Shown here piece by piece: positions 1-64,000 of a stretch of DNA of 64,000 nucleotides. Numbering within the stretch: position 1 is the first letter of the stretch; each line of letters starts with the position of its first letter. The notes beneath the pieces are model-generated. The model was given only the letters and a program-made list of their open reading frames with translations. It ran no database searches and was not told the DNA's origin. This stretch comes from Sulfurimonas lithotrophica (GTDB lineage Bacteria > Campylobacterota > Campylobacteria > Campylobacterales > Sulfurimonadaceae), in contig NZ_CP043617.1 of the NCBI RefSeq assembly GCF_009258225.1, forward strand, positions 1,612,001-1,676,000, given 5' to 3'. The position numbers and the translations under genes were made by a program.

Positions 1-245
1 TAAAAATATGTTTCGTTAACAGTTATATAATTTATAAGAGACTGAAACTCTTGGGTATTAAAATCATCAAAACGAAGTTTATAAAAATACTTTTTAAAAC
101 TATCTATATCTAATAACAAAGCTCTTTTTTCAATATATTTTGCCAACTTTTCATAATGTTTATCTTTATCAAGATATATACCGCTTTTACGATATATAAA
201 CTCTTGCAGGTTTTCAAAATTATCTTTTGATAAAATGTAAGACAT
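1..245 (-). CDS. cheR: Chemotaxis protein methyltransferase CheR, N-terminal fragment (cut by window edge)
   Basis: The minus strand is open from an ATG at 243-245 to the window edge, giving about 81 residues. It begins MSYILSKDNFENLQEF and ends NYITVNETYF. The run Q-S-L-I-N-Y-I-T-V-N-E-T-Y-F is the junction between the CheR N-terminal helical domain and its SAM-dependent methyltransferase domain, where the family normally reads NETYFFR. CheR methylates glutamates of chemoreceptors using SAM, opposing CheB. It lies 15 bases downstream of cheB on the same strand, so the two are probably co-transcribed. The catalytic domain is outside the window, so activity cannot be judged. The call rests on this motif and on the cheB neighbour. 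Confidence 0.85.
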   Translation of the reverse strand, partial: MSYILSKDNFENLQEFIYRKSGIYLDKDKHYEKLAKYIEKRALLLDIDSFKKYFYKLRFDDFNTQEFQSLINYITVNETYF

Positions 246-260
246 GCCTAATTCCCTTTT

Positions 261-845
261 TTACTTTAGCTCTAAAATCTTCTTTATTATATCTTCAAAA
301 TTTAGCTGTTCACTAACACCGTCTTTTTCAAATGCAGCTTTTGGCATCCCGTAAACAATAGCACTGTTTTGACTCTCTCCTATAGTATATCCGCCGTTTT
401 TTTTAATTTCAACCATGCCCTTAGCACCATCATCACCGATTCCACTCAGCAATATAGCTATTATACTCTTTGGATCAAATATATTTAATGCACTTAACAT
501 CATCTCATCTATACTTGGTTGAAATTGACTTAAACCCATGTTTTTCTCTTCACTGACAACTATATTTCCATCTGAATCTTTTGAAAAGTGCATATGGACG
601 CCGCCTCTTACCAAATAGATACTTGAAGATAAAATTTTCATATTATGTTTAGTCTCATAAACATTCAACGAACTCATTCTATCAAGTCTTTGTGCAAATG
701 TAGTTAAAAACGATTCTGACATATGTTGCACTATGCACAGGGTGTGTTTGTAGTCTGAAGGAAGCGATGAACAAATTTTTTCAATTAATCTAGGACCGCC
801 TGTAGAAGCACCGATTAAAATGATTTTTTTATCTAAGTTTTTCAT
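261..845 (-). CDS. cheB: Chemoreceptor glutamate methylesterase CheB, catalytic domain only
   Basis: The 194-residue protein is a free-standing CheB methylesterase domain. The catalytic triad can be read directly: Ser14 in GASTGG, His41 in VQHM, and Asp in the C-terminal GIGDDGAKGM. It removes methyl groups from chemoreceptors, and may deamidate glutamines, so adaptation is balanced against CheR, which follows it. The usual N-terminal response-regulator domain and linker are absent, so CheA cannot activate it by receiver phosphorylation. From family knowledge, Campylobacter and Helicobacter relatives also have receiver-less CheB, so this is probably the normal form here and not a truncation. 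The start is supported by the correct N-terminal strand before the Ser motif. Confidence 0.93.
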   Translation of the reverse strand: MKNLDKKIILIGASTGGPRLIEKICSSLPSDYKHTLCIVQHMSESFLTTFAQRLDRMSSLNVYETKHNMKILSSSIYLVRGGVHMHFSKDSDGNIVVSEEKNMGLSQFQPSIDEMMLSALNIFDPKSIIAILLSGIGDDGAKGMVEIKKNGGYTIGESQNSAIVYGMPKAAFEKDGVSEQLNFEDIIKKILELK

Positions 846-922
846 TTATCATAAGGATACAGCTAGATAACTAAAAGTTTATTAAATTGTAATATTTTTC
901 TTAGATTATTTTAGAAGAGTTA

Positions 923-943
923 GAAGCCTTTGAAAAAGGCTTC
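923..943 (-). terminator. Hairpin terminator-like element downstream of rpsO
   Basis: A perfect inverted repeat, GAAGCCTTT-GAA-AAAGGCTTC, lies 11 bases past the rpsO stop on the minus strand. The stem is 9 bp with a 3-base loop. The downstream T tract is poor, so termination may be partial or Rho-assisted. Confidence 0.6.
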
Positions 944-954
944 CGAAAGATTGA

Positions 955-1230
955 TTATATATTATCTCTAATATTTAAGCTCTCTATTAGGTTAAGATAA
1001 GCTTCTTTGTTTGTTTTTTTGAAATATTTCATCAAACGACGACGCTGACCGACTAATTTTAGCAGACCTAGTCTTGATGAGTGATCTTTTTTGAATGTTT
1101 TTAAGTGCTCAGTTAACTCAGAAATTCTTTGTGTTAAAAGTGCAATTTGTACTTCACTTGAACCTGTGTCGCCTTCTTTGCGACCATATTTCGCGATAAT
1201 CTCTTGTTTTTTCGCCGAATCTAAAGCCAT
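955..1230 (-). CDS. rpsO: Small ribosomal subunit protein S15
   Basis: The protein has 91 codons from [17 protein letters not shown] through the conserved segment [30 protein letters not shown] and RRRLMKYFK. These are the 16S-binding helices of S15. It binds the 16S central domain early in 30S assembly. The frame stays open upstream to an ATG at 1276-1278, but the ATG at 1228-1230 is chosen because the family starts MAL and a strong GGAGG lies at 1236-1240. The gene is divergent from the Rrf2-type regulator; a TATAAT reads leftward at 1295-1300. The same neighbours (rpsO, Rrf2 regulator, flhA) are found in C. jejuni as I recall it. Confidence 0.97.
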
Positions 1231-1294
1231 AATAGCCTCCTGAATGGTAATATAAATTTCAACATTTTGCATATACACAAAAAGTCGGAACGAA

Positions 1295-1300
1295 ATTATA
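1295..1300 (-). promoter_or_regulatory. Probable -10 box of rpsO
   Basis: TATAAT reads on the minus strand, predicting a transcript start near 1288 and a leader of about 58 bases before the rpsO ATG. There is no convincing -35, as is usual in Campylobacterota. Confidence 0.5.
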
Positions 1301-1307
1301 TCTAAAT

Positions 1308-1330
1308 ATTTATTATTATTGATAATAAAT
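1308..1330. promoter_or_regulatory. Perfect inverted repeat between rpsO and the Rrf2 regulator, candidate operator
   Basis: ATTTATTAT-TATTG-ATAATAAAT is a perfect 9-bp inverted repeat with a 5-base spacer, centred at 1319. It lies between the two divergent -10 boxes, about 38 bp upstream of the predicted start of the Rrf2-type gene, so it covers that promoter's -35 region. This placement suits autorepression by the neighbouring Rrf2 protein. The assignment is inference from position and symmetry. Confidence 0.45.
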
Positions 1331-1344
1331 TCAATTTCTTTGGA

Positions 1345-1350
1345 TATAAT
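1345..1350 (+). promoter_or_regulatory. Probable -10 box of the Rrf2-type regulator gene
   Basis: TATAAT lies 28 bases before the chosen ATG at 1379, predicting a start near 1357. It would drive the regulator and possibly flhA behind it. Confidence 0.5.
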
Positions 1351-1378
1351 TTACAAAAAATATAATAAAAGATTTGAA

Positions 1379-1780
1379 ATGTTAATTACAAAAGCAAGTG
1401 AATATGCAATTTTATCGCTTATCGTACTCTCAAACAAACAAGAACCTCAAGACAGCGAAACCCTGTCTCGTGAACTAACGATTCCAAAAAGCTTTTTGGC
1501 AAAAATACTTCAATCTTTGGCTAAAGAGGGAATTCTTGTTTCTTTTCGCGGTGCCAACGGCGGATTTGCACTAGCTAAAAAAACGGATGAAATAGATATG
1601 CTAAGCGTTATGAGTGCAGTAGAAGGAAAAACCCCTGCCGTATTTGATTGTGCAACCTCTATAGCTGATTGTCCTTCAAACATGGCGACCGTTTGTTCAA
1701 TTTGGCCTTTTTTGAACAAACTTCAAGGTAAAATCGATAGATTCTTATCAGAATTGACTTTAGCAGACATTTTAGAGTAA
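1379..1780 (+). CDS. Rrf2-family transcriptional regulator with three cysteines
   Basis: The 133-residue protein is a winged-helix Rrf2 regulator. It has the opening [14 protein letters not shown], the recognition region [17 protein letters not shown] and the wing [12 protein letters not shown]. Three cysteines follow as C-X6-C-X7-C in [17 protein letters not shown]. This matches in position, though not exact spacing, the Fe-S cluster ligands of IscR and NsrR, so an iron-sulfur or redox sensor is likely. The frame opens earlier at 1319, but [10 protein letters not shown] is the family's usual start. The flhA gene starts 4 bases after its stop. It could control its own promoter through the inverted repeat at 1308-1330. 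The signal sensed is unknown. Confidence 0.85.
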
Positions 1781-1784
1781 AGAT

Positions 1785-3968
1785 TTGGCAAAAAAACTAA
1801 CTACAAGACAGCAAGTTGGAACTACATTAAACTTTTTACTCGGTCAAAAAGATTTAAGTGTCGTAGTTTTTGTTATAGCTATCATGGCTATAATAATTGT
1901 ACCGCTGCCATCAGGTGCACTAGACTTCTTTTTAACCGTTTCGATGTCTATAGCAGTATTGATTATACTAATCTCACTGTATGTTCCAAAACCTACCGAC
2001 TTAACAACTTTCCCTACTTTGATTCTTATCGTAACTCTATTTAGGCTTGCTTTAAATATTGCTACAACAAGAATGATACTTAGTCATGGGCATGAAGGTC
2101 CTGAAGCCGTAAGTAGTATTATTTCGAGCTTTGGTGATTTTGTCGTAGGCGGAAACTTTGTTATCGGTATTATAGTTTTTTCAATTCTTGTACTGATTAA
2201 CTTTATGGTTATTACTAAGGGTTCTACAAGGGTTGCAGAAGTCGGTGCAAGATTTGTGCTTGATTCTATGCCCGGTAAACAGATGGCAGTAGATGCAGAC
2301 TTAAATGCAGGTCTTATAGATGATGCCGAAGCAAAAAGACGTCGTGCAGAGATACTTCAAGATGCAAACTTTTACGGTGCTATGGACGGGTCTAGTAAAT
2401 TCGTAAAAGGTGATGCGGTTGCGGGTATTATCATTACGCTTATCAATATTATAGGCGGATTTTTAATAGGTGTATTTCAACATAATATGAGTGTAAGCGA
2501 CTCTGCGGCGACTTTTACTCTTTTAACAATCGGTGACGGACTTGTAGGTCAAATTCCGGCACTTATAGTTTCAACTGCAACAGGTATTATGATTACCAGA
2601 AGTTCAAGTGACGGCGATAACTTTGCAGAAGGTACTATTAACCAAATGATAGGTAATGCAAAAATTCTTATCATAGTCGGTTTGATTATGATTTTATTTG
2701 CCTTAGTACCTGGACTTCCAACTGCATCTATGGGACTTGTCGGAATACTTTTTTCACTTTTAGGCTGGGCTATCTATAAGTATGAAAGAGGTGAACTTAG
2801 CATACTTGATGTTGAAAATGCACTTAAAACAGGTTCTAAAGAGATGCAGGAAAAAGAACAAGAAGCTCTTAAACCGAAAAAAACTCAAGAAGAGATAGCA
2901 AAAGAGGAAGAGAGTGCATTAGAAGATATCTTAAAAGTCGAGATGCTAGAACTTACACTTGGTTACCAACTTATCAGTCTTGCCGATTCTAATCAAGGCG
3001 GAGACTTGCTAGAGCGTATCCGTTCCATGAGAAGAAAAATAGCATCTGACTTTGGCTTTTTAATGCCTCAGGTTCGTATACGCGACAACTTGCATCTGGA
3101 GCCTCAACAGTATCAAATCCTTCTAAAAGGTGTATCAATCGGCGACGGTGTAATTAAACCGGACAAATTTTTAGCAATGGACAGCGGTATGGCTACGGGT
3201 GAGATTCAAGGTGAAGCGACAAAAGAGCCTGCCTTTGGACTCGATGCTTTATGGATAGAGCCAGCCGATAAAGAAGATGCTATCATTAACGGTTACACGG
3301 TAGTCGATCCATCAACCGTAATCTCAACTCACATGAGTGAGCTTGTTAAGAAAAATGCAGAAGACTTGCTTACCCGTCAAGAAGTTCAGGCACTTATCGA
3401 CAAGATTAAAAACGACTTCCCTGTTATTGTGGATGATGTACTAAAAGTTGCTCCTATCGGATTGATTCAACGCATCTTAAAATCACTTCTGCATGAAAAA
3501 ATACCGCTTAAAGATATGCTTGGGATATTAGAAACCATAGCGGATGTTTCAGAATATACTAAAAACGTAGAGTTTATTACCGAGCAGGTTCGTGCAAGAC
3601 TATCCCGTACGATTACACAGATGTACTCAAGCGATGACGGTGTTATAAGACTCTTAACATTCGATACTTCAAGTGAGCAGATGATGCTTGAAAAATCTCA
3701 AGAACAAGACGGGGTTAGAAACCTTATGCTAAACGTAGGCGAGATAAATGCACTTATACAAGCAACAAGTGCAAAAGCGACCGAACTTTTACAAAACGGA
3801 ATATCACCTGTAATCGTAATAGTCGATCCTGCCCTTAGAAAAGGTATATCCGAGATATTTGAGAGATTTTCTTTAGACGTGATTACACTATCGCACGCTG
3901 AAATAGACTCAAATGCAACCTTTGAAGTCCTTGGATCGATCTCTATCACAAATACACCGCAAGAATAA
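1785..3968 (+). CDS. flhA: Flagellar type III export apparatus protein FlhA
   Basis: The 727-residue protein is the export-gate subunit that moves flagellar rod, hook and filament proteins across the inner membrane. The first 340 residues hold about eight hydrophobic segments. Between them lies the FHIPEP-family cytoplasmic loop, with [39 protein letters not shown] and [11 protein letters not shown] linker around residues 350-390 leads to the C-terminal cytoplasmic domain that docks chaperone-substrate complexes. The start is TTG at 1785, 4 bases after the preceding stop, and reads [10 protein letters not shown]. In Campylobacter and Helicobacter FlhA is also needed to switch on sigma-54 flagellar genes. 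Length matches the family, so it appears intact. Confidence 0.97.
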
Positions 3969-3977
3969 GGAAACAAT

Positions 3978-5057
3978 TTGACAAATAAAACTTTTTACCA
4001 TCTCTCACATATAGATTTAGACGGATACTCTGCACAGCTTGTTATGAAATATACGCCATATACTATTAAAAACTACAATGCCAACTACGGTGCAGAAGTT
4101 AAACAAAAACTTGAACAGATTTTAGAAGCCATAAAACAAGACAACCAAAGTTCTTATATACTGATAACGGATTTAAATCTTACTACAGATGAATCAAAAT
4201 GGCTTGATAACGAAGTAGAAAAACTAAATGAAAAAAAAGTAGATGTAAAACTTCAACTTTTAGACCATCACGGTACGGGTGAAGCAAGTTCAAAAAAATA
4301 CGATTGGTATTATTTGGACACTTCAAGATGTGCTACAAAAATAACTTATGATTTTGTAAAAGAGAACTTTGATTTTGATGAGCCAAAATGGATGCAAAAA
4401 TATGTAGATGTAGTTAATGCGGTTGACTTATGGATAATGGATGAAGAAGAAAACTTTGAGATGGGTAAAGTATGTATGCGTCTTGTAACTGAAACAAGAG
4501 AGTTAAACCGTGTAATGTTTGCAGATAACGATAACAACTACAAAATTTCCTTGCTACATGAAGCGGCAAAATTTATAGACCGTGAAAATGCCCCGATAGT
4601 TTTAGATGAAGAGATTCATAAACTCAAAAAGAACTTCTTTAAAGACAAAGATGACGGTACACTTGATAACTTAGCTACAAAATATATAGTGAAACTACTT
4701 GGTACATTGATGCCGACTCATACAATATACTATAAAGGCTACAAAGGCTTTTTAAGTTACGGTCTTGGCAATACCTCTATAATCGGTAACGGTTTTTTAA
4801 CCCGGTATCCTGAGTATGATTTTATAGTAGATGTAAGTTACCGCGGGACTATGAGTCTTCGTGCAAATAACAAAGTAGATGTATCTCAAATAGCTAAAGA
4901 ATGGGCTGAGGGTGGTGGACACCCTAATGCATCTGGTGGAAGAATAATAGGTTTTAAAGAACAATACCGCTACGATAAAGTAAAACCTCAAATTCAAAAA
5001 ATAATAGACGAGAAAGAAGCGGTTGCGGGAAAACTGGAGTATAAGAAAGAGGATTAA
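3978..5057 (+). CDS. DHH/DHHA1-family phosphoesterase, NrnB-like oligoribonuclease or cyclic-nucleotide phosphodiesterase
   Basis: The 359-residue protein has the DHH-superfamily metal motifs in order: HIDLDG near the N-terminus, DLN at about residue 65, LLDHHGTG near residue 95, and the substrate-binding GGGHPNASGG near residue 315. Members hydrolyse short RNAs (nanoRNases) or cyclic dinucleotides using manganese. The layout best fits the NrnB/YngD branch rather than GdpP, because no PAS or GGDEF part is present. It starts with TTG at 3978 after AAGG, 9 bases past flhA, so it is probably co-transcribed. C. jejuni has a related gene beside flhA, as I recall. Substrate cannot be fixed from sequence. 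Confidence 0.83.
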   Translation: MTNKTFYHLSHIDLDGYSAQLVMKYTPYTIKNYNANYGAEVKQKLEQILEAIKQDNQSSYILITDLNLTTDESKWLDNEVEKLNEKKVDVKLQLLDHHGTGEASSKKYDWYYLDTSRCATKITYDFVKENFDFDEPKWMQKYVDVVNAVDLWIMDEEENFEMGKVCMRLVTETRELNRVMFADNDNNYKISLLHEAAKFIDRENAPIVLDEEIHKLKKNFFKDKDDGTLDNLATKYIVKLLGTLMPTHTIYYKGYKGFLSYGLGNTSIIGNGFLTRYPEYDFIVDVSYRGTMSLRANNKVDVSQIAKEWAEGGGHPNASGGRIIGFKEQYRYDKVKPQIQKIIDEKEAVAGKLEYKKED

Positions 5058-5283
5058 ATATAAAATATTCTCTTTTTCCTTGCTACAAAACTCCTATGGC
5101 TTTGTGAGAATTTCAGCTTTAATATTCTTGAATACTTTGTGGAACACGAAAAGTTTATATCTGCTATTTTTGTTACAAAAATAAGAGAAAATACATTTTT
5201 TAAAAGTTTTAAAGATACTTCTTTAAAAAATTAATTTTATTTAAGTTTATATTAGTTATACGATTTTATAAATATTTAAAAAT
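5058..5283. other. Intergenic stretch with no supportable gene
   Basis: This AT-rich stretch follows the DHH gene. A plus-strand frame is open for about 56 codons from 5064, but it has no usable start codon or ribosome-binding site and I recognise no motif. It may be decayed coding DNA. No repeat, tRNA or clear terminator was seen. Confidence 0.5.
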
Positions 5284-5307
5284 CAGTATACTATAATTTC
5301 AGTATAC
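5284..5307 (+). promoter_or_regulatory. Promoter with TATAAT between two CAGTATAC direct repeats
   Basis: CAGTATAC occurs at 5284-5291 and again at 5300-5307, exactly 16 bp apart. Each contains the palindrome GTATAC. A perfect TATAAT (5292-5297) sits between them, predicting a start near 5304 and rightward transcription into the structured element. Paired sites bracketing a -10 box suggest repressor control. Confidence 0.5.
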
Positions 5308-5482
5308 GGAGTGTAAATACTACTATATGTTTATATCATAAAGTTCATTGGATGGAGTGAATTTTGTGACGGAAACGTCTTAAGGAGTTGTGGAGTGGGG
5401 TAACGACCTGTACTTACATTAGTAAGCTGACCCTAGATGGTCTTTAGCAGCTAGCGTCTCACTCCCATATCTAACCTTTTTT
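5304..5482 (+). ncRNA. Candidate structured non-coding RNA of about 180 nt
   Basis: This stretch has no credible reading frame but dense pairing. GACG-GAAA-CGTC (5368-5379) is a GNRA-capped hairpin. CTTAC-ATTA-GTAAG (5413-5426) is a second one. GGTC at 5439-5442 can pair with either GACC 5405-5408 or GACC 5429-5432. The 3' arm CTCACTCC (5458-5465) can close the fold with GGAGTGGG at 5392-5399. Extended to TCACTCCCAT, it can instead pair with ATGGAGTGA at 5352-5360. A promoter precedes the element and a six-T run (5477-5482) follows the closing helix. It does not carry the signatures I know for tmRNA, SRP RNA or RNase P RNA; 6S RNA is not excluded. The choice of two 5' arms suggests a switching fold. 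The 3' end overlaps the end of the convergent gene at 5471. Confidence 0.5.
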
Positions 5483-5884
5483 ATAAGCAGTTACTACAAA
5501 AAAATTCTTTCTTACCTCATTTAAAACTAGTCTGTGTTCTTTTTGATTTTTAAGACTCATATATACTGTTAGATCCTGATTACTTACACCAACTTCATTT
5601 AGTTTCATGCCTCTTTTGCATATATCCATCATATTAAGAATATCCATAGCTTCTAAATCATTTGGATAAAAATGTTTTTCAAGTATATGCCTGAATCCTT
5701 TTTTATCATCACCAGCCATGAGAACTACAGTCTTATCAGCACAATTAAAAGTTGCACGATCTGTTTTACCCTGAATGAATAAATAAATACTTTTTTGAGA
5801 TGAACTAAGTTTTTTTGTTTTTTTACTCATAATAACTGCAAGTTCTTTCTTTAGTTTAGCAAGTTGTTCAGAATACAAACTCAT
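5471..5884 (-). CDS. Small protein resembling BECR-fold (barnase/EndoU/colicin/RelE-like) nucleases, probable toxin
   Basis: I do not recognise a named family with certainty. The 137-residue protein has a basic N-terminus (EQLAKLKKELAVIMSKKTKK), then GFRHILEKHFYPND near residue 65, and a C-terminal LKNQKEHRLVLNEVRKNFFVVTAYKKG. A G-F-x-H-I-x-x-K-H motif followed by basic residues and a closing V-T-A-Y strand is the pattern of phage-type BECR nucleases, in which His, Arg and Thr/Tyr form the active site. An RNA-cleaving toxin is therefore likely but not shown. Its ATG overlaps by 4 bases (ATGA) the stop of a short degraded frame upstream, which suggests it was once the second gene of a two-gene operon. 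It sits beside a MazF-type pair and converges on the candidate RNA. Confidence 0.5.
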   Translation of the reverse strand: MSLYSEQLAKLKKELAVIMSKKTKKLSSSQKSIYLFIQGKTDRATFNCADKTVVLMAGDDKKGFRHILEKHFYPNDLEAMDILNMMDICKRGMKLNEVGVSNQDLTVYMSLKNQKEHRLVLNEVRKNFFVVTAYKKG

Positions 5885-5967
5885 TCTTTATAGTCTCCAG
5901 ATTTTATATTGAAGATTGATTCAAGGTTGTATATTTTATTTCCATATAGCTCATCTTCAAGATACGA
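5881..5967 (-). pseudogene. Remnant C-terminal end of a lost upstream partner gene
   Basis: On the minus strand 28 codons are open between an in-frame TAA and a TGA that overlaps the next gene's ATG as ATGA. They read SYLEDELYGNKI then YNLESIFNIKSGDYKE, with no start codon. The peptide is acidic and looks like coding sequence. The tight overlap is typical of translationally coupled antitoxin-toxin or immunity-nuclease pairs. I interpret it as the tail of a deleted or frameshifted partner gene. The alternative is chance open frame in AT-rich DNA. Confidence 0.4.
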
Positions 5968-6083
5968 TTATTAAAAAAATTATTAATATTATACAAAAAA
6001 AATTTTAGTACTAATTTTAATACAGTGAAAGTACCTTATAGACTAGAATGTTACTAAAACTGTTCTTTTTGAAGCACAAAGTT

Positions 6084-6428
6084 TTATGATATACCGAGTA
6101 TAAGTTGCACCATCTGCTCAATCTCATATAACTCATTTTTATTTACTACAGCAAGTTTATCTTGTATAACTCTTTTTGTGTCAATAGCTCTAACCTGGTC
6201 ACATAACACATCAGAATCCTGTTTCAGCAAGTCACGTTTTAAAATTCTCATACGTAATGGGAAAGCATCATCAATGAGATTTGTAGTCAATGGTAAAATT
6301 ATAACTGTTTCATGACCCACTTCATTTAATGCATCATCTTGCAGAACTAAAACCGGTCTGGTTTTACCTGGTTCTGCTCCTTTTGAGTGGTATAATTTTG
6401 CTAAATATATGCCTCCTCTTTCAAGCAT
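6084..6428 (-). CDS. MazF/PemK-family endoribonuclease toxin
   Basis: The 114-residue protein has the MazF/PemK fold signatures: RGGIYLAKLYHSKGAEPGKTRPVLVL at the N-terminus (dimer strand and basic catalytic loop), ETVIILPLTTNL, and the closing DSDVLCDQVRAIDTKR, where D-Q-x-R-A-I-D is the best-kept motif. Such toxins are sequence-specific mRNA interferases neutralised by a small antitoxin. Its start overlaps the end of the upstream antitoxin gene by 8 bases, so expression is coupled. Length is normal and all family motifs are present, so it is probably active. The target sequence is not predictable from this sequence. Confidence 0.92.
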   Translation of the reverse strand: MLERGGIYLAKLYHSKGAEPGKTRPVLVLQDDALNEVGHETVIILPLTTNLIDDAFPLRMRILKRDLLKQDSDVLCDQVRAIDTKRVIQDKLAVVNKNELYEIEQMVQLILGIS

Positions 6429-6663
6429 TATTTAGCCCATCTTCAACAGTCTCGTCAAAATCTTTAGTAATCTCTCTATTAGCTTCTCTCACTTTTAAAG
6501 ATGCACTCATCATTTTTTCTTTAAGTTTATTTTTTCTTATGTTAGCTTCAAATTCGGCAATAGATTGTCTGATAAGCTCACTCTTAGTTAAATGTAACTC
6601 TTTAGCTAAAGAAGTTACTTTTTCAAAAAAAGAATCTTCCGTTTTTAGTGTTATTGTTTTCAT
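6421..6663 (-). CDS. Ribbon-helix-helix antitoxin paired with the MazF-type toxin
   Basis: The 80-residue protein starts MKTITLKTEDSFFEKVTSLAKELHLTKSELIRQSIAEFE, a ribbon-helix-helix DNA-binding domain: the beta strand KTITLKT, then two helices with the turn LTKSELI. The acidic C-terminal half, ending ITKDFDETVEDGLNNA, is a typical flexible toxin-wrapping tail. It should neutralise the toxin and repress the operon by binding the dyad at 6674-6704. The ATG at 6663 is preferred over the GTG at 6669 because AAGG lies 8 bases before the ATG but only 2 before the GTG. Sequence identity to a named antitoxin was not established. Confidence 0.85.
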   Translation of the reverse strand: MKTITLKTEDSFFEKVTSLAKELHLTKSELIRQSIAEFEANIRKNKLKEKMMSASLKVREANREITKDFDETVEDGLNNA

Positions 6664-6673
6664 AGACACAACC

Positions 6674-6704
6674 TTACTTATTTTGGTAATACCATTTTAA
6701 GTAA
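6674..6704. promoter_or_regulatory. Dyad operator upstream of the toxin-antitoxin pair
   Basis: Two nested inverted repeats share a centre at 6689. The inner pair is GGTA (6685-6688) and TACC (6690-6693); the outer pair is TTACTT (6674-6679) and AAGTAA (6699-6704). The site ends 11 bases before the antitoxin ATG. Position and symmetry fit an operator for the ribbon-helix-helix antitoxin. Confidence 0.6.
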
Positions 6705-6731
6705 TTAATTGTTAAATGTCAATAATTAGAG

Positions 6732-8129
6732 CTAGTTATTAGCGAAATATCTCTCTATTCCGTCGGCTAAACCCTCTGCCATCTTTTTTCTATAGTTATC
6801 ATCTACTAAACGTCTTGCTTCTGTCGGATGGCTAATAAAGCCTACTTCTACAAGTACTGCAGGCATCTGAGCACCTACTAAAACCCAAAAAGGTCCTTCA
6901 CGTACTCCGCCGTCTTTAACACCTTTATAATGTTTGTTTAGTGAGCCTAGCATCCCACGTTGTAAATCTATAGCCAACTTATGACTGGCAATTGTTTTAG
7001 CATGGTTTAAAAATTTTAGAAAACTTTGTTTTGCATACTTATTCATATCCGACATATCTGCACTGTTTTCTTTTGCTGCAACACTTTCAGCTCTTTTTGA
7101 ACGCGAAGGTGAGAGAAAATAACACTCTACGCCTTTTGCGTATCTAGCACTTTTTTTATCTACCGCATTTGCATGGATACTTATGAATATGTCGGCTTTC
7201 TTCTTATTTGCATATTCTGTACGTTTACTTAGCTTTATAAAAGTGTCTTTGTTTCTGGTCATATACACTTTATAACCTCGTTTTTTCAAAATATTTTTAA
7301 GATGTCTCGATATTTTATACACTACAATTTTTTCTCTATATCTTCTGTATCCTACGGCTCCGGGGTCTTTTCCACCGTGACCCGGGTCTATCACTATAAC
7401 TTTTTCCCTGTCTGTTCTTTTTGGAGTGTATGGTTTGCTTGAGATGCTTGGAATATATTTTTTTGCATTTTTTGATGTAGATGATAGTCTTATAATTAAC
7501 TGTTTTGCTTTTCTTAAAAAATTTACTTTGACTTTTTCATCATTTTCAATAACCAAACGCAAAGTGCTAGGATTGTATTGTGCTATTTTTATTCTGTTTA
7601 TACCGTCTTTTCTAAGTGTCTGACTTTTTGTAAGCATAGATGCATGAACATCAAATACATAACGATATCTACGTTGTTTTGAATCATATAGAGTAAAATA
7701 ATTAACTTGATTACTACGTAGTCTTTTATCAAAACTAAGTACAAGCTGATCTGCACTTTTCCATGATATGTTTTTAAGTTTATGGGATGATTTTATTTTT
7801 ATTTCTTTATTTGTTTTATGTGAAGTTGTCGTTTTTTTCGCCTCAACTCTTTGAGAGTTCATAGAATCAAGTTCATCTTCATAGTTTTGTATATCTATAT
7901 GAAGCTTAGTACCGCTATTTACTATACCTTCTAGTGCACTTTTTCTCAACTTATCGTTAGAGTTCATTAAAGAACGAAGGTAAAGATTTTTATAATCGTT
8001 ATATGCACGGAACTGATCACTCTTAGAACCGGTTTTCATAAAAGCATCAGCTCTTTTTAAAACTTCATAATCACTTTTGGCATATAATGAGAGTGTAAAA
8101 AAAACTATAAGTACTAAATAGCGAAACAT
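6732..8129 (-). CDS. amiA: N-acetylmuramoyl-L-alanine amidase (Amidase_3), secreted
   Basis: The 465-residue protein has a signal peptide (MFRYLVLIVFFTLSLYAKS), an AMIN-like targeting region at about 110-215 and a zinc amidase domain from about 243 to the end. The zinc ligands are visible: His251 in IDPGHGGKDPGA, Glu266 in YRRYRE, and a His in FISIHANAV. The catalytic Glu lies in AVLVEVGFISH. It cuts the amide bond between muramic acid and the stem peptide, separating daughter cells. It is the last gene of a long minus-strand block (pyrH to amiA) with the same order as C. jejuni Cj1274c-Cj1269c, as I recall. NMO ends 7 bases upstream. Confidence 0.93.
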   Translation of the reverse strand: MFRYLVLIVFFTLSLYAKSDYEVLKRADAFMKTGSKSDQFRAYNDYKNLYLRSLMNSNDKLRKSALEGIVNSGTKLHIDIQNYEDELDSMNSQRVEAKKTTTSHKTNKEIKIKSSHKLKNISWKSADQLVLSFDKRLRSNQVNYFTLYDSKQRRYRYVFDVHASMLTKSQTLRKDGINRIKIAQYNPSTLRLVIENDEKVKVNFLRKAKQLIIRLSSTSKNAKKYIPSISSKPYTPKRTDREKVIVIDPGHGGKDPGAVGYRRYREKIVVYKISRHLKNILKKRGYKVYMTRNKDTFIKLSKRTEYANKKKADIFISIHANAVDKKSARYAKGVECYFLSPSRSKRAESVAAKENSADMSDMNKYAKQSFLKFLNHAKTIASHKLAIDLQRGMLGSLNKHYKGVKDGGVREGPFWVLVGAQMPAVLVEVGFISHPTEARRLVDDNYRKKMAEGLADGIERYFANN

Positions 8130-8136
8130 TTTTTAT

Positions 8137-9228
8137 TTATTCGCCTTTAGTCAACTTATCCATCAACTCTTTTACAGAAATAATCTCGTTTAGTTTATAT
8201 CCGTTTGCACCCGAGAAAAACAATCCTGTCTCGGTATTACCCAAAAATGCATCACTAAGTCTGTCTGCTATACAAAAACCGACTTCTTTTGCTTCTTCAC
8301 CGCGGTTACAAGGAGCTACACAGTTAGATATACATTTAATAGCAGGACCTTCCCTTTTCTCAATCAACTCCGTTAAGTTCGTTCTAATACCCTGAGCAGG
8401 ATAACCTACGGGTGATTTCATAAGTTCTATATCACTCTCTTTGGCATTTAAAAGTACTTGTTTTAAATTATCGTGTGCATCACACTCATGTGTACCTATA
8501 AAACGCGTACCCATTTGTACAGCCTTTGCACCGAGTGATAGCATCAAGTCGATATCGTTTTTATCCCAAACACCACCTGCTGCAATTACAGGAATATCTC
8601 CCCACGTTGCCGCTTCTTCAACAACCGGTCCAACTATGTTTTCTAGCTGGTTTTCAGGCAGTTTACACTGCTCATACGTAAAACCTTGATGGCCACCGCT
8701 TTTTGGTCCTTCTACTATCACGGCATCAGGAAGACGGTTATATCTTTTTTCCCATCTTCTGCATATGATTTTTAAAGCTTTTGGAGATGACACGATAGGT
8801 ACTAATGCCACATCTGGAAAACCTTCCGTGAATTCGGGCATATTTGTAGGAAGGCCTGCACCTGTAATTATAATATCTGCACCTGCTTCACAAGCATCTT
8901 TTACAACACGCCCGTAATCATTCATTGCATATAATATATTACAAGCAAGCGGTTTATCCCCGCAAATTTTTCTTGCATTTTTAAATATCTTGTGTAAAGC
9001 TTCAGGTGAATAAAAATTCGCTTCGCTTAAAGGTCTGTCCGAGACCAATTTTTTTGAAAACTCTTTATTTTGATAATACCCTGTACCTACGGCAGATATT
9101 ACACCAAGTCCTCCCTCTTTTGATACGTTTCCTGCTAACTGATCCCAGCTTATACCTACACCCATTCCACCTTGAACTATAGGCTTTTGTATCTCATATT
9201 TTCCAATTTTCAGTGATTTAAAACTCAT
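8137..9228 (-). CDS. Nitronate monooxygenase / 2-nitropropane dioxygenase family flavoprotein
   Basis: The 363-residue protein is an FMN-dependent TIM-barrel enzyme of the NMO family. It opens with QGGMGVGISWDQLAG and GGLGVISAVGTGYY, the flavin-binding N-terminus. Later come the catalytic-type segment GPKSGGHQGF, the phosphate-binding PVIAAGGVWD and KAVQMGTRF. Family members oxidise nitronates or act as NAD(P)H-dependent flavin reductases; the FabK branch is an enoyl-ACP reductase. The exact reaction is undetermined. Its ATG shares one base with the tyrS stop (TAATG), so translation is coupled. Two cysteines in CISNCVAPCNRG near residue 305 are notable but unassigned. Confidence 0.85.
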   Translation of the reverse strand: MSFKSLKIGKYEIQKPIVQGGMGVGISWDQLAGNVSKEGGLGVISAVGTGYYQNKEFSKKLVSDRPLSEANFYSPEALHKIFKNARKICGDKPLACNILYAMNDYGRVVKDACEAGADIIITGAGLPTNMPEFTEGFPDVALVPIVSSPKALKIICRRWEKRYNRLPDAVIVEGPKSGGHQGFTYEQCKLPENQLENIVGPVVEEAATWGDIPVIAAGGVWDKNDIDLMLSLGAKAVQMGTRFIGTHECDAHDNLKQVLLNAKESDIELMKSPVGYPAQGIRTNLTELIEKREGPAIKCISNCVAPCNRGEEAKEVGFCIADRLSDAFLGNTETGLFFSGANGYKLNEIISVKELMDKLTKGE

Positions 9229-10427
9229 TAATTTACCCTTAGTTTAGCGAATTTTCTTTTTCCGACTTGGAGGATATATTCCCCTGCATCTAATTGTAGC
9301 TGCATATCTTGAACTTTTTCTTGATTTATTTTAACAGCACCTTGCTTAATATCTCTTCTAGCTTGAGAAGTTGATGGTTCAATGTTACAATCTACCAATG
9401 CTTTTGCGACCCAAACCTCGCCTTCACACGAGAATTCGGGAATATCTGTTGGAATTTGACTCTGTGCGTGAACTTTTTCAAACTCCGCTTTTGCATTTTG
9501 TGCATCTTGTTCTGAATGGTATCTGGCAGTTATCTCTAACGCTAAATCCTCTTTAACTTTTTTTGGATGCAGTGAACCGTCTTCTACACCTTTTTTAAGT
9601 GCCTCTATCTCATCTATAGTTTTTGTACTTAAAAGTTCAAAATATCTCCACATCAACTCATCGGATATACTTAAAACTTTACCGAACATATCGTTAGCTT
9701 CGTCCGTAACACCGATATAGTTGTTTAGAGATTTACTCATTTTTTGAACACCGTCTAAACCTTCAAGGATTGGCATCATAAGTACGGCTTGTTGTTTTTT
9801 CACATCATAAACTTTTTGTAACTGACGTCCCATTAAAAGGTTGAACTTCTGATCAGTCCCGCCAATCTCTACGTCACTCTTTAGATGAACTGAATCATAA
9901 CCTTGAAGAAGCGGATATAAAAATTCACTAACGGCAATAGGAGTATTTGCAGAATATCTTTTTGAGAAATCATCACGCTCCAACATTCTAGCTACCGTTA
10001 AAGTTGAAGAAAGTTCTATTAAGCCAACCGTTCCCAGTGAATCAAGCCAATCTTTGTTATATACTATATCGGTTTTTTCTTCATCCAAGATTTTAAATGC
10101 CTGTGTAGTATAACTTTTAATATTAGATTTAATTTCATCTTTGCTTAAAATTTTTCTTGTAACACTTTTTCCTGTCGGATCACCGATTGCTGCAGTAAAA
10201 TTACCTATTAAAAACTGTACCCTAGCACCGTATTTTTGAAAAGTCGCAAGTTTTTGAAGTAAAACCGTATGACCTAGATGCAAATCCGGTGCAGTCGGGT
10301 CAAAACCGGCTTTTACGGTATAAGTCTTCCCTTCTTCAAAATATGCTTTTAATAGTTTTTCAATTCTTTCATTATCTATTATCTCGGCAGAGCCTCTGTT
10401 TATCTCTTTTAACGCTTCTTCTAACAT
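9228..10427 (-). CDS. tyrS: Tyrosine--tRNA ligase
   Basis: The 399-residue class I aminoacyl-tRNA synthetase attaches tyrosine to tRNA-Tyr. The HIGH-type motif appears as DPTAPDLHLGHTVLLQKL near residue 45 and the KMSKS loop as QKMSKSLNNYIG near residue 230. The C-terminal 60 residues (STSQARRDIKQGAVKIN and onwards) form an S4-type RNA-binding domain. The KMSKS form and the YDSVHL segment place it in the TyrZ-like bacterial branch. It sits between spoT and NMO in the conserved Campylobacterota block. The start at 10427 gives the usual MLEEALKEINRG N-terminus. Confidence 0.97.
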   Translation of the reverse strand: MLEEALKEINRGSAEIIDNERIEKLLKAYFEEGKTYTVKAGFDPTAPDLHLGHTVLLQKLATFQKYGARVQFLIGNFTAAIGDPTGKSVTRKILSKDEIKSNIKSYTTQAFKILDEEKTDIVYNKDWLDSLGTVGLIELSSTLTVARMLERDDFSKRYSANTPIAVSEFLYPLLQGYDSVHLKSDVEIGGTDQKFNLLMGRQLQKVYDVKKQQAVLMMPILEGLDGVQKMSKSLNNYIGVTDEANDMFGKVLSISDELMWRYFELLSTKTIDEIEALKKGVEDGSLHPKKVKEDLALEITARYHSEQDAQNAKAEFEKVHAQSQIPTDIPEFSCEGEVWVAKALVDCNIEPSTSQARRDIKQGAVKINQEKVQDMQLQLDAGEYILQVGKRKFAKLRVN

Positions 10428-10458
10428 TTTTATCCTATATTAAATTTATTTCTAATTT

Positions 10459-12609
10459 TTATCTGTATGCATCATCGGTTCTTACTAAATGTACAACTTT
10501 AACTTTTTGCTCAATTTTAGCACGAAGTTTGTTAATATCGCCCTCTTTTGATTCAAAACCGATCTCACAATAACGGGTCGATTCGCTATTATTTTTACCT
10601 AACTCGATTGAGTTTATATCTATACTAAGTTTTGCAAGATAATTTAAAAATTCGGCTAATGTACCTTTACCGCTGTGAAGAGATATAATCATATTATAAT
10701 TAAATACATTCTCTTTTTCCCACTTAACAAAAAGCATCTTCTCACCGTTTAGCAACCTTGCATTTGCACTCTCACACATTTTATGATGCACGTGAGCCTT
10801 ACCTTTTTCCAAGAAACCCATAATCTCATCACCCGTTTTTGGATGACAACAATAATCAAATACGACATCGCTAATACTGTAGTTTGAATATACACTTACT
10901 CCACGGTATGAGTAATTTTTTAGCTTAAATCTATGTCTTGATAAAAATCTTTTAAAACGGTTATTTGAACTTATATGGACTATATATTTTTGGATAACCT
11001 CTTTTAAACTGTCTAAATCGAGTGCAATTGAGTGTTTTTTCTCACACTTCATAGTATCAAACCACTCCTCTACACGCGAGTGGTTTAAGTTCATAATAGT
11101 AGTTATTATATTTACCGAAGATTTTGCATCTATATCTTTAAGCCTTGCATTACAGTTATGCTTTATGTTTGTTCTTGCTTTAGATGTTTTTACCGCATCA
11201 TGCCAAGAACATCTGGTAATAAGTTCATCCGCTACTTCAATTTTTACTATATCACCGTTTTTCAGTTCGGTTAAAAGTGAAGTTTTTTCTTTATTTACGA
11301 GTGCACTATCGGCTTTATTTCCGACTTCTGAGTGCACGGCATATGCATAGTCAAGCACTACCGCACCGCGAGGAAGCGTAAAAGCCTGACCCGTAGGCGA
11401 AAAAACGGATATATCCTCTGAATAGAGGTCATTTTTTATAAGTTCGTAAAAATCTTCTACAGATTCGTTTTGATAACCCAAGTTGTTTAGCCAATCAAGT
11501 TTTATACTATCGGCTCCGCTTTTATATTTCCAGTGCGCTGCAACTCCAAGTTCTGCAGTTTGATGCATCTCGTATGTACGAATCTGAATTTCAAAAATTG
11601 CTGTTTTATAAAAAACAGAAGTATGAATAGTCTGATATCCATTGTCTTTTGGAACTGCTATATAATCTTTAAACCTTGAAGACAAGGGCTGAAAATGCAA
11701 ATGGATAAGACCTAAGATAGTGTAACACTTTACCTTATCTTTTGTAAGGATTCTAAGTGCTAACAAATCTAGCACCTCATCAATACCTATACCTTTTCTT
11801 TGCATCTTCAGATAGATAGAATAACGGTGTTTTACACGTGATAAAATTTCAAAATCTTCTTCACAAAAGCCGTTTTTTATTAAAAGTTTCGATACGCTTT
11901 TTTTAAACTCGTCAAGCTTCATCTCTATCTCGTGATAGTTTGTATCAAGATAGTTGTCTATATGATGTTTTGCATCTTTAAAAATGTAAGAAAAACTTGT
12001 ATCTTCAAGTATGTTCTTTAAAAAACTGATTCCCAAACGATGTGCTATCGGTGAGTACACGACAAGCGTCTCTTCAGCAATACGATGCTGTTTATGCGGT
12101 GGCAATGCATCAAGTGTCAGTATATTATGTAATCTGTCGCAAAGTTTAACGACCAATACCCTTACATCCGTAATAGATGCAAGCAACATTTTTCTAAAAG
12201 ACAAAGCAGATACTATAAGTTTTTCATCCGAATAAGAAGGGATAAGTTCATCATCGCGAATAGCATCTATTTTTGTCAGACCACCCACAAGATGAGCCAC
12301 ATCATCACCAAAGTTTTCAGCTATATCTTCTACATTTATATCGGTATCTTCTACAACATCGTGTAAAAGCCCTGCAATTGCCATGGAGACATCATTTGTT
12401 ATAGATGCGACAATTGCAGCTACTAAAATGGGATGTATGATATATGGCTCGCCACTTTTTCTAAACTGACCCTCGTGCGCCCTGATTGCAAAACGGAGTG
12501 CAACTTCTAGTTTAGATGTTTCGTCAAAATGGGAGTATAAGTATTGTGCTGCTGAATCAATAGTATGAAGATGCTTAACCTTCTCTATATCTACTTGATT
12601 CAATGCCAA
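10459..12609 (-). CDS. spoT: Bifunctional (p)ppGpp synthetase/hydrolase (long RSH, SpoT/Rel type)
   Basis: The 716-residue protein has all long-RSH domains. The HD hydrolase covers about 40-150, with HDVVED at 83-88. The synthetase covers about 240-360, with RVKHRYSIYLKM and DNGYQTIHTSV. TGS lies at about 400-465 and a C-terminal ACT domain at about 640-710. The RFKD motif at 313-316 is the RXKD form found in bifunctional enzymes, so it should both make and degrade (p)ppGpp. Campylobacterota usually have a single RSH enzyme, so this is likely the sole stringent-response enzyme. It lies 3 bases downstream of rpoZ, the same order as in many proteobacteria. Confidence 0.96.
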   Translation of the reverse strand: MALNQVDIEKVKHLHTIDSAAQYLYSHFDETSKLEVALRFAIRAHEGQFRKSGEPYIIHPILVAAIVASITNDVSMAIAGLLHDVVEDTDINVEDIAENFGDDVAHLVGGLTKIDAIRDDELIPSYSDEKLIVSALSFRKMLLASITDVRVLVVKLCDRLHNILTLDALPPHKQHRIAEETLVVYSPIAHRLGISFLKNILEDTSFSYIFKDAKHHIDNYLDTNYHEIEMKLDEFKKSVSKLLIKNGFCEEDFEILSRVKHRYSIYLKMQRKGIGIDEVLDLLALRILTKDKVKCYTILGLIHLHFQPLSSRFKDYIAVPKDNGYQTIHTSVFYKTAIFEIQIRTYEMHQTAELGVAAHWKYKSGADSIKLDWLNNLGYQNESVEDFYELIKNDLYSEDISVFSPTGQAFTLPRGAVVLDYAYAVHSEVGNKADSALVNKEKTSLLTELKNGDIVKIEVADELITRCSWHDAVKTSKARTNIKHNCNARLKDIDAKSSVNIITTIMNLNHSRVEEWFDTMKCEKKHSIALDLDSLKEVIQKYIVHISSNNRFKRFLSRHRFKLKNYSYRGVSVYSNYSISDVVFDYCCHPKTGDEIMGFLEKGKAHVHHKMCESANARLLNGEKMLFVKWEKENVFNYNMIISLHSGKGTLAEFLNYLAKLSIDINSIELGKNNSESTRYCEIGFESKEGDINKLRAKIEQKVKVVHLVRTDDAYR

Positions 12610-12612
12610 GTT

Positions 12613-12834
12613 TTATGCCTCTTTGTTAGTAAAGCCTTTTACACTTACAAGGCCTTCGGCAATTTCCATAAGTGCCAAGTCTGCAGCTTTTACACTTTTT
12701 GGATTAATATTTAGTTTACTTGTAGCTCCGTTTAAAAGCTCATCACTTCTTTTTGAAACAGCTAAAGCTAGCTGGTAACGATCCATACTTGGGTTGTTTT
12801 CTAACACTTTTGCAGTTAATTCTTCTATTTTCAT
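12613..12834 (-). CDS. rpoZ: RNA polymerase omega subunit
   Basis: The 73-residue protein starts MKIEELTAKVLENNPSMDRYQLALAVSKRSDEL and continues KAADLALMEIAEG. These match the omega-subunit helices that clamp the beta-prime C-terminus: R-Y-x-L-x-x-x-V-x-K-R near residue 20 and A-x-x-E-I near 55. Omega assists core assembly and in proteobacteria forms part of the ppGpp site 1. It sits between pyrH and spoT, 3 bases before spoT. Confidence 0.93.
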   Translation of the reverse strand: MKIEELTAKVLENNPSMDRYQLALAVSKRSDELLNGATSKLNINPKSVKAADLALMEIAEGLVSVKGFTNKEA

Positions 12835-12853
12835 CTATTTAATCCTTCTTAGT

Positions 12854-13573
<720 letters not shown>

Positions 13574-13690
13574 TTATTAATTTCGCGAATTATATATAAA
13601 AATGACTTTAATATTGCTTTGGCTGTTTTTAAGTTCAAAAAATATAGAATATATAACGGCTTATATAAATACCATTGTGGGATTAGTGTT

Positions 13691-14728
13691 TTGAAACAAA
13701 AAGTTATTAGACAATCAAATATTAACCATATTATCGATGAAACTCAAAAAAAAGAAGAAGAAAAACAACAAGCATATATATTGGTAGATAAAGATATGCT
13801 AAATCTCATTCCCGTTGATAAGAGGATTCTAAACCTCGCTACAAAGGTTGACTTTAAAGTTTTTGCAGAAGATGAAAAAACACATATGTCACTCTTTTTA
13901 CAAGCTGATTCGGTAATAGATAAAGAAAAAAAATCAAAATTGAAATATGCCGAAAAAATATATGCATTAGAATCTGAAAAAGATAAATATGATAACTTTT
14001 TGGAAAATCATCTACAAAGTATCTTAAGGGATAATTCTTTATCTTTAGATGAAAAAACAGATATTATATATGCAGCGAGTTCCGATTTGACACACAAGTT
14101 ATATGCAAATCCCGATGCATTGGAAAATGCCACACTATCTGAAAACATTGTAAAACCAATGCTCGATACGATTATACACAACGAGAATACTATCTCATCA
14201 TACTTAAAAATTATTGAGTATGATTACTATACGCATACCCATTCGCTAAATGTAAGTGTATATGCTCTGTGTTTGGGAAATGAACTTAACTTGGATGAAG
14301 AAAAATTAACCTCTTTAGGGCGCGCTGCTCTTTTACACGACATAGGTAAAAGTAAAATTGACCCAAAAATCGTAAACAAACAAGGAAAGTTAACCCAAGA
14401 AGAGTTTGAAATGATGAAAAATCATCCTACTTACGGCTATGAAATAGCTAATAGCTACAAAATAGAAGATAAAAATATTTTAGAAGGAATATATCAACAC
14501 CATGAAAAATTAGACGGAAACGGGTATCCAAATAAACTCTCGGACAAAGAGATAGGACTTTTTCCAAAAATCATATCTGTTTGTGATATATTTGATGCCC
14601 TTACGACAAGACGTTCGTACAAATCTGCAATGAAATCTTTTGAAGCACTGACACTTATGAAAACAACGATGAACTCTCACTTAGATGCCTCGATTTTAAA
14701 TACGTTTATAAAGATGCTACACAAATAG
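13691..14728 (+). CDS. HD-GYP domain protein, probable cyclic-di-GMP phosphodiesterase
   Basis: The C-terminal half is an HD-GYP domain: HTHSLNVSVYALCLG, the HD pair in LLHDIGKSKIDP, HPTYGYEIA, and HHEKLDGNGYP carrying the GYP motif, then DIFDALTTRRSYK. Such domains linearise cyclic-di-GMP using a di- or tri-metal centre. The N-terminal 150 residues are lysine-rich and unassigned, similar in layout to DUF3391-type partners. No membrane segment is seen. The frame extends back to an ATG at 13556 inside pyrH on the other strand. I prefer the TTG at 13691, 8 bases after GGGA, giving 345 residues; this start is uncertain. It converges on the nitrite reductase gene. Confidence 0.85.
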   Translation: MKQKVIRQSNINHIIDETQKKEEEKQQAYILVDKDMLNLIPVDKRILNLATKVDFKVFAEDEKTHMSLFLQADSVIDKEKKSKLKYAEKIYALESEKDKYDNFLENHLQSILRDNSLSLDEKTDIIYAASSDLTHKLYANPDALENATLSENIVKPMLDTIIHNENTISSYLKIIEYDYYTHTHSLNVSVYALCLGNELNLDEEKLTSLGRAALLHDIGKSKIDPKIVNKQGKLTQEEFEMMKNHPTYGYEIANSYKIEDKNILEGIYQHHEKLDGNGYPNKLSDKEIGLFPKIISVCDIFDALTTRRSYKSAMKSFEALTLMKTTMNSHLDASILNTFIKMLHK

Positions 14729-14738
14729 CACCTTATAT

Positions 14739-16643
14739 TTACAGCTCTATAAAACTGCTTAGTTCAGAAAAAACAACAGCTCTTTTTTTCTCATTTTCAT
14801 CTAAAATAGCCTCTAATAATAAAGCTATATTCTCATCTATCTTTGGTACGAGTTTTCTAATATCTTGAAGTTTTTCACTTTTTAGTGTGTTTGTAAACTT
14901 ATCGTATGCCGTATAAGGTTCGACTTTAGATAAGGCATAATAAAGTCTGCGACCAAGTTCAAACACTTCAAACTCTTCGTTTTTACCAGTTTTTGCACTA
15001 TGGATAAACTCAAAATCAGTATCAATTTTTTTCTCTCTTAAATAAGCGTTCAGTTTCATAGCAAAACCTATATTTGATAAAGTAAATTTTGACAGTAGTC
15101 TATCGTTGAACTGCTCAAAGTTTTCATTTTCAAGTCTGTGCTTTTTATACTCTAGCATCAATGATTCTACATAGTATTTTGCATACATCAAAGGAGCTGA
15201 TTTTATAACGGTTCTTCCCTCAACTCCTTCGCTTACAAGTTTTCCGCCTAGATATATATGTACACCGTCCACTGCTTCACCCTCAACTTTTGCTTTACAA
15301 CCTTCAAACCCTATATCAGCCAAGGCATGATTGCCACAACCCTTTACACAAGCAGACCAGTACATTCTAACTCTTCCACTATCAATATGTACTTTTTCAT
15401 CCAAGTATTTTGCCATCTCAATAGCATCGTTTTTATTCTCAATTACCCCAAAAGGACAATGTGCCGTTCCCGCACAAGCGATTAAATGATTCATGTACGG
15501 TGAATCTACACTTTTATACTTTTTAAACAACTCTTCTTTTAGAAGTGCTTCTACATCTCTTACACCTAATATATAAAGCGATTGTTCCATATCAAGACGA
15601 ATCTGTTCATTTCCGTATTTAGTTGCAAGCTCTGCTACCTCCATCATTGCTGAACCGCTAAATACTCCAGAAGGTACGACCATATGCACGCCGAAACTTC
15701 CATCACGAAGCTGAACGCGCCCTTGGTCTGGGTCGTTAAAATCAATCTGTGTCATCGTAGTACCCGCACTTAGAAAATCAACTCCCGCATTCTCTCTGAT
15801 AGCACTTGCTATCTCTTCGATGCCTACCGCTTCTATGAGGTGGTGAAGTCTGTTTTTATTGCGGTTATCACGAAAACCGAAACGTTTAAATATATCTATA
15901 ATAGAGCCAAAAGCAAGGATTACGTCAGATTCGTTGCGTAAAAATATATTTGCATTTTTGCCTACTACGCCTACTTTTCCACCAAGGTACATATTGTATC
16001 CGTACATTCCGTCTTTTTGAGCTAACACAAAAGAAGCATCGTGACAAAATATATTACATCTGTTTGAGAGTGAACCCGTAATTGCAGTGTTAAACTTTCT
16101 AGGAAGTGCAGATATCCAATCACTTGAATACAAAAACATCTCTTGAAGTTTTAGAAGAGTCTTGTGAGATGGAAGCACATTGTCAAAACCCATATCGTCC
16201 AAAGGATCACACATAATACTTCTGATGTTATCAACTCCCGTTTGGTATGCATCTATACCCACAAGTTCTAGTTTTTTTAAAATAGTAGGCAGGTCTTCTA
16301 TACGAAGGTATCTAAGCTCACACTGCTGTCTTGTAGTTAAATCAATATAGTCTTGACCGTATTCTTTTGCACACTCCCCTATTACCTTAGCCTGAGTAGC
16401 ATTCATAAATCCACCGGGAATACGAAGCTTTAGCATAAATCTCTCTGGAGTTGCAGGTCTGTCATAGATGCCAAAACATTTTAAAAAGTATTTTTTATCT
16501 TCATCTGGAATAGATGCATAACCGTCCCTTGCATAATCTTGAAGTTTATTATATGCTTCTTTTGGGTCTTTGAGGTTTTTCATCACCTCAACTTTATTTA
16601 ACTTTTTACTTCTTGCTTCATATGCTTCTTGTAACTTTTTCAT
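14739..16643 (-). CDS. nirA: Ferredoxin-type nitrite reductase (siroheme, [4Fe-4S]), assimilatory
   Basis: The 634-residue protein belongs to the nitrite/sulfite reductase family. It has two ferredoxin-like half-domains and the siroheme/[4Fe-4S] cysteines C-X5-C (CAGTAHC, then PFG) and C-X3-C (CVKGC, then GNHALADIG) near residues 400-450. Arg-rich siroheme contacts (LTTRQQCELRYL) lie near residue 105. It reduces nitrite to ammonium with six electrons in the cytoplasm. Its ATG overlaps the nitrate reductase stop by 4 bases, so the pair works in sequence. No NAD(P)H- or flavin-binding domain is present, so a ferredoxin or similar donor is needed. Sulfite reductase is the alternative, but the neighbours favour nitrite. 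Confidence 0.9.
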   Translation of the reverse strand: MKKLQEAYEARSKKLNKVEVMKNLKDPKEAYNKLQDYARDGYASIPDEDKKYFLKCFGIYDRPATPERFMLKLRIPGGFMNATQAKVIGECAKEYGQDYIDLTTRQQCELRYLRIEDLPTILKKLELVGIDAYQTGVDNIRSIMCDPLDDMGFDNVLPSHKTLLKLQEMFLYSSDWISALPRKFNTAITGSLSNRCNIFCHDASFVLAQKDGMYGYNMYLGGKVGVVGKNANIFLRNESDVILAFGSIIDIFKRFGFRDNRNKNRLHHLIEAVGIEEIASAIRENAGVDFLSAGTTMTQIDFNDPDQGRVQLRDGSFGVHMVVPSGVFSGSAMMEVAELATKYGNEQIRLDMEQSLYILGVRDVEALLKEELFKKYKSVDSPYMNHLIACAGTAHCPFGVIENKNDAIEMAKYLDEKVHIDSGRVRMYWSACVKGCGNHALADIGFEGCKAKVEGEAVDGVHIYLGGKLVSEGVEGRTVIKSAPLMYAKYYVESLMLEYKKHRLENENFEQFNDRLLSKFTLSNIGFAMKLNAYLREKKIDTDFEFIHSAKTGKNEEFEVFELGRRLYYALSKVEPYTAYDKFTNTLKSEKLQDIRKLVPKIDENIALLLEAILDENEKKRAVVFSELSSFIEL

Positions 16644-18931
16644 TTTAGCTCTCCTGCTTTTTCTTTAAGTGCTATACCCTCATAGCTGGTTTTTATATGC
16701 TCTATGTTTCCGCTTATCTGTGTCTCTTGAAACTCTAATCCTTCAGGCACTTCATCGGAGTGAAGCTGGATTGCGGTTTGTTTAAAATTCGGCTCACCCG
16801 ACTTTGGACAAAAGCTCTCGTTTGTAAGTGTGTTTACGAGCTGAGTATTAAAATGAAACGGGACAAATATAGACCCGCTTGCTACACTTTGCGTAACTCT
16901 GACTATCACATCTTCTACTTTACCTCTGGCACTTGAAATAGTTATACGCTCACCGCTTTTAACTTTTAACACCTTGGCATCGGATGGATTTATATCTACC
17001 CATCCCTCAGGTGCAAGATTATTTAAAATATCGATTGAGCGGGTTTTTGTACGTGTGTGCCACTGCTCGACCGTACGTCCCGTATTTAAAATTGCAGGGA
17101 ACTCGGAACTCACCGGTTCAGCCATAGGGAACCAATCTACACATAAAAGATTTGCTTTTTTATCTTTTGTTCTAAATGCTATATCAGATGAGTAAAGTCT
17201 TTTAGTTCCAAGCGGACGCTCTTTGTTACATGGCCACTGGATTCCACCGTGTTCTTCTAAAAGCTCATATGTAATACCTGAGTAGTCACAAAGCTGACCT
17301 TCACTCAGCTTTTTAAACTCATTGAATGCGTCTATAGGTTTTTCCCATTTTGGAAATAAAAGTTCATTAACGCCTTCAAAATATTTTGAAAATTCGACAA
17401 TGATGTCAAAATCGCTTTTTGTCTCCCCTATCGGCTCAACCGCTTTATTTGCACGGTTGCATCTACGCTCTGAGTTCGTATAAGTTCCTTCTTTTTCACC
17501 CCAAGTCGCGGCTGAGAAGACAACATCCGCTATCTCTGCCGTGTCCGACATAAATGCATCTTGAACGACAAGCAAGTCCAGCTTTTCCAAAGTCTTACGA
17601 AGTTTGTTTTGATTTACGAAACTTACAAGAGGATTCGTAGCTACTATCCAAAGAGCTTTAATCTCGCCTCTATCTATTGCATCTATTATCTCTGCATATT
17701 TGTATCCTCGCTCACGAGGTACTATCTCATCAGGTACATTAACAATTTTTGCATACTCTTTTATCGCCTCTTCATCTCCAAAGTTGCGATATGCAGGAAG
17801 AGAAGATGTAAATCCGCTCTCACGAGTACCCATAGCATTACATTGACCGGTAATTGAAAAAGGTCCTGCACCCTCACGACCTATTTGACCAGTTAGTAGA
17901 TGCAGATTTATAATCGCACTTACAGTATCAGTCCCCATAAATGATTGGTTTACACCCATAGTCCAAGCAGTTAAAACAGAGTCTTGTGCCCCAAACTGAC
18001 GTGCCAACTCATAAAGAGTTTTAACATCAATCCCAGTAATGTTTGAAACCTCTTGAGGCGGATAATTCTGAAGATGTTTTTTCAGCTCTTTATAGCCGTT
18101 TGTATTTGCTTTTACATAGCCTTCATCTTCCCAGCCCTGCTCCATAATGATGTAAGACAGACCGTTATAAAGTGCCAAATCGGTTCTTGGCTTTATAGGT
18201 ACGTATGTCGTAGCCATCTGTGAAGTTTTAGATGCTCTTGGGTCTATTACTATTATATTTGGCTTCTTTTTATTTTTTGCGATATGCAGTTTTAAGATAG
18301 GATGGTTATCCGCTATATTTGCACCGACTAAAAATATAGTGTCTGCTAGTTCAAAGTCCTCATATGAGCCGACAGGACCGTCACTCCCTAAAGACTGTTT
18401 ATATCCCGTTACCGCAGATGCCATACATAAAGTTGTATTTCCGTCATAGTTGTTAGTCCCAAGTCCAAGCTGAACAAACTTTCCAAGTGTATAGAACTCC
18501 TCTGTTAAAAGCTGTCCCGTAGATATAACACCTACGGCTTTTTCTCCACTCTCTTTGGCGATGCGTTTAAACTCATTTGATACTTTTTTAAAAACCTCAT
18601 CCCAGCTTGCATCTACTAAGTTGCCGTCTTTTTTAATAAGCGGAGTCGTAACTCTCTCTTTAGAGTTTATTAACTGATGTTCACTAAGACCTTTTGGACA
18701 AAGCGTACCTTTGTTTACGAAGTGTTTTGGATTTCCTTTTGTATATACGGCTCTGCCGTCTTTTACACCGATGTAAAGTCCGCATCCTACTCCACAATAT
18801 CCGCAAGTAGAGAACACCCATTTATCAGGCTTTTTCTCATCACTTATTTTTCCAAATACCGGATCGTCTGAGAGTTTATACTTTTGCTCTTTTATGTCTA
18901 AACCTAAAAAATCTTTTATTTTATTTATCAT
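16640..18931 (-). CDS. narB: Assimilatory nitrate reductase catalytic subunit, Mo-bisMGD, NarB/NasC type
   Basis: The 763-residue molybdopterin oxidoreductase has an N-terminal [4Fe-4S] motif C-X2-C-X3-C (CGYCGVGC) and a fourth Cys in KGTLCPKG. The probable Mo-ligand Cys is in NTTLCMASAVTGYK. Cofactor loops GANIADNHP, VIDPRAS and WTMGVNQS follow, then the C-terminal domain GRTVEQWHTRTKTRS. There is no twin-arginine signal, so it acts in the cytoplasm, unlike NapA here. It converts nitrate to nitrite for the neighbouring NirA. An extra N-terminal stretch of about 40 residues precedes the cluster compared with the shorter paralogue at 23060-25042. It lies 4 bases downstream of the ferredoxin-anchor gene, its likely electron donor. 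Confidence 0.9.
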   Translation of the reverse strand: MINKIKDFLGLDIKEQKYKLSDDPVFGKISDEKKPDKWVFSTCGYCGVGCGLYIGVKDGRAVYTKGNPKHFVNKGTLCPKGLSEHQLINSKERVTTPLIKKDGNLVDASWDEVFKKVSNEFKRIAKESGEKAVGVISTGQLLTEEFYTLGKFVQLGLGTNNYDGNTTLCMASAVTGYKQSLGSDGPVGSYEDFELADTIFLVGANIADNHPILKLHIAKNKKKPNIIVIDPRASKTSQMATTYVPIKPRTDLALYNGLSYIIMEQGWEDEGYVKANTNGYKELKKHLQNYPPQEVSNITGIDVKTLYELARQFGAQDSVLTAWTMGVNQSFMGTDTVSAIINLHLLTGQIGREGAGPFSITGQCNAMGTRESGFTSSLPAYRNFGDEEAIKEYAKIVNVPDEIVPRERGYKYAEIIDAIDRGEIKALWIVATNPLVSFVNQNKLRKTLEKLDLLVVQDAFMSDTAEIADVVFSAATWGEKEGTYTNSERRCNRANKAVEPIGETKSDFDIIVEFSKYFEGVNELLFPKWEKPIDAFNEFKKLSEGQLCDYSGITYELLEEHGGIQWPCNKERPLGTKRLYSSDIAFRTKDKKANLLCVDWFPMAEPVSSEFPAILNTGRTVEQWHTRTKTRSIDILNNLAPEGWVDINPSDAKVLKVKSGERITISSARGKVEDVIVRVTQSVASGSIFVPFHFNTQLVNTLTNESFCPKSGEPNFKQTAIQLHSDEVPEGLEFQETQISGNIEHIKTSYEGIALKEKAGELK

Positions 18932-18935
18932 CTTA

Positions 18936-20519
18936 TTAACCTCTTTGTTTTGCCGTGAAAAAATTGCCTGCCATACCTAGCGGCACTACAGTTGAATAAA
19001 ATAAAAATCTGTCGCTTAACTCACTTGCTATTATCAATAAAAGTGAAAGTATCATTGCAATAGATGCAATACCAAAAGAAGACGAGCTTAAAAATACTAT
19101 TGCGAGTAGTGGAAGCAATACTCCCCCTAAAACTATAGATACAAAACGAAACACTTTTATGTTATTAAAGTTCTCATCATAAAGCCTTGCACTTCTTGAT
19201 AACTGATAAGTGTTTTCAGTGCTGCTTTTTAGAGTACGCATATCTTCATATGTAAAAAACACCTGAGCCAGTGCACCTAGCATTGCCAGTGAAATTAAAG
19301 GGAGTGTAATCTCTAGTATTCCAAAAACCAAGGCTATAAAACCAAGCAAACTTACACCGATATACGCAACTCCGAAAAACTTCATATTTGTAGTTATTCT
19401 ATCCCATGAAGGACGAGCTTTGATGCGATAAATCATACTTTGAGCGTAGATTCCGTACACTCCAACTACAAAAGTCAGTAACTCTATAATAAGCCTTGTA
19501 CCTTGCGATACCTCTAAAAAATATAAGGCCGTAACTACACTCATCAATGCCGTAAAAATACCTAGAGCCAAAGCCTCACGTGATAACCATGAGGTTTTTA
19601 TGTTTTTCATTGCAGTCAGTGCCAAAATAGGACGTCCAAGGTGTAAAGCTGAGAGTGGAAGCCCTACTGCAGCAGGTAACAATACTAATAAAGCCATAAT
19701 CCAATTTGGCGATTCAAAACCGAATATACTCATAACATCACCCAAAAACAGTGCTAAAAAACCACCTAGTGATATTTGCGTTAAAACCGTCATAAATACA
19801 AGAGGCAGTTCCGAATGAGCAGGTTTTAGTATATGCTCATCCATCTCTTTTATATCTTGTGGTAGCTTATCAGGCAGTGTATATCTTGTAGTAGAGTTTG
19901 TTATAGATGCATCTGGTAAAAACGGCATATCTGCTTGTTTTTTCATATCTTCATCTAACCACTTCTTTACATTTACTACTTCTATCTCTATTGCACCCGA
20001 TGGACAAGCCTGCACACAAGCAGGAGTCTGACCAACATCTAACCTTTCATGGCACATGTGACACTTGGTTACTATATTTCTCTCTTCATGAAAAGTAGGA
20101 ACACCGTATGGACAGTTCCAAGTACAATACTGACACCCTATACAAGTCTCATCTTCATGAACTACTATTCCCGTTTTGTCTATCTTTATATATGAGTTTG
20201 TAGGACAGCCTTTTAAACACTCGGGATCGATGCAGTGGTTACAACTCATAGAGTTAAATATTTGGGTAAATACAGGGAATTCTCCGCCTTCCATCTCACC
20301 TACTCTTCTCCATTTTATATCTGAGGGATTATTGTTTTGTTCATTACAAGCCACCTCACAACAACGACAACCGACACATGCAGTTGCATCAAAGTGAAAA
20401 CGGTATTGCTCACCATCTTGAAGTTTTGGAATATCAATAGAGTAGTTACCGCACTGCATGCCAGTACCTGCCTTGTACTCTATAAAACTCTCTAATGGTG
20501 TTTGATTATTCTCTTTCAT
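18936..20519 (-). CDS. Fused four-cluster ferredoxin / DmsC-type membrane anchor (DmsB-DmsC fusion)
   Basis: Residues about 40-190 carry four DmsB-type [4Fe-4S] motifs: CVGCRCCEVAC, CNHCIDPECLKGC, CIGCQYCTWNC and CHMCHERLDVGQTPACVQAC. After a linker, residues about 240-525 hold eight or so hydrophobic helices of the DmsC quinol-anchor type, with LGGFLALFLGD and PLSALHLGRP. In DMSO reductase these two parts are separate proteins that carry electrons from menaquinol to the catalytic subunit. Here they are one 527-residue chain without a Tat signal, so the clusters should face the cytoplasm. It is the first gene of an operon with narB and nirA, so I infer quinol-driven electron supply to nitrate reductase, perhaps also to NirA. 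Confidence 0.85.
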   Translation of the reverse strand: MKENNQTPLESFIEYKAGTGMQCGNYSIDIPKLQDGEQYRFHFDATACVGCRCCEVACNEQNNNPSDIKWRRVGEMEGGEFPVFTQIFNSMSCNHCIDPECLKGCPTNSYIKIDKTGIVVHEDETCIGCQYCTWNCPYGVPTFHEERNIVTKCHMCHERLDVGQTPACVQACPSGAIEIEVVNVKKWLDEDMKKQADMPFLPDASITNSTTRYTLPDKLPQDIKEMDEHILKPAHSELPLVFMTVLTQISLGGFLALFLGDVMSIFGFESPNWIMALLVLLPAAVGLPLSALHLGRPILALTAMKNIKTSWLSREALALGIFTALMSVVTALYFLEVSQGTRLIIELLTFVVGVYGIYAQSMIYRIKARPSWDRITTNMKFFGVAYIGVSLLGFIALVFGILEITLPLISLAMLGALAQVFFTYEDMRTLKSSTENTYQLSRSARLYDENFNNIKVFRFVSIVLGGVLLPLLAIVFLSSSSFGIASIAMILSLLLIIASELSDRFLFYSTVVPLGMAGNFFTAKQRG

Positions 20520-20549
20520 AAATATTCCGTTTTATTAATGTATGGAAAA

Positions 20550-20640
20550 ATCTTAGCACTAAATTAATGTAGAATTAATATTTTATTGTATAAATTTTAT
20601 ACAATATTATGTTTAATTAGTACTTATATGGTTGTATAAT
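20550..20640. promoter_or_regulatory. Divergent nitrate-assimilation promoter with central palindrome
   Basis: A perfect 23-bp palindrome at 20584-20606 has the core TTGTATAAA-T-TTTATACAA, centred at 20595. A rightward -10 TATAAT (20635-20640) for narK starts 40 bp from the centre. A leftward -10 TAAGAT (20555-20550) for the ferredoxin-anchor operon also starts 40 bp away. Neither has a good -35. The centre would sit near -52 for both starts, where an activator could act on both sides at once. A half-site TTGTATAAT overlaps the narK -10. The same arrangement recurs at 25072-25164. Confidence 0.65.
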
Positions 20641-20658
20641 TTTCCAATCTAAACATAC

Positions 20659-20676
20659 TTAATGTAAAGTTAAGTT
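20659..20676 (+). repeat. 18-bp sequence shared with 25087-25104
   Basis: TTAATGTAAAGTTAAGTT occurs here just ahead of the narK ribosome-binding site and again, in the same orientation, at 25087-25104 in the other divergent region of the island. It contains the spaced half-sites TTAA and GTTAA. It may be a second regulator site or the trace of a duplicated promoter. Confidence 0.6.
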
Positions 20677-20688
20677 AAAAGGAAAATT

Positions 20689-21969
20689 ATGGCAGGATTA
20701 AAAGACTTAAAAGGACAAGGACATGCACCGACACTGTTCATGGCCTTTTTATATTTTGATATGAGTTTTATGGTTTGGACGATGCTTGGTCCATTAAGTA
20801 CGGAGATAGCTGAAGCCCTTGCACTTAGCGGACATATAATGAGTGCAGGTGAAAAAGCGACACTTCTTTCGCTTCCTATTCTTTCAGGTGCACTCTTACG
20901 TATATTATTGGGATTTGGTGTAGATAAGCTTGGAGCAAAACTTACGGCTATGATGGCTCAATCTGTTGTAATCGCAGCACTGCTTACTGCATATTTACAA
21001 GGTAACACTATTACATATAATACGCTTTTACTTGTAGCGCTCGGTTTAGGTTTTGCGGGAGCTTCATTCGCGGTAGCACTTCCACAAGCAGGTCAATGGT
21101 ATCCGCCTAAACTTCAAGGCGTTGTTTTAGGAATTGCAGGTGCGGGAAATATAGGTGTTGTAATTGACTTTTTATTTGCGCCAAAAATTGCTGAGCTTTG
21201 GGGATGGGAATCTGTATTTGGCGTAGGTGCCGCTATGTCAATCGCTGTATTTATAGCTTATGGATTTTTAGCTAAAAACGCTCCTGAATCAGTGTATAAA
21301 GCTAATCCTAAAAAAGTCAAAGACTATATAAAACTTTTAAAAGATAAAGACACATGGTGGTTTAATCTTTTTTATGCAGTTAGTTTTGGTGGATTTGTAG
21401 GTTTTGCAGGATATATGAAAGTGTATCTTATGAATACATATCAAGCAGATATGAGTGCATTTGGTTTAGATGTTTTAAATGAAAGCAATGTAAAAGTAAT
21501 AGCTGGTTATTTTGGAGCACTGTGTATATTTGCAGGTGCGGTTCTTCGTCCGGTTGGTGGAGCTGTTGCAGATAAACTAGGCGGAGTAAAATCTTTATAT
21601 ATGTTCTTTGGAACGGTAACACTTTTAGCTATCTTAAATGCTACTATGACTCTTCCTTTTGGTGTTGCTATATTTGTACTGTTTTTAATTATGGCAAATT
21701 TAGGTATGGCAAACGGTGCAGTTTTTCAACTTGTACCTCAAAGATTCGGTAAAGACATAGGGATAATGACAGGTATTATTGGTGCAGCAGGCGGTCTTGG
21801 CGGTACAGCCCTTATTAAAACTTTAGGCTGGAGTAAGGGTGCGTTTGACGGTTACTCTGCAGGATTTATGATATTTGCTACGGTTGTTTTAATCGCACTT
21901 ATGGGAATCTCATTAGTTAAAACTAGATGGCGTACTACTTGGGGTGTAGCAGCAGGAGGTAGAATATAA
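20689..21969 (+). CDS. narK: MFS nitrate/nitrite transporter (NarK/NasA family)
   Basis: The 426-residue protein has about twelve hydrophobic helices. Family marks include the N-terminal FLYFDMSFMVWTMLGPLS, the NNP-type glycine motif GIAGAGNIGVV in helix 5 and the second one in GAAGGLGGTALIKTLG. Members import nitrate with protons or exchange nitrate for nitrite. It is transcribed alone, divergently from the ferredoxin-anchor/narB/nirA operon, which points to an assimilatory uptake role. Export of nitrite made by Nap is the alternative. The ATG follows a good AAAAGGA site. The predicted leader of about 42 bases carries the 18-bp shared sequence. Confidence 0.92.
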   Translation: MAGLKDLKGQGHAPTLFMAFLYFDMSFMVWTMLGPLSTEIAEALALSGHIMSAGEKATLLSLPILSGALLRILLGFGVDKLGAKLTAMMAQSVVIAALLTAYLQGNTITYNTLLLVALGLGFAGASFAVALPQAGQWYPPKLQGVVLGIAGAGNIGVVIDFLFAPKIAELWGWESVFGVGAAMSIAVFIAYGFLAKNAPESVYKANPKKVKDYIKLLKDKDTWWFNLFYAVSFGGFVGFAGYMKVYLMNTYQADMSAFGLDVLNESNVKVIAGYFGALCIFAGAVLRPVGGAVADKLGGVKSLYMFFGTVTLLAILNATMTLPFGVAIFVLFLIMANLGMANGAVFQLVPQRFGKDIGIMTGIIGAAGGLGGTALIKTLGWSKGAFDGYSAGFMIFATVVLIALMGISLVKTRWRTTWGVAAGGRI

Positions 21970-22004
21970 CTAAACAAATTCCTTTGTATTTAAGATTAGT
22001 AATA

Positions 22005-22010
22005 TATAAT
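22005..22010 (+). promoter_or_regulatory. Probable -10 box for the polysaccharide deacetylase gene
   Basis: TATAAT lies 28 bases before the chosen ATG, implying a separate promoter from narK. No nitrate-type palindrome is present here, so this gene may not share the island's control. Confidence 0.45.
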
Positions 22011-22037
22011 TCAAACATTTAAAAATACGGAGTGTTA

Positions 22038-23063
22038 ATGAATCCAAAAATTATTTTATATTTACTAATTTTATTTATAACATCATCAATATATGCACAA
22101 AGTGCAGTTGTATTGATGTATCATCGTTTTGGGGAAGATAGATACCCCTCTACAAATATAGGTATGGAACAATTTAAGTTTCAACTAGACTATCTTGAAA
22201 AAAACTCTTACAATGTTTGGCATCTCTCAAAAATAGTAAGATATATACAAGACAAAAAGACACTTCCCCCAAAGACTGTGGCTCTTACTATAGATGATGC
22301 CTATCTTAGTGTTTTTACAAAAGCATATCCACTTTTAAAATCAAAGAACTTTCCATTTACGGTTATGGTAAACACGGACCAAGTAGATAAAAATTTCAGT
22401 AGCTATATGTCATGGAATCAACTACGTAAACTTAAGCAAAACGGTGTAGAATTTGCAAACCATTCGTGTAGTCATGATTCTTTTATACCTATAAAAAATG
22501 AAACAAAAAAAGATTGGAAAAAAAGAATAACAAACGAGATACAAAAAGCTCAGAGAAGAATAAATAAAGAATTAGGATATGATGTAAATACAAACCCAAA
22601 ACTACTATCCTATCCGTATGGTGAGTATAATTTAGAAACTGCAAAGCTCGCCAAAAAACTCGGTTACGTTAGTATCACACAAACATCAGGTCCAATAAGT
22701 ATAGATTCTGATTTAAATCTTATAAACAGATTTCCAATGTCGGAACAACTTCCAAATAACGACAGCTTTATCGTAAAACTAAACTCTCTAGCATTACCTA
22801 TTGAATCTGCTACTCCGCAGGAGCCCATTTTACAAGAAAAAAATCCACCTATACTTCGTATAAAACTAAAACAGCCACTAAAAAATATAGCTTGTTATCT
22901 ATCTAACGGAGATAAAATAGACTTTAAATATATATCTGAAACAGAACTTGAAGTACAATCAAACAATCCTATAAAATCACCTAGGGGAAAATACACTTGT
23001 ACTGCACCTGCAAAAGACGGCAGATGGTATTGGTATAGTCATTTATGGATTGTAAATGACTAA
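22038..23063 (+). CDS. Secreted polysaccharide deacetylase (NodB-homology domain)
   Basis: The 341-residue protein has a signal peptide (NPKIILYLLILFITSSIYAQS) and a NodB domain. The metal-site motifs TIDDAY near residue 85 and HSCSH near residue 145 are visible, followed by LSYPYGEYN. Such enzymes remove acetyl groups from N-acetylglucosamine polymers, either surface polysaccharide (PgaB-like) or peptidoglycan. The last 90 residues form a separate beta-rich domain of unknown role. The ATG at 22038 is preferred over a GTG at 22032 because the GTG overlaps the CGGAG ribosome site. It ends tail to tail, overlapping the second nitrate reductase gene by 4 bases. It has no evident link to nitrate use. 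Confidence 0.85.
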   Translation: MNPKIILYLLILFITSSIYAQSAVVLMYHRFGEDRYPSTNIGMEQFKFQLDYLEKNSYNVWHLSKIVRYIQDKKTLPPKTVALTIDDAYLSVFTKAYPLLKSKNFPFTVMVNTDQVDKNFSSYMSWNQLRKLKQNGVEFANHSCSHDSFIPIKNETKKDWKKRITNEIQKAQRRINKELGYDVNTNPKLLSYPYGEYNLETAKLAKKLGYVSITQTSGPISIDSDLNLINRFPMSEQLPNNDSFIVKLNSLALPIESATPQEPILQEKNPPILRIKLKQPLKNIACYLSNGDKIDFKYISETELEVQSNNPIKSPRGKYTCTAPAKDGRWYWYSHLWIVND

Positions 23064-25042
23064 ACTATTTTAGAGATTTTTACAGCTGAATGATTATAAT
23101 CCGGCTGTAAAGATTCTCTATCTAATATATCGTTAGTAAGATAGTTTATTTCACGATTACTTATCGGTATAAAGATAGTTTTTTCTCTTATAGCGTCTGT
23201 TACGTAAGCTTTTGTTAAAATCTCACCTCTGCTGGATGCAACTTTTATTTTCTCACCATGTTTGATTTGTAATTCATCGGCATCTTTTGTGTTTATTTCA
23301 CAAAAGTTCAACTCTTTATATTGAAGCAGTGTCCTTGGCAAGTTTGTTTTTGTTCCACTGTGCCACTGATCTCTCGTGCGTCCTGTTATTAGGGTAAACG
23401 GATATTTTATAGAAGTTTTTTCACTTAAAAGTTTATTCTCTACAAAAAACAGATTACCTTTTTTATCTTCAGTTAGAAACTCTTTTATATTTTCACCCCA
23501 AATAAAAGGCTTGTGTGAGAGTTCATCATATGAAGCTTCACTTATATCCATATAATCATTTAATTTCGTCATCTCTTGATACTCTTCAAATATCTCTTTA
23601 GTATTTTTAAAATTAAACTCTTCCTTATATCCAAGCTTTTGTGCAAGCAGTTGAAATATCTCCCAATCCGGCTTACACTCGATTGACGTACGTGTAAGCT
23701 TTTCCTGCTTTGTAATTGTTCTGTCAAGATTCGTCTGAGTACCCTCTTTTTCTCCCCAAGGAGCAGCAGGAAGCCTAATGTGTGCGAACTTAGCCGTTTC
23801 AGAGTTATCATACGCATTTATCTCAACTACCATTGGTATTTTTTTTATAAGCTCTTCAACCCTGTTTCTGTTTGGAAGATGATATACGGGATCCGTATGG
23901 CAAATTATTAAAACATCCAGTTTTGCATCTAGCATCTGAGTAGCTGTAAGCCCCGGTTTATTATCTATATTATCCGTATTCCAAAACTTCGATACTTTTT
24001 CTATGCTCTCTTTATCAAAGCCAAGATGCACGGCAAGAGAAGTTGAGAGACCTCCTACTTCCCTGCCACCCATGGCATTTGGCTGACCAGTTAAACTCAA
24101 AGGACCGTTACCGGCTTTAAATATCTTTCCTGTTAACAGATGCGTATTTATAAGTGCCGTGTTCTTATCCACACCCTGAGAAGACTGGTTTAAACCCATT
24201 GTCCATGCGGAGATTATATTTTCACTATTTATATAAAGTTCAAAAAACTCGTCAAACTCCTCTTTTGTAAGACCTGTTCTTTTTAGCATCTTTGTAACAG
24301 GGGCTCTTTTAAACTTATTTTTAAGAAGTTCAAAATTATTTACATGTTTATCTACAAACTCTTTATTATATAGATCTTCATCGATTAATCTTTTAGATAT
24401 CAAGTTAAAGAAATCAATATCACTTCCAACTTTAATAGAGAGATGTATATCTGCTATTTTTGCAGTATCCGTCTCTCTAGGATCAATTACAACTACTTTA
24501 AGTCCGTATTTTTTGGCTTTTTTTATTTGGTTGTGAAATACTACATGTGCCTCAGCGGTATTTGCGCCTGCTAAGATTAAAAGATTTGATTTAAATATAT
24601 CATCCATTCTTAGAGGAACGAAATCGGCACCCAAGGATTTTTTATACCCGACAATTGCACTCGACATACATGTACGTGAATTTGTATCTACGTTGTTTGT
24701 ACCTATGAAACCTTTTCCAAGTTTATTTGCTACGTAATAATCTTCTGTTAAAAGCTGTCCTGAGAGATAAAAACCTATTTTATCTTTTTTAGTATTTTTT
24801 ATCTTGTTAGCTATTAATGATATAGATTCTTCCCAAGTGGAAACTTTATACTCTTCATCTATACTATCTCTAATGTGCGGTCTTAATAATCTTGTCGAGG
24901 TATCTATACTTATAAGTTCAGATATACCTTTTGAACAAAGCCTTCCTTCGTTAATAGGATAAGCAACATCGCCGATAAGATTATCTTTATCAAATTCTAA
25001 ACCGCATCCAACACCGCAGTATCCGCAAACTGATCTAATCAT
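23060..25042 (-). CDS. Second NarB-type Mo-bisMGD oxidoreductase (compact nitrate reductase paralogue)
   Basis: The 660-residue protein is a shorter paralogue of the narB product. It starts directly at the [4Fe-4S] motif (SVCGYCGVGCGLEF), with the fourth Cys in GRLCSKG. It keeps the probable Mo-ligand Cys in SRTCMSSAIVGYKKSLGAD, the cofactor loops GANTAEAH, VIDPRET and WTMGLNQSSQG, and GRTRDQWHSGTKTN at the C-terminal domain. No signal peptide is present, so it is cytoplasmic. Its promoter is shared with the nitrate ABC transporter through the palindrome at 25109-25127, so an assimilatory nitrate role is likely. A formate dehydrogenase-like function is the alternative. It has no partner subunit of its own nearby. 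Confidence 0.82.
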   Translation of the reverse strand: MIRSVCGYCGVGCGLEFDKDNLIGDVAYPINEGRLCSKGISELISIDTSTRLLRPHIRDSIDEEYKVSTWEESISLIANKIKNTKKDKIGFYLSGQLLTEDYYVANKLGKGFIGTNNVDTNSRTCMSSAIVGYKKSLGADFVPLRMDDIFKSNLLILAGANTAEAHVVFHNQIKKAKKYGLKVVVIDPRETDTAKIADIHLSIKVGSDIDFFNLISKRLIDEDLYNKEFVDKHVNNFELLKNKFKRAPVTKMLKRTGLTKEEFDEFFELYINSENIISAWTMGLNQSSQGVDKNTALINTHLLTGKIFKAGNGPLSLTGQPNAMGGREVGGLSTSLAVHLGFDKESIEKVSKFWNTDNIDNKPGLTATQMLDAKLDVLIICHTDPVYHLPNRNRVEELIKKIPMVVEINAYDNSETAKFAHIRLPAAPWGEKEGTQTNLDRTITKQEKLTRTSIECKPDWEIFQLLAQKLGYKEEFNFKNTKEIFEEYQEMTKLNDYMDISEASYDELSHKPFIWGENIKEFLTEDKKGNLFFVENKLLSEKTSIKYPFTLITGRTRDQWHSGTKTNLPRTLLQYKELNFCEINTKDADELQIKHGEKIKVASSRGEILTKAYVTDAIREKTIFIPISNREINYLTNDILDRESLQPDYNHSAVKISKIV

Positions 25043-25071
25043 TAATTTAACTCCTAACTAATATAAGCAGT

Positions 25072-25164
25072 ATAATACAATATTTTTTAATGTAAAGTTA
25101 AGTTTATATTGTATAAATATTATACAATCTTTAGTATATTTTAGTATCATCATTCTGTTATACT
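25072..25164. promoter_or_regulatory. Second divergent nitrate-assimilation promoter with matching palindrome
   Basis: TTGTATAA-ATA-TTATACAA at 25109-25127 (centre 25118) repeats the palindrome seen at 20584-20606. The rightward -10 TATACT (25159-25164) for the ABC transporter operon and the leftward -10 TATTAT (25077-25072) for the second nitrate reductase each start 41 bp from the centre. The leftward -10 lies inside TTGTATTAT, a near half-site, as at narK. Predicted starts are near 25171 and 25065. Confidence 0.65.
25087..25104 (+). repeat. 18-bp sequence shared with 20659-20676
   Basis: TTAATGTAAAGTTAAGTT here lies between the leftward -10 box and the palindrome, 5 bases from the palindrome's left end. 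In the other copy it lies beyond the rightward -10 box. The position relative to promoters therefore differs although the sequence is identical. Confidence 0.6.
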
Positions 25165-25205
25165 TCTCTACATAAAACATACTCATGTAAATTTAAGGAG
25201 AGAAT

Positions 25206-26585
25206 ATGTTAAAGAAAATAGTTGGAATAGGTTTAGGTTTATCGTTAGTTGCCACTTCTTTGTTGGCCGAAGTAGAAAAGAAAAAACTCACTATCGGTTT
25301 TATCGCACTGACAGATTGTGCACCGATTGTTATTGCCGAGGAAAAAGGTTTCTTTGACAAATACGGTTTAGATGTACATGTTGTAAAAGAAGGTGGCGGA
25401 TGGCCCGGTATTCAGCAAAAAGTAATAAGTGGGGAATATGATTTTTCACACGCACTTGCCGGTATGCCGATAGCTGCTACTTTGGGAATTAACGGTGATG
25501 CAAACCTTCAAGCTGTATTATCACTTGATTTTAACGGTAACGGTATCACTTTTGGAAACAAAATCATCAAGCAGATGGAAAAATACGGAATGGACAAAAA
25601 AGCTCGTCCACTAAATTCAGATGCACTAAAAAAATATATAGATGCAAAACATAAAAAAGAAGGCTCAAAGTACCAACCGCTTTCATTCGGTATGGTTCAC
25701 CCTGTTTCAACTCACAACTACGAGTTAAGATATTGGATGGCATCTTCTGGAATCGTTCCGGATCGTGATACTACGATTAAACCTTTCCCGCCACCGACAA
25801 TGCCTTCAAACCTGATAGCTGGTAATATCGAAGGATACTGTGTCGGTGAGCCTTGGAATGAGAGAATAGTTTTAAAGAAAAAAGGTTCAACTCTTGTAAC
25901 AAACTATGATATTTGGAACAACAACCCTGAAAAAGTACTTCAGACTCGTGCTGATTTTATCAAAAAGTACCCTGAAACTACAAAAGCGGTAATGAAAGCG
26001 ATTTTAGAAGCTCAAATGTGGCTGGATGCATCATGGGAAAACCGTAAAGAAGCTGCAAAAATTTTAAGTAAACCAAACTATGTAAAAGCTCCCGTAAAAG
26101 TGTTGGAAAAATCTATGACGGGTACTTTTCAATACTTAAAAGGTCAAAACTCGGAAGCTAATCCTATGTTTAACGTATTTGCTAACTACTATGCTGCATA
26201 TCCATTCTACTCTCACGGTATGTGGTTTATAACTCAGATGTACAGATGGGGTCAGTTAGATAAAGCTGTAGATATGAAAAAAGTAATCGAGTCTGTTTAC
26301 AGACCTGACTTGTTTGCCGAAGTAGCTAAAGAGATAGGTTATTCACTTCCTCCAAGTCCATGGAAAAAAGACGGTGTAGATAAATACAATATGTTTATGG
26401 ATGGAAAAGTTTGGGATCCTAACAAAGCGGTTGATTATATCTTTTCAACTGGTATTGATGAATCAAAAGTATCTAAAGAAGAACTTTTAAAAGTAAACAA
26501 ATGGAGTGTTAAGACTGAACAGCCGGACTATGTATGTCCATACGGTCCTGCCGGATGTGCAGATCCGAAATACGTTACGAAATAA
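25206..26585 (+). CDS. nrtA: Nitrate ABC transporter substrate-binding protein (NrtA/CmpA family)
   Basis: The 459-residue protein has a signal peptide (LKKIVGIGLGLSLVATSLLAE) and an NrtA-type ligand-binding fold. It opens with TIGFIALTDCAPIVIAEEKGFFDKYGL, and later has the loops HALAGMPIAATLGI, YCVGEPWNER and GQNSEANPMF. NrtA proteins bind nitrate or nitrite in the periplasm and deliver it to NrtB. It has a strong AAGGAG site and is the first gene of the operon. No lipobox is visible, so it should be soluble in the periplasm. Bicarbonate (CmpA-like) or sulfonate binding is less likely given the nitrate neighbours. A long stem-loop follows its stop. Confidence 0.9.
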   Translation: MLKKIVGIGLGLSLVATSLLAEVEKKKLTIGFIALTDCAPIVIAEEKGFFDKYGLDVHVVKEGGGWPGIQQKVISGEYDFSHALAGMPIAATLGINGDANLQAVLSLDFNGNGITFGNKIIKQMEKYGMDKKARPLNSDALKKYIDAKHKKEGSKYQPLSFGMVHPVSTHNYELRYWMASSGIVPDRDTTIKPFPPPTMPSNLIAGNIEGYCVGEPWNERIVLKKKGSTLVTNYDIWNNNPEKVLQTRADFIKKYPETTKAVMKAILEAQMWLDASWENRKEAAKILSKPNYVKAPVKVLEKSMTGTFQYLKGQNSEANPMFNVFANYYAAYPFYSHGMWFITQMYRWGQLDKAVDMKKVIESVYRPDLFAEVAKEIGYSLPPSPWKKDGVDKYNMFMDGKVWDPNKAVDYIFSTGIDESKVSKEELLKVNKWSVKTEQPDYVCPYGPAGCADPKYVTK

Positions 26586-26587
26586 AC

Positions 26588-26635
26588 TTTAAACTGATAG
26601 GCATCTATTCAAACTAGATGCCTAATGAGTTTAAA
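26588..26635 (+). other. Two-tier stem-loop between nrtA and nrtB
   Basis: The inner stem is AGGCATCTA (26599-26607) with TAGATGCCT (26615-26623). The outer stem is TTTAAACT (26588-26595) with AGTTTAAA (26628-26635). There is no T run, so it is unlikely to terminate. Such hairpins after binding-protein genes usually protect the upstream message and lower downstream expression. Confidence 0.6.
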
Positions 26636-26650
26636 CATTAAGGAATAAAA

Positions 26651-27466
26651 ATGAAAAATGAATTAATTAAAAAGATACTATTACCACTGTTGGTCTTTGT
26701 ATTGATAATCCAAGTCTGGTCGGGGATATCAACAATAGTAGATGATTTTCCGACACCAAGTGATACTTATGTAGCGGCATTTGGAGGTGTTACAAGTGAT
26801 GGTGATGAGTTCGTCGGTGTTTTAAGCGACCCGTTTTATGTTGAAAATCAAGATGTTAAAGGTATCTTTTGGCAAATACTAGAGTCTTTAAAAAGAGTAT
26901 TTTCAGGTTTTATTTTAGCAATACTTGTAGGTGTACCACTTGGTTTACTTATAGGTATGAGTAAAAATGCACAGTATGCTTTTGATCCCTTTATTCAAAT
27001 ATTTAAACCGGTATCACCGCTTGCTTGGTTGCCACTGCTGCTATTTATATTTCAAGATATAAATATGACGGCAATATCGACTATTTTTATAACATCTATC
27101 TGGCCAATCATTATAAATACGGCTTTAGGTGTTAAGAGTGTAAGTGAGGACTATATGAACGTAGCTAAGGTACTTAGGTTTTCTCCGCTGGAAAAGATAA
27201 TACAGATTATTTTACCTGTATCGGTTCCGTATATTTTTACAGGGATGAGATTATCTCTTGGGATTGCATGGTTAGTAATCGTAGCAGCTGAGATGTTAAC
27301 AGGTGGTATCGGTATAGGTTTTTGGATTTGGGATGAATACAACAACCTCAACTACCACAACATTATCATAGGTATCATCGTTGTAGGTCTGATTGGTTAC
27401 TTACTAGACCTTATGATGGGGAAAATTGCAAATTATTTTGATTATACAAAGAAAGGTAGAGCGTAA
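26651..27466 (+). CDS. nrtB: Nitrate ABC transporter permease (NrtB type)
   Basis: The 271-residue membrane protein has about six hydrophobic helices. The coupling-loop region ALGVKSVSEDYMNVAKVLRFSPLEKIIQIILP corresponds to the EAA motif that contacts the ATPase. FKPVSPLAWLPLLLFIF and GIAWLVIVAAEMLTGGIGIG match the NrtB/SsuC permease family. It forms the inner-membrane channel for substrate brought by NrtA. Its stop overlaps the ATPase ATG as TAATG. A periplasmic insertion near residues 35-65 is longer than in most relatives. Confidence 0.92.
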   Translation: MKNELIKKILLPLLVFVLIIQVWSGISTIVDDFPTPSDTYVAAFGGVTSDGDEFVGVLSDPFYVENQDVKGIFWQILESLKRVFSGFILAILVGVPLGLLIGMSKNAQYAFDPFIQIFKPVSPLAWLPLLLFIFQDINMTAISTIFITSIWPIIINTALGVKSVSEDYMNVAKVLRFSPLEKIIQIILPVSVPYIFTGMRLSLGIAWLVIVAAEMLTGGIGIGFWIWDEYNNLNYHNIIIGIIVVGLIGYLLDLMMGKIANYFDYTKKGRA

Positions 27467-28260
27467 TGAATGATAAATTTTTAAGTCTGCAAAATATTGA
27501 AAAAAAATTCCCTATACCGGGGAAAGAGGATTATGTCGCGGTAACAGACGTTAATTTGGAGATTAAAAAAGATGAGATTATCTCTATTATCGGTCACAGT
27601 GGATGCGGGAAAAGTACACTTTTAAATATGATTTCAGGACTGGATGCACAAACAGACGGGACTATACTTCTTGAGAATAAACATGTCTCAGGTCCGGGAC
27701 CCGAGCGTGCAGTAGTATTTCAAAATCATTCTCTTTTACCATGGTTAACGGTATATCAAAATATTGAAATGGCTGTAAAAAAGGTAATGCCTGAACTTAG
27801 TTCAGCAGAGCTTAGAGAGAGGGTTGAGAAGTTTGTATCTATGGTAAATCTAGACCATGCGAAAGATAAACTTCCTGATGAGATAAGTGGCGGTATGAAA
27901 CAACGTGTAGGTATTGCAAGGGCTTTGTCTATTAAACCTAAAGTACTTTTAATGGATGAACCATTTGGTGCGCTTGACTCTTTAACACGTGCAAATTTAC
28001 AAGAGCATCTGATGAGGATACAACAAAATGTTAAAAATACGGTTATAATTATTACACACGATATTGATGAAGCCGTACTTCTTAGTGACAGAGTTATTAT
28101 GATGACAAACGGACCTGAAGCTACCATAGGTGAGATACTGGAAGTAAACTTAGAGCGTCCAAGAGACAGAGTATCACTTCAAAGTGATCCTGAATACATT
28201 AGATGCCGAGAAGCAATTTTAAGCTTCCTATACGAAAAGTTTGCTAAAGATGATGAATAG
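27466..28260 (+). CDS. nrtD: Nitrate ABC transporter ATP-binding protein (NrtD type)
   Basis: The 264-residue ATPase has Walker A GHSGCGKSTLLNM, a Q-loop in VVFQNHSLLPWLTV, the signature SGGMKQRVGIARAL, Walker B VLLMDEPFGALDSL and the switch His in IIITHDIDEAVLL. It powers import through NrtB. It is the single-domain NrtD type, without the NrtA-like regulatory domain fused in cyanobacterial NrtC. The next gene starts 15 bases downstream, so the transporter is probably co-transcribed with the sensor and kinase genes. Confidence 0.93.
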   Translation: MNDKFLSLQNIEKKFPIPGKEDYVAVTDVNLEIKKDEIISIIGHSGCGKSTLLNMISGLDAQTDGTILLENKHVSGPGPERAVVFQNHSLLPWLTVYQNIEMAVKKVMPELSSAELRERVEKFVSMVNLDHAKDKLPDEISGGMKQRVGIARALSIKPKVLLMDEPFGALDSLTRANLQEHLMRIQQNVKNTVIIITHDIDEAVLLSDRVIMMTNGPEATIGEILEVNLERPRDRVSLQSDPEYIRCREAILSFLYEKFAKDDE

Positions 28261-28275
28261 ATAAAAGGAAATACT

Positions 28276-29136
28276 GTGCAAGAATTTATGAGCACATACA
28301 AAGAAAACGTAAAAGATATTGAAAACTTTCTAATCGAGACTGTTTTTAATCTTGGAAATTTAGAAGAGAGGGAGAGTGAAGACTTTAAAAAAGTCTTTAA
28401 AGTCTTTCCATCATTAGAGCTTATATATGCCTGTGATGAAAGTACAATGCTTCAGACTTCTGAAAATATATACAGAAATAAAAAAAGTAAATCACCAATT
28501 GGAAGAAACAGAGATTACCTTCTTAGCAAAGCAGAATTTAACGATAGCAACCTTGCTATAACAAAACCTTACATCAGCAGTGCTACAGGTGATACTTGTA
28601 TAACCGTAGCAAAAAAAGAAAACGATAAAATCTATTTTCTTGATTTTAATATCTCTATCTTACTTCAAAGACTTGGACTTATAGAGATACACAGCGGTTT
28701 TAACTTTGTAAGTAAAAGTTTTTACTTCCTTACGGCAAATATTATGATGATACTGGCACTTTTTACTATAGGTTATTCTGTATATGAATTTGGTCATTCT
28801 TTATTATTTAAAGGTGAGTTATCAATAGAAGCTATATTCAAGCCTGTTATTGCACTGACACTCGGACTAGCTATATTTGACCTTGCAAAAACAGTATTTG
28901 CACAAGAAGTTGTGTTTAAAAGTTATTCAAAAAATTCAACAGAAGAGTATAAAGTATTAACAAAATTCTCCATTACAATTATTATCGCTTTACTAATTGA
29001 GTCACTTATGGTCGTATTTAAAATCGCTATAGATGACTACTCACATATGATACATGCTTTTTATCTTATTGGCGGAGTTTCTGTTTTAATCTTAACACTT
29101 GGAATGTTCATATATTTTACAAAGAAGAAAGGCTAA
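28276..29136 (+). CDS. Membrane protein with N-terminal PDC/Cache-like sensor domain, no output domain
   Basis: The 286-residue protein has a soluble N-terminal part with a PDC/Cache-like pattern: FPSLELIYACDE, GRNRDYLL, then KPYISSATGDTCITVAKKENDKIYFLDFNI near residues 95-130. It is followed by four hydrophobic helices at about 155-180, 195-215, 235-258 and 262-282. No kinase, GGDEF or methyl-accepting part follows. The start is GTG at 28276, 6 bases after AAAGGA. It lies between the nitrate ATPase and the phosphatase-kinase gene, so it may pass a nitrate or nitrogen signal to that protein. That link is inference. The sensor part may be cytoplasmic because no signal peptide or N-terminal helix precedes it. 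Confidence 0.65.
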   Translation: MQEFMSTYKENVKDIENFLIETVFNLGNLEERESEDFKKVFKVFPSLELIYACDESTMLQTSENIYRNKKSKSPIGRNRDYLLSKAEFNDSNLAITKPYISSATGDTCITVAKKENDKIYFLDFNISILLQRLGLIEIHSGFNFVSKSFYFLTANIMMILALFTIGYSVYEFGHSLLFKGELSIEAIFKPVIALTLGLAIFDLAKTVFAQEVVFKSYSKNSTEEYKVLTKFSITIIIALLIESLMVVFKIAIDDYSHMIHAFYLIGGVSVLILTLGMFIYFTKKKG

Positions 29137-29137
29137 T

Positions 29138-30775
29138 ATGCAAAATAGCCACATAAAAACATCAGGGTTTTCACTTGCAAAAGGCAAGGAATTAACCGGA
29201 GATGACTTTTATGATGTAAAAACTATAGGCAACCTCACTATAGGTATAGTGTGTGACGGTGTGGGAAGTGCCGAAGAAGGTGCTCATGCCGCACAAAGAG
29301 TTACTACATACTTAATGAACAACTTTAAAATTCGTCCAAAAAGCTGGAGTATTGAAAAATCTATAAAAAATTTTATAAAGTCAATAAACTCTATTCTTTA
29401 TGAAGAATCAATCATAAACTATGAAAGAGCTGAACTTGTTACTACTTTAACAATAGTAGTCATTGAAGGTAATAAACTATACGGCGCCAATGTCGGAGAT
29501 TCAAGGGTATATCTACTAAGAGATAAAAAACTAAACAAACTCTCGTTTGATCATTCCATGAATGAAGTTGGGTATGAAAATGTCTTGACACAAGCTATAG
29601 GAATAGAAAAAGAAGTTGAACCGTATTATTTTGAAAATATAGTTCAAAAAGATGATGAAATTTTACTTTGCAGTGACGGTCTCTATACAATAATGAGTGA
29701 AAACCGTCTTGAAAAAGGGATCTCTTTAGGGGCTTCTACACTAGTTAAAAAAGCTTCCAAACTTACAGAAGACAATCTTCCCGATGATACTACCGCTGTC
29801 GTATTACAGATAAAAGAAACCAACCAAATAGAGAAGCTAAAACAGCAAAAACTTGGTATTCCAGAGTCATTAAAAGTCGGTGAACTTATCGATGGATATA
29901 AACTGAAAAAACCTCTTATTCAAAACGAGCGGACATGGCTGTGTACTAAAAAAAACAAACAGTATGTAGTTAAGTTTGCACCTACTGAGGCAATAGATGA
30001 TGAAACAATCTTAGACCTGTTCGTAAAAGAGGCTTGGAATGCAAAAAGGTTAAAAACAGACTTTTTTCCAAAAGCCGTTATCCCAAAAAACAGGACTTCA
30101 AGATATTATGTCATGCAACTATTTGATGGTGAGGATCTAGATTCATATCTATCAAATAAACAACTAACCATAGATGACGGCGTAGAACTGGCATCTACAC
30201 TTCTAAAGATGTCACATTATTTACTAAAGAATGATTTAGTTCATGGAGATATAAAACCTCAAAACGTGATGATATCAAAAGATGAGAATGAAAATTTAGA
30301 GTTTAAAATCATAGATTTTGGAAGCATAACGGAGATTTTTTCTAAAAATACGCGTGCGGGAACTCCAAGCTTTTTATCTCCTGAGAGATTTAGGGATGAA
30401 TCTATTAGTGAGACAAGCGAGATATTTGCAATTGGTGTTACATTATATCTATCACTTACAGGTAAATATCCTTACGGAGAAATTGAGCCCTTTCAAAACC
30501 CGAACTTTAAAGATGCAAAAAAACCAAGCATTTACAATAAAAATATACCACACTGGTTAGACAGCGTAATACTACGCTCAATCGCAATAGATAAAGAGAT
30601 AAGGTATGAGCACTATTCAGAGATGATATATGAGCTCTCAAATCCTCAAAAAGTTAAACCCTATTTTTCAAAGAATACTCCACTGATTGAGCGTGAACCT
30701 GTTTTATTTTACAGAGTCGGATTTACTATAATGACAATCATCAACTTTATACTTATTGTTTTATTAGTTAAATAA
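29138..30775 (+). CDS. Fused PP2C-type protein phosphatase and Ser/Thr protein kinase with C-terminal membrane anchor
   Basis: The 545-residue protein begins with a PP2C domain (about 1-230) showing the metal-site residues in GDDFYDV, IGIVCDGVGSAEEGAHAA, ANVGDSRVY, LLCSDGLY and DDTTAVVL. A Hanks-type kinase follows (about 250-505): lysine in QYVVKFAP, catalytic HGDIKPQN, IIDFGS and SPERF. A hydrophobic helix ends the chain (about 520-543). The glycine loop of the kinase is not clear. The ATG at 29138 is chosen over 29099, which lies inside the previous gene. Similar phosphatase-kinase fusions adjoin nitrate-assimilation genes in some pseudomonads as I recall, so control of nitrate uptake or reduction by phosphorylation is a reasonable inference. 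Confidence 0.88.
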   Translation: MQNSHIKTSGFSLAKGKELTGDDFYDVKTIGNLTIGIVCDGVGSAEEGAHAAQRVTTYLMNNFKIRPKSWSIEKSIKNFIKSINSILYEESIINYERAELVTTLTIVVIEGNKLYGANVGDSRVYLLRDKKLNKLSFDHSMNEVGYENVLTQAIGIEKEVEPYYFENIVQKDDEILLCSDGLYTIMSENRLEKGISLGASTLVKKASKLTEDNLPDDTTAVVLQIKETNQIEKLKQQKLGIPESLKVGELIDGYKLKKPLIQNERTWLCTKKNKQYVVKFAPTEAIDDETILDLFVKEAWNAKRLKTDFFPKAVIPKNRTSRYYVMQLFDGEDLDSYLSNKQLTIDDGVELASTLLKMSHYLLKNDLVHGDIKPQNVMISKDENENLEFKIIDFGSITEIFSKNTRAGTPSFLSPERFRDESISETSEIFAIGVTLYLSLTGKYPYGEIEPFQNPNFKDAKKPSIYNKNIPHWLDSVILRSIAIDKEIRYEHYSEMIYELSNPQKVKPYFSKNTPLIEREPVLFYRVGFTIMTIINFILIVLLVK

Positions 30776-30783
30776 TTTTTATA

Positions 30784-30811
30784 TAATGTCCTTTTAATTT
30801 AAAGGATATTA
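30784..30811 (+). promoter_or_regulatory. Hairpin that includes the oligopeptidase ribosome-binding site
   Basis: TAATGTCCTTT (30784-30794) can pair with AAAGGATATTA (30801-30811) across a 6-base loop with one mismatch. The 3' arm contains the AAAGGA ribosome-binding site of the next gene, so folding could limit its translation. It could also be a weak terminator for the kinase operon. Confidence 0.4.
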
Positions 30812-30816
30812 TACTC

Positions 30817-32766
30817 ATGTCAAAATTCGTAAAATTTCAATGCAACTTAGATACTTTCATAGATGATTTAAACAATATATTAGATGCAAATAACAAACAG
30901 ATTGATGCGCTTTTAAAACAAAACGACAAAACATACGCTTCATTTGTAAAACCGATTCAGATAATGGATGAAAAACTTGAACTGTTTTTTACACCATTAT
31001 CACACCTGAATTCTGTAAACAACTCTGATGATACACAAAAAACTTACAGTGATGCCCTGCCTATTATTACTGAGTATTCAACAAATATATCTCAAAACAT
31101 AGATATATACAATGCGTATAAAGAGATTTTTGAAAATGAAAAAGAGACTTTAAACCATGAACAAAACAGAGTACTTGAACTTAACATTCAAGGCTTTGAA
31201 CTTAGCGGTGCACATCTGGATGCTGAGACAAAAAAAAGATTAGCAGAGATAAATATCAAAAAAAGCGAACTGCAAAATAATTTCTCCCAAAATCTGCTTA
31301 ACGCAACTAATGCCTATGAGAAAATAATTACGAATGAAAAAGATGTAGAAGGCATTCCTGCAAGTGATTTAGAAGGAGCAAAGTTTGAAGAAGACGGAGT
31401 TACCAAATACCGTTTTACACTTCAGATGCCTTCATATATCGCATATATGACATACGGACCAAACCGAGATATAAGAGAGGAGATATATAAAGCTTATGTA
31501 TCACGTGCACCCCAAAATGCACAAATAATAGATGAGCTATTAGCACTTCGCCATGAAATGAGTAATCTGCTGGGATTTAAAAACTATTCAGAGTATTCTC
31601 TTGCATCTAAGATGGCAGATTCAACAGATAGTGTATTAAGCTTTTTGGATAAACTTCTTAAAAATTCAAAAGCCCAGGCCAAAGAGGAGTTAAAAGAGCT
31701 TCAAAATATGAGTGAGACAAAACTGGAGAGTTTTGACAGTGCATTTTACAGCGAGATACTTAAGAAGAAAAAATACTCTATCGACGAAGAGGAATTTCGT
31801 CCCTATTTTGAGCAAAAAAGCGTTGTGAATGGTATGTTTGAGTTTTTAAATAAACTATTTTCAATTGAATTCAAAAAAGTAGATGAAGAGTTATGGGACG
31901 AAAAAGCCACTTCATATGATCTGTATGTAGATAATAAACTTCGCTCACGCCTTTATTTTGATTTAGAGGCTAGAAAGTCTAAACGCGGCGGTGCTTGGAT
32001 GCACAACTTCCAAACTCACTCTACAGATGAAAGTGGTGATATAAAACTTGCATCTGCATTTTTAGTTTGTAACTTCCCTTCTTCTACAAAAGACTCTCCA
32101 TCACTTTTAAGACACGATGACGTAGTGACTTTATTTCATGAGATGGGTCATGCAATACACCATGTATTATCAAATGTAAAAGAGAGTGAAGTCAGTGGAG
32201 TTAACGGTGTTGAGTGGGATGCGGTCGAGTTCCCGTCTCAATTTTTGGAAAATTTTGCTTATGAGCCAAAAGTATTAAAGATGTTTGCAAAACATCATAA
32301 AACAGGAGAGGTAATACCTGATGAAATGATACAAAAGCTTGTAGATTCCAAAAACTTTATGTCGGCTTCAGGGATGCTAAGACAATTAGAATTTTCTATA
32401 TTTGATTTTAAACTTCATACAAAAGCTTATAAAGGTAACGAGGTTCAAAATCTACTAAATGAGATTAGAGAAGAAACTGCCCTTATCCAAACTCCATCAT
32501 ATAATAAGTTCCAAAACGGTTTTGCGCATATCTTTGCAGGCGGTTATGCTGCTGGTTATTACTCTTATAAATGGGCTGAAGTTCTTAGTGCCGATGCATT
32601 TTTTAGAGTTGTTGACGAAGGGATTTTTGATTCAAGTACTGCTAAAAACTATTTAGATATCGTACTAGATGGCGGAGGAGCTAAAAGTATGGGCGAATAT
32701 TTTAATCTTCTTATGGGTAGGGACGCGGATACAGATAGTCTTTTAAGACTAAACGGAATTAAATAG
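30817..32766 (+). CDS. M3-family oligopeptidase (oligopeptidase A-like)
   Basis: The 649-residue protein is a zinc metallopeptidase of the thimet oligopeptidase/OpdA family. The active-site motif HEMGH is at residues 441-445 (FHEMGHAIHH), and the third ligand region follows in EWDAVEFPSQFLENF. The C-terminal FAHIFAGGYAAGYYSYKWAEVLSADAF is the substrate-binding end of the family. It degrades short peptides in the cytoplasm, including cleaved signal peptides. Length is slightly below E. coli OpdA. The following gene begins on the last base of its stop codon (TAGTG). Confidence 0.93.
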   Translation: MSKFVKFQCNLDTFIDDLNNILDANNKQIDALLKQNDKTYASFVKPIQIMDEKLELFFTPLSHLNSVNNSDDTQKTYSDALPIITEYSTNISQNIDIYNAYKEIFENEKETLNHEQNRVLELNIQGFELSGAHLDAETKKRLAEINIKKSELQNNFSQNLLNATNAYEKIITNEKDVEGIPASDLEGAKFEEDGVTKYRFTLQMPSYIAYMTYGPNRDIREEIYKAYVSRAPQNAQIIDELLALRHEMSNLLGFKNYSEYSLASKMADSTDSVLSFLDKLLKNSKAQAKEELKELQNMSETKLESFDSAFYSEILKKKKYSIDEEEFRPYFEQKSVVNGMFEFLNKLFSIEFKKVDEELWDEKATSYDLYVDNKLRSRLYFDLEARKSKRGGAWMHNFQTHSTDESGDIKLASAFLVCNFPSSTKDSPSLLRHDDVVTLFHEMGHAIHHVLSNVKESEVSGVNGVEWDAVEFPSQFLENFAYEPKVLKMFAKHHKTGEVIPDEMIQKLVDSKNFMSASGMLRQLEFSIFDFKLHTKAYKGNEVQNLLNEIREETALIQTPSYNKFQNGFAHIFAGGYAAGYYSYKWAEVLSADAFFRVVDEGIFDSSTAKNYLDIVLDGGGAKSMGEYFNLLMGRDADTDSLLRLNGIK

Positions 32767-33773
32767 TGAAGATATTATCTTTATTATTTTTTCTCATTAG
32801 CATATTATATGGAGGGACCCAATTGAAAATAGCTACTTATAATGTTGAAGCTTTATTTGATTTGGAAAAAAAAGGTTATAAATACAAAGAGTACAAACCA
32901 AATTCTAAATCACTATGGAATAAAAAAAACTATAATATAAAGCTAAATAATATAAGTAAAGTTATAAAAGATATAGATGCGGATATTATAGCCCTGCAAG
33001 AGGTACACTCACTTCAGGCACTAAAAGACTTAAGATTAAAACTAAAACAAAATGGCTTATATTATAAGTATTTTACAATAGCGGATAAAAAAGATTCTGC
33101 TATAAAAGTTGCACTGCTAAGTAAAATTCCATTTGTTTATGCAAAAGAAATAAATGTAACATCAACATATAAATACAGAAATATTTTGGAAGTAAAATTT
33201 AAAGTGGAAAATCAAGAGTTTTACCTGTTTAATAATCACTGGAAATCTAAAAGCGGACCTGAAAGTATGCGAATGGTATCTGCTAAAGCATTGAGAGATA
33301 GAATTGAGAAGATAGGATATGATAAAAATATAATTTTGTTAGGTGATTTTAATTCACACTATGAAGAAAATAAACTATTTATAAAAAATAGAAAACATAA
33401 TGATACAAACGGCAAGACAGGCATAAACGACATACTAAGAACAAAATATCAAATAAAAAATGCTAAAAATACAAAATATAAAAAAAATAGTTTTTACAAC
33501 CTTTGGTATGACACAAATTTAGAAGAAAGATATAGTTATATATTTAAAGGTGAAAAAGAGGCTTTGGACAATATATTGGTATCTCAGTCACTTCTAAATA
33601 ATAAAGGGATGAGCTACAAAGACAACTCTATAAAAAACTTCTCAAAAGATTATTTGATGTATAAAGGAAAATATCCTTACAGATGGCAGGTATCAAAAGC
33701 CAGAGTACCTAAACATAAGGGCAAAGGTTATTCTGACCATTTAGCTGTAATAGCTACATTCATATTTAATTAA
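32766..33773 (+). CDS. Secreted endonuclease/exonuclease/phosphatase-family protein
   Basis: The 335-residue protein has a signal peptide (KILSLLFFLISILYGG) and an EEP fold. Catalytic segments visible are IATYNVEALFD, IIALQEVHS, NNHWKSK, ILLGDFNSHYEE and YSDHLAVIATF at the C-terminus. These correspond to the Asn, Glu, His/Asp and His residues of DNase I-like enzymes. Substrates could be DNA, RNA or a phospholipid, and export suggests an extracytoplasmic nuclease. It starts with GTG sharing one base with the previous stop, so translation is coupled. Its 3' end overlaps ung by 8 bases, tail to tail. Confidence 0.85.
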   Translation: MKILSLLFFLISILYGGTQLKIATYNVEALFDLEKKGYKYKEYKPNSKSLWNKKNYNIKLNNISKVIKDIDADIIALQEVHSLQALKDLRLKLKQNGLYYKYFTIADKKDSAIKVALLSKIPFVYAKEINVTSTYKYRNILEVKFKVENQEFYLFNNHWKSKSGPESMRMVSAKALRDRIEKIGYDKNIILLGDFNSHYEENKLFIKNRKHNDTNGKTGINDILRTKYQIKNAKNTKYKKNSFYNLWYDTNLEERYSYIFKGEKEALDNILVSQSLLNNKGMSYKDNSIKNFSKDYLMYKGKYPYRWQVSKARVPKHKGKGYSDHLAVIATFIFN

Positions 33774-34446
33774 GACACCATTCAATCGGTGATTTATTAT
33801 GCGCTAATAAATAATTATTAGACTGAGAAAATGGCTTTGAACCAAAAAATCCCCTATACGATGAGAGAGGAGATGGATGTGGAGCTTTAAGTATTAAGTG
33901 CTTTGAGTTGTCTATCATTTTCTCTTTCATCTGTGCAGGTCTTCCCCATAATATAAACACTACATTTTCTAATTTATCACTAATAGCCTTTATCGTAGCA
34001 TCTGTAAAAAATTCCCAACCTTTTCCTTGATGTGAATTAGCTTGACTGGCACGAACCGATAATACCGCATTTAGTAAAACTACACCTTGATTTGCCCATG
34101 ATTGAAGATTTCCGCTTGTAGGATAAGAACAGCCCATATCATCAACTAATTCCGTAAATATATTTTTTAATGATGGTGGATATGCAATTCCGTCTTGAAC
34201 AGAAAAAGATAAACCATGAGCCTGATTTGGACCATGATACGGATCTTGACCCAAAATAACAACTTTAACATCTGAAAACTCCGTAGAGTTATAAGCATTA
34301 AAAATATTAGAGTTTTTTGGGTAAATTGTATATTTTGATTGTTCGTCTTTTAAAAAAAGTTTTAAATTATAAAAATAGTCTTTATTAAATTCATTCTGTA
34401 AAACATTGATCCAGCTCTGAGGTATTTTAGGGTTGACTTTTGACAT
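33766..34446 (-). CDS. ung: Uracil-DNA glycosylase, family 1
   Basis: The 226-residue enzyme removes uracil from DNA to begin base-excision repair. The catalytic water-activating motif appears as VVILGQDPYHGPNQAHGLSFSV near residue 60-80. Uracil-binding Asn and the His-loop lie in LLNAVLSVRASQANSHQGKGWE, and the DNA-insertion loop is HPSPLSSYRGFFG near residue 190. Length and all motifs are normal. It lies just upstream of the rRNA operon on the same strand, in the reading direction away from 5S. Confidence 0.97.
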   Translation of the reverse strand: MSKVNPKIPQSWINVLQNEFNKDYFYNLKLFLKDEQSKYTIYPKNSNIFNAYNSTEFSDVKVVILGQDPYHGPNQAHGLSFSVQDGIAYPPSLKNIFTELVDDMGCSYPTSGNLQSWANQGVVLLNAVLSVRASQANSHQGKGWEFFTDATIKAISDKLENVVFILWGRPAQMKEKMIDNSKHLILKAPHPSPLSSYRGFFGSKPFSQSNNYLLAHNKSPIEWCLN

Positions 34447-34540
34447 AGATTTCCTTATTTAAAAAGGATATTTTATCTAATTTTTTTAGTTTAGTAAGTG
34501 ATTGTTGAAAATAATATAAAAAAAAGTAAGAAATTGATCA

Positions 34541-34656
34541 ACTAGGCGGCGACCTACATTTCCAATCCTGAAAGGACAAGTATTATCAGCGATGAGAGGC
34601 TTAGCTTCTGGGTTCGGAATGGGGCCAGGCGTTTCCCTCTCTCTATTGCCACCTAG
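34541..34656 (-). rRNA. rrf: 5S ribosomal RNA
   Basis: Read on the minus strand, it begins CTAGGTGGCAATAGAGAG and contains the conserved CCCATTCCGAACCCAGAAG. It ends GGTCGCCGCCTAGT, whose tail pairs with the 5' end. About 116 bases. A T-rich run follows (near 34500-34525) and is probably the operon terminator. Confidence 0.95.
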
Positions 34657-34807
34657 ACAATCAAGTGTAAATACATTGTATTAATGTACTTACACTTGAC
34701 TGTGTTAGTTTTGTTGAGGGTTATATAATTGTTAAAGTCAACTTCTAAATAATCACAAAGACTATTTGTTTAGTTATACACTAAACAAGGTAGTGAAGCT
34801 TAAAAAA
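34657..34807. other. 5S-23S spacer with the 3' arm of the 23S processing stem
   Basis: TAAACAAGGTAGTGAAGC at 34782-34799 is the exact reverse complement of 37701-37718 on the other side of 23S. The two arms form an 18-bp stem that brackets pre-23S, a typical RNase III substrate. No tRNA lies in this spacer. Confidence 0.8.
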
Positions 34808-37693
<2,886 letters not shown>

Positions 37694-37890
37694 CTAATTC
37701 GCTTCACTACCTTGTTTAATGTACTTTAATACCTCAAACAAGTCAGTAATCTTATTATTGTAGTTATTTAGTTGTTATAATTAAATTGACCTATTGTTAT
37801 ATCTAATAAATTATCTATAACTAGTTTCTTTAACTATAGTTGTTGACTTTAACAATTGTATTTTAAATGAACATAAAAAGTTAATTTTAA
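37694..37890. other. 23S leader spacer with the 5' processing arm
   Basis: GCTTCACTACCTTGTTTA at 37701-37718 pairs perfectly with 34782-34799. The remainder is AT-rich, and I see no tRNA-Ile or other tRNA between tRNA-Ala and 23S. Confidence 0.75.
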
Positions 37891-37966
37891 TGGTGGAGAA
37901 TAGCGGGATCGAACCGCTGACCTCCTGCGTGCAAGGCAGGCGCTCTCCCAGCTGAGCTAATTCCCC
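37891..37966 (-). tRNA. tRNA-Ala (anticodon TGC)
   Basis: The 76-base minus-strand tRNA begins GGGGAATTAGCTCAGCTGG and has the anticodon arm CCTGCCTTGCACGCAGG. It has the T arm GGTTCGATCC and an encoded CCA. All stems pair. It is the only tRNA between 16S and 23S. Confidence 0.97.
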
Positions 37967-38104
37967 ATAACTGATTAAACTTTTTTTGTGATTGTATCTT
38001 CAATGATCACAGATCACTGAAAACTAAGTAAGCAACATTCTAACAACTAATTAGTTCGTGAGAACTTTTCTGAGCCAACTAAACGAATAGTTGCTCTTAC
38101 TCTA
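37967..38104. other. 16S trailer with 3' processing arms
   Basis: GAAAACTAAGTAAG (38019-38032) pairs with CTTACTTAGTTTTC (39818-39831), and CTAACAACTAAT (38040-38051) pairs with ATTAGTTGTTAG (39798-39809). Together they form a nested stem bracketing pre-16S. Confidence 0.75.
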
Positions 38105-39618
<1,514 letters not shown>

Positions 39619-40007
39619 TGAATGCTTGATTCCATAGCCCAAGATCAAAATCTTTGGCTTTGTTTTATGTATATACTATATATAATATATACACGTAAAG
39701 TATCTATTGCTATAAATACCAAGTATTTATAGAATAGACGGTTGTTGTTATTGTGTTTTATAAAGTAAACTTTTTAAAACCGTTAACTAATTTCTTTATT
39801 AGTTGTTAGTTAGTTCACTTACTTAGTTTTCAATGATCTCAAACGTCTTCAGCTTTTACCTAAACTCTAGGTTGCTTCCGTTTGTGGATGGGAATTATAG
39901 GAGGAATTTACTTAAAGACCGCTTAGAATTTTAACAAATGCAAAAAGATTTTTTTATTGATGTTAAATATAATATTATTAGCAGTTATTAAAATAGAACT
40001 TAAACTA
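39619..40007. other. rRNA leader and promoter region
   Basis: These 390 bases hold the 5' processing arms of pre-16S (39798-39809 and 39818-39831) and a minus-strand promoter near 39894. AT-rich alternating TA sequence lies at 39670-39700. No gene is seen. Confidence 0.7.
39894..39899 (-). promoter_or_regulatory. Probable -10 box of the rRNA operon
   Basis: TATAAT reads on the minus strand within CTCCTATAATTCCC, upstream of both processing arms. It would give a leader of about 270 bases before mature 16S. The -35 region is unclear. Confidence 0.5.
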
Positions 40008-41036
40008 TTATTTTCTAGTTTTTGATATCCAGCCACCGCCTATCAACTTATTGCCATCATAAAATACTGCGGCTTGTCCTGTCGCAACACCAAATACATC
40101 TTCTTTAAGTACTACTTTTGCCTTGTTATCTTCTATGATGACATGACATGGAACGGCTTTGGTTCTATATCTAAGTTTAACAAAGGTATCAAACTCTTTC
40201 TCATCATTATACATATTAAGGTTTGCTAATTCTACATATTTACAGGAAAGTTCTTCTCTTTTACCGACAATAATTTGATTATTTTTTGCATCTATACTTA
40301 GTACATAATGTGGTTCATGTGCGCCCCGCACGGTAAAACCTTTTCTTTTTCCTATTGTATAATGCATATAACCTTTATGTTCTCCGATAACTTTTCCGTT
40401 TGTATCTAAGACATCACCTTTTTTATCTACTTCTACATAATCTTTTAACAAATCAGTATATGTAGTATCTACAAAACATATTTCAGATGATTCTCCTTGA
40501 GAAGCAAATGATTCTAATCCTTTAATAGATGCAGCGAACTTTTTTATATCTGATTTTTTTCTCTCACCGAGTGGAAAAATCAATCTAGGCAAAATATCTT
40601 TATTGACATAGAATAGAAAGTAACTTTGGTCTTTTGTATCATCTTCTGCTTCATAAAAGTACTTTCCGTCAGTTTTAATATAGTGTCCTGTCGCTAAATA
40701 GTCAGCACCTATTTTATCTGCGAATTTAATCATTTCACCAAATTTTAAACTTCTATTACATAAGGCACACGGATTAGGGGTCTTTCCATCTTCGTAAGTA
40801 TCTATAAAGGGTTGAAATACCTTTTCATTAAATATATCTTGTAAATCTAATACATGAAGTTTTATCCCGACAAAATCAGCAGCTTTTTGTGCACGCGCCA
40901 AGTGTATTTCATGATAACCCGGCTTAGAGTGAAGTTTCATATACAATCCTTCAACTTCATAACCATCTTCTTTTAACAATAATGCACTTACCGTAGAGTC
41001 TATGCCTCCACTCATTCCAACTAAAACTTTTTTCAT
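40008..41036 (-). CDS. mnmA: tRNA-specific 2-thiouridylase MnmA
   Basis: The 342-residue enzyme thiolates U34 of Lys, Glu and Gln tRNAs. The PP-loop ATP site GMSGGIDSTVSALLL is at the N-terminus. The two catalytic cysteines lie in NPCALCNRSLKFG near residue 95 and in SSEICFVDTTY near residue 185. The C-terminal GVATGQAAVFYDG is the family's closing barrel. The ATG at 41036 gives the usual MKKVLVGMSGG start; a TTG at 41048 inside the previous gene is less likely. It lies 4 bases downstream of the LOG-family gene. Confidence 0.96.
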   Translation of the reverse strand: MKKVLVGMSGGIDSTVSALLLKEDGYEVEGLYMKLHSKPGYHEIHLARAQKAADFVGIKLHVLDLQDIFNEKVFQPFIDTYEDGKTPNPCALCNRSLKFGEMIKFADKIGADYLATGHYIKTDGKYFYEAEDDTKDQSYFLFYVNKDILPRLIFPLGERKKSDIKKFAASIKGLESFASQGESSEICFVDTTYTDLLKDYVEVDKKGDVLDTNGKVIGEHKGYMHYTIGKRKGFTVRGAHEPHYVLSIDAKNNQIIVGKREELSCKYVELANLNMYNDEKEFDTFVKLRYRTKAVPCHVIIEDNKAKVVLKEDVFGVATGQAAVFYDGNKLIGGGWISKTRK

Positions 41037-41040
41037 AACA

Positions 41041-41781
41041 TTACTCAAAAAACTTCTTTAATGATTTAAAATAAGTTGTATCTTCAAGACCTTCATCTTC
41101 TAAAATATCTATTTGTCTGTTTAAAGATTTTTCTATCTCATTCGCTACATATTCTAAACTATCTGTTAAACATATTAAATCAAGGTCTTCCTTATCTATC
41201 ATACCTGATTTCAGAAGTTTTGACTCTATAAAATCAATTAGGGGTTTAAAAAATTCTTCACCGACTACAAATACTTTAACACCTGTAATTTTTCTAGTTT
41301 GAATTAAAGTAAGAGCTTCAAACAATTCATCTAATGTTCCATAGCCGCCGGGAAAAATAACGTATGCCATGGAATATTTTACTAACATTACCTTTCTTGA
41401 AAAAAAATAGTCAAAATTTAAATCTTTTGTCGTATATGGGTTTGGGGTTTGTTCAAACGGTAAATCTATATTAAGTCCTATAGATTCAACTCCACCTTCT
41501 TCATGTGCACCACGGTTTGCTGCTTCCATAATTCCCGGTCCGCCACCGCTCATTATATTAAAACCTCTCTGTGCCAACATTTTTGTCAACTCTTTAGCCT
41601 GATGATAAAAAAAATCATTTTCAGAAGTCTTTGAACTTCCAAAAACCGTTACCGTAGGTCCAATTTCACCTAAATCATCAAAACCTTTTACAAAATCTGC
41701 AATTATTTTAAATACACTCCAAGTATCGGCAGATTTTATATCCCTTACATACTTTTTACTAATATTTCCATTTTTTTTCAT
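41041..41781 (-). CDS. LOG-family (TIGR00730) Rossmann-fold nucleotide hydrolase
   Basis: The 246-residue protein has the family motifs GGGPGIMEAANRGA and PGGYGTLDELFEAL, the latter carrying the catalytic Glu. Family members hydrolyse nucleoside 5'-monophosphates; the plant and some bacterial forms are cytokinin-activating phosphoribohydrolases (LOG). The older label lysine decarboxylase is wrong for this family. It includes an N-terminal extension of about 30 residues and a C-terminal tail of about 35. It lies between fliY and mnmA. The physiological substrate here is unknown. Confidence 0.87.
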   Translation of the reverse strand: MKKNGNISKKYVRDIKSADTWSVFKIIADFVKGFDDLGEIGPTVTVFGSSKTSENDFFYHQAKELTKMLAQRGFNIMSGGGPGIMEAANRGAHEEGGVESIGLNIDLPFEQTPNPYTTKDLNFDYFFSRKVMLVKYSMAYVIFPGGYGTLDELFEALTLIQTRKITGVKVFVVGEEFFKPLIDFIESKLLKSGMIDKEDLDLICLTDSLEYVANEIEKSLNRQIDILEDEGLEDTTYFKSLKKFFE

Positions 41782-41791
41782 TTTTTATGCT

Positions 41792-42655
41792 TTATGACTT
41801 TAACTGTGCTAATCTTTCTTTTTTAGTTCCTATCGTAGTTATTTGAATTCCAAAATTTCCATCAACTATTACAACTTCACCCTGAGCTATTATATGATTA
41901 TCTACTAAAATATCCAATGGATCATTTGCTAGTTGATTGAGTTCAACTACCGAACCTATATCCATATTTAGAACATCTTTTAATAGCATCTTTTTCTTAC
42001 CTATTCTTACACGAACAGGTAATTTAACATCCATAATGAGAGAGATATTATTGATTTCACTAGGACTTAAATTAGCTTCATTAATACCTACATCCTGTAA
42101 TGAAGTATTAGATGTGCTTGTATCCAAAGTCGATTCAGGTGAACCAAAAAGTGCTTTTTCCAATTCTTCATCAATAATAAACATCAATAATGCACTTATA
42201 GATTCTATTTCAAAATCGTATTTATGCATATTTGCGTATTCTTCAAGACTTACTTCATTATCATCATTTATATATTCAATATCTTCTACTTTAAAATTTA
42301 AAACAGGTATATCGCTTTGTGAAGACAATACTGTATTTATAGTTCCAAATATTGTACTAAATGTTTCTTTCGCACCGTCTAAATCATCTTCATTTATATT
42401 ATCACGATTAGCTAACTCTTCCCCCATCATCAAATCAGATAAGGCAGCGGCCATATTCGGTGTGACGGCAACCATGGCTTTGGCATTGTTAACTGCACCG
42501 CTTACACTTAGCTTAATAAGAACAATCGGTGGTATGATGTTAGCCATCATATTTAACTCTTGTTTCTCTTTTAAAGTTAATGTCGGAAGAACTCCCACCA
42601 TTGTCTCAACATTTTTAACAACTTCATCTTCTAGTAACTTAATAAATTCACTCAT
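41792..42655 (-). CDS. fliY: Flagellar motor switch protein FliY
   Basis: The 287-residue protein has a CheC/FliM-like middle region, with weakly conserved ELNMMANIIPPIV and GAKETFSTIFGTI. It ends in a C-terminal SpoA domain (about 205-285) with ISLIMDVKLPVRVRIGKKKMLLKDVL and GSVVELNQLANDPLDILV. These form part of the C-ring that sets motor direction. The SpoA end is equivalent to FliN. The frame extends back 9 codons into fliM, but the ATG at 42655 next to the fliM stop fits MSEFIKLLED better. From family knowledge, Campylobacterota often have both FliY and FliN; FliN is not in this window. Confidence 0.9.
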   Translation of the reverse strand: MSEFIKLLEDEVVKNVETMVGVLPTLTLKEKQELNMMANIIPPIVLIKLSVSGAVNNAKAMVAVTPNMAAALSDLMMGEELANRDNINEDDLDGAKETFSTIFGTINTVLSSQSDIPVLNFKVEDIEYINDDNEVSLEEYANMHKYDFEIESISALLMFIIDEELEKALFGSPESTLDTSTSNTSLQDVGINEANLSPSEINNISLIMDVKLPVRVRIGKKKMLLKDVLNMDIGSVVELNQLANDPLDILVDNHIIAQGEVVIVDGNFGIQITTIGTKKERLAQLKS

Positions 42656-42656
42656 T

Positions 42657-43742
42657 TTATTCACCCACTTCTTCTTCGTCATTAATTATCTCAGAAACAC
42701 CGGATATCTTATCATGACGTTTTTTCTCAAAATTTTCTAATGCACGTTTAACTGCATCTTTTTCCGTATCTATTACCTCTGTTATCTGTATAGATTTTCT
42801 AAACCTTCTAAGTCCTATCTCCCCACGGAATCTGTCTTTACCGTCTATACAAACCGTTACTATATCATTGGCTGCTTCTGATAGTCTAATAACGTCTCCC
42901 GTCTGCAATTCCAAAATATCTCGTAAAGTAAGCTCTGCATTACCAAGATTTGCTTCTACGGTTACTTTTGCACCACCAAGTAATACTTGAAGCTCAGTAT
43001 TTCTACTTTTTTTCGAACTTGTCTCGTTTAACATCAAGTCACGCGAAGCTAACCTTGGAAGAACAGGTTCTAGGGAGATAACCGGATAACATATATTCAT
43101 CATACCGGAACTATGCCCGATAATAATCTCCATTACTACCATGACTACGATTTCATTTTGAGCAACGATTTGGACAACGTTAGGACTGGATTCTTTTGAT
43201 TCTATATTTGGATAAATTTCCATTACAGGACCCCAAGCTTCTTTGAGAGTCCCCATCATTACACGCAAAATTGATTCAAAAAGTGAAAGTTCTATATCAG
43301 AAAACTCGCGAGATGCGTCAAAAGGTTCACCTTTTCCACCAAGAAGACGATCTAGCATAGGAAAGGCGATAGTCGGATTTATCTCGATAACTCCGCTTCC
43401 TTCTAACGGTTTTACGGAAAAAACATTAAAGCTGGTCGGATTTGGTAAAGACATTAAAAATTCACCGTATGTCATCTGATCAACAGAATGAAGTTGAATC
43501 TCAACGATTGAACGCATAATAGATGAAATCTGACTTGCCAGTGAACGTGCCATCTTATCATGAATACCGCGAAATGCACGAAGCTGTTCTTTTGATACCC
43601 TGTTAGGTCTTTTAAAATCATAAAGAGTAGCTTGTTTTTGTGGATGAGATATATCCTCAGAGGTATCTGGTAAATCCCCGCCTTCATCTTCTAAAACGTC
43701 TAAAAGTGAATCAATTTCATCTTGACTTAATATATCAGCCAT
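42657..43742 (-). CDS. fliM: Flagellar motor switch protein FliM
   Basis: The 361-residue protein starts MADILSQDEIDSLLDVLE, the N-terminal peptide that binds phosphorylated CheY. The middle domain contains FNVFSVKPLEGSGVIEINP and LDRLLGGKG, followed by the C-terminal SpoA domain with LGNAELTLRDILELQTGDVI. It connects the chemotaxis signal to the rotor together with FliG and FliY. Its ATG shares a base with the fliA stop (TAATG), so the flagellar regulatory and switch genes form one operon. Confidence 0.96.
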   Translation of the reverse strand: MADILSQDEIDSLLDVLEDEGGDLPDTSEDISHPQKQATLYDFKRPNRVSKEQLRAFRGIHDKMARSLASQISSIMRSIVEIQLHSVDQMTYGEFLMSLPNPTSFNVFSVKPLEGSGVIEINPTIAFPMLDRLLGGKGEPFDASREFSDIELSLFESILRVMMGTLKEAWGPVMEIYPNIESKESSPNVVQIVAQNEIVVMVVMEIIIGHSSGMMNICYPVISLEPVLPRLASRDLMLNETSSKKSRNTELQVLLGGAKVTVEANLGNAELTLRDILELQTGDVIRLSEAANDIVTVCIDGKDRFRGEIGLRRFRKSIQITEVIDTEKDAVKRALENFEKKRHDKISGVSEIINDEEEVGE

Positions 43743-44428
43743 TATTCATTTCCTACGCTTTGTTTAATTTTTTGTAGTACGGACTTGTGAATTTGTGAAA
43801 TTCTTGATTCGGTTATATCCAGTATTTCACTTATTTCTTTTAATGTCAACTCTTCAAAGTAGTATAACTGAATAATCATTTGCTCACGCTCACTATATGT
43901 CATAAGTACACTTTTGATAACTCCCACAAGTTCATCTCTCTCAACTTTTGCAAGGGCTGCACCTTCATCACCAACTTGAAGTTGGTCATGTAAAGGCATA
44001 ACCGTATATATACTAGATGCAATACGTGCTTCATGAATTTTTTCGATACTTTCATCTAGCATCTCCGAAAGCTGTTCATCTGAAGGTTCTTCATCATGTT
44101 CAACTCTATACTCTTCAATAGCATAATCAATCTGTTTAATAAGTTTTCTGCTGGCACGGCTTAATATATCAAGGCTTCTTAGATAATCAAGCATAGCTCC
44201 ATACACACGTTTTTTTGCATAACCCCAAAAAGAATCGTTTAAGCTCTCATCATATCTGCGTGCCAGTTTTATTAATTCTTCTGTTCCGATAGCGGATAAA
44301 TCCATATAATCCACAGAACTTGGAAGTCTCTCTTTTAGCCTAAATGACATAGCTTTAACTGCAGGAAGATATTGTATAGCTAACTCATCCTCTTTATGTT
44401 TTATGTCACTATGGTATCCGTTATGCAT
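43742..44428 (-). CDS. fliA: RNA polymerase sigma factor FliA (sigma-28)
   Basis: The 228-residue sigma factor directs late flagellar genes such as flagellin. Region 2 is seen in YLPAVKAMSFRLKERLPSS and ESLNDSFWGYAKKRVYGAMLDYLR. Region 3 is near EEPSDEQLSEML, and the region 4 helix-turn-helix is LTLKEISEILDITESRISQIHKS. It lacks region 1.1, as expected. The ATG at 44428 is chosen; the frame extends 13 codons further into the upstream gene, overlapping it more. No flgM anti-sigma gene is in the window. Confidence 0.95.
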   Translation of the reverse strand: MHNGYHSDIKHKEDELAIQYLPAVKAMSFRLKERLPSSVDYMDLSAIGTEELIKLARRYDESLNDSFWGYAKKRVYGAMLDYLRSLDILSRASRKLIKQIDYAIEEYRVEHDEEPSDEQLSEMLDESIEKIHEARIASSIYTVMPLHDQLQVGDEGAALAKVERDELVGVIKSVLMTYSEREQMIIQLYYFEELTLKEISEILDITESRISQIHKSVLQKIKQSVGNE

Positions 44429-44759
44429 TATGATGACCTGACTCTTTGTTAACTTTAATAGCTTCATCGGTTATTTTCATGGCGGAGTCGATAAGCTTTT
44501 CACGTCTGTCAATCTCTTCTACAAAAATATCCAGATGTTTTTCATGTATATCTTTTGGAAACATATATGTTTTTAGTGCTATGGTTTTAAAGTAAAATGC
44601 AACTATAACATGGGAAAATAGGTAAAAAAAAGCAGTTATAAAAAATGTGTAAAGTAGTAGTCCTTCGGCATCAAAAGATTTTAAAACACCAAAAATTATA
44701 CCTACAAAAAAACCTTGAACTGTAAAAAAATACACAAAATTTTCACCTAACATAAGCAC
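44421..44759 (-). CDS. Small membrane protein conserved between flhG and fliA in Campylobacterota
   Basis: The 112-residue protein has two hydrophobic helices at about 8-28 and 32-60, then a charged C-terminal half (FPKDIHEKHLDIFVEEIDRREKLIDSAMKITDEAIKVNKE) likely to be helical and cytoplasmic. I recognise no functional domain. C. jejuni has a membrane protein of similar position (Cj0062c as I recall), so the placement between FlhG and FliA is conserved. A role in flagellar number or placement is possible but unproven. It overlaps the fliA start by 8 bases. Confidence 0.75.
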   Translation of the reverse strand: MLMLGENFVYFFTVQGFFVGIIFGVLKSFDAEGLLLYTFFITAFFYLFSHVIVAFYFKTIALKTYMFPKDIHEKHLDIFVEEIDRREKLIDSAMKITDEAIKVNKESGHHNA

Positions 44760-44773
44760 CCCAAAATTTACTT

Positions 44774-45649
44774 CTAAAAATGTTGCATCAAGCGTTTAAA
44801 CAGTCCGCTTAAACCACTATCATCAGCAGAAACTAGCACGTTTCGTTCCAATCTTGTAATAATTTTATTTGCTATTTGCTCCAAATCTTTATATACGGAA
44901 GAGTTTGCAGAACTTACACAAAACAACTCTCTTTTTTTAATAGAAGAAGATACTTTTACATCTTCATTCAGTTTTCCGTAAAATTCTAAATTTAATTCCG
45001 GCGTAATATTTGAATGAGCTACTTGTTTAATTTTTTGAAAAATTGCAAGTGCTTCTTTTTCATTTTTTACCTGATTTAATATCATACCGATATCGTTTCT
45101 CAAGTTTGATATCGTCTTAACTGTAGCATATGCATCCGTAATTGCGGCAGGATCTGGTACTGTTACTACTATCACATCATCCGAAGCATTTAAAAACATC
45201 TGTATATGTTCACCGATCCCTGCTCCCGTGTCTATTATCATTACATCAAGTTTGTCTAATATTTCCGCTTCTTGCATAAACTTTTCAAAAAGTGCTTTAT
45301 CGGCATATTTTAAAATTTCGTCTCCACTCTCTCCCGGAATAAGAATCAAATTTCTAGTTACCGGAATAAGTATATCTTGAACCGATGCTTCACCTTTTAA
45401 AACATGTAAAATATTTTTTTTAATCTTTACGTTAAACATAACATCAAGGTTTGCTAAACCGATATCTGCATCAAATATTCCAACATTTAATCCGCTTTTT
45501 GAGAGCATATAAGCCAAATTTGAACTAATCGTGCTTTTACCTACTCCGCCTTTGCCGCTTGTTATAGCAATGAAGCGAGTATTGCGAGAACGTTTTTTAG
45601 ACGATGATGCTACAAGTTTTTCAAGTTTTTCTGCCTGATGCCCCATCAT
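44774..45649 (-). CDS. flhG: MinD-like ATPase FlhG, flagellar number regulator
   Basis: The 291-residue protein is a ParA/MinD-type ATPase. The deviant Walker A SGKGGVGKSTISSNLAYML lies near residue 30. The Asp motif FDADIGLANLDVMF is near 60, and MIIDTGAGIG near 135. The N-terminal stretch (HQAEKLEKLV) resembles the motif that stimulates FlhF GTPase. The C-terminal RLMQHF end is amphipathic. It limits flagellar number by controlling FlhF at the pole; in Campylobacter it also affects the division site. The ATG overlaps the flhF stop by 4 bases. Confidence 0.94.
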   Translation of the reverse strand: MMGHQAEKLEKLVASSSKKRSRNTRFIAITSGKGGVGKSTISSNLAYMLSKSGLNVGIFDADIGLANLDVMFNVKIKKNILHVLKGEASVQDILIPVTRNLILIPGESGDEILKYADKALFEKFMQEAEILDKLDVMIIDTGAGIGEHIQMFLNASDDVIVVTVPDPAAITDAYATVKTISNLRNDIGMILNQVKNEKEALAIFQKIKQVAHSNITPELNLEFYGKLNEDVKVSSSIKKRELFCVSSANSSVYKDLEQIANKIITRLERNVLVSADDSGLSGLFKRLMQHF

Positions 45650-46929
45650 GCCTTACTCCTGTTAAAACCATTAAGCATACACTCAACCAAAAATTCACTT
45701 GTAGCACATACTAAATCCTCAGGGACTTCTTGACCAACCGAAAAATAACTAATAGGCTTTTTGGTCTCATAAGTAAGAGAGAAAATATTTCCGTATCCTT
45801 TTGTCTCGTCAAGTTTTGTAAACATCAAAGTATCAATACCTAAAGATGAAAAGTTTTCATACGTTAAAAGCATATCTTCATACTTTATCGAACTTGGCAT
45901 AGTTAATACTACATCTACACTATACTCTGTATCATTAGCTGCCAAACACTCATAAATTTTCTCTATTTTATTTTTATCGTACGGACTTGAGCCCATAGTA
46001 TCTATTAAAATGTAATCACAATATTTTAAAGATTCAAGCGCAGCTGAAAACTCAGGAGGATCTACGACAGTCTCAATCCCCAGTTTCATCATCCTTGCAT
46101 ACTGCATCAACTGCTCAACCGCACCGATACGGTATGTATCTAAAACAACTAACCCTACTTTATATTTTTTCTGCATTAAAAAAGAATATCTGGCTGCAAG
46201 CTTTGCTATAGACGTCGTTTTTCCCACACCTGTAGGTCCTACGAGCATTATTACTTTTTTATTTCCTATACTTGGTGTACTCTCTAATCTAATAGGTATA
46301 ACTTTTCTAAGCAGAGTTTGAAAATAACGCTTTACGGTTGTAGAATTTTCCCGCATCTTTAAAGGCATATGTTCTAGTGTCATTCTCATAATAACATCTA
46401 GATGTTCTCTGCTCATACCGCTTTGAGCCGACAGTCTATATATTTCAGCAAATTCCGGCGGTATTTGACTCTGTAATTCAGGTGATTTCTCATCCCAAAA
46501 CATATCTTGAATTAATTTTACTTTATCACCTAGTTTATTAATCTGAGCCTTAATCTCTTTTAGCTCTTTAGGTTCTGCATAAGTTAAATTTTGCATTGTT
46601 TTGTTCTTATGCTCCCCATAATCAAACTGAGGTCTTGTAACATCGGAAATCTGTGAAATCTGTTCGGCAGATTTTGAGATATTAAAAAGTACGTCTTCAC
46701 TCTCTTTTTTTAAAGGTGTTTGGTTTTGAAGCGGCTTCTTTGGTTTTTGATAACCGGACGATATATCACTTTCTTCAATTCCGATTACTATTTCATATAA
46801 AGGTTCTTTACCTAATGCTTTTTTTTGAATTTCGCGAGTTTCAATAAGCATCCCTTCATCACCAACCTCCATTTTAGCTTTTTTTAGTGCTTCTGAAGGG
46901 GTTTTGCCGCTAAAAGTTAAAATCTTCAT
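45646..46929 (-). CDS. flhF: SRP-type GTPase FlhF, polar flagellum placement factor
   Basis: The 427-residue protein has the FlhF N-terminal B domain (KILTFSGKTPSEALKKAKMEVG) and a low-complexity linker. A four-helix N domain follows, then the GTPase (about 225-425) with VGPTGVGKTTSIAKLAARY, DTYRIGAVEQL, DTMGSSPYDK and TKLDETKGYG. It recruits the first flagellar basal-body parts to the pole and in Campylobacter is needed for sigma-54 flagellar gene expression. Its ATG overlaps the folK stop by 4 bases and it is followed immediately by its partner flhG. Confidence 0.95.
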   Translation of the reverse strand: MKILTFSGKTPSEALKKAKMEVGDEGMLIETREIQKKALGKEPLYEIVIGIEESDISSGYQKPKKPLQNQTPLKKESEDVLFNISKSAEQISQISDVTRPQFDYGEHKNKTMQNLTYAEPKELKEIKAQINKLGDKVKLIQDMFWDEKSPELQSQIPPEFAEIYRLSAQSGMSREHLDVIMRMTLEHMPLKMRENSTTVKRYFQTLLRKVIPIRLESTPSIGNKKVIMLVGPTGVGKTTSIAKLAARYSFLMQKKYKVGLVVLDTYRIGAVEQLMQYARMMKLGIETVVDPPEFSAALESLKYCDYILIDTMGSSPYDKNKIEKIYECLAANDTEYSVDVVLTMPSSIKYEDMLLTYENFSSLGIDTLMFTKLDETKGYGNIFSLTYETKKPISYFSVGQEVPEDLVCATSEFLVECMLNGFNRSKA

Positions 46930-47414
46930 CTATATAAATCCATTAAAGGTATCAATACGCTTTCTCTCTCTCTCCAATGTGGATGCGGAACTTTTAATCT
47001 TTTATTATTGATATTTGCATTATCAAAGAATATTATATCCAAATCCAAACTCCTAGGTGCATTTGCAAAACTTCTTTTTCTTCCAAATTTTTTTTCAACC
47101 ATTTGAAGATATTTTAGCATCTGCATAGGAGTCATACCTGTTTTTAAAACAACTAAAGCATTAAAAAAATCATCTTGTTCCCTAAACCCAAACGGTGGAT
47201 TTTTTAAAATAGATGACGTTTGTAAAACTTCAACTTTTTTACTTTTTTTTAAAAAATAAAAAAGATGTTCAAATCTTCGTTTAACATCTCCGATATTTCC
47301 ACCTATTCCAACAGTAACTTTATGAGTAAATTTTGTTTTTTGAGTGGTTTTATATCCAAAACGTAAACCTTTATACAAAACAAGTTTATCGTTTAGTTTA
47401 CGCTGTAGATACAT
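46926..47414 (-). CDS. folK: 6-hydroxymethyl-7,8-dihydropterin pyrophosphokinase
   Basis: The 162-residue enzyme transfers pyrophosphate from ATP to the pterin in folate synthesis. HPPK motifs are GIGGNIGDVKRRF (ATP loop), TSSILKNPPFGFREQDDFFNAL, and RSLDLDIIFFDN with the metal-binding Asp pair, then VPHPHWRERESVLIPL. About 30 residues precede the usual VTVGIGGN start, an N-terminal extension whose role is not evident. The start at 47414 lies 3 bases after aroQ, supporting co-translation. This folK-flhF junction is conserved in Campylobacter. Confidence 0.93.
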   Translation of the reverse strand: MYLQRKLNDKLVLYKGLRFGYKTTQKTKFTHKVTVGIGGNIGDVKRRFEHLFYFLKKSKKVEVLQTSSILKNPPFGFREQDDFFNALVVLKTGMTPMQMLKYLQMVEKKFGRKRSFANAPRSLDLDIIFFDNANINNKRLKVPHPHWRERESVLIPLMDLYR

Positions 47415-47417
47415 ATA

Positions 47418-47894
47418 TTATTTAGATTGAGCCTGTTGTTGTGCTGCTTGCGCAGCTGCAATCTCTTGCATAATTTGCGTCATACCGACCATAGCTAAGT
47501 GGTAACCAAAAGGACCAAAACCTACGATAGAAGATGCACATACAGGTGCAACCATATTTTCTTTTCTAAACTCTTCACGACGATGAATATTTGAGATATG
47601 AACTTCAATTGTCGGAATACCGACTGCACTAATCGCATCACGAATAGCGATTGACGTGTGCGTATATGCTGCAGGGTTAATAATAATTCCATGAGCTTCA
47701 CCGTAACATTCTTGAATTTTATCTACGATTTCACCCTCTAAATTTGACTGAAAAAATTCAATCTCGATTTTATTTTGTTCAGCAAACTCTTTCATTTGAG
47801 CATGTATTTGTTCTAATTTCATCGGTCCGTAAATTTGTTGTTCTCTGACACCTAACATATTTAGGTTTGGACCTTGGATAACTACTACTTTCAT
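47418..47894 (-). CDS. aroQ: 3-dehydroquinate dehydratase, type II
   Basis: The 158-residue enzyme dehydrates 3-dehydroquinate in the shikimate pathway. The family motifs are [19 protein letters not shown] with the catalytic loop Arg and Tyr, [44 protein letters not shown] with the catalytic His, and [10 protein letters not shown]. The C-terminus carries an extra Ala/Gln-rich tail ([15 protein letters not shown]) not needed for the fold. It is the first gene of the minus-strand operon leading into folK, flhF and the flagellar genes. Confidence 0.96.
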
Positions 47895-47949
47895 TTTTTA
47901 CCTTGTGTTTTAACTTTAAAGGGATATTTTATCTTATAGAATATTAAAG

Positions 47950-47979
47950 TTGATTGATTTTTAACAAATGATGTATAAT
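47950..47979 (+). promoter_or_regulatory. Sigma-70-type promoter for the amidohydrolase gene
   Basis: TTGATT (47950-47955) and TATAAT (47974-47979) are separated by 18 bases, one of the better -35/-10 pairs in the window. The predicted start is near 47986, 24 bases before the ATG. Confidence 0.6.
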
Positions 47980-48009
47980 TCCACATATAAACTACATTAA
48001 AGAAATAAT

Positions 48010-49224
48010 ATGCAAATAATTACGCCACACTATATATTTTTAGATGACAGAATATCTACAAATTTATCTGTCGCTTATGATAATACAATTAAAAAAATAG
48101 CACCCTATGAACAACTTTTAGAAGAGTTTCCCGATGCTAAGGTTACTTCGCTTAGGGAAAATTCTCTGCTGATGCCAGGACTTATAAACTCGCATGTACA
48201 TATAGAATTCAGTGCAAATAAAACAAAACTCTCATATGGTGATTTTATCTCTTGGCTCTATAGCGTAATCGAAAACCGTGAAGACTTAATTAACGATTGT
48301 TCATATGAGTGTATGCAAAAAGCAACAGATGAGATGCTAAAATCGGGAATAACGACTTTTGGTGCAATATCTTCTCATGCAATGGATTTGGAAGTTTGTG
48401 CAAACGCAAAACAAAATGTTGTGTTCTTTAATGAGCTCATTGGAAGCCAAGCTGCAGCTGCCGATGCATTGTATGGTGACTTCTTATCACGTTTAGATGC
48501 CTCAAAAGCAATAGAACGTGAAGGTTTTTACCCTGCAATTGCTATACATTCGCCTTATTCGGTGCATCCTATACTTGTAAAAAAAGCGATAGAACTTGTT
48601 AAAAATGAAAACTTAAAACTAACGGCACATTTTATGGAATCTCAGGCTGAACGTGACTGGCTTGATAAAAGTGACGGTGATTTTAAAGAGTTTTTTCAAA
48701 CACTTTTGAAACAAAACTCTGCCGTATGCGACAGTGAAGAATTTCTAAGTTATTTTGAGGGTGTCAATGTACTTTTTACACATGCTACTACAACTAATAA
48801 AAAAGAGTTAGACAGCATCTCTAAAAATAAGCAGACTATCATACACTGCCCTATTTCAAATCGACTCTTAGGTAATAAAACATTAAATATCAAAGAGTTA
48901 AACGATAAAAATATTCGTTGGGTAGTAGCTACCGACGGACTTAGTTCAAACTACAAATTAGACTTGTTTGAAGAGATGAAAATATCTCTTTTTATGCATC
49001 CCTCAGAACCGCTGCTAGACTTTGCAAAACAACTTTTAAAAAGTGTTACAAAAGATGCCGCAGATGCACTTGGATTAAACACAGGTGAGATTAAAGAGGG
49101 GAAAAATGCAGATATGATTGTGCTTGATCTAGATGCAGAACCTAATGAAGAACTTCCGATTCATATTATTTTACACAGATACAATGTATCTAAAGTTATT
49201 ATTAACGGTAAAGATGCTCTTTAG
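48010..49224 (+). CDS. Amidohydrolase-superfamily deaminase, possibly 6-aminodeoxyfutalosine deaminase
   Basis: The 404-residue TIM-barrel hydrolase has the metal ligands HxH in PGLINSHVHIEF near residue 60, His in LKTAHFMESQ-type context, FTHATTT near 260, and Asp in VVATDGLSSNYK near 315. This is the cog0402 (TRZ/ATZ) group. A distant member from the related genus Nitratiruptor was shown to deaminate 6-aminodeoxyfutalosine in menaquinone synthesis, as I recall, and C. jejuni has a homologue at this same position after aroQ. That function is therefore a good guess. Guanine-type or other adenosine-type deamination remains possible. It overlaps the cyclase gene by 4 bases, tail to tail. Confidence 0.82.
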   Translation: MQIITPHYIFLDDRISTNLSVAYDNTIKKIAPYEQLLEEFPDAKVTSLRENSLLMPGLINSHVHIEFSANKTKLSYGDFISWLYSVIENREDLINDCSYECMQKATDEMLKSGITTFGAISSHAMDLEVCANAKQNVVFFNELIGSQAAAADALYGDFLSRLDASKAIEREGFYPAIAIHSPYSVHPILVKKAIELVKNENLKLTAHFMESQAERDWLDKSDGDFKEFFQTLLKQNSAVCDSEEFLSYFEGVNVLFTHATTTNKKELDSISKNKQTIIHCPISNRLLGNKTLNIKELNDKNIRWVVATDGLSSNYKLDLFEEMKISLFMHPSEPLLDFAKQLLKSVTKDAADALGLNTGEIKEGKNADMIVLDLDAEPNEELPIHIILHRYNVSKVIINGKDAL

Positions 49225-50444
49225 GAACATTCTTTATCATAGATAACAAATCTGTTACGTCCATCTTTTTTAGCTTTATAAAGCATTTCATCTGCTATGG
49301 ATATTAACTGTTCTTCTTTAAATGTCTGGGTAACTTTGCAAGATATTACGCCAACCGACATTGTCAAATAATCGTTAATTTGACTACCTTTATGTTCTAT
49401 TTTTAAGTTTATTATATTATCACAGATTTTTTGTGCCATTTCAGAACTGTTTTGAGTATCTGTATCACTCATTAAAACCCCAAACTCTTCGCCTCCTAGT
49501 CTAAAAACATAATCACTTGGTCTTTGAAAAATGCTATCTAATTTTTGAGCAACTTTTTTCAAAGCGTTATCACCTTCAATATGACCGTATGTATCGTTAT
49601 ACTGTTTAAAATAATCGATATCAAGCATCATAAACGTCAAATATTTTTTAGAGCGTTTGGCTCTTAAAACTTCTTTTTCAAAAATAAGATTAAAATAGCG
49701 TCTGTTATGCAGATTTGTTAACGAATCCGTATATGAAGCATCTTCGAGTTTTTTATTTGCGCGTTTTAATTTTTTGTGTGCTATTTCAAGTTCTGTTTGA
49801 TCACCCTGGATGCTCTTAAATACATAGTATGATATTATAAGTATTCCAAAAATTACAATCAGTAAGACTAAACCTACCTCTCTAATGATTGAATCATATG
49901 TATTTAAAAAATTCTTTCTTTCATATTGTGCTATTTCTATTTCATAATTAATTAATTTTTTTATTGTTTGATGTATATGCCGAATCTTTTTTTCTAAAAG
50001 CGTAATTGATATTTTTTTAAATTTTTTTTCATCTTTTGCATATTTTAGAAGTTTTTGAAAATATAAATTTGTATTATTTATTTCTAAAGATACATATTCT
50101 ACATATTGCAGTTCTTCATCTCTTTTAAAATGACTCTCGTAACTCTTCCAAATATTTTCAATCTTAGATATAGAATTTTTTATTTTAGAGTATGCTTCAT
50201 CTGAATTTATTTCGGATGATTTTGCCTTAAATACGACTGCAGGCAGCTCTCCGTCATATATTTGTATAATTTCGTTTAATTCCGTAACAGGTACTAATGA
50301 ACCAAAATACAATGAATCGATATTTTTTTTCATCTCATTTATATTTATAGTACCTATAATAGCTATAACAATAAGACCAAGTGTTACCAATATGAACAAA
50401 AACAGTAACTTGCTTCTTAGTTTTAATGCTTCAATAAACTTCAT
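49221..50444 (-). CDS. Membrane-bound diguanylate cyclase (GGDEF)
   Basis: The 407-residue protein has a TM helix at about 12-34, a helical periplasmic sensor of about 150 residues resembling a four-helix chemoreceptor bundle, a second TM at about 185-207 and a short coil. A GGDEF domain runs from about 240 to 405. The active site reads FRLGGEEFGVLMSD, an allowed GGEEF variant. The inhibitory RxxD site (RPSD) precedes it by five residues, so product inhibition is expected. It makes cyclic-di-GMP in response to an unknown external signal. It is divergent from the Crp/Fnr gene. Confidence 0.92.
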   Translation of the reverse strand: MKFIEALKLRSKLLFLFILVTLGLIVIAIIGTININEMKKNIDSLYFGSLVPVTELNEIIQIYDGELPAVVFKAKSSEINSDEAYSKIKNSISKIENIWKSYESHFKRDEELQYVEYVSLEINNTNLYFQKLLKYAKDEKKFKKISITLLEKKIRHIHQTIKKLINYEIEIAQYERKNFLNTYDSIIREVGLVLLIVIFGILIISYYVFKSIQGDQTELEIAHKKLKRANKKLEDASYTDSLTNLHNRRYFNLIFEKEVLRAKRSKKYLTFMMLDIDYFKQYNDTYGHIEGDNALKKVAQKLDSIFQRPSDYVFRLGGEEFGVLMSDTDTQNSSEMAQKICDNIINLKIEHKGSQINDYLTMSVGVISCKVTQTFKEEQLISIADEMLYKAKKDGRNRFVIYDKECS

Positions 50445-50492
50445 AATTTGACTTTAAGCAACTGCTATACCATAAAGTGATAAAATATCGCC

Positions 50493-51182
50493 ATGTTACA
50501 AACGGAAATTGAAAAGAAACTTCAGTATATTAAAAATTTATCGTTTTTCAAAACTCTGGATGATGGACAGATAGGAAATATTTTAGAGATATCTATTATA
50601 AAAGAATACCCGAAGAATTCTATTCTATATTATGAAAATGATACTAAGAATAAAGTTTATTTTTTACTTAGCGGGCTTTTAAAAGTTTATAAAATAGATA
50701 AATACGAAAATGAAATTTTTCTTTATCATATATATGAAAACCATATGATATCTGAACTTACAACTATTGAAAATGATACCATATACTGCTTTTCAAATGC
50801 AGAGTTTGTAGAAGACAGCGTAATTCTAGAGATAGATTACGACAAGTTTAGAAATGATTTTTTATCTAAAGGGCTGTTAAATCATGAGTTTATAAAAGAG
50901 ATTCTTCAAAAAAATTCTCAACTGCACTGTATAGTAAATAGAGAATTAGTATTTGATGCAACGGCAAAAGTTGCTTTTATGTTACATGATGATTTAAAAA
51001 TTTTTAATTCAAAAAAGCGCCATGAAGTTTCTTTTATGCTTCATATTCAACCTGAAACACTTTCGCGTGTATTGAAAAAACTTTCAAGAAATTCTATTAT
51101 TGAGATAGAAAATTCAAAAGTTATTATAAAAGATGAAAAAGCCCTAAAGAGAATATATATGGGGGATATAATAGATGGCTAA
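50493..51182 (+). CDS. Crp/Fnr-family transcriptional regulator, cysteine-free sensor domain
   Basis: The 229-residue protein has an N-terminal cyclic-nucleotide-like barrel (YPKNSILYYENDTKNKVYFLLSGLLKVYKI) and a dimer helix. The C-terminal winged helix includes EVSFMLHIQPETLSRVLKKLSRN. The recognition helix carries E-x-x-S-R (ETLSR), the FNR/DNR pattern that reads TTGA half-sites. The FNR iron-sulfur cysteines are missing, so it is not an oxygen-labile FNR. It may sense nitric oxide (DNR-like) or another ligand. It lies directly before the PilJ-type sensor and the nap operon, whose promoter has a TTGAC-N4-GTCAT site, so control of nap is a sound inference. Confidence 0.87.
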   Translation: MLQTEIEKKLQYIKNLSFFKTLDDGQIGNILEISIIKEYPKNSILYYENDTKNKVYFLLSGLLKVYKIDKYENEIFLYHIYENHMISELTTIENDTIYCFSNAEFVEDSVILEIDYDKFRNDFLSKGLLNHEFIKEILQKNSQLHCIVNRELVFDATAKVAFMLHDDLKIFNSKKRHEVSFMLHIQPETLSRVLKKLSRNSIIEIENSKVIIKDEKALKRIYMGDIIDG

Positions 51183-52170
51183 AAAGACAAAAATCAGTAC
51201 CAAAATAAAAGTTCTCGGTGCATTACTGATGTTTCTGGTCGCGGCTATTGTTTCTACTACTATTTTTTTGAACAATCAAACATCCAAAGATGCATTAGTA
51301 GTAAACATCGTCGGTAAACAAAGAATGCTAACTCAAAAAATGGCAAAAAATATTTTTTATATACACTATACGGGAAGTAAAGATTTTTACGAACTTAATT
51401 CGGCCGTAGATGAGTTTATAGAAGGCTTAAGTACTTTGCAACACGGTGACAAGTCACGTGGAATTTCAGGAGTACCTACGCTAAAAATATCAAATCAACT
51501 TTTTGAAGTTAAAAAACTGTGGGAAAAATATTATGAAGATATTCAAAACTTCAAGATATTAAGCACAAATCCAAAAAGTGCAGTTTCAGATACCGAATTA
51601 AATGCCATTGTCTTACATATATATAAAACAAATCCTATTTTACTTGAAAATGTTGATAAACTTGTTACTTTTTATACCAATAACTCCGAAGATAAAATTA
51701 ATAATATAAAGATAACCCAATACGTATTTTTATTTATTTTTGTATTGATTTTAATATATTCACTACTACAACTTCGCCTAATAGAATCTCACGTTGACAG
51801 CTTTATGAATTATTATAAAAAACTAATCAGCGGTGGGGATATTTCAAATCTCGAACCTATGCATTTTGAAGATGAAAATGAAGAGGAAATTGTAGAAGTT
51901 AGTCAAACTATAAACTGTTTCATAGAGAAAATAAACTCCGCTATGGCGTATTCTGACGAGGCTAGTAAAAAGCTGGAAAACTTAACCGAAGAATTTGATT
52001 CTATTATAGATGCTATGGGTGAATCATCTCTTAATTCAAATGAATTTTATGATTCTGAAGATATGATGATCGAATCATCCGAAGAGCTTATAAACGCTAC
52101 AAGGAAACTTCAGAAATTAAAAAGTGAGCTAGAAAAACTCACTTTGGCTTGCAGACCAAATATTAATTAA
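51175..52170 (+). CDS. Membrane sensor with PilJ/NarX-type N-terminal domain, no recognised output domain
   Basis: The 331-residue protein has a TM helix at about 12-32 and a periplasmic helical domain opening NIVGKQRMLTQKMAKNIFYI. This is the PilJ-type motif related to the nitrate-binding P-box of NarX/NarQ. A second TM lies at about 180-200, with a cytoplasmic HAMP-like and coiled-coil segment after it. No kinase, methyl-accepting or GGDEF domain follows. The gene overlaps the Crp/Fnr gene by 8 bases and precedes napA, so a nitrate-sensing role is likely. How it signals without an output domain is unclear; direct contact with the regulator is one option. Confidence 0.78.
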   Translation: MAKKTKISTKIKVLGALLMFLVAAIVSTTIFLNNQTSKDALVVNIVGKQRMLTQKMAKNIFYIHYTGSKDFYELNSAVDEFIEGLSTLQHGDKSRGISGVPTLKISNQLFEVKKLWEKYYEDIQNFKILSTNPKSAVSDTELNAIVLHIYKTNPILLENVDKLVTFYTNNSEDKINNIKITQYVFLFIFVLILIYSLLQLRLIESHVDSFMNYYKKLISGGDISNLEPMHFEDENEEEIVEVSQTINCFIEKINSAMAYSDEASKKLENLTEEFDSIIDAMGESSLNSNEFYDSEDMMIESSEELINATRKLQKLKSELEKLTLACRPNIN

Positions 52171-52194
52171 ATATTAAATTTTAAATATAGTTTC

Positions 52195-52208
52195 TTGACG
52201 CAGGTCAT
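52195..52208. promoter_or_regulatory. FNR/DNR-like site upstream of napA
   Basis: TTGAC-GCAG-GTCAT is an interrupted inverted repeat, one base from a perfect TTGAC-N4-GTCAA. Its centre lies about 41-47 bp before a start predicted by TAACAT (52231-52236) or TATGAT (52236-52241), the usual class II activator position. The adjacent Crp/Fnr protein has the matching E-x-x-S-R helix. Confidence 0.6.
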
Positions 52209-52286
52209 AGAATTATTTTTTTCGCACAGATAACATATGATTTGTTAAAGGACACATTAACAAAAAATTATCTTATAGGAGAAAAT

Positions 52287-55109
52287 ATGTCACTATCAAG
52301 AAGAGAGTTTCTTAAAAGTTCAGCAGCAGCATCTGCAGCGGCAGCAGTTGGTATGAGTGTACCGGCAGAGCTAGAAGCAGCAGCAAATAATGCTCAGAGC
52401 GATTGGAGATGGGACAAAGCAGCTTGTCGTTTCTGTGGTACAGGTTGTGGTATCATGATGGCTACAAAAAACGGTAAAATAGTTGCCGTTAAGGGAGATC
52501 CTGCAGCTCCGGTAAATCGTGGTCTTAACTGTATTAAAGGTTATTTTAATGCTAAGATTATGTATGGTGCGGACAGACTTACTAAACCTTTATTAAGAGT
52601 TGACGCAAACGGAAACTTTGATAAAAAAGGTAACTTTGCACCTGTTAGCTGGGAAAGAGCTTTTGATGAAATGGAGAAAAACATCAAAAAAGCACTTAAA
52701 GCAAGTGGACCGGAAGGTGTTGGTATTTTTGCATCTGGGCAATATACGATTATGGAAGGTTATGCAGCTCAAAAAGTTATGAAGGCCGGTCTTCGTTCAA
52801 ACGCAATCGATCCAAATGCTCGTCACTGTATGGCATCTGCGGTTGTTGGTTTTTATCAAACATTTGGTGTTGATGAGCCTTCTGGTTGTTATGATGATAT
52901 CGAGCTTACAGATACTGTTGTAGCATGGGGTTCAAATATGGCAGAAATGCACCCTATTTTATGGTCTCGTGTTACTGATAGAAAACTATCAGATCCTGAG
53001 CGCGTAAAAGTTGTATCTATCCAAACTTATACTCACCGTACATCAGATTTAGCTGATATCGAAATTATATTTTCACCAAATACAGACTTAGCTCTTTGGA
53101 ACTATATCGCTCGTGAAATCGTTATGAGAGATGAAGCTGAAGGTATTATCGACTGGGATTTTGTTAAAAGACACATGATTTTCGCAGCTGGTCCTGTAAA
53201 CATCGGTTACGGTATGAGAAGAGCGGGTGAAAAATCACTTAAAGAAGGTAAATACGATGCTAAAGAGATGGAAATCATCAATAAAGAGATGACTACTATC
53301 GTTTCTGAAAAAGAAGGACCTGCATTAGAGCCGTTTGGTTATAAAGCCGGTGATACTATGAAGCATACTGCAGGTACACTTGGTCACTGGGAAATCTCAT
53401 TCCAAGAGTATAAAAAATCACTAGAACCTTATACACTAGACTATACAGCTAGAGTTGCTAAAGGTGACCCTGATGAGTCATTAGAAAGTTTTAAAGCTAA
53501 ACTTCAAGCATTAGCTGACTTATATATTGAAAAAAATCGTAAAGTTGTATCTTTCTGGACTATGGGTATGAACCAACATACACGTGGTACTTGGGTAAAT
53601 ACATTATCTTATAATGTTCACTTTATGTTAAATAAACAAGCTAAACCGGGTTCTGGAGCATTTTCTTTAACTGGTCAACCTTCAGCTTGTGGTACTGCTC
53701 GTGAAGTTGGTACGTTTACACACCGTCTTCCAGCTGATATGATGGTAGCAAACCCTAAACACCGTGCAATTGCAGAGAAAAAATGGATGATTCCAGAAGG
53801 TACTCTAAACGGTGTAGGTAAACAACATATTATGGCTATCCACCGTGGTATTGAAGATGGTTTAATTAAATTTGCATGGGTTAACGTTTGTAATCCATAC
53901 CAAGATTCTGCATCTGCTAAACACTGGATTAAAGCTGCACGTGAGATGGATAACTTTATCGTAACTTCCGATGGATACCCGGGTATCTCTGCGAAAGTAT
54001 CTGATTTAATCCTTCCAACAGCTATGATTTATGAAAAATGGGGTGCTTACGGAAATGCCGAGCGTCGTACTCAACATTGGAGACAACAAGTACTACCTGT
54101 AGGTGACTCAATGAGTGATACTTGGCAATGGGTTGAGTTATCAAAACGTTTCAAAATTTCTGAAGTTTGGGGTGAATACGCACCAAGCGGTCCTCGTAAA
54201 AAAGCTCTTCCAAGCGTACTTGAAAAAGCTTATGCAATGGGTTATAACAAAGATACTACTTTATATGAAGTATTATTTGAAAACAAAGTTTCTAAAACTT
54301 ATAAACTTGACCAAAACGATCCTATTCAGGCTGGTTATGACAATACAGAAGGTTATGGTGATAGCCGTGGTGTTATCGGTTCAGACGGTAAAGAATTTAA
54401 AGGTTACGGATTCTTCATCCAAAAATATCTTTGGGAAGAATATGCTGCGTTTACTCGTGGACACGGTCACGACCTTGCACCGTTTGATGTTTACCATAAA
54501 GTTCGTGGTCTTAAATGGCCGGTTGTTGACGGTAAAGAAACTCAGTGGAGATTTAATGCTAAATACGATCCTTATGCAGCAAAAGCTACTAGAGAAACAG
54601 GTAACTCACATGCATTCTACGGTACGTTAGCTAAAGCACTTCAATCTGGTACGCTTACAGGTAAAGATAAAGACTCTAAAAAAGTTAGCTTGAAAAACAA
54701 AGCCAAAATATTTGCACGTCCTTATATGGATCCACCGGAAATGCCGGATGCAGAATATCCAACTTGGTTATGTACAGGTCGTGTGCTAGAACACTGGCAC
54801 TCAGGAACTATGACTATGCGTGTACCTGAACTGTATCGTGCGGTTCCAGAAGCACTTTGTTATATGCACCCTGAAGATGCTAAAAAATATAATGTTAAAC
54901 AAGGTGGACTATGTTGGGTTGAATCTCGTCGCGGTAAAGTTAAAGCTCGTGTTGAAACTCGTGGTAGAAATAGACCTGCTCGTGGACTTGTTTTTGTTCC
55001 ATGGTTTGATGAGAAAGTATTTATAAATAAAGTATGTTTAGATGCGACATGTCCAATGTCAAAACAAACAGACTTTAAAAAATGTGCGGTAAAAATTTAC
55101 AAAGCATAA
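52287..55109 (+). CDS. napA: Periplasmic nitrate reductase catalytic subunit
   Basis: The 940-residue enzyme reduces nitrate to nitrite in the periplasm. The Tat signal [19 protein letters not shown] gives export in folded form. The [4Fe-4S] motif is CRFCGTGCG with the fourth Cys in GLNCIKG. The probable Mo-ligand Cys lies in [31 protein letters not shown] and [13 protein letters not shown] mark the cofactor domains. The start is the ATG at 52287 behind AGGAG; an earlier in-frame ATG at 52242 is not used because the Tat motif then would not be N-terminal. It heads the napAGHBFLD operon of the Campylobacterota type. Confidence 0.97.
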
Positions 55110-55125
55110 TAGGGGGTGAACTGTA

Positions 55126-55953
55126 TTGAGCAGTTTTAATCCTCAAAATGAGAAAAGAAAAATGAAAAACGAAGAATTTAGTGATAGAAGAAAATTTATT
55201 CTTAATATGGCAAGAGGTGTAGGTATTGCTTCTCTTGGCGGTTTTATATGGAGTGCATATGTTGATGAAGTTACGGCTTCTGAACTAACGCTTCGCCCGC
55301 CGGGTGCTTTAAAAGAAGAAGATTTTCTTAAAACCTGTATTAAATGCGGTTTATGTGTAGAGGCTTGTCCTTACGACACACTATTACTATCTAAACCGGG
55401 TGACAATAAACCTCTAGGGACACCGTATTTTATTCCTAGAGATATACCTTGTTACATGTGTCCAGATATCCCTTGTGTTCCGGTATGTCCTACCGGAGCA
55501 TTAGATGAGCAAAGCGTAACGACTGATGGAAAGTTAGATATAAACGTAGCAGATATGGGTGTTGCAGTTGTAGATGATGAAAGTTGTATCGCGTTCTGGG
55601 GTATTCAATGTGATGCTTGTTATAGAGCATGCCCACTACTAGGTGAGGCAATTACAATTGAGTATGTAAGAAATGAACGTACGGGGAAACATAGTTTTAT
55701 GCGTCCGGTAGTTCAAAATGATGTCTGTACAGGATGTGGTCTTTGTGAAAAAGCTTGTGTAACTGAAAAAGCTGCGATATATGTTCTTCCTCGTGAAGTT
55801 GCATTGGGTAAAGCCGGTGATTATTACATAAAAGGTTGGGATAAAAATGATGAAAAGCGTTTAGAAAATGCTTCTGAAATTAAAACAACAACCGAACTAA
55901 GTAAAAAATCAGCAGTAGATTCTTTAAATAGCGGTCTGGAGGATTTATACTAA
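55126..55953 (+). CDS. napG: Ferredoxin-type quinol dehydrogenase component NapG
   Basis: The 275-residue periplasmic protein has a Tat-type signal (DRRKFILNMARGVGIASLGG) and four [4Fe-4S] motifs: CIKCGLCVEACP, CYMCPDIPCVPVCP, CIAFWGIQCDACYRACP and CTGCGLCEKAC. With NapH it oxidises menaquinol and passes electrons to NapB and NapA. The TTG at 55126 is chosen because AGGGGGTGA lies at the right distance; an ATG at 55162 is the alternative and would still keep the Tat motif. No napC is found, which fits Campylobacterota, where NapGH does the quinol step. Confidence 0.95.
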   Translation: MSSFNPQNEKRKMKNEEFSDRRKFILNMARGVGIASLGGFIWSAYVDEVTASELTLRPPGALKEEDFLKTCIKCGLCVEACPYDTLLLSKPGDNKPLGTPYFIPRDIPCYMCPDIPCVPVCPTGALDEQSVTTDGKLDINVADMGVAVVDDESCIAFWGIQCDACYRACPLLGEAITIEYVRNERTGKHSFMRPVVQNDVCTGCGLCEKACVTEKAAIYVLPREVALGKAGDYYIKGWDKNDEKRLENASEIKTTTELSKKSAVDSLNSGLEDLY

Positions 55954-56795
55954 TGAGTACTCTTTGGAATAATTACAGATACCTATTTTTAAGAAGGTTT
56001 ACACAAATTGGATTGATGTTACTATATTTTGGTGCCAATGCTTGGGGATGGACTATACTGCAAGGTAATTTAAGTTCATCATTAGTATTTGGAATTGTTC
56101 CGCTTAGCGATCCTTATGCTATGCTACAAATGTTAGCAGCAGGTGCTGTTCTTGCAACAGATTTACTAATAGGTGTTGCGATTATAACTGTAGTGTATAT
56201 GTTAATCGGCGGACGTGCTTTTTGTTCTTGGGTATGCCCTATAAATATGATTACGGATGCAGCTGCCTATATAAGGGAAAAAGCAGGATTTAACAAAATC
56301 CAAAAAAGACAACCATCATCTAGAAATATGAGATACTGGACTTTTGGTATGGGTATTTTGATATCTGCACTAATGGGTATAACAGCCTTTGAGTTTATAT
56401 CACCGATTTCTATGGTTCACAGAGGTATTGTTTTTGGTTTAGGCTTTGGTTGGGCAGCGATGCTTATAATTTTTCTTTTTGATTTATTTGTGTTAAAGAA
56501 TGGTTGGTGTGGACATATTTGTCCTTTAGGTGGATTTTATTCACTTATAGGGAGATTTAGTCTCATTAGAGTACACCATAATGTAGATAATTGTACTGCA
56601 TGTATGAAATGTAAAACTGTTTGCCCTGAAAAACAGGTCTTGCATATGATAGATAAAGAAAGCCTACCCGTAACTATGGGTGAATGTACAAACTGTGCTA
56701 GATGTATCGAAGTATGTGATGACGATGCTTTAGGTTTTTCAATTAGAGGTATGGCCTCAAAAAATTTAGAAAAAAATAATAAAACGGGAGAATAA
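55953..56795 (+). CDS. napH: Membrane quinol dehydrogenase component NapH
   Basis: The 280-residue protein has four or five hydrophobic helices, with two C-X3-CP motifs on the cytoplasmic side (FCSWVCPI and CGHICPLGG). Two C-terminal [4Fe-4S] motifs follow, CTACMKCKTVCPE and CTNCARCIEVCDD. It pairs with NapG to oxidise menaquinol. The ATG overlaps the napG stop (TAATG). The length and cluster count match the family. Confidence 0.96.
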   Translation: MSTLWNNYRYLFLRRFTQIGLMLLYFGANAWGWTILQGNLSSSLVFGIVPLSDPYAMLQMLAAGAVLATDLLIGVAIITVVYMLIGGRAFCSWVCPINMITDAAAYIREKAGFNKIQKRQPSSRNMRYWTFGMGILISALMGITAFEFISPISMVHRGIVFGLGFGWAAMLIIFLFDLFVLKNGWCGHICPLGGFYSLIGRFSLIRVHHNVDNCTACMKCKTVCPEKQVLHMIDKESLPVTMGECTNCARCIEVCDDDALGFSIRGMASKNLEKNNKTGE

Positions 56796-56796
56796 A

Positions 56797-57510
56797 ATGA
56801 AAATAATGAGTAAAATAACGATTGGTTTATTCACTGCAACACTTTTATTTGTTGGTTGTAACGACAGTGCAACTCCGGCAAGTGGAAATAAAGTTGCACC
56901 TACGGTGACTGAAAAGTCATTAGGTTTAAGAAAGACTGATTTATATTCGGAAAAAGCTGAAACGCAAGGTGATAAAACAAACTATAGCGAAGCTGCTTGT
57001 GGTAGCGGTTATAAAATCAACAGAGCATTCCAAGATGCTCCACCTATGATTCCACACGGTACAGAAGGTATGTTGCCGATTAAAATCGGAAACAATCAAT
57101 GTACTGGATGTCATGAACCTGCAGTTGCAGTTTCAATGGGTGCTACACCTATTCCTAGATCACATTATACTAACTTTAGACCGACACACCATATTAGTGC
57201 TGACGGTGAAGACTTTAGTAAAAGTGTTGACAATATGAAAAACGAGGTATCTATCAAAACAGAAGATAGACTTCAAGGTGCTAGATTTAATTGTTCACAA
57301 TGTCATGCTCCTCAGTCACAAGGTAAATTAGCTGTTGCAAATAATTTTGAACCTGATTACACTCAAAATGACGGTGCAAACAAATCTTCTTGGAATTCAC
57401 AAGCAGATTTCATGTACGGTATCGACACTATTAAAGGTGACGGCGGTAAAGTAACTGCAGATGATATTGCAAATAAAGATTCTGCCGCAGGTAGCTTAGA
57501 TAGTCACTAA
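56797..57510 (+). CDS. napB: Periplasmic nitrate reductase diheme cytochrome NapB, possible lipoprotein
   Basis: The 237-residue protein has two c-type heme sites, CTGCH near residue 103 and CSQCH near residue 169, with further His residues for bis-His ligation (SHYTNFRPTHHI). It passes electrons from NapGH to NapA. The N-terminus KITIGLFTATLLFVGCND looks like a lipoprotein signal with Cys21 as the possible lipid site, though Phe at -3 is unusual. Lipidation would tether it to a membrane. The C-terminal 60 residues extend past the hemes more than in short NapB forms. It begins 1 base after the napH stop. Confidence 0.94.
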   Translation: MKIMSKITIGLFTATLLFVGCNDSATPASGNKVAPTVTEKSLGLRKTDLYSEKAETQGDKTNYSEAACGSGYKINRAFQDAPPMIPHGTEGMLPIKIGNNQCTGCHEPAVAVSMGATPIPRSHYTNFRPTHHISADGEDFSKSVDNMKNEVSIKTEDRLQGARFNCSQCHAPQSQGKLAVANNFEPDYTQNDGANKSSWNSQADFMYGIDTIKGDGGKVTADDIANKDSAAGSLDSH

Positions 57511-57518
57511 GGAAAATT

Positions 57519-58013
57519 TTGGAAAGAAGAGAACTATTTTCCTCTATTGGAGCTTCACTAAAAGGTGAAGCCCCAGAGAAAAAAACTTCATTTTTAAGAC
57601 CACCATACTTTAAAGATGAAGCTCTCTTTCGCAATGAGTGTCATAAGTGTACATCTAAATGCGACACTGTTTGTGAAGAAGAGATTATAAAAATATCAGA
57701 AGACGGAAGTCCATATATAGTATTTAACCAAAACGGTTGTACTTTTTGTGATGAATGTGTTAAAGCTTGTGAATTTGGTGTTTTAAATATTGAAGACAAG
57801 CAAAATATAAATGCTATAATAACAATAAACCAAGACAAATGTTTAAGTTGGAACCATACTATGTGTTTTTCGTGTAAAGATCCTTGTTTGGATAGGGCAA
57901 TAGACTTTAAAGCTATGTTTATGGCTGAAATAAACGACAGATGCACATCTTGCGGTTTTTGTATAAACAGATGTCCCGTAGATGCAATAGAAGTAAAGGT
58001 TAAAAATGCGTAA
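57519..58013 (+). CDS. napF: Ferredoxin-type protein NapF
   Basis: The 164-residue cytoplasmic protein has the NapF opening ERRELFSSIGASLKG with no signal peptide. It has cysteine groups CHKCTSKCDTVC, CTFCDECVKAC, CLSWNHTMCFSCKDPC and CTSCGFCINRC. NapF interacts with NapA precursor and helps insert its iron-sulfur cluster before export. The start is TTG at 57519, 8 bases past the napB stop with AAGGA before it. It overlaps the next gene by 8 bases. Confidence 0.93.
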   Translation: MERRELFSSIGASLKGEAPEKKTSFLRPPYFKDEALFRNECHKCTSKCDTVCEEEIIKISEDGSPYIVFNQNGCTFCDECVKACEFGVLNIEDKQNINAIITINQDKCLSWNHTMCFSCKDPCLDRAIDFKAMFMAEINDRCTSCGFCINRCPVDAIEVKVKNA

Positions 58014-58953
58014 AGTAATTTTATTTTTTCTAATACTAAGCAGTGTATATTCTGCACAAATAAAACCATCGGCCAAATTTGTGTCAAGCGGCGGAGTTGT
58101 TGATTTAATAACCAATAAAGACAAAATTTATAGTGCTACTTCTGCCGGAATTGTAGATATATTTGATATAAACACACAAAAAAAAGTAAAGAGTATAACG
58201 CTTCCTAAAATAAAAGATTTTATGGGTGATATGGTAGATGCAAAAATATACTCCGTAGATAAGATAGATGATAAGTTACTTATATTGTCACAAGGTTCAG
58301 GCGGTTACAGCAGAGCTTTTATATATGAAAATGAAAAACTGACTTCTATAATAGATGAGTCAAGTTATATGGCGATAATAAAAGCTAAATTTATAAATAA
58401 AAACACTATAGTATTTGGGCTTTTAAGCAATGAGATTATCTCTTTTGATATAAAAACAAAAAAGAGAAACTGGACAAATCAAGCAAGCGGCGCTAAATTT
58501 TCAAACCTAGTTATAAATGAAGATAAAAGTGAAATTGTTATCGCCGATGAGAGCGGTATTTTAAAAATCATGTCTGCTAAAGACGGAAAAATATTAAAAA
58601 AATTAAAAGGACAAAATTTAGATAATGTTTTTCAAGTAGATTATAAAAACGGAATTATTGCAACAGCCGGGCAAGATAGACGTGTAGTTATATATGCTAC
58701 TAAATTTGATTCTGCATATTACAAAGAAGCAAACTTTTTAATATACAGTGTCGGTTTGTCTCCAAGCGGAAAACTTGCAGGATATTCAAGTGATGAAAAT
58801 AATAACATTTCAGTCTTTAACACGATTACCAAAAGAAAAATCGGTACATATACAGACAACAAAATGACACTTACCAATATAGTATTTATAGATGAAAATC
58901 GTATGCTTGGAGCAAGTGACGATAAAACTATTAATCTTTATAAGATAAAATAA
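58006..58953 (+). CDS. napL: Periplasmic beta-propeller protein NapL
   Basis: The 315-residue protein has a signal peptide (RKVILFFLILSSVYSA) and then WD40/PQQ-like repeats (for example GVVDLITNKDKIYSATSAGIV and IATAGQDRRVVIYAT), giving a likely seven-bladed propeller. NapL is found in Campylobacterota nap operons between napF or napB and napD. Deletion in Wolinella lowers nitrate reductase activity slightly, as I recall. The molecular role is unknown, and scaffolding of the complex is a guess. Confidence 0.88.
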   Translation: MRKVILFFLILSSVYSAQIKPSAKFVSSGGVVDLITNKDKIYSATSAGIVDIFDINTQKKVKSITLPKIKDFMGDMVDAKIYSVDKIDDKLLILSQGSGGYSRAFIYENEKLTSIIDESSYMAIIKAKFINKNTIVFGLLSNEIISFDIKTKKRNWTNQASGAKFSNLVINEDKSEIVIADESGILKIMSAKDGKILKKLKGQNLDNVFQVDYKNGIIATAGQDRRVVIYATKFDSAYYKEANFLIYSVGLSPSGKLAGYSSDENNNISVFNTITKRKIGTYTDNKMTLTNIVFIDENRMLGASDDKTINLYKIK

Positions 58954-58973
58954 AACTAATTAAAGGATATAAA

Positions 58974-59360
58974 ATGAATATTTCAAGTATAGTAGTTCAA
59001 ACACTACCTAAATATTTAGACGAAGTTGTAGAGACTTTAAAAAACACTCCGGAGTGTGATTACCATCTGCATGATGAAAAAGGTCGTGTTATTGTTACAA
59101 TAGAAGGAGAAGGCGTTGAGCAAGAGCTTAAAAAACTTCGTGTAATAGAAGCTATACCTCATGTTATTTCGGCAGATATGCAAATGGCTTATTCTGAAGA
59201 TGAACTAGATGCACATATGCAGCAAATCGAAAACGGCGATGCCGTTCCTAAGATGTTAAACGATCATGACTTAAAACCTGAAGATATTATATACAACGGT
59301 GATTTAAAGAAAAAAGACCTAGAAGGTTTTGCAAGACAATTTGATAAAACAAAAAGATAA
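58974..59360 (+). CDS. napD: NapA-signal-binding chaperone NapD, extended C-terminus
   Basis: The 128-residue protein has the NapD fold in its first 80 residues: MNISSIVVQTLPKYLDEVVETL, then GRVIVTIEG and a helix ending VISADMQMAYS. NapD binds the Tat signal of NapA and delays export until cofactor insertion. About 45 residues follow the usual end (DAHMQQIENGDAVPKML and onwards), charged and probably flexible. It is the last recognisable nap gene and lies 15 bases before an unknown gene with its own AAAGGA site. Confidence 0.9.
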   Translation: MNISSIVVQTLPKYLDEVVETLKNTPECDYHLHDEKGRVIVTIEGEGVEQELKKLRVIEAIPHVISADMQMAYSEDELDAHMQQIENGDAVPKMLNDHDLKPEDIIYNGDLKKKDLEGFARQFDKTKR

Positions 59361-59375
59361 TAAAGGAAATTTTTA

Positions 59376-59675
59376 GTGGCTGTAATTTTTGAAAGTAAAG
59401 TAATTCTAAATAAAGCAAGAGACGGTTGGGCAATAGAGCTTAAGGACACTGTTGACGAGAGAGTGGTTATTTGTAACGATATGAAAGAATATCAAGAACA
59501 GATAAAAGAACTCGGAGATGATTATGGTGGTAATATAGACAAAGTAAACTGGTCAAAAGATGATGACGTCCCACCTCACTTCATGGATGAAATACGTCAG
59601 GAAATGGCAAATATTCAAGCTGAAATAGAAGAGCAAATGGGTGAAAAACTTATCAAAGACGAGGATAAGAAATAA
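59376..59675 (+). CDS. Unknown small acidic protein in the nap operon
   Basis: I do not recognise this 99-residue protein. The first half (VIFESKVILNKARDGWAIELKD and VVICNDMKEYQEQIKELGDDYGG) suggests a small alpha/beta domain. The second half is acidic and helical (DEIRQEMANIQAEIEEQMGEKL). No cysteines beyond one, no signal peptide and no membrane helix are seen, so it is a soluble cytoplasmic protein. The start is GTG at 59376, 8 bases after AAAGGA. It is coupled to the next gene by a shared base (TAATG). Its place after napD suggests a role in nitrate reductase maturation or nitrate handling, which is inference only. Confidence 0.7.
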   Translation: MAVIFESKVILNKARDGWAIELKDTVDERVVICNDMKEYQEQIKELGDDYGGNIDKVNWSKDDDVPPHFMDEIRQEMANIQAEIEEQMGEKLIKDEDKK

Positions 59676-60112
59676 TGCCCGTAGCTCACGCTATAAATAC
59701 AGACACTTACCTAGACCCTATAGAGATAGAGGCACATTTAAAAAATGTAGAGTATGCAATACTTGCTACCCCCGCACCTAGTCACTTTAAAGATACACCT
59801 ATTCAATTCACTATATTTTTAAATACTCAAGATAAATTTACGCAAGACATAAAAGATGCAATTTTAGATAAGTTTTGTGATGAGAATAATATTACCAATC
59901 CATCTGAAGTTATGAGTCAACTTATGCCTGTAGGTTTTGGAAAAAGTGAAGCTCAGGACACTCCGATGCCACTTCTTCTGATTAAGCCTGAGGATCAAAT
60001 GTCAATACCCCATACAGTTATGCACGTAATAGATTTTTTAGGTGATTCCGATAATTTTTATGAGGCCAAAATAGAAGGTCTTACCGGCTGGTCTTACTCG
60101 TATGATGAGTAG
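59675..60112 (+). CDS. Unknown cytoplasmic protein, last gene of the nap operon
   Basis: I do not recognise this 145-residue protein. It has no signal peptide, membrane helix or metal motif. Its predicted layout is mixed alpha/beta: AHLKNVEYAILATPAPSHFKD, IQFTIFLNT, PLLLIKPEDQ and VMHVIDFLGDSDNFYEAKIEGLTGWSYSYDE. The start is coupled to the previous gene as TAATG. A perfect terminator hairpin follows at 60114-60139, closing the operon. The tight coupling to the preceding unknown gene suggests the two proteins act together. Confidence 0.7.
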   Translation: MPVAHAINTDTYLDPIEIEAHLKNVEYAILATPAPSHFKDTPIQFTIFLNTQDKFTQDIKDAILDKFCDENNITNPSEVMSQLMPVGFGKSEAQDTPMPLLLIKPEDQMSIPHTVMHVIDFLGDSDNFYEAKIEGLTGWSYSYDE

Positions 60113-60113
60113 T

Positions 60114-60139
60114 AAATAAAAGGAAAACTCCTTTTATTT
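60114..60139. terminator. Bidirectional intrinsic terminator between the nap operon and the FmdE-like gene
   Basis: AAATAAAAGGA-AAAC-TCCTTTTATTT is a perfect 11-bp stem with a 4-base loop and T-rich 3' arm in both directions. It overlaps the stop codon of the convergent gene at 60134. Confidence 0.75.
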
Positions 60140-60727
60140 GATACTTGTAACTTTATCAATATTGTTAAATATTGCTTCTACTCTTCCCTGCCATAATTTT
60201 TTAAACTCTTTTGCTTCTTCTTCACTTGCAAAATTCATAAGTAACTTTTGCATAAGCTCGCCTTGTTCGGGTTTAGGAGGCACAACACCTGGGTTATAAA
60301 CAACCTCAACACTCTGCATTGTATCGTTTCTTATAAACTTAACGCTTGAATCTATCTCTGCATTAAAACTAACTAGTGAATGTCTTACATACTCGCCTGC
60401 TATACCTTTAAATCCAAGAGTTTTTGTAGCACCCGTAATTTGGCTCATTACATTTGCTATTACTCCGGCAACTCCTTCATTTTCATCTTCGGCAAACTCT
60501 ATTAAAATCTCACCGCGAACAGGAAGTTCATCTTTATACAACTCTTTAAGTCCTACTAAACACATGATATATGCACCGGCTACCGTTGGACAAGAGTGAC
60601 CTGCACTTTTTACAACATCTAAATAACTAAACTCGACTATACCGTCTTCAACACTTCCCAAAAAGTCTGCCAAATCATCTCTAAGCGTTATTGTTTGAAC
60701 TTTATCAAAAAACTCAGGGTATTTCAT
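60134..60727 (-). CDS. FmdE-like conserved protein of unknown function
   Basis: The 197-residue protein has the segment SAGHSCPTVAGAYIMCLVGLKELY near residue 42-65. It resembles the FmdE family motif in which His and Cys bind a metal near the pterin site of formylmethanofuran dehydrogenase. Later come GEILIEFAEDENEGVAGVIANVMSQITGA and GIAGEYVRHSL. Methanogenesis enzymes are not expected here, so the role is something else, perhaps metal or formyl handling. It lies 1 base downstream of pepP on the same strand. No membrane helix or signal is seen. Confidence 0.6.
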   Translation of the reverse strand: MKYPEFFDKVQTITLRDDLADFLGSVEDGIVEFSYLDVVKSAGHSCPTVAGAYIMCLVGLKELYKDELPVRGEILIEFAEDENEGVAGVIANVMSQITGATKTLGFKGIAGEYVRHSLVSFNAEIDSSVKFIRNDTMQSVEVVYNPGVVPPKPEQGELMQKLLMNFASEEEAKEFKKLWQGRVEAIFNNIDKVTSIK

Positions 60728-60728
60728 A

Positions 60729-62009
60729 TTATTTTCCTTTTAAACTTTCTATATCTTCAATAGTTTTTGCTATACCAAATGATAAGTTCTCATATCCGTT
60801 TTCAGTGATTAATATATCGTCTTCTATACGAATACCTATTCCACGATATTTTTTTGGTACATTTTTATCATCTGCATCTAGGTATATTCCCGGTTCTATT
60901 GTCAAAACCATACCTTTTGCCAAAACTATCTCTTTACCTTTTTCATCTTTGTACGGACAGCTGTCATGAACGTCTAATCCCATCCAATGTCCTATACCGT
61001 GTGGATAATAAGGTTTATATTTTTCATTTTTTATAAGCTTTTTAACATCACCTTTTAACACACCGAGTTCTATTAGTGCTTTTGTTATAGACTTAACCGC
61101 AACTTCTTGCAATTTTGTTCTTGTAACCCCGGGTGATATAGCTTCAAAAACTTCTTTTTGAGCTTTTAAAACTAAGTTATAAACCTTTTTTTGCTCATCC
61201 GTATATTTTCCGTTAACCGGTATAGTTCTTGTGATATCACTTGCGTAATATTCATATTCACAACCTGCGTCTAATAATATCAAATCACCGTCTTTTAAAT
61301 ATTGATTATTATCAATATAATGCAAAGTATTTGCATTATTTCCACCTGCTACTATAGATGTATATGCATCACTGTATGCACCGCGACTTTTAAATATATA
61401 CTCTATATCAGCTTGCAGATGATACTCTTTTTTTTCACTTTTATTAAGTTTCATTACCTTTGTATGGGCTTCTTTTGTAATTTCAATAGCTTTTTTTATA
61501 AGTTTTATTTCTGCATCCGATTTAATCAGGCGCATCTTCTCAATTACTTTTGCTATATTTTTATGAACAGATAAACTTTTGGCATATCTTTTTAAAATTT
61601 TTACTTTTGAATAGTCAAGTTTAAAATCAAAATATAAACTGTTTTTACCTTCTAAAAAAATTTTGAACTTCTTTTCAAACTCATCTTTTGTATATACCTC
61701 ATCAACTAAAAATTTTTTTTTAGCTTCCTCTTTACCCAGACGTTTACCGTTCCAAAGTTCTTGTGTTTTATCTTTTTTATTTACAAATAAAACTGATTTG
61801 TATTTTTTATTTTTTTTTATAAGAACTAAAATAGAGTTATCTTCTTTAAATCCACTCATATAATAAAAATTACTATCTTGTCTAAATGGATACTCCGTAT
61901 CGTTTGAACGAGTTTTATAACTTGAACTAAATAATACCCCGACACTGTTTTTAGACATCTTAGATGCTAAATAATCTCTTCTTCTTTTGTATTCTTCTTC
62001 TTTTATCAC
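60729..62009 (-). CDS. pepP: Xaa-Pro aminopeptidase (M24B), PepP type
   Basis: The 426-residue enzyme removes N-terminal residues next to proline. The N-terminal domain (RRDYLASKMSKNSVGVLFSSS) is followed by the pita-bread metal domain. Ligands visible are Asp in LLDAGCEYEYYASDITRTI, His in PHGIGHWMGLDVHD, Glu in LTIEPGIYLD and Glu in IRIEDDILIT. Two manganese ions are usual. Its ATG overlaps the stop of the upstream lipoprotein gene by 4 bases, placing it in the Mla-type operon by position only. Confidence 0.95.
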   Translation of the reverse strand: MIKEEEYKRRRDYLASKMSKNSVGVLFSSSYKTRSNDTEYPFRQDSNFYYMSGFKEDNSILVLIKKNKKYKSVLFVNKKDKTQELWNGKRLGKEEAKKKFLVDEVYTKDEFEKKFKIFLEGKNSLYFDFKLDYSKVKILKRYAKSLSVHKNIAKVIEKMRLIKSDAEIKLIKKAIEITKEAHTKVMKLNKSEKKEYHLQADIEYIFKSRGAYSDAYTSIVAGGNNANTLHYIDNNQYLKDGDLILLDAGCEYEYYASDITRTIPVNGKYTDEQKKVYNLVLKAQKEVFEAISPGVTRTKLQEVAVKSITKALIELGVLKGDVKKLIKNEKYKPYYPHGIGHWMGLDVHDSCPYKDEKGKEIVLAKGMVLTIEPGIYLDADDKNVPKKYRGIGIRIEDDILITENGYENLSFGIAKTIEDIESLKGK

Positions 62010-62605
62010 TTACATCCCTCTATTAACCAAGCCGAGCTATCTTCAAGTACCTTTTTAAGCGCTAAATTCAATGCTTTTACTCCACCTTTTGCATCTAAAC
62101 TTTTTGTTTTTATTTTTGATTTAAATGTTTTTGACAAAAGAACTTCATTTGTTTTAGAGTCTATTACTGTTAAGTTTATTTGAACTACTGCAAATGAGCT
62201 TTTTAAATCATTTGAATAATACTGCATAAAATCTTCTAAAGTACTCTCTATAATCAAATCACTTTTACTTCTAGATTTTACCTCTTGAACACTTTTATAA
62301 ATATCTATATCCCTTAACATCTTTACAAGCTCTCTTGAAACTGAAAGGTTTGGATTATTTAACCAAGCAGATTCTGAGTATTCAAAAACTTTAGAATCTC
62401 CTTGCACGTAACTCATATCTTTTGACATCAAACTTGAACTTGTTAAAACAGAAGATACTTTTACACTTTTTGACTTACATTTTGTAGCTTCAAACTTATT
62501 TATATCTACGTTTGAAGCTACTTTATACTTTACGATTGTAGGTACGGAAGTGGAACAACTACTAAAAACAAGCACTAAAGTTAATAATATATATATCTTA
62601 CTCAT
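62006..62605 (-). CDS. ABC-type transport auxiliary lipoprotein (PqiC-like)
   Basis: The 199-residue lipoprotein has a signal ending FSSC with Cys17 as the lipid site. The rest fits the auxiliary lipoprotein family found with MCE transporters: SVPTIVKYKVAS near the start, then ELVKMLRDIDIYKSV and DLIIESTLEDFMQYYS. It would sit at the outer membrane and take part in lipid passage with the MlaD-type protein whose gene is next to it. Sequence similarity within this family is low, so the call rests mostly on context and layout. Confidence 0.78.
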   Translation of the reverse strand: MSKIYILLTLVLVFSSCSTSVPTIVKYKVASNVDINKFEATKCKSKSVKVSSVLTSSSLMSKDMSYVQGDSKVFEYSESAWLNNPNLSVSRELVKMLRDIDIYKSVQEVKSRSKSDLIIESTLEDFMQYYSNDLKSSFAVVQINLTVIDSKTNEVLLSKTFKSKIKTKSLDAKGGVKALNLALKKVLEDSSAWLIEGCK

Positions 62606-63568
62606 CTATTTTTCTCCCGGTCCTTTATTTATCTCTTGTGTCTTAAAAAGTATATCTCCCGGACTTTTTTCATACTGCTCCATAAGAGAGTCTAAGCTTA
62701 TAATCAATTCTTGTAGCTCTAAAAGCGTAGAATTTAAACTTGGAATTACATCACTTGTTATCTCTTTTATATTAAAGTCACCGTTTGCAACGGATGCTTT
62801 AAATACATCCATGGACTCTCTTATCCCCATATAACTTTGCATGATAACTTTAAAGTTATTTGCTAGTTTATTTTCCCATGCGACACTATTATCTATAAAG
62901 TTTTCGATTTTTGGCATCATTGTGTTTATTTTTTGACTTGCATCGTCTATATTTTTCATACTGCTTTGAAAATGTTCAAGAGTTTTATCGTTTAACATCT
63001 TCTCTAACTTATCCATAAATTTTGCGGAACGGTTAAGTATAATCCCTATCTGTTTTTGATTTTCATCATTTAAAAGTTCCTGCGTACCGCTTAGTGTTTT
63101 TGAAAGATTTGTAGAGACACTGCCAAATGACTGCTCTATAGTTTCAAAAAAACTAGGGGTAGTTTTGATAACAGGATATTTTTCTTCACCGTTATTTTTT
63201 AATAATTCAGTACCGTTTTTACCCATTAACAAGTTAATATAACTAAGACCCGTAATACCTTGCGAAGTGAGTTTTGCTCTTGTAGTAGTTTTTATAGGTG
63301 TAGATTTTATTATAGTTACTACAACTTGAACTTGTTCGGAATTTTTGGGATTTATTTCTATACTTGTTACTTTACCAACATTGATGCCACGATATTTTAC
63401 AGGAGCTTCCAAATTTAGTCCAAGTACAGATTCGTTAAAATATATATAATATTTTTTAATAGATTTTTCTTCCGAGGGTTGAAGCAACCAGTAAGAAAAT
63501 ATAACAATAAGTGCAAATCCGATTATTACCAATATACCGATAAGCGTATAATTAACTTTATTATTCAC
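62606..63568 (-). CDS. mlaD: MlaD/MCE-domain lipid transport protein
   Basis: The 320-residue protein has an N-terminal TM helix (about 9-29) and one MCE domain (about 38-120), with YIYFNESVLGLNLEAPVKYRGINVGKV and TSQGITGLSYINLLMG. A long helical C-terminal region (about 140-320) probably forms a coiled coil. MCE proteins form hexameric rings that carry phospholipids between membranes. The ABC ATPase gene overlaps its start by 4 bases and the auxiliary lipoprotein follows 0 bases behind, so the three form one transporter. Confidence 0.92.
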   Translation of the reverse strand: MNNKVNYTLIGILVIIGFALIVIFSYWLLQPSEEKSIKKYYIYFNESVLGLNLEAPVKYRGINVGKVTSIEINPKNSEQVQVVVTIIKSTPIKTTTRAKLTSQGITGLSYINLLMGKNGTELLKNNGEEKYPVIKTTPSFFETIEQSFGSVSTNLSKTLSGTQELLNDENQKQIGIILNRSAKFMDKLEKMLNDKTLEHFQSSMKNIDDASQKINTMMPKIENFIDNSVAWENKLANNFKVIMQSYMGIRESMDVFKASVANGDFNIKEITSDVIPSLNSTLLELQELIISLDSLMEQYEKSPGDILFKTQEINKGPGEK

Positions 63569-64000
63569 AGATTTGCCTTAAAAAATGTACGTATAAATTC
63601 ACTTTTTTGATTTTTAATATTATCAAGTGAACCCTCATAAATAATTTTTTTATTATCTATTACGGCTATTTTATCTAATGTATCGTAAATAGACTTTAAA
63701 TCATGAGATACCATCACTATAGTCAAACCCAAAAGTTCATGGAGTTTCAAAATAAGCGAATCAAAATCTCTGGCAGATATAGGATCTAATCCACTTGTCG
63801 GCTCATCTAAAAACAAAAGTTTAGGATCAAGTGCCAAGGCACGTGCAAGTGCAGCTTTTTTTTTCATTCCTCCTGATATTTGGGAAGGGAAAAGTTCACC
63901 GTCGGATTGTTTTAGTCCCACAAGGTTAATCTTAAATGCAACGATTTCATCTATCATTTTTTTATCTAAATCGGTATATTCTTCTAAACCAAGAGCTATA
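63565..64000 (-). CDS. mlaF: MlaF-type ABC transporter ATP-binding protein, fragment cut by window edge
   Basis: About 145 C-terminal residues are present. The signature SGGMKKKAALARAL, Walker B LLFLDEPTSGLD and the switch His in VMVSHDLKSI are clear. The frame is open to the window end (IALGLEEYTDLDKK before the internal Met), so the ATG at 63957 is not the true start. The Walker A part lies outside the window. It would power the MCE transporter whose MlaD subunit follows; the permease should lie just upstream of it beyond the window. Confidence 0.92.
   Translation of the reverse strand, partial: IALGLEEYTDLDKKMIDEIVAFKINLVGLKQSDGELFPSQISGGMKKKAALARALALDPKLLFLDEPTSGLDPISARDFDSLILKLHELLGLTIVMVSHDLKSIYDTLDKIAVIDNKKIIYEGSLDNIKNQKSEFIRTFFKANL

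Follow-up and report, generated by a model that had tools for sequence, protein, structure and literature searches.

A palindromic operator at nitrogen-assimilation promoters of Campylobacterota and its candidate reader, a truncated relative of NtrC

We examined a 64,000-nucleotide stretch of the Sulfurimonas lithotrophica genome (hereafter the window) and found that a palindrome located in two of its divergent promoters is probably the operator of a nitrogen-assimilation regulon widespread in Campylobacterota. Judging from sequence, its likeliest reader would be FisTF, a single-copy truncated NtrC relative without a receiver domain. Reading the sequence verified the palindrome at both sites named in the first-pass annotation, as well as the matched distances of the -10 boxes on both sides of each centre, and the gene content agreed with the four units proposed there for nitrate transport, nitrate reduction and nitrite reduction (Table 1). 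One of the four boxes, TAAGAT, matches TATAAT at 4 out of 6 positions only and fails the strict -10 test used below.

Table 1. Genes, operator dyads and -10 boxes of the nitrate-assimilation region (positions are those of the window).
Feature	Position	Strand	Remark
NirA-type ferredoxin nitrite reductase	14739-16643	-	under NCBIfam cut-off, Pfam domains satisfied
NasA-type molybdopterin reductase, 763 aa	16640-18931	-	score under NCBIfam NasA/NasC cut-offs
4Fe-4S and DmsC-like protein, 527 aa	18936-20519	-	first gene of left unit
Weak -10 box TAAGAT, dmsBC-nasA-nirA unit	20550-20555	-	40 bp left of dyad 1 centre
Operator dyad 1, TTGTATAAATTTTATACAA	20586-20604, centre 20595	.	between dmsBC-nasA-nirA (left) and narK (right)
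-10 box TATAAT, narK	20635-20640	+	starts 40 bp right of dyad 1 centre
NarK-type nitrate/nitrite transporter	20689-21969	+	
Second NasA-type reductase (nasA2), 660 aa	23060-25042	-	
-10 box TATTAT, nasA2	25072-25077	-	starts 41 bp left of dyad 2 centre
Operator dyad 2, TTGTATAAATATTATACAA	25109-25127, centre 25118	.	between nasA2 (left) and nrtABC (right)
-10 box TATACT, nrtABC	25159-25164	+	starts 41 bp right of dyad 2 centre
nrtA-type nitrate-binding protein	25206-26585	+	NMT1_2 domain, upstream of nrtB
nrtB-type permease	26651-27466	+	
nrtC/D-type ATPase	27466-28260	+	

The exact palindrome occurs in two copies only in the 2.4-Mb genome, both in the window, while looser matches stayed at the level of the reversed control (3 vs 2 sites with up to one mismatch, 124 vs 148 with up to three). 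The wider pattern TTGWWTAA-N3-TTAWWCAA gave 12 sites with up to one mismatch vs 7 in the control, which we counted as not enriched. Five of the 12 sites are intergenic (the two window sites and those at glnA, amtB2 and a porin gene) and seven lie within called ORFs, one of which (C1:1980830) falls in the overlap of two divergently called ORFs and may be intergenic. Altogether, this dyad was found upstream of glnA, two amtB genes and one porin gene, the amtB1 promoter having been found later and standing outside every count. With these copies, the initial proposal that the site is dedicated to nitrate assimilation is not supported; since glnA, amtB, glnK and the porin gene carry the same dyad, the operator marks general nitrogen control.

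Six further family-level groups also showed exact dyads, there upstream of glnA, amtB/glnK or narK, and porin genes outside this genome are likewise preceded by the dyad. Among the first 30 phylum loci listed, 11 sites were in genes, 5 at one common rpoN-adjacent place in f3 genomes, only 3 upstream of nitrogen genes and the remainder elsewhere. We selected the 20 places inspected across the phylum by the AT-richness of their centres and by their spread, and took 20 regions from another search on the same grounds, so that the shares among them are not rates. In the family, a dyad with up to three mismatches precedes 27 of the 30 nrtA genes (those listed among 54 genomes with nrtA, the window's own included), at positions -87 to -121 in 26 of the 30 and at -184 in one more. 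The features above chance are exactness, place and spacing to the -10 box; raw genome-wide counts are too noisy to decide, and the column counts of the dyad are biased towards the motif because the sites were found with the motif itself.

The promoter set comprised 65 sequences: the 30 nrtA and 15 glnA promoters (the latter from genomes with FisTF) were chosen regardless of the dyad, and 20 others (6 from the same genome, 14 from relatives) were chosen for it and are informative for spacing only. No dyad with up to three mismatches was found in the nrtA promoter of L082, where the upstream stretch contains runs of N, or in the glnA promoter of G295; L090 and L101 had an out-of-place match only, yet are counted among the 63 dyad promoters. 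In 45 of these 63, a strict -10 box began at a distance of 40 or 41 bp from the centre of the dyad (32/45 in the nrtA and glnA set, 13/20 in the hand-picked rest). The next best non-overlapping pair of offsets was found in 6 promoters, and 500 shuffles gave a mean of 2.2 and a maximum of 7. The promoters failing the test were the five nrtA promoters of g17 type and 13 further ones. A -35 box was detected in 6 of 45 promoters vs 7.3 expected, and because it is not above chance the regulator is probably an activator. Within their final 130 bp, 2 of the 65 promoters had the sigma54 pattern GG-N10-GC, neither of them in the window. The idea that one regulator bound midway serves both divergent units is supported, binding itself being inferred from sequence.

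The candidate regulator, FisTF, has about 245 amino acids and its gene lies outside the window (G000:C1:875809-876549). Its profile matched NtrC over almost the entire protein (E 1.5e-26), and ntrC was the best NCBIfam model for this copy and for 4 of 5 FisTFs, although the NtrC model TIGR01818, its best family, scored 44.9 bits vs a curated 558.6. NCBIfam Fis models matched the HTH and were the top model for the Sulfurovum protein L327. The receiver domain PF00072 was detected in none of the five FisTFs scanned and in both NtrC controls. The GAFTGA stretch was unmatched in the profile alignment, and the Walker B acids are lost ('VIIVNIENSP' aligned to 'TLFLDEIGDM' of NtrC). Only the first 43-55 of the 168 positions of PF00158 were matched in 4 of 5 FisTFs, and none in L327. 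The Walker A and PPL.ER.ED stretches are kept and align with NtrC-family AAA domains; G29, G34, R121 and D124 were invariant in 28 FisTF sequences, and K35 almost so. The recognition helix NRxTLRKK was likewise invariant in the 28 sequences, with NRxTLTKK in f5 and f8, and in the S. lithotrophica copy (NRNTLRKK) it is identical to that of alphaproteobacterial NtrC. HTH_8 scored 22.1 in one scan of this copy and 25.0 in another (cut-off 22), and fell below the cut-off in other FisTFs scanned. Three Fis-type HTH proteins exceeded the cut-off in this genome: a NifA-like protein, FisTF, and a receiver-HTH protein resembling HP1021.

Of 397 genomes of the phylum, 166 carry one copy of FisTF, and in the family 217 of 228 do; these counts are based on the best six first-look candidates per genome, so that absence is not absolute. 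The dyad was at its usual place before glnA in 14 of 15 genomes with FisTF and in none of 15 without; within genus g25 the contrast was 5/5 vs 0/8. The exception, G295 (f11), contains FisTF and has no clear glnA dyad. FisTF is mostly missing from groups f2 and f3, which we infer to be those of Helicobacter and Campylobacter, and the glnA dyad was likewise absent from the seven genomes tested there.

It was originally remarked that no regulator gene is adjacent to the nitrate units, which holds for the window; elsewhere, the candidate does lie near amtB/glnK. The S. lithotrophica FisTF gene is located between slyD and fabD, 0.76 Mb from the window; here, as in 17 of the 28 named loci, FisTF adjoins one or both of these genes, not nitrogen genes. 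It is clustered with amtB-glnK in L200, L206 and L332, and with a glnD-like gene in L190 and L325. In L201 a dyad lies in the promoter common to FisTF and amtB (L214 has a copy with three mismatches there), while L327 and L331 have separate dyads upstream of each gene. Loci where FisTF clusters in this way with amtB or with a glnD-like gene, and where dyads occur, come from f1, f5, f7, f8 and Sulfurovum. In some lineages a degenerate NtrB-like protein is encoded beside FisTF. Two of the four partners scanned gave a weak match to PF00989 (E 0.027 and 0.14), a possible PAS domain, and HisKA and HATPase, both found in an NtrB control, were absent from all four. The partner matches NtrB only in the part leading up to the N-box (profile-profile E 6.4e-5, probability 64%; E 0.12 against the NtrB structure PDB 1r62).

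The TG-N13-CA geometry of the dyad is that of Fis/NtrC-type helices. The site had been described as different from that of NtrC (NR-I), and this holds for its AT-rich letters; the geometry is nonetheless of Fis/NtrC type, and the best candidate reader is an NtrC remnant. FisTF shares with NtrC the homology over the AAA part and the Fis-type HTH, and also the nitrogen targets glnA, amtB/glnK and nitrate genes; it differs in the loss of the receiver domain, GAFTGA loop and Walker B acids, in the sigma70-type promoters and in the neighbouring protein of some lineages, which is no kinase. With Fis, a nucleoid protein of 98 amino acids with degenerate sites and no AAA part, FisTF shares the recognition helix signature, and the operator has the form of the Fis consensus G-N3-A-W5-T-N3-C; unlike Fis, FisTF carries an AAA part. 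The NtrC of Rhodobacter capsulatus and Caulobacter, as described in PMC10274813, lacks GAFTGA and acts on nitrogen genes at sigma70 promoters, as proposed here for FisTF, but it keeps a receiver with the phosphorylated aspartate and an NtrB kinase; FisTF has lost the receiver, and its AAA part is truncated further. Outside Campylobacterota, 8 of the best 9 matches of the FisTF search were from Rhodobacteraceae, and the GAFTGA string was absent from four such NtrC ORFs (L337, L339, L341 and L371, the last named only as an alphaproteobacterium). The A. butzleri genome is reported to have neither NtrC/NtrB nor RpoN (PMC2147049), consistent with a sigma70 system. The regulator genes of Sulfurimonas nif clusters are named as P-II, nifA and araC, not FisTF, in PMC12029903. 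The first-pass suggestion of a regulator not yet described agrees with our literature search, mostly outside subscription journals, which found no description of nitrogen-assimilation control in Campylobacterota.

A reader other than FisTF is unlikely. The foremost case is a transcription factor of a different type (LysR, TetR, MarR or similar), retained and lost together with the nitrogen genes, that reads a real, widespread operator. Because the presence of FisTF is phylogenetically clumped, other genes lost together with it would correlate too. FisTF also lies far from the nitrogen genes in the window's genome, where the regulator families searched for were MerR and Fis-type HTH only, and one of the loci read, L208, has a LysR gene 3 kb away from glnA. 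Against such a factor stand the G-N13-C geometry, which suits a Fis-type helix, the FisTF clusters with dyads in several groups and the glnA contrast within g25. An OmpR-type response regulator with a hybrid kinase beside amtB1 (L119) was tentatively set aside: regulators of this type usually recognise direct repeats, and no recurring copy was noticed near dyads elsewhere in other families.

A CRP/FNR-type regulator is another possible reader; one such gene, together with that of a PilJ-type protein, precedes nap within the window (50493-52170). It adjoins nitrate-respiration genes and the TTGAT half sites look FNR-like, but we consider this reading very unlikely: FNR reads TTGAT-N4-ATCAA and NtcA reads GTA-N8-TAC, whereas the dyad has TTGAT-N9-ATCAA and GTA-N9-TAC, with TTG and CAA 13 bp apart, and its targets are assimilation genes and glnA. 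Even less probable is a small MerR-type regulator of the GlnR/TnrA kind. In Bacillus these proteins activate sigma70 nitrogen promoters from a dyad (TGT-N11-ACA) that precedes the start by about 50 bp, a placement and spacing similar to ours, and a 112-aa MerR gene (C1:622512-622847) adjoins rpoN about 5 kb past the end of glnA, near glnA-nif. This candidate does not track the operator, however: a close homologue (E <= 1e-31) occurs in only 9 of 228 family genomes, by which it was rejected as a general regulator, and G088 and G215 have an exact narK dyad and no MerR homologue, G216 having a weak 37% match of HspR length. The S. lithotrophica genome has two further MerR genes, one of which resembles HspR. 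A chance palindrome in AT-rich spacers accords with loose matches being no commoner than controls; it is close to negligible given the dyad before most nrtA genes, the fixed -10 spacing and the glnA contrast.

Under the preferred reading, a dimer of FisTF would bind TTG-N13-CAA through its Fis-type HTH, with the centre of the site some 52 bp before the start. It would recruit ordinary sigma70 RNA polymerase where a promoter has a -10 and no -35 box, one dyad serving both directions at divergent promoters. FisTF would retain ATP binding through Walker A and, because the receiver, GAFTGA loop and Walker B acids are lost, should escape both phosphorylation switching and the sigma54 route. The signal is probably nitrogen status, which may arrive through GlnK (PII) or, in some lineages, the adjacent NtrB-like protein. 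We lean towards the broader view that much of the phylum carries a fossil NtrB-NtrC pair without its phosphorelay and sigma54 parts: an ATP-binding, Fis-headed sigma70 activator acting at -52 under direct GlnK contact or a PAS pseudo-kinase, its gene often placed between slyD and fabD. At vents and redoxclines, Campylobacterota rank among the main users of nitrate. For this phylum the analysis yields an operator of defined sequence, promoters of fixed architecture, a predicted regulon and, as candidate, one gene in single copy. If the proposal is true, a two-component sigma54 system can decay to a one-component sigma70 regulator while its targets are kept.

Both palindromes that the first-pass annotation had reported in the window were recovered, with dyad centres at 20595 and 25118, together with the four -10 hexamers, which start outward at 40 and 40 bp from the first centre and at 41 and 41 bp from the second, a spacing later found to be general. 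The leftward hexamer of the first site, TAAGAT, is weak (4/6 match). Left of the first dyad, an electron-transfer protein resembling DmsBC is encoded together with a NasA-type reductase and a nitrite reductase of NirA type, and NarK is encoded on its right; the second dyad has a second NasA-type reductase on its left and NrtABC on its right. The exact palindrome was found in these two copies only across the whole S. lithotrophica genome (2.4 Mb, 99.99% complete). The window also contains TAATGTAAAGTTAAGTT as two exact copies and once more, at the ribosome-binding site of nrtA, in the form ATGTAAATTTAAGGA (20660-20676, 25088-25104 and 25185-25199). By eye, both nrtA-side places were seen again in many relatives, whose nrtA leader often carries a start-stop (ATG-TAA or ATG-TAG) there.

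We collected 65 promoters, and 63 of them contained the dyad with at most 3 mismatches to the wider motif TTGWWTAA-N3-TTAWWCAA. A strict -10 box (TA...T, at least 5/6) started 40 or 41 bp from the dyad centre in 45 of the 63, compared with 6 promoters for the runner-up non-overlapping offset pair and a mean of 2.2 (maximum 7) in 500 shuffles; with a relaxed -10 box the number rose to 53/63. The strict box was present in 19/30 nrtA and 13/15 glnA promoters, two sets that were not picked for the dyad, and in 13/20 of the rest. No -35 box was found above chance in the 45 strict promoters (6, and 7.3 expected), and the sigma54-type GG-N10-GC was detected in 2 of the 65. This layout would fit a sigma70 promoter whose activator binds upstream, with its centre near -52. 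The absent -35 box suggests that activation, not repression, is probably the mode at the window promoters; a -35 box may be absent anyway in promoters of these bacteria.

The nrtA set comprised 30 genes, the window's own and 29 relatives, these being the loci listed for the 54 genomes with nrtA among the 228 of the window's family (f1). The dyad (at most 3 mismatches) was located at -87 to -121 in 26/30 of these promoters and at -184 in 1/30; in the remaining 3/30 it was absent or the match was out of place. The half site varies between TTGTATAA and TTGATTAA, and seven positions were near-fixed among 63 sites (T-8 in 63, G-7 in 62, T-4 in 63, A-3 in 63, A+4 in 62, C+7 in 62 and A+8 in 63), counts that are favoured by selection because the sites were located using the motif itself. 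Within f1, exact or 1-mismatch sites were found upstream of narK (G088, G215, G193, G013), nrtA (G216), a unit of FNT channel, PP2C and nirA (G206, G218) and amtB (G012), and at nasA where it diverges from a COX1-like pair (G150, G216, and G207 at a contig end). In G150 and G216 the dyad is common to nasA and the genes of this COX1-like protein (553 aa) and its 196-aa partner, which also have one in G207 (loci L062, L065, L068).

Looser palindrome matches were not enriched in the S. lithotrophica genome relative to a reversed-pattern control (124 vs 148 at up to 3 mismatches, 3 vs 2 at up to 1), so that counts alone are no proof of an operator. The wider motif gave 12 sites at up to 1 mismatch (control, 7). 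Seven fell within called ORFs, in the case of C1:1980830 at the overlap of two divergent ones, and five were intergenic. Apart from the two window sites, the intergenic ones lie upstream of glnA in the amtB-glnK-glnA-nif cluster, in the gap that separates glnK from a second amtB, and upstream of a porin gene. The amtB of the glnA cluster has a 2-mismatch site at -87, whose centre is exactly 40 bp away from a TATAAT; a third amtB, 98.9% identical to that copy over 1311 bases (L119:5808-7112 and L120:6056-7360), has no such dyad upstream. The porin dyad forms the core of a palindrome of 39 bases (L118:7531-7569) whose only asymmetry is its 3-base centre. A porin named by eye, as the L118 one was not, again lies downstream of a dyad in G266 (L194), and porins named by eye adjoin glnK-amtB in G012 (L072).

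The near-invariant G and C of the dyad are 13 bp apart (TTG-N13-CAA). Fis-type helices read both the Fis site (G-N3-A-W5-T-N3-C) and the NtrC box (TG-N13-CA), whose geometry resembles that of the dyad. In G259 and G254 (f8) and G231 (f5), the amtB cluster encodes a 220-260-aa protein that combines a truncated sigma54-type AAA domain with a C-terminal Fis-type helix (hereafter FisTF), along with a weakly PAS-like protein, and in G254 a dyad lies between amtB and the FisTF gene. A three-sequence profile (E <= 1e-3) detected FisTF in 217/228 family genomes and in 137 of the 139 good ones; ten matches were weaker than 1e-12, all in genomes less than 90% complete. With a nine-sequence profile (E <= 1e-8), it was found in 166/397 genomes of the phylum, as a single match except in one genome with two: in 52/52 sampled f1 genomes, 4 genomes of f3, 1 of f2, and at least one of each other group from f4 to f13. 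In S. lithotrophica, three Fis-type HTH proteins exceed the Pfam cut-off: FisTF, one that is NifA-like and one of receiver+HTH type.

At least 28 loci in named Campylobacterota records contain a whole or nearly whole FisTF gene, and the matches listed come from Sulfurimonas, Sulfurospirillum (including S. cavolei), Hydrogenimonas, Sulfurovum, Arcobacter and unclassified MAGs. Among those matches, FisTF adjoins slyD and/or fabD in 17/28 and a degenerate NtrB-like partner in 9/28. Two Sulfurovum loci (L327, L332) and one from an 'Arcobacter' MAG (L331) share the order FisTF-partner-amtB, with dyads (at most 2 mismatches) upstream of FisTF in L327 and L331 and upstream of amtB in all three. A gene that we take from its sequence to be glnD-like follows FisTF in L325 and L329 and, outside these named records, in L190; the clusters of L325 and L190 also include amtB. 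FisTF's own promoters (L201, L327, L331) carry the dyad at -34 to -51 and lack the 40/41-bp spacing, a placement that could reflect self-repression. FisTF is probably the reader of the dyad; more speculatively, the signal might reach it via GlnK or the partner.

In the DISCRIMINATING test, glnA promoters were compared between FisTF-bearing genomes and genomes lacking it, 15 of each, picked before their promoters were seen except for G326 and G414, which were already known; glnA was present in 30/30. With FisTF, the dyad was found at -82 to -127 in 14/15 (at most 3 mismatches), and 10/15 had at most 2 mismatches. Without FisTF, 0/15 had a match of up to 2 mismatches anywhere in the 300 bp upstream, and three 3-mismatch matches were scattered (-252, -51, -214). 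Since the genomes are related, three within-group contrasts outweigh the Fisher P values, which were 2e-7 by a place criterion defined after the data were seen and 2e-4 by the criterion of at most 2 mismatches. In genus g25 (f7), the dyad was at -84/-85 with 2-3 mismatches in 5/5 genomes with FisTF and 0/8 without; in f3, it was present in G515 and G526, with FisTF, and absent in G229, G236, G248 and G284, without; in f2, a 3-mismatch dyad was present in G382, with FisTF, and absent in G228, G232 and G267. A 3-mismatch copy does not reach significance by itself (in the case of G527, 33% of shuffles do as well), and the common place is the telling part. A 4-mismatch match at -85 in G253, without FisTF, could be an operator remnant. 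G295 (f11) has FisTF and no clear glnA dyad at up to 3 mismatches; its promoter (L306, -80) has CTGCCTATTTTTTCAGCAA at the usual place, with the G-N13-C geometry kept and other letters, perhaps a drifted operator.

In a profile-profile comparison against 12 NtrC proteins, drawn from the same locus search as the named relatives, FisTF positions 2-243 of 247 matched NtrC 145-476 (E 1.5e-26), with the helix LGLNRNTLRKKI aligned opposite NtrC LG(I/L)NRNTLRKKI. The NtrC receiver has no counterpart and GAFTGA lies where the alignment is unmatched; the DE acids are missing from the Walker-B line, and FisTF retains Walker A and the PPL.ER.ED stretch. The best NCBIfam model was ntrC for 4/5 FisTFs (E 7e-12 for that of S. 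lithotrophica) and Fis for L327, and the ntrC score was far under the cut-off (44.9 of 558.6 bits), so we do not name FisTF NtrC; judged by its presumed targets, it would presumably resemble NtrC in function. The partner's NtrB homology is the weakest in this analysis: the match covers only the segment preceding the N-box (E 6.4e-5, 64% probability), PDB NtrB 1r62 (E 0.12) ranked below a better chance match, and no HisKA or ATPase domain was found in the four partners scanned. According to excerpts of PMC10274813, the NtrC proteins of R. capsulatus and Caulobacter lack GAFTGA and are active at sigma70 promoters, and that of R. capsulatus requires ATP binding, not hydrolysis; compared with these, FisTF goes one step further, the receiver being absent too. 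RpoN and NtrB/NtrC are reported absent from the A. butzleri genome in an excerpt of PMC2147049, and by inference the f7 genomes with FisTF are Arcobacteraceae. A literature search for a description of the dyad operator or FisTF returned no paper.

Coordinates of additional genes in the window and elsewhere in the S. lithotrophica genome
Feature	Position	Remark
Polysaccharide deacetylase-like gene	window 22032-23063	by eye; within nitrate island, narK to nasA2
Membrane protein, 286 aa	window 28276-29136	no Pfam or NCBIfam match
PP2C phosphatase-Ser/Thr kinase fusion	window 29099-30775	adjoins nrtABC
CRP/FNR-type regulator, then PilJ-domain protein	window 50493-52170	directly before napA-like gene
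FisTF	C1:875809-876549	flanked by slyD and fabD (named by eye)
MerR-type gene, 112 aa	L127:1393-1731 (C1:622512-622847)	convergent with rpoN, end of nif cluster

Relatives of the 286-aa membrane protein (44-53% identity) are clustered with amtB, FisTF or the glnD-like gene in other groups (L190, L206, L325, L329), and the protein is probably part of nitrogen control. Relatives of the phosphatase-kinase fusion adjoin narK in several genomes. The CRP/FNR-type regulator and the PilJ-domain protein are possible controllers of nitrate respiration. The MerR-type gene, with close homologues in 9/228 family genomes, is possibly nif-linked.

At least one exact copy of the wider motif was present in 97 of the 397 genomes sampled over the phylum. 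Among 20 places hand-picked from the printed ones with AT-rich centres favoured (about 8 kb read on each side, genes named by eye), the dyad was upstream of glnA in four (L195, L202, L205, L208), of amtB and/or glnK in seven (L190, L197, L198, L200, L201, L204, L206) and of narK at a single place (L207). The eight remaining places had transporters, a porin, a region with alanine dehydrogenase or unassigned genes downstream of the dyad. Without picking, the share of nitrogen genes was low, with 3 among the first 30 loci listed (L167 amtB, L174 glnA, L176 narK/nirA). Beyond f1, exact copies upstream of nitrogen genes were found in f3, f5, f7, f8, f12 and f13, and 3-mismatch copies at glnA in f2, f4 and f10. 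A regulator dedicated to nitrate assimilation, as the first-pass annotation had proposed, is thus too narrow a description, since the dyad also stands at glnA, amtB and glnK in several groups. Its position upstream of these genes as well as the nitrate genes indicates a regulon of nitrogen assimilation in general, and the operator very probably belongs to a widespread nitrogen regulon.
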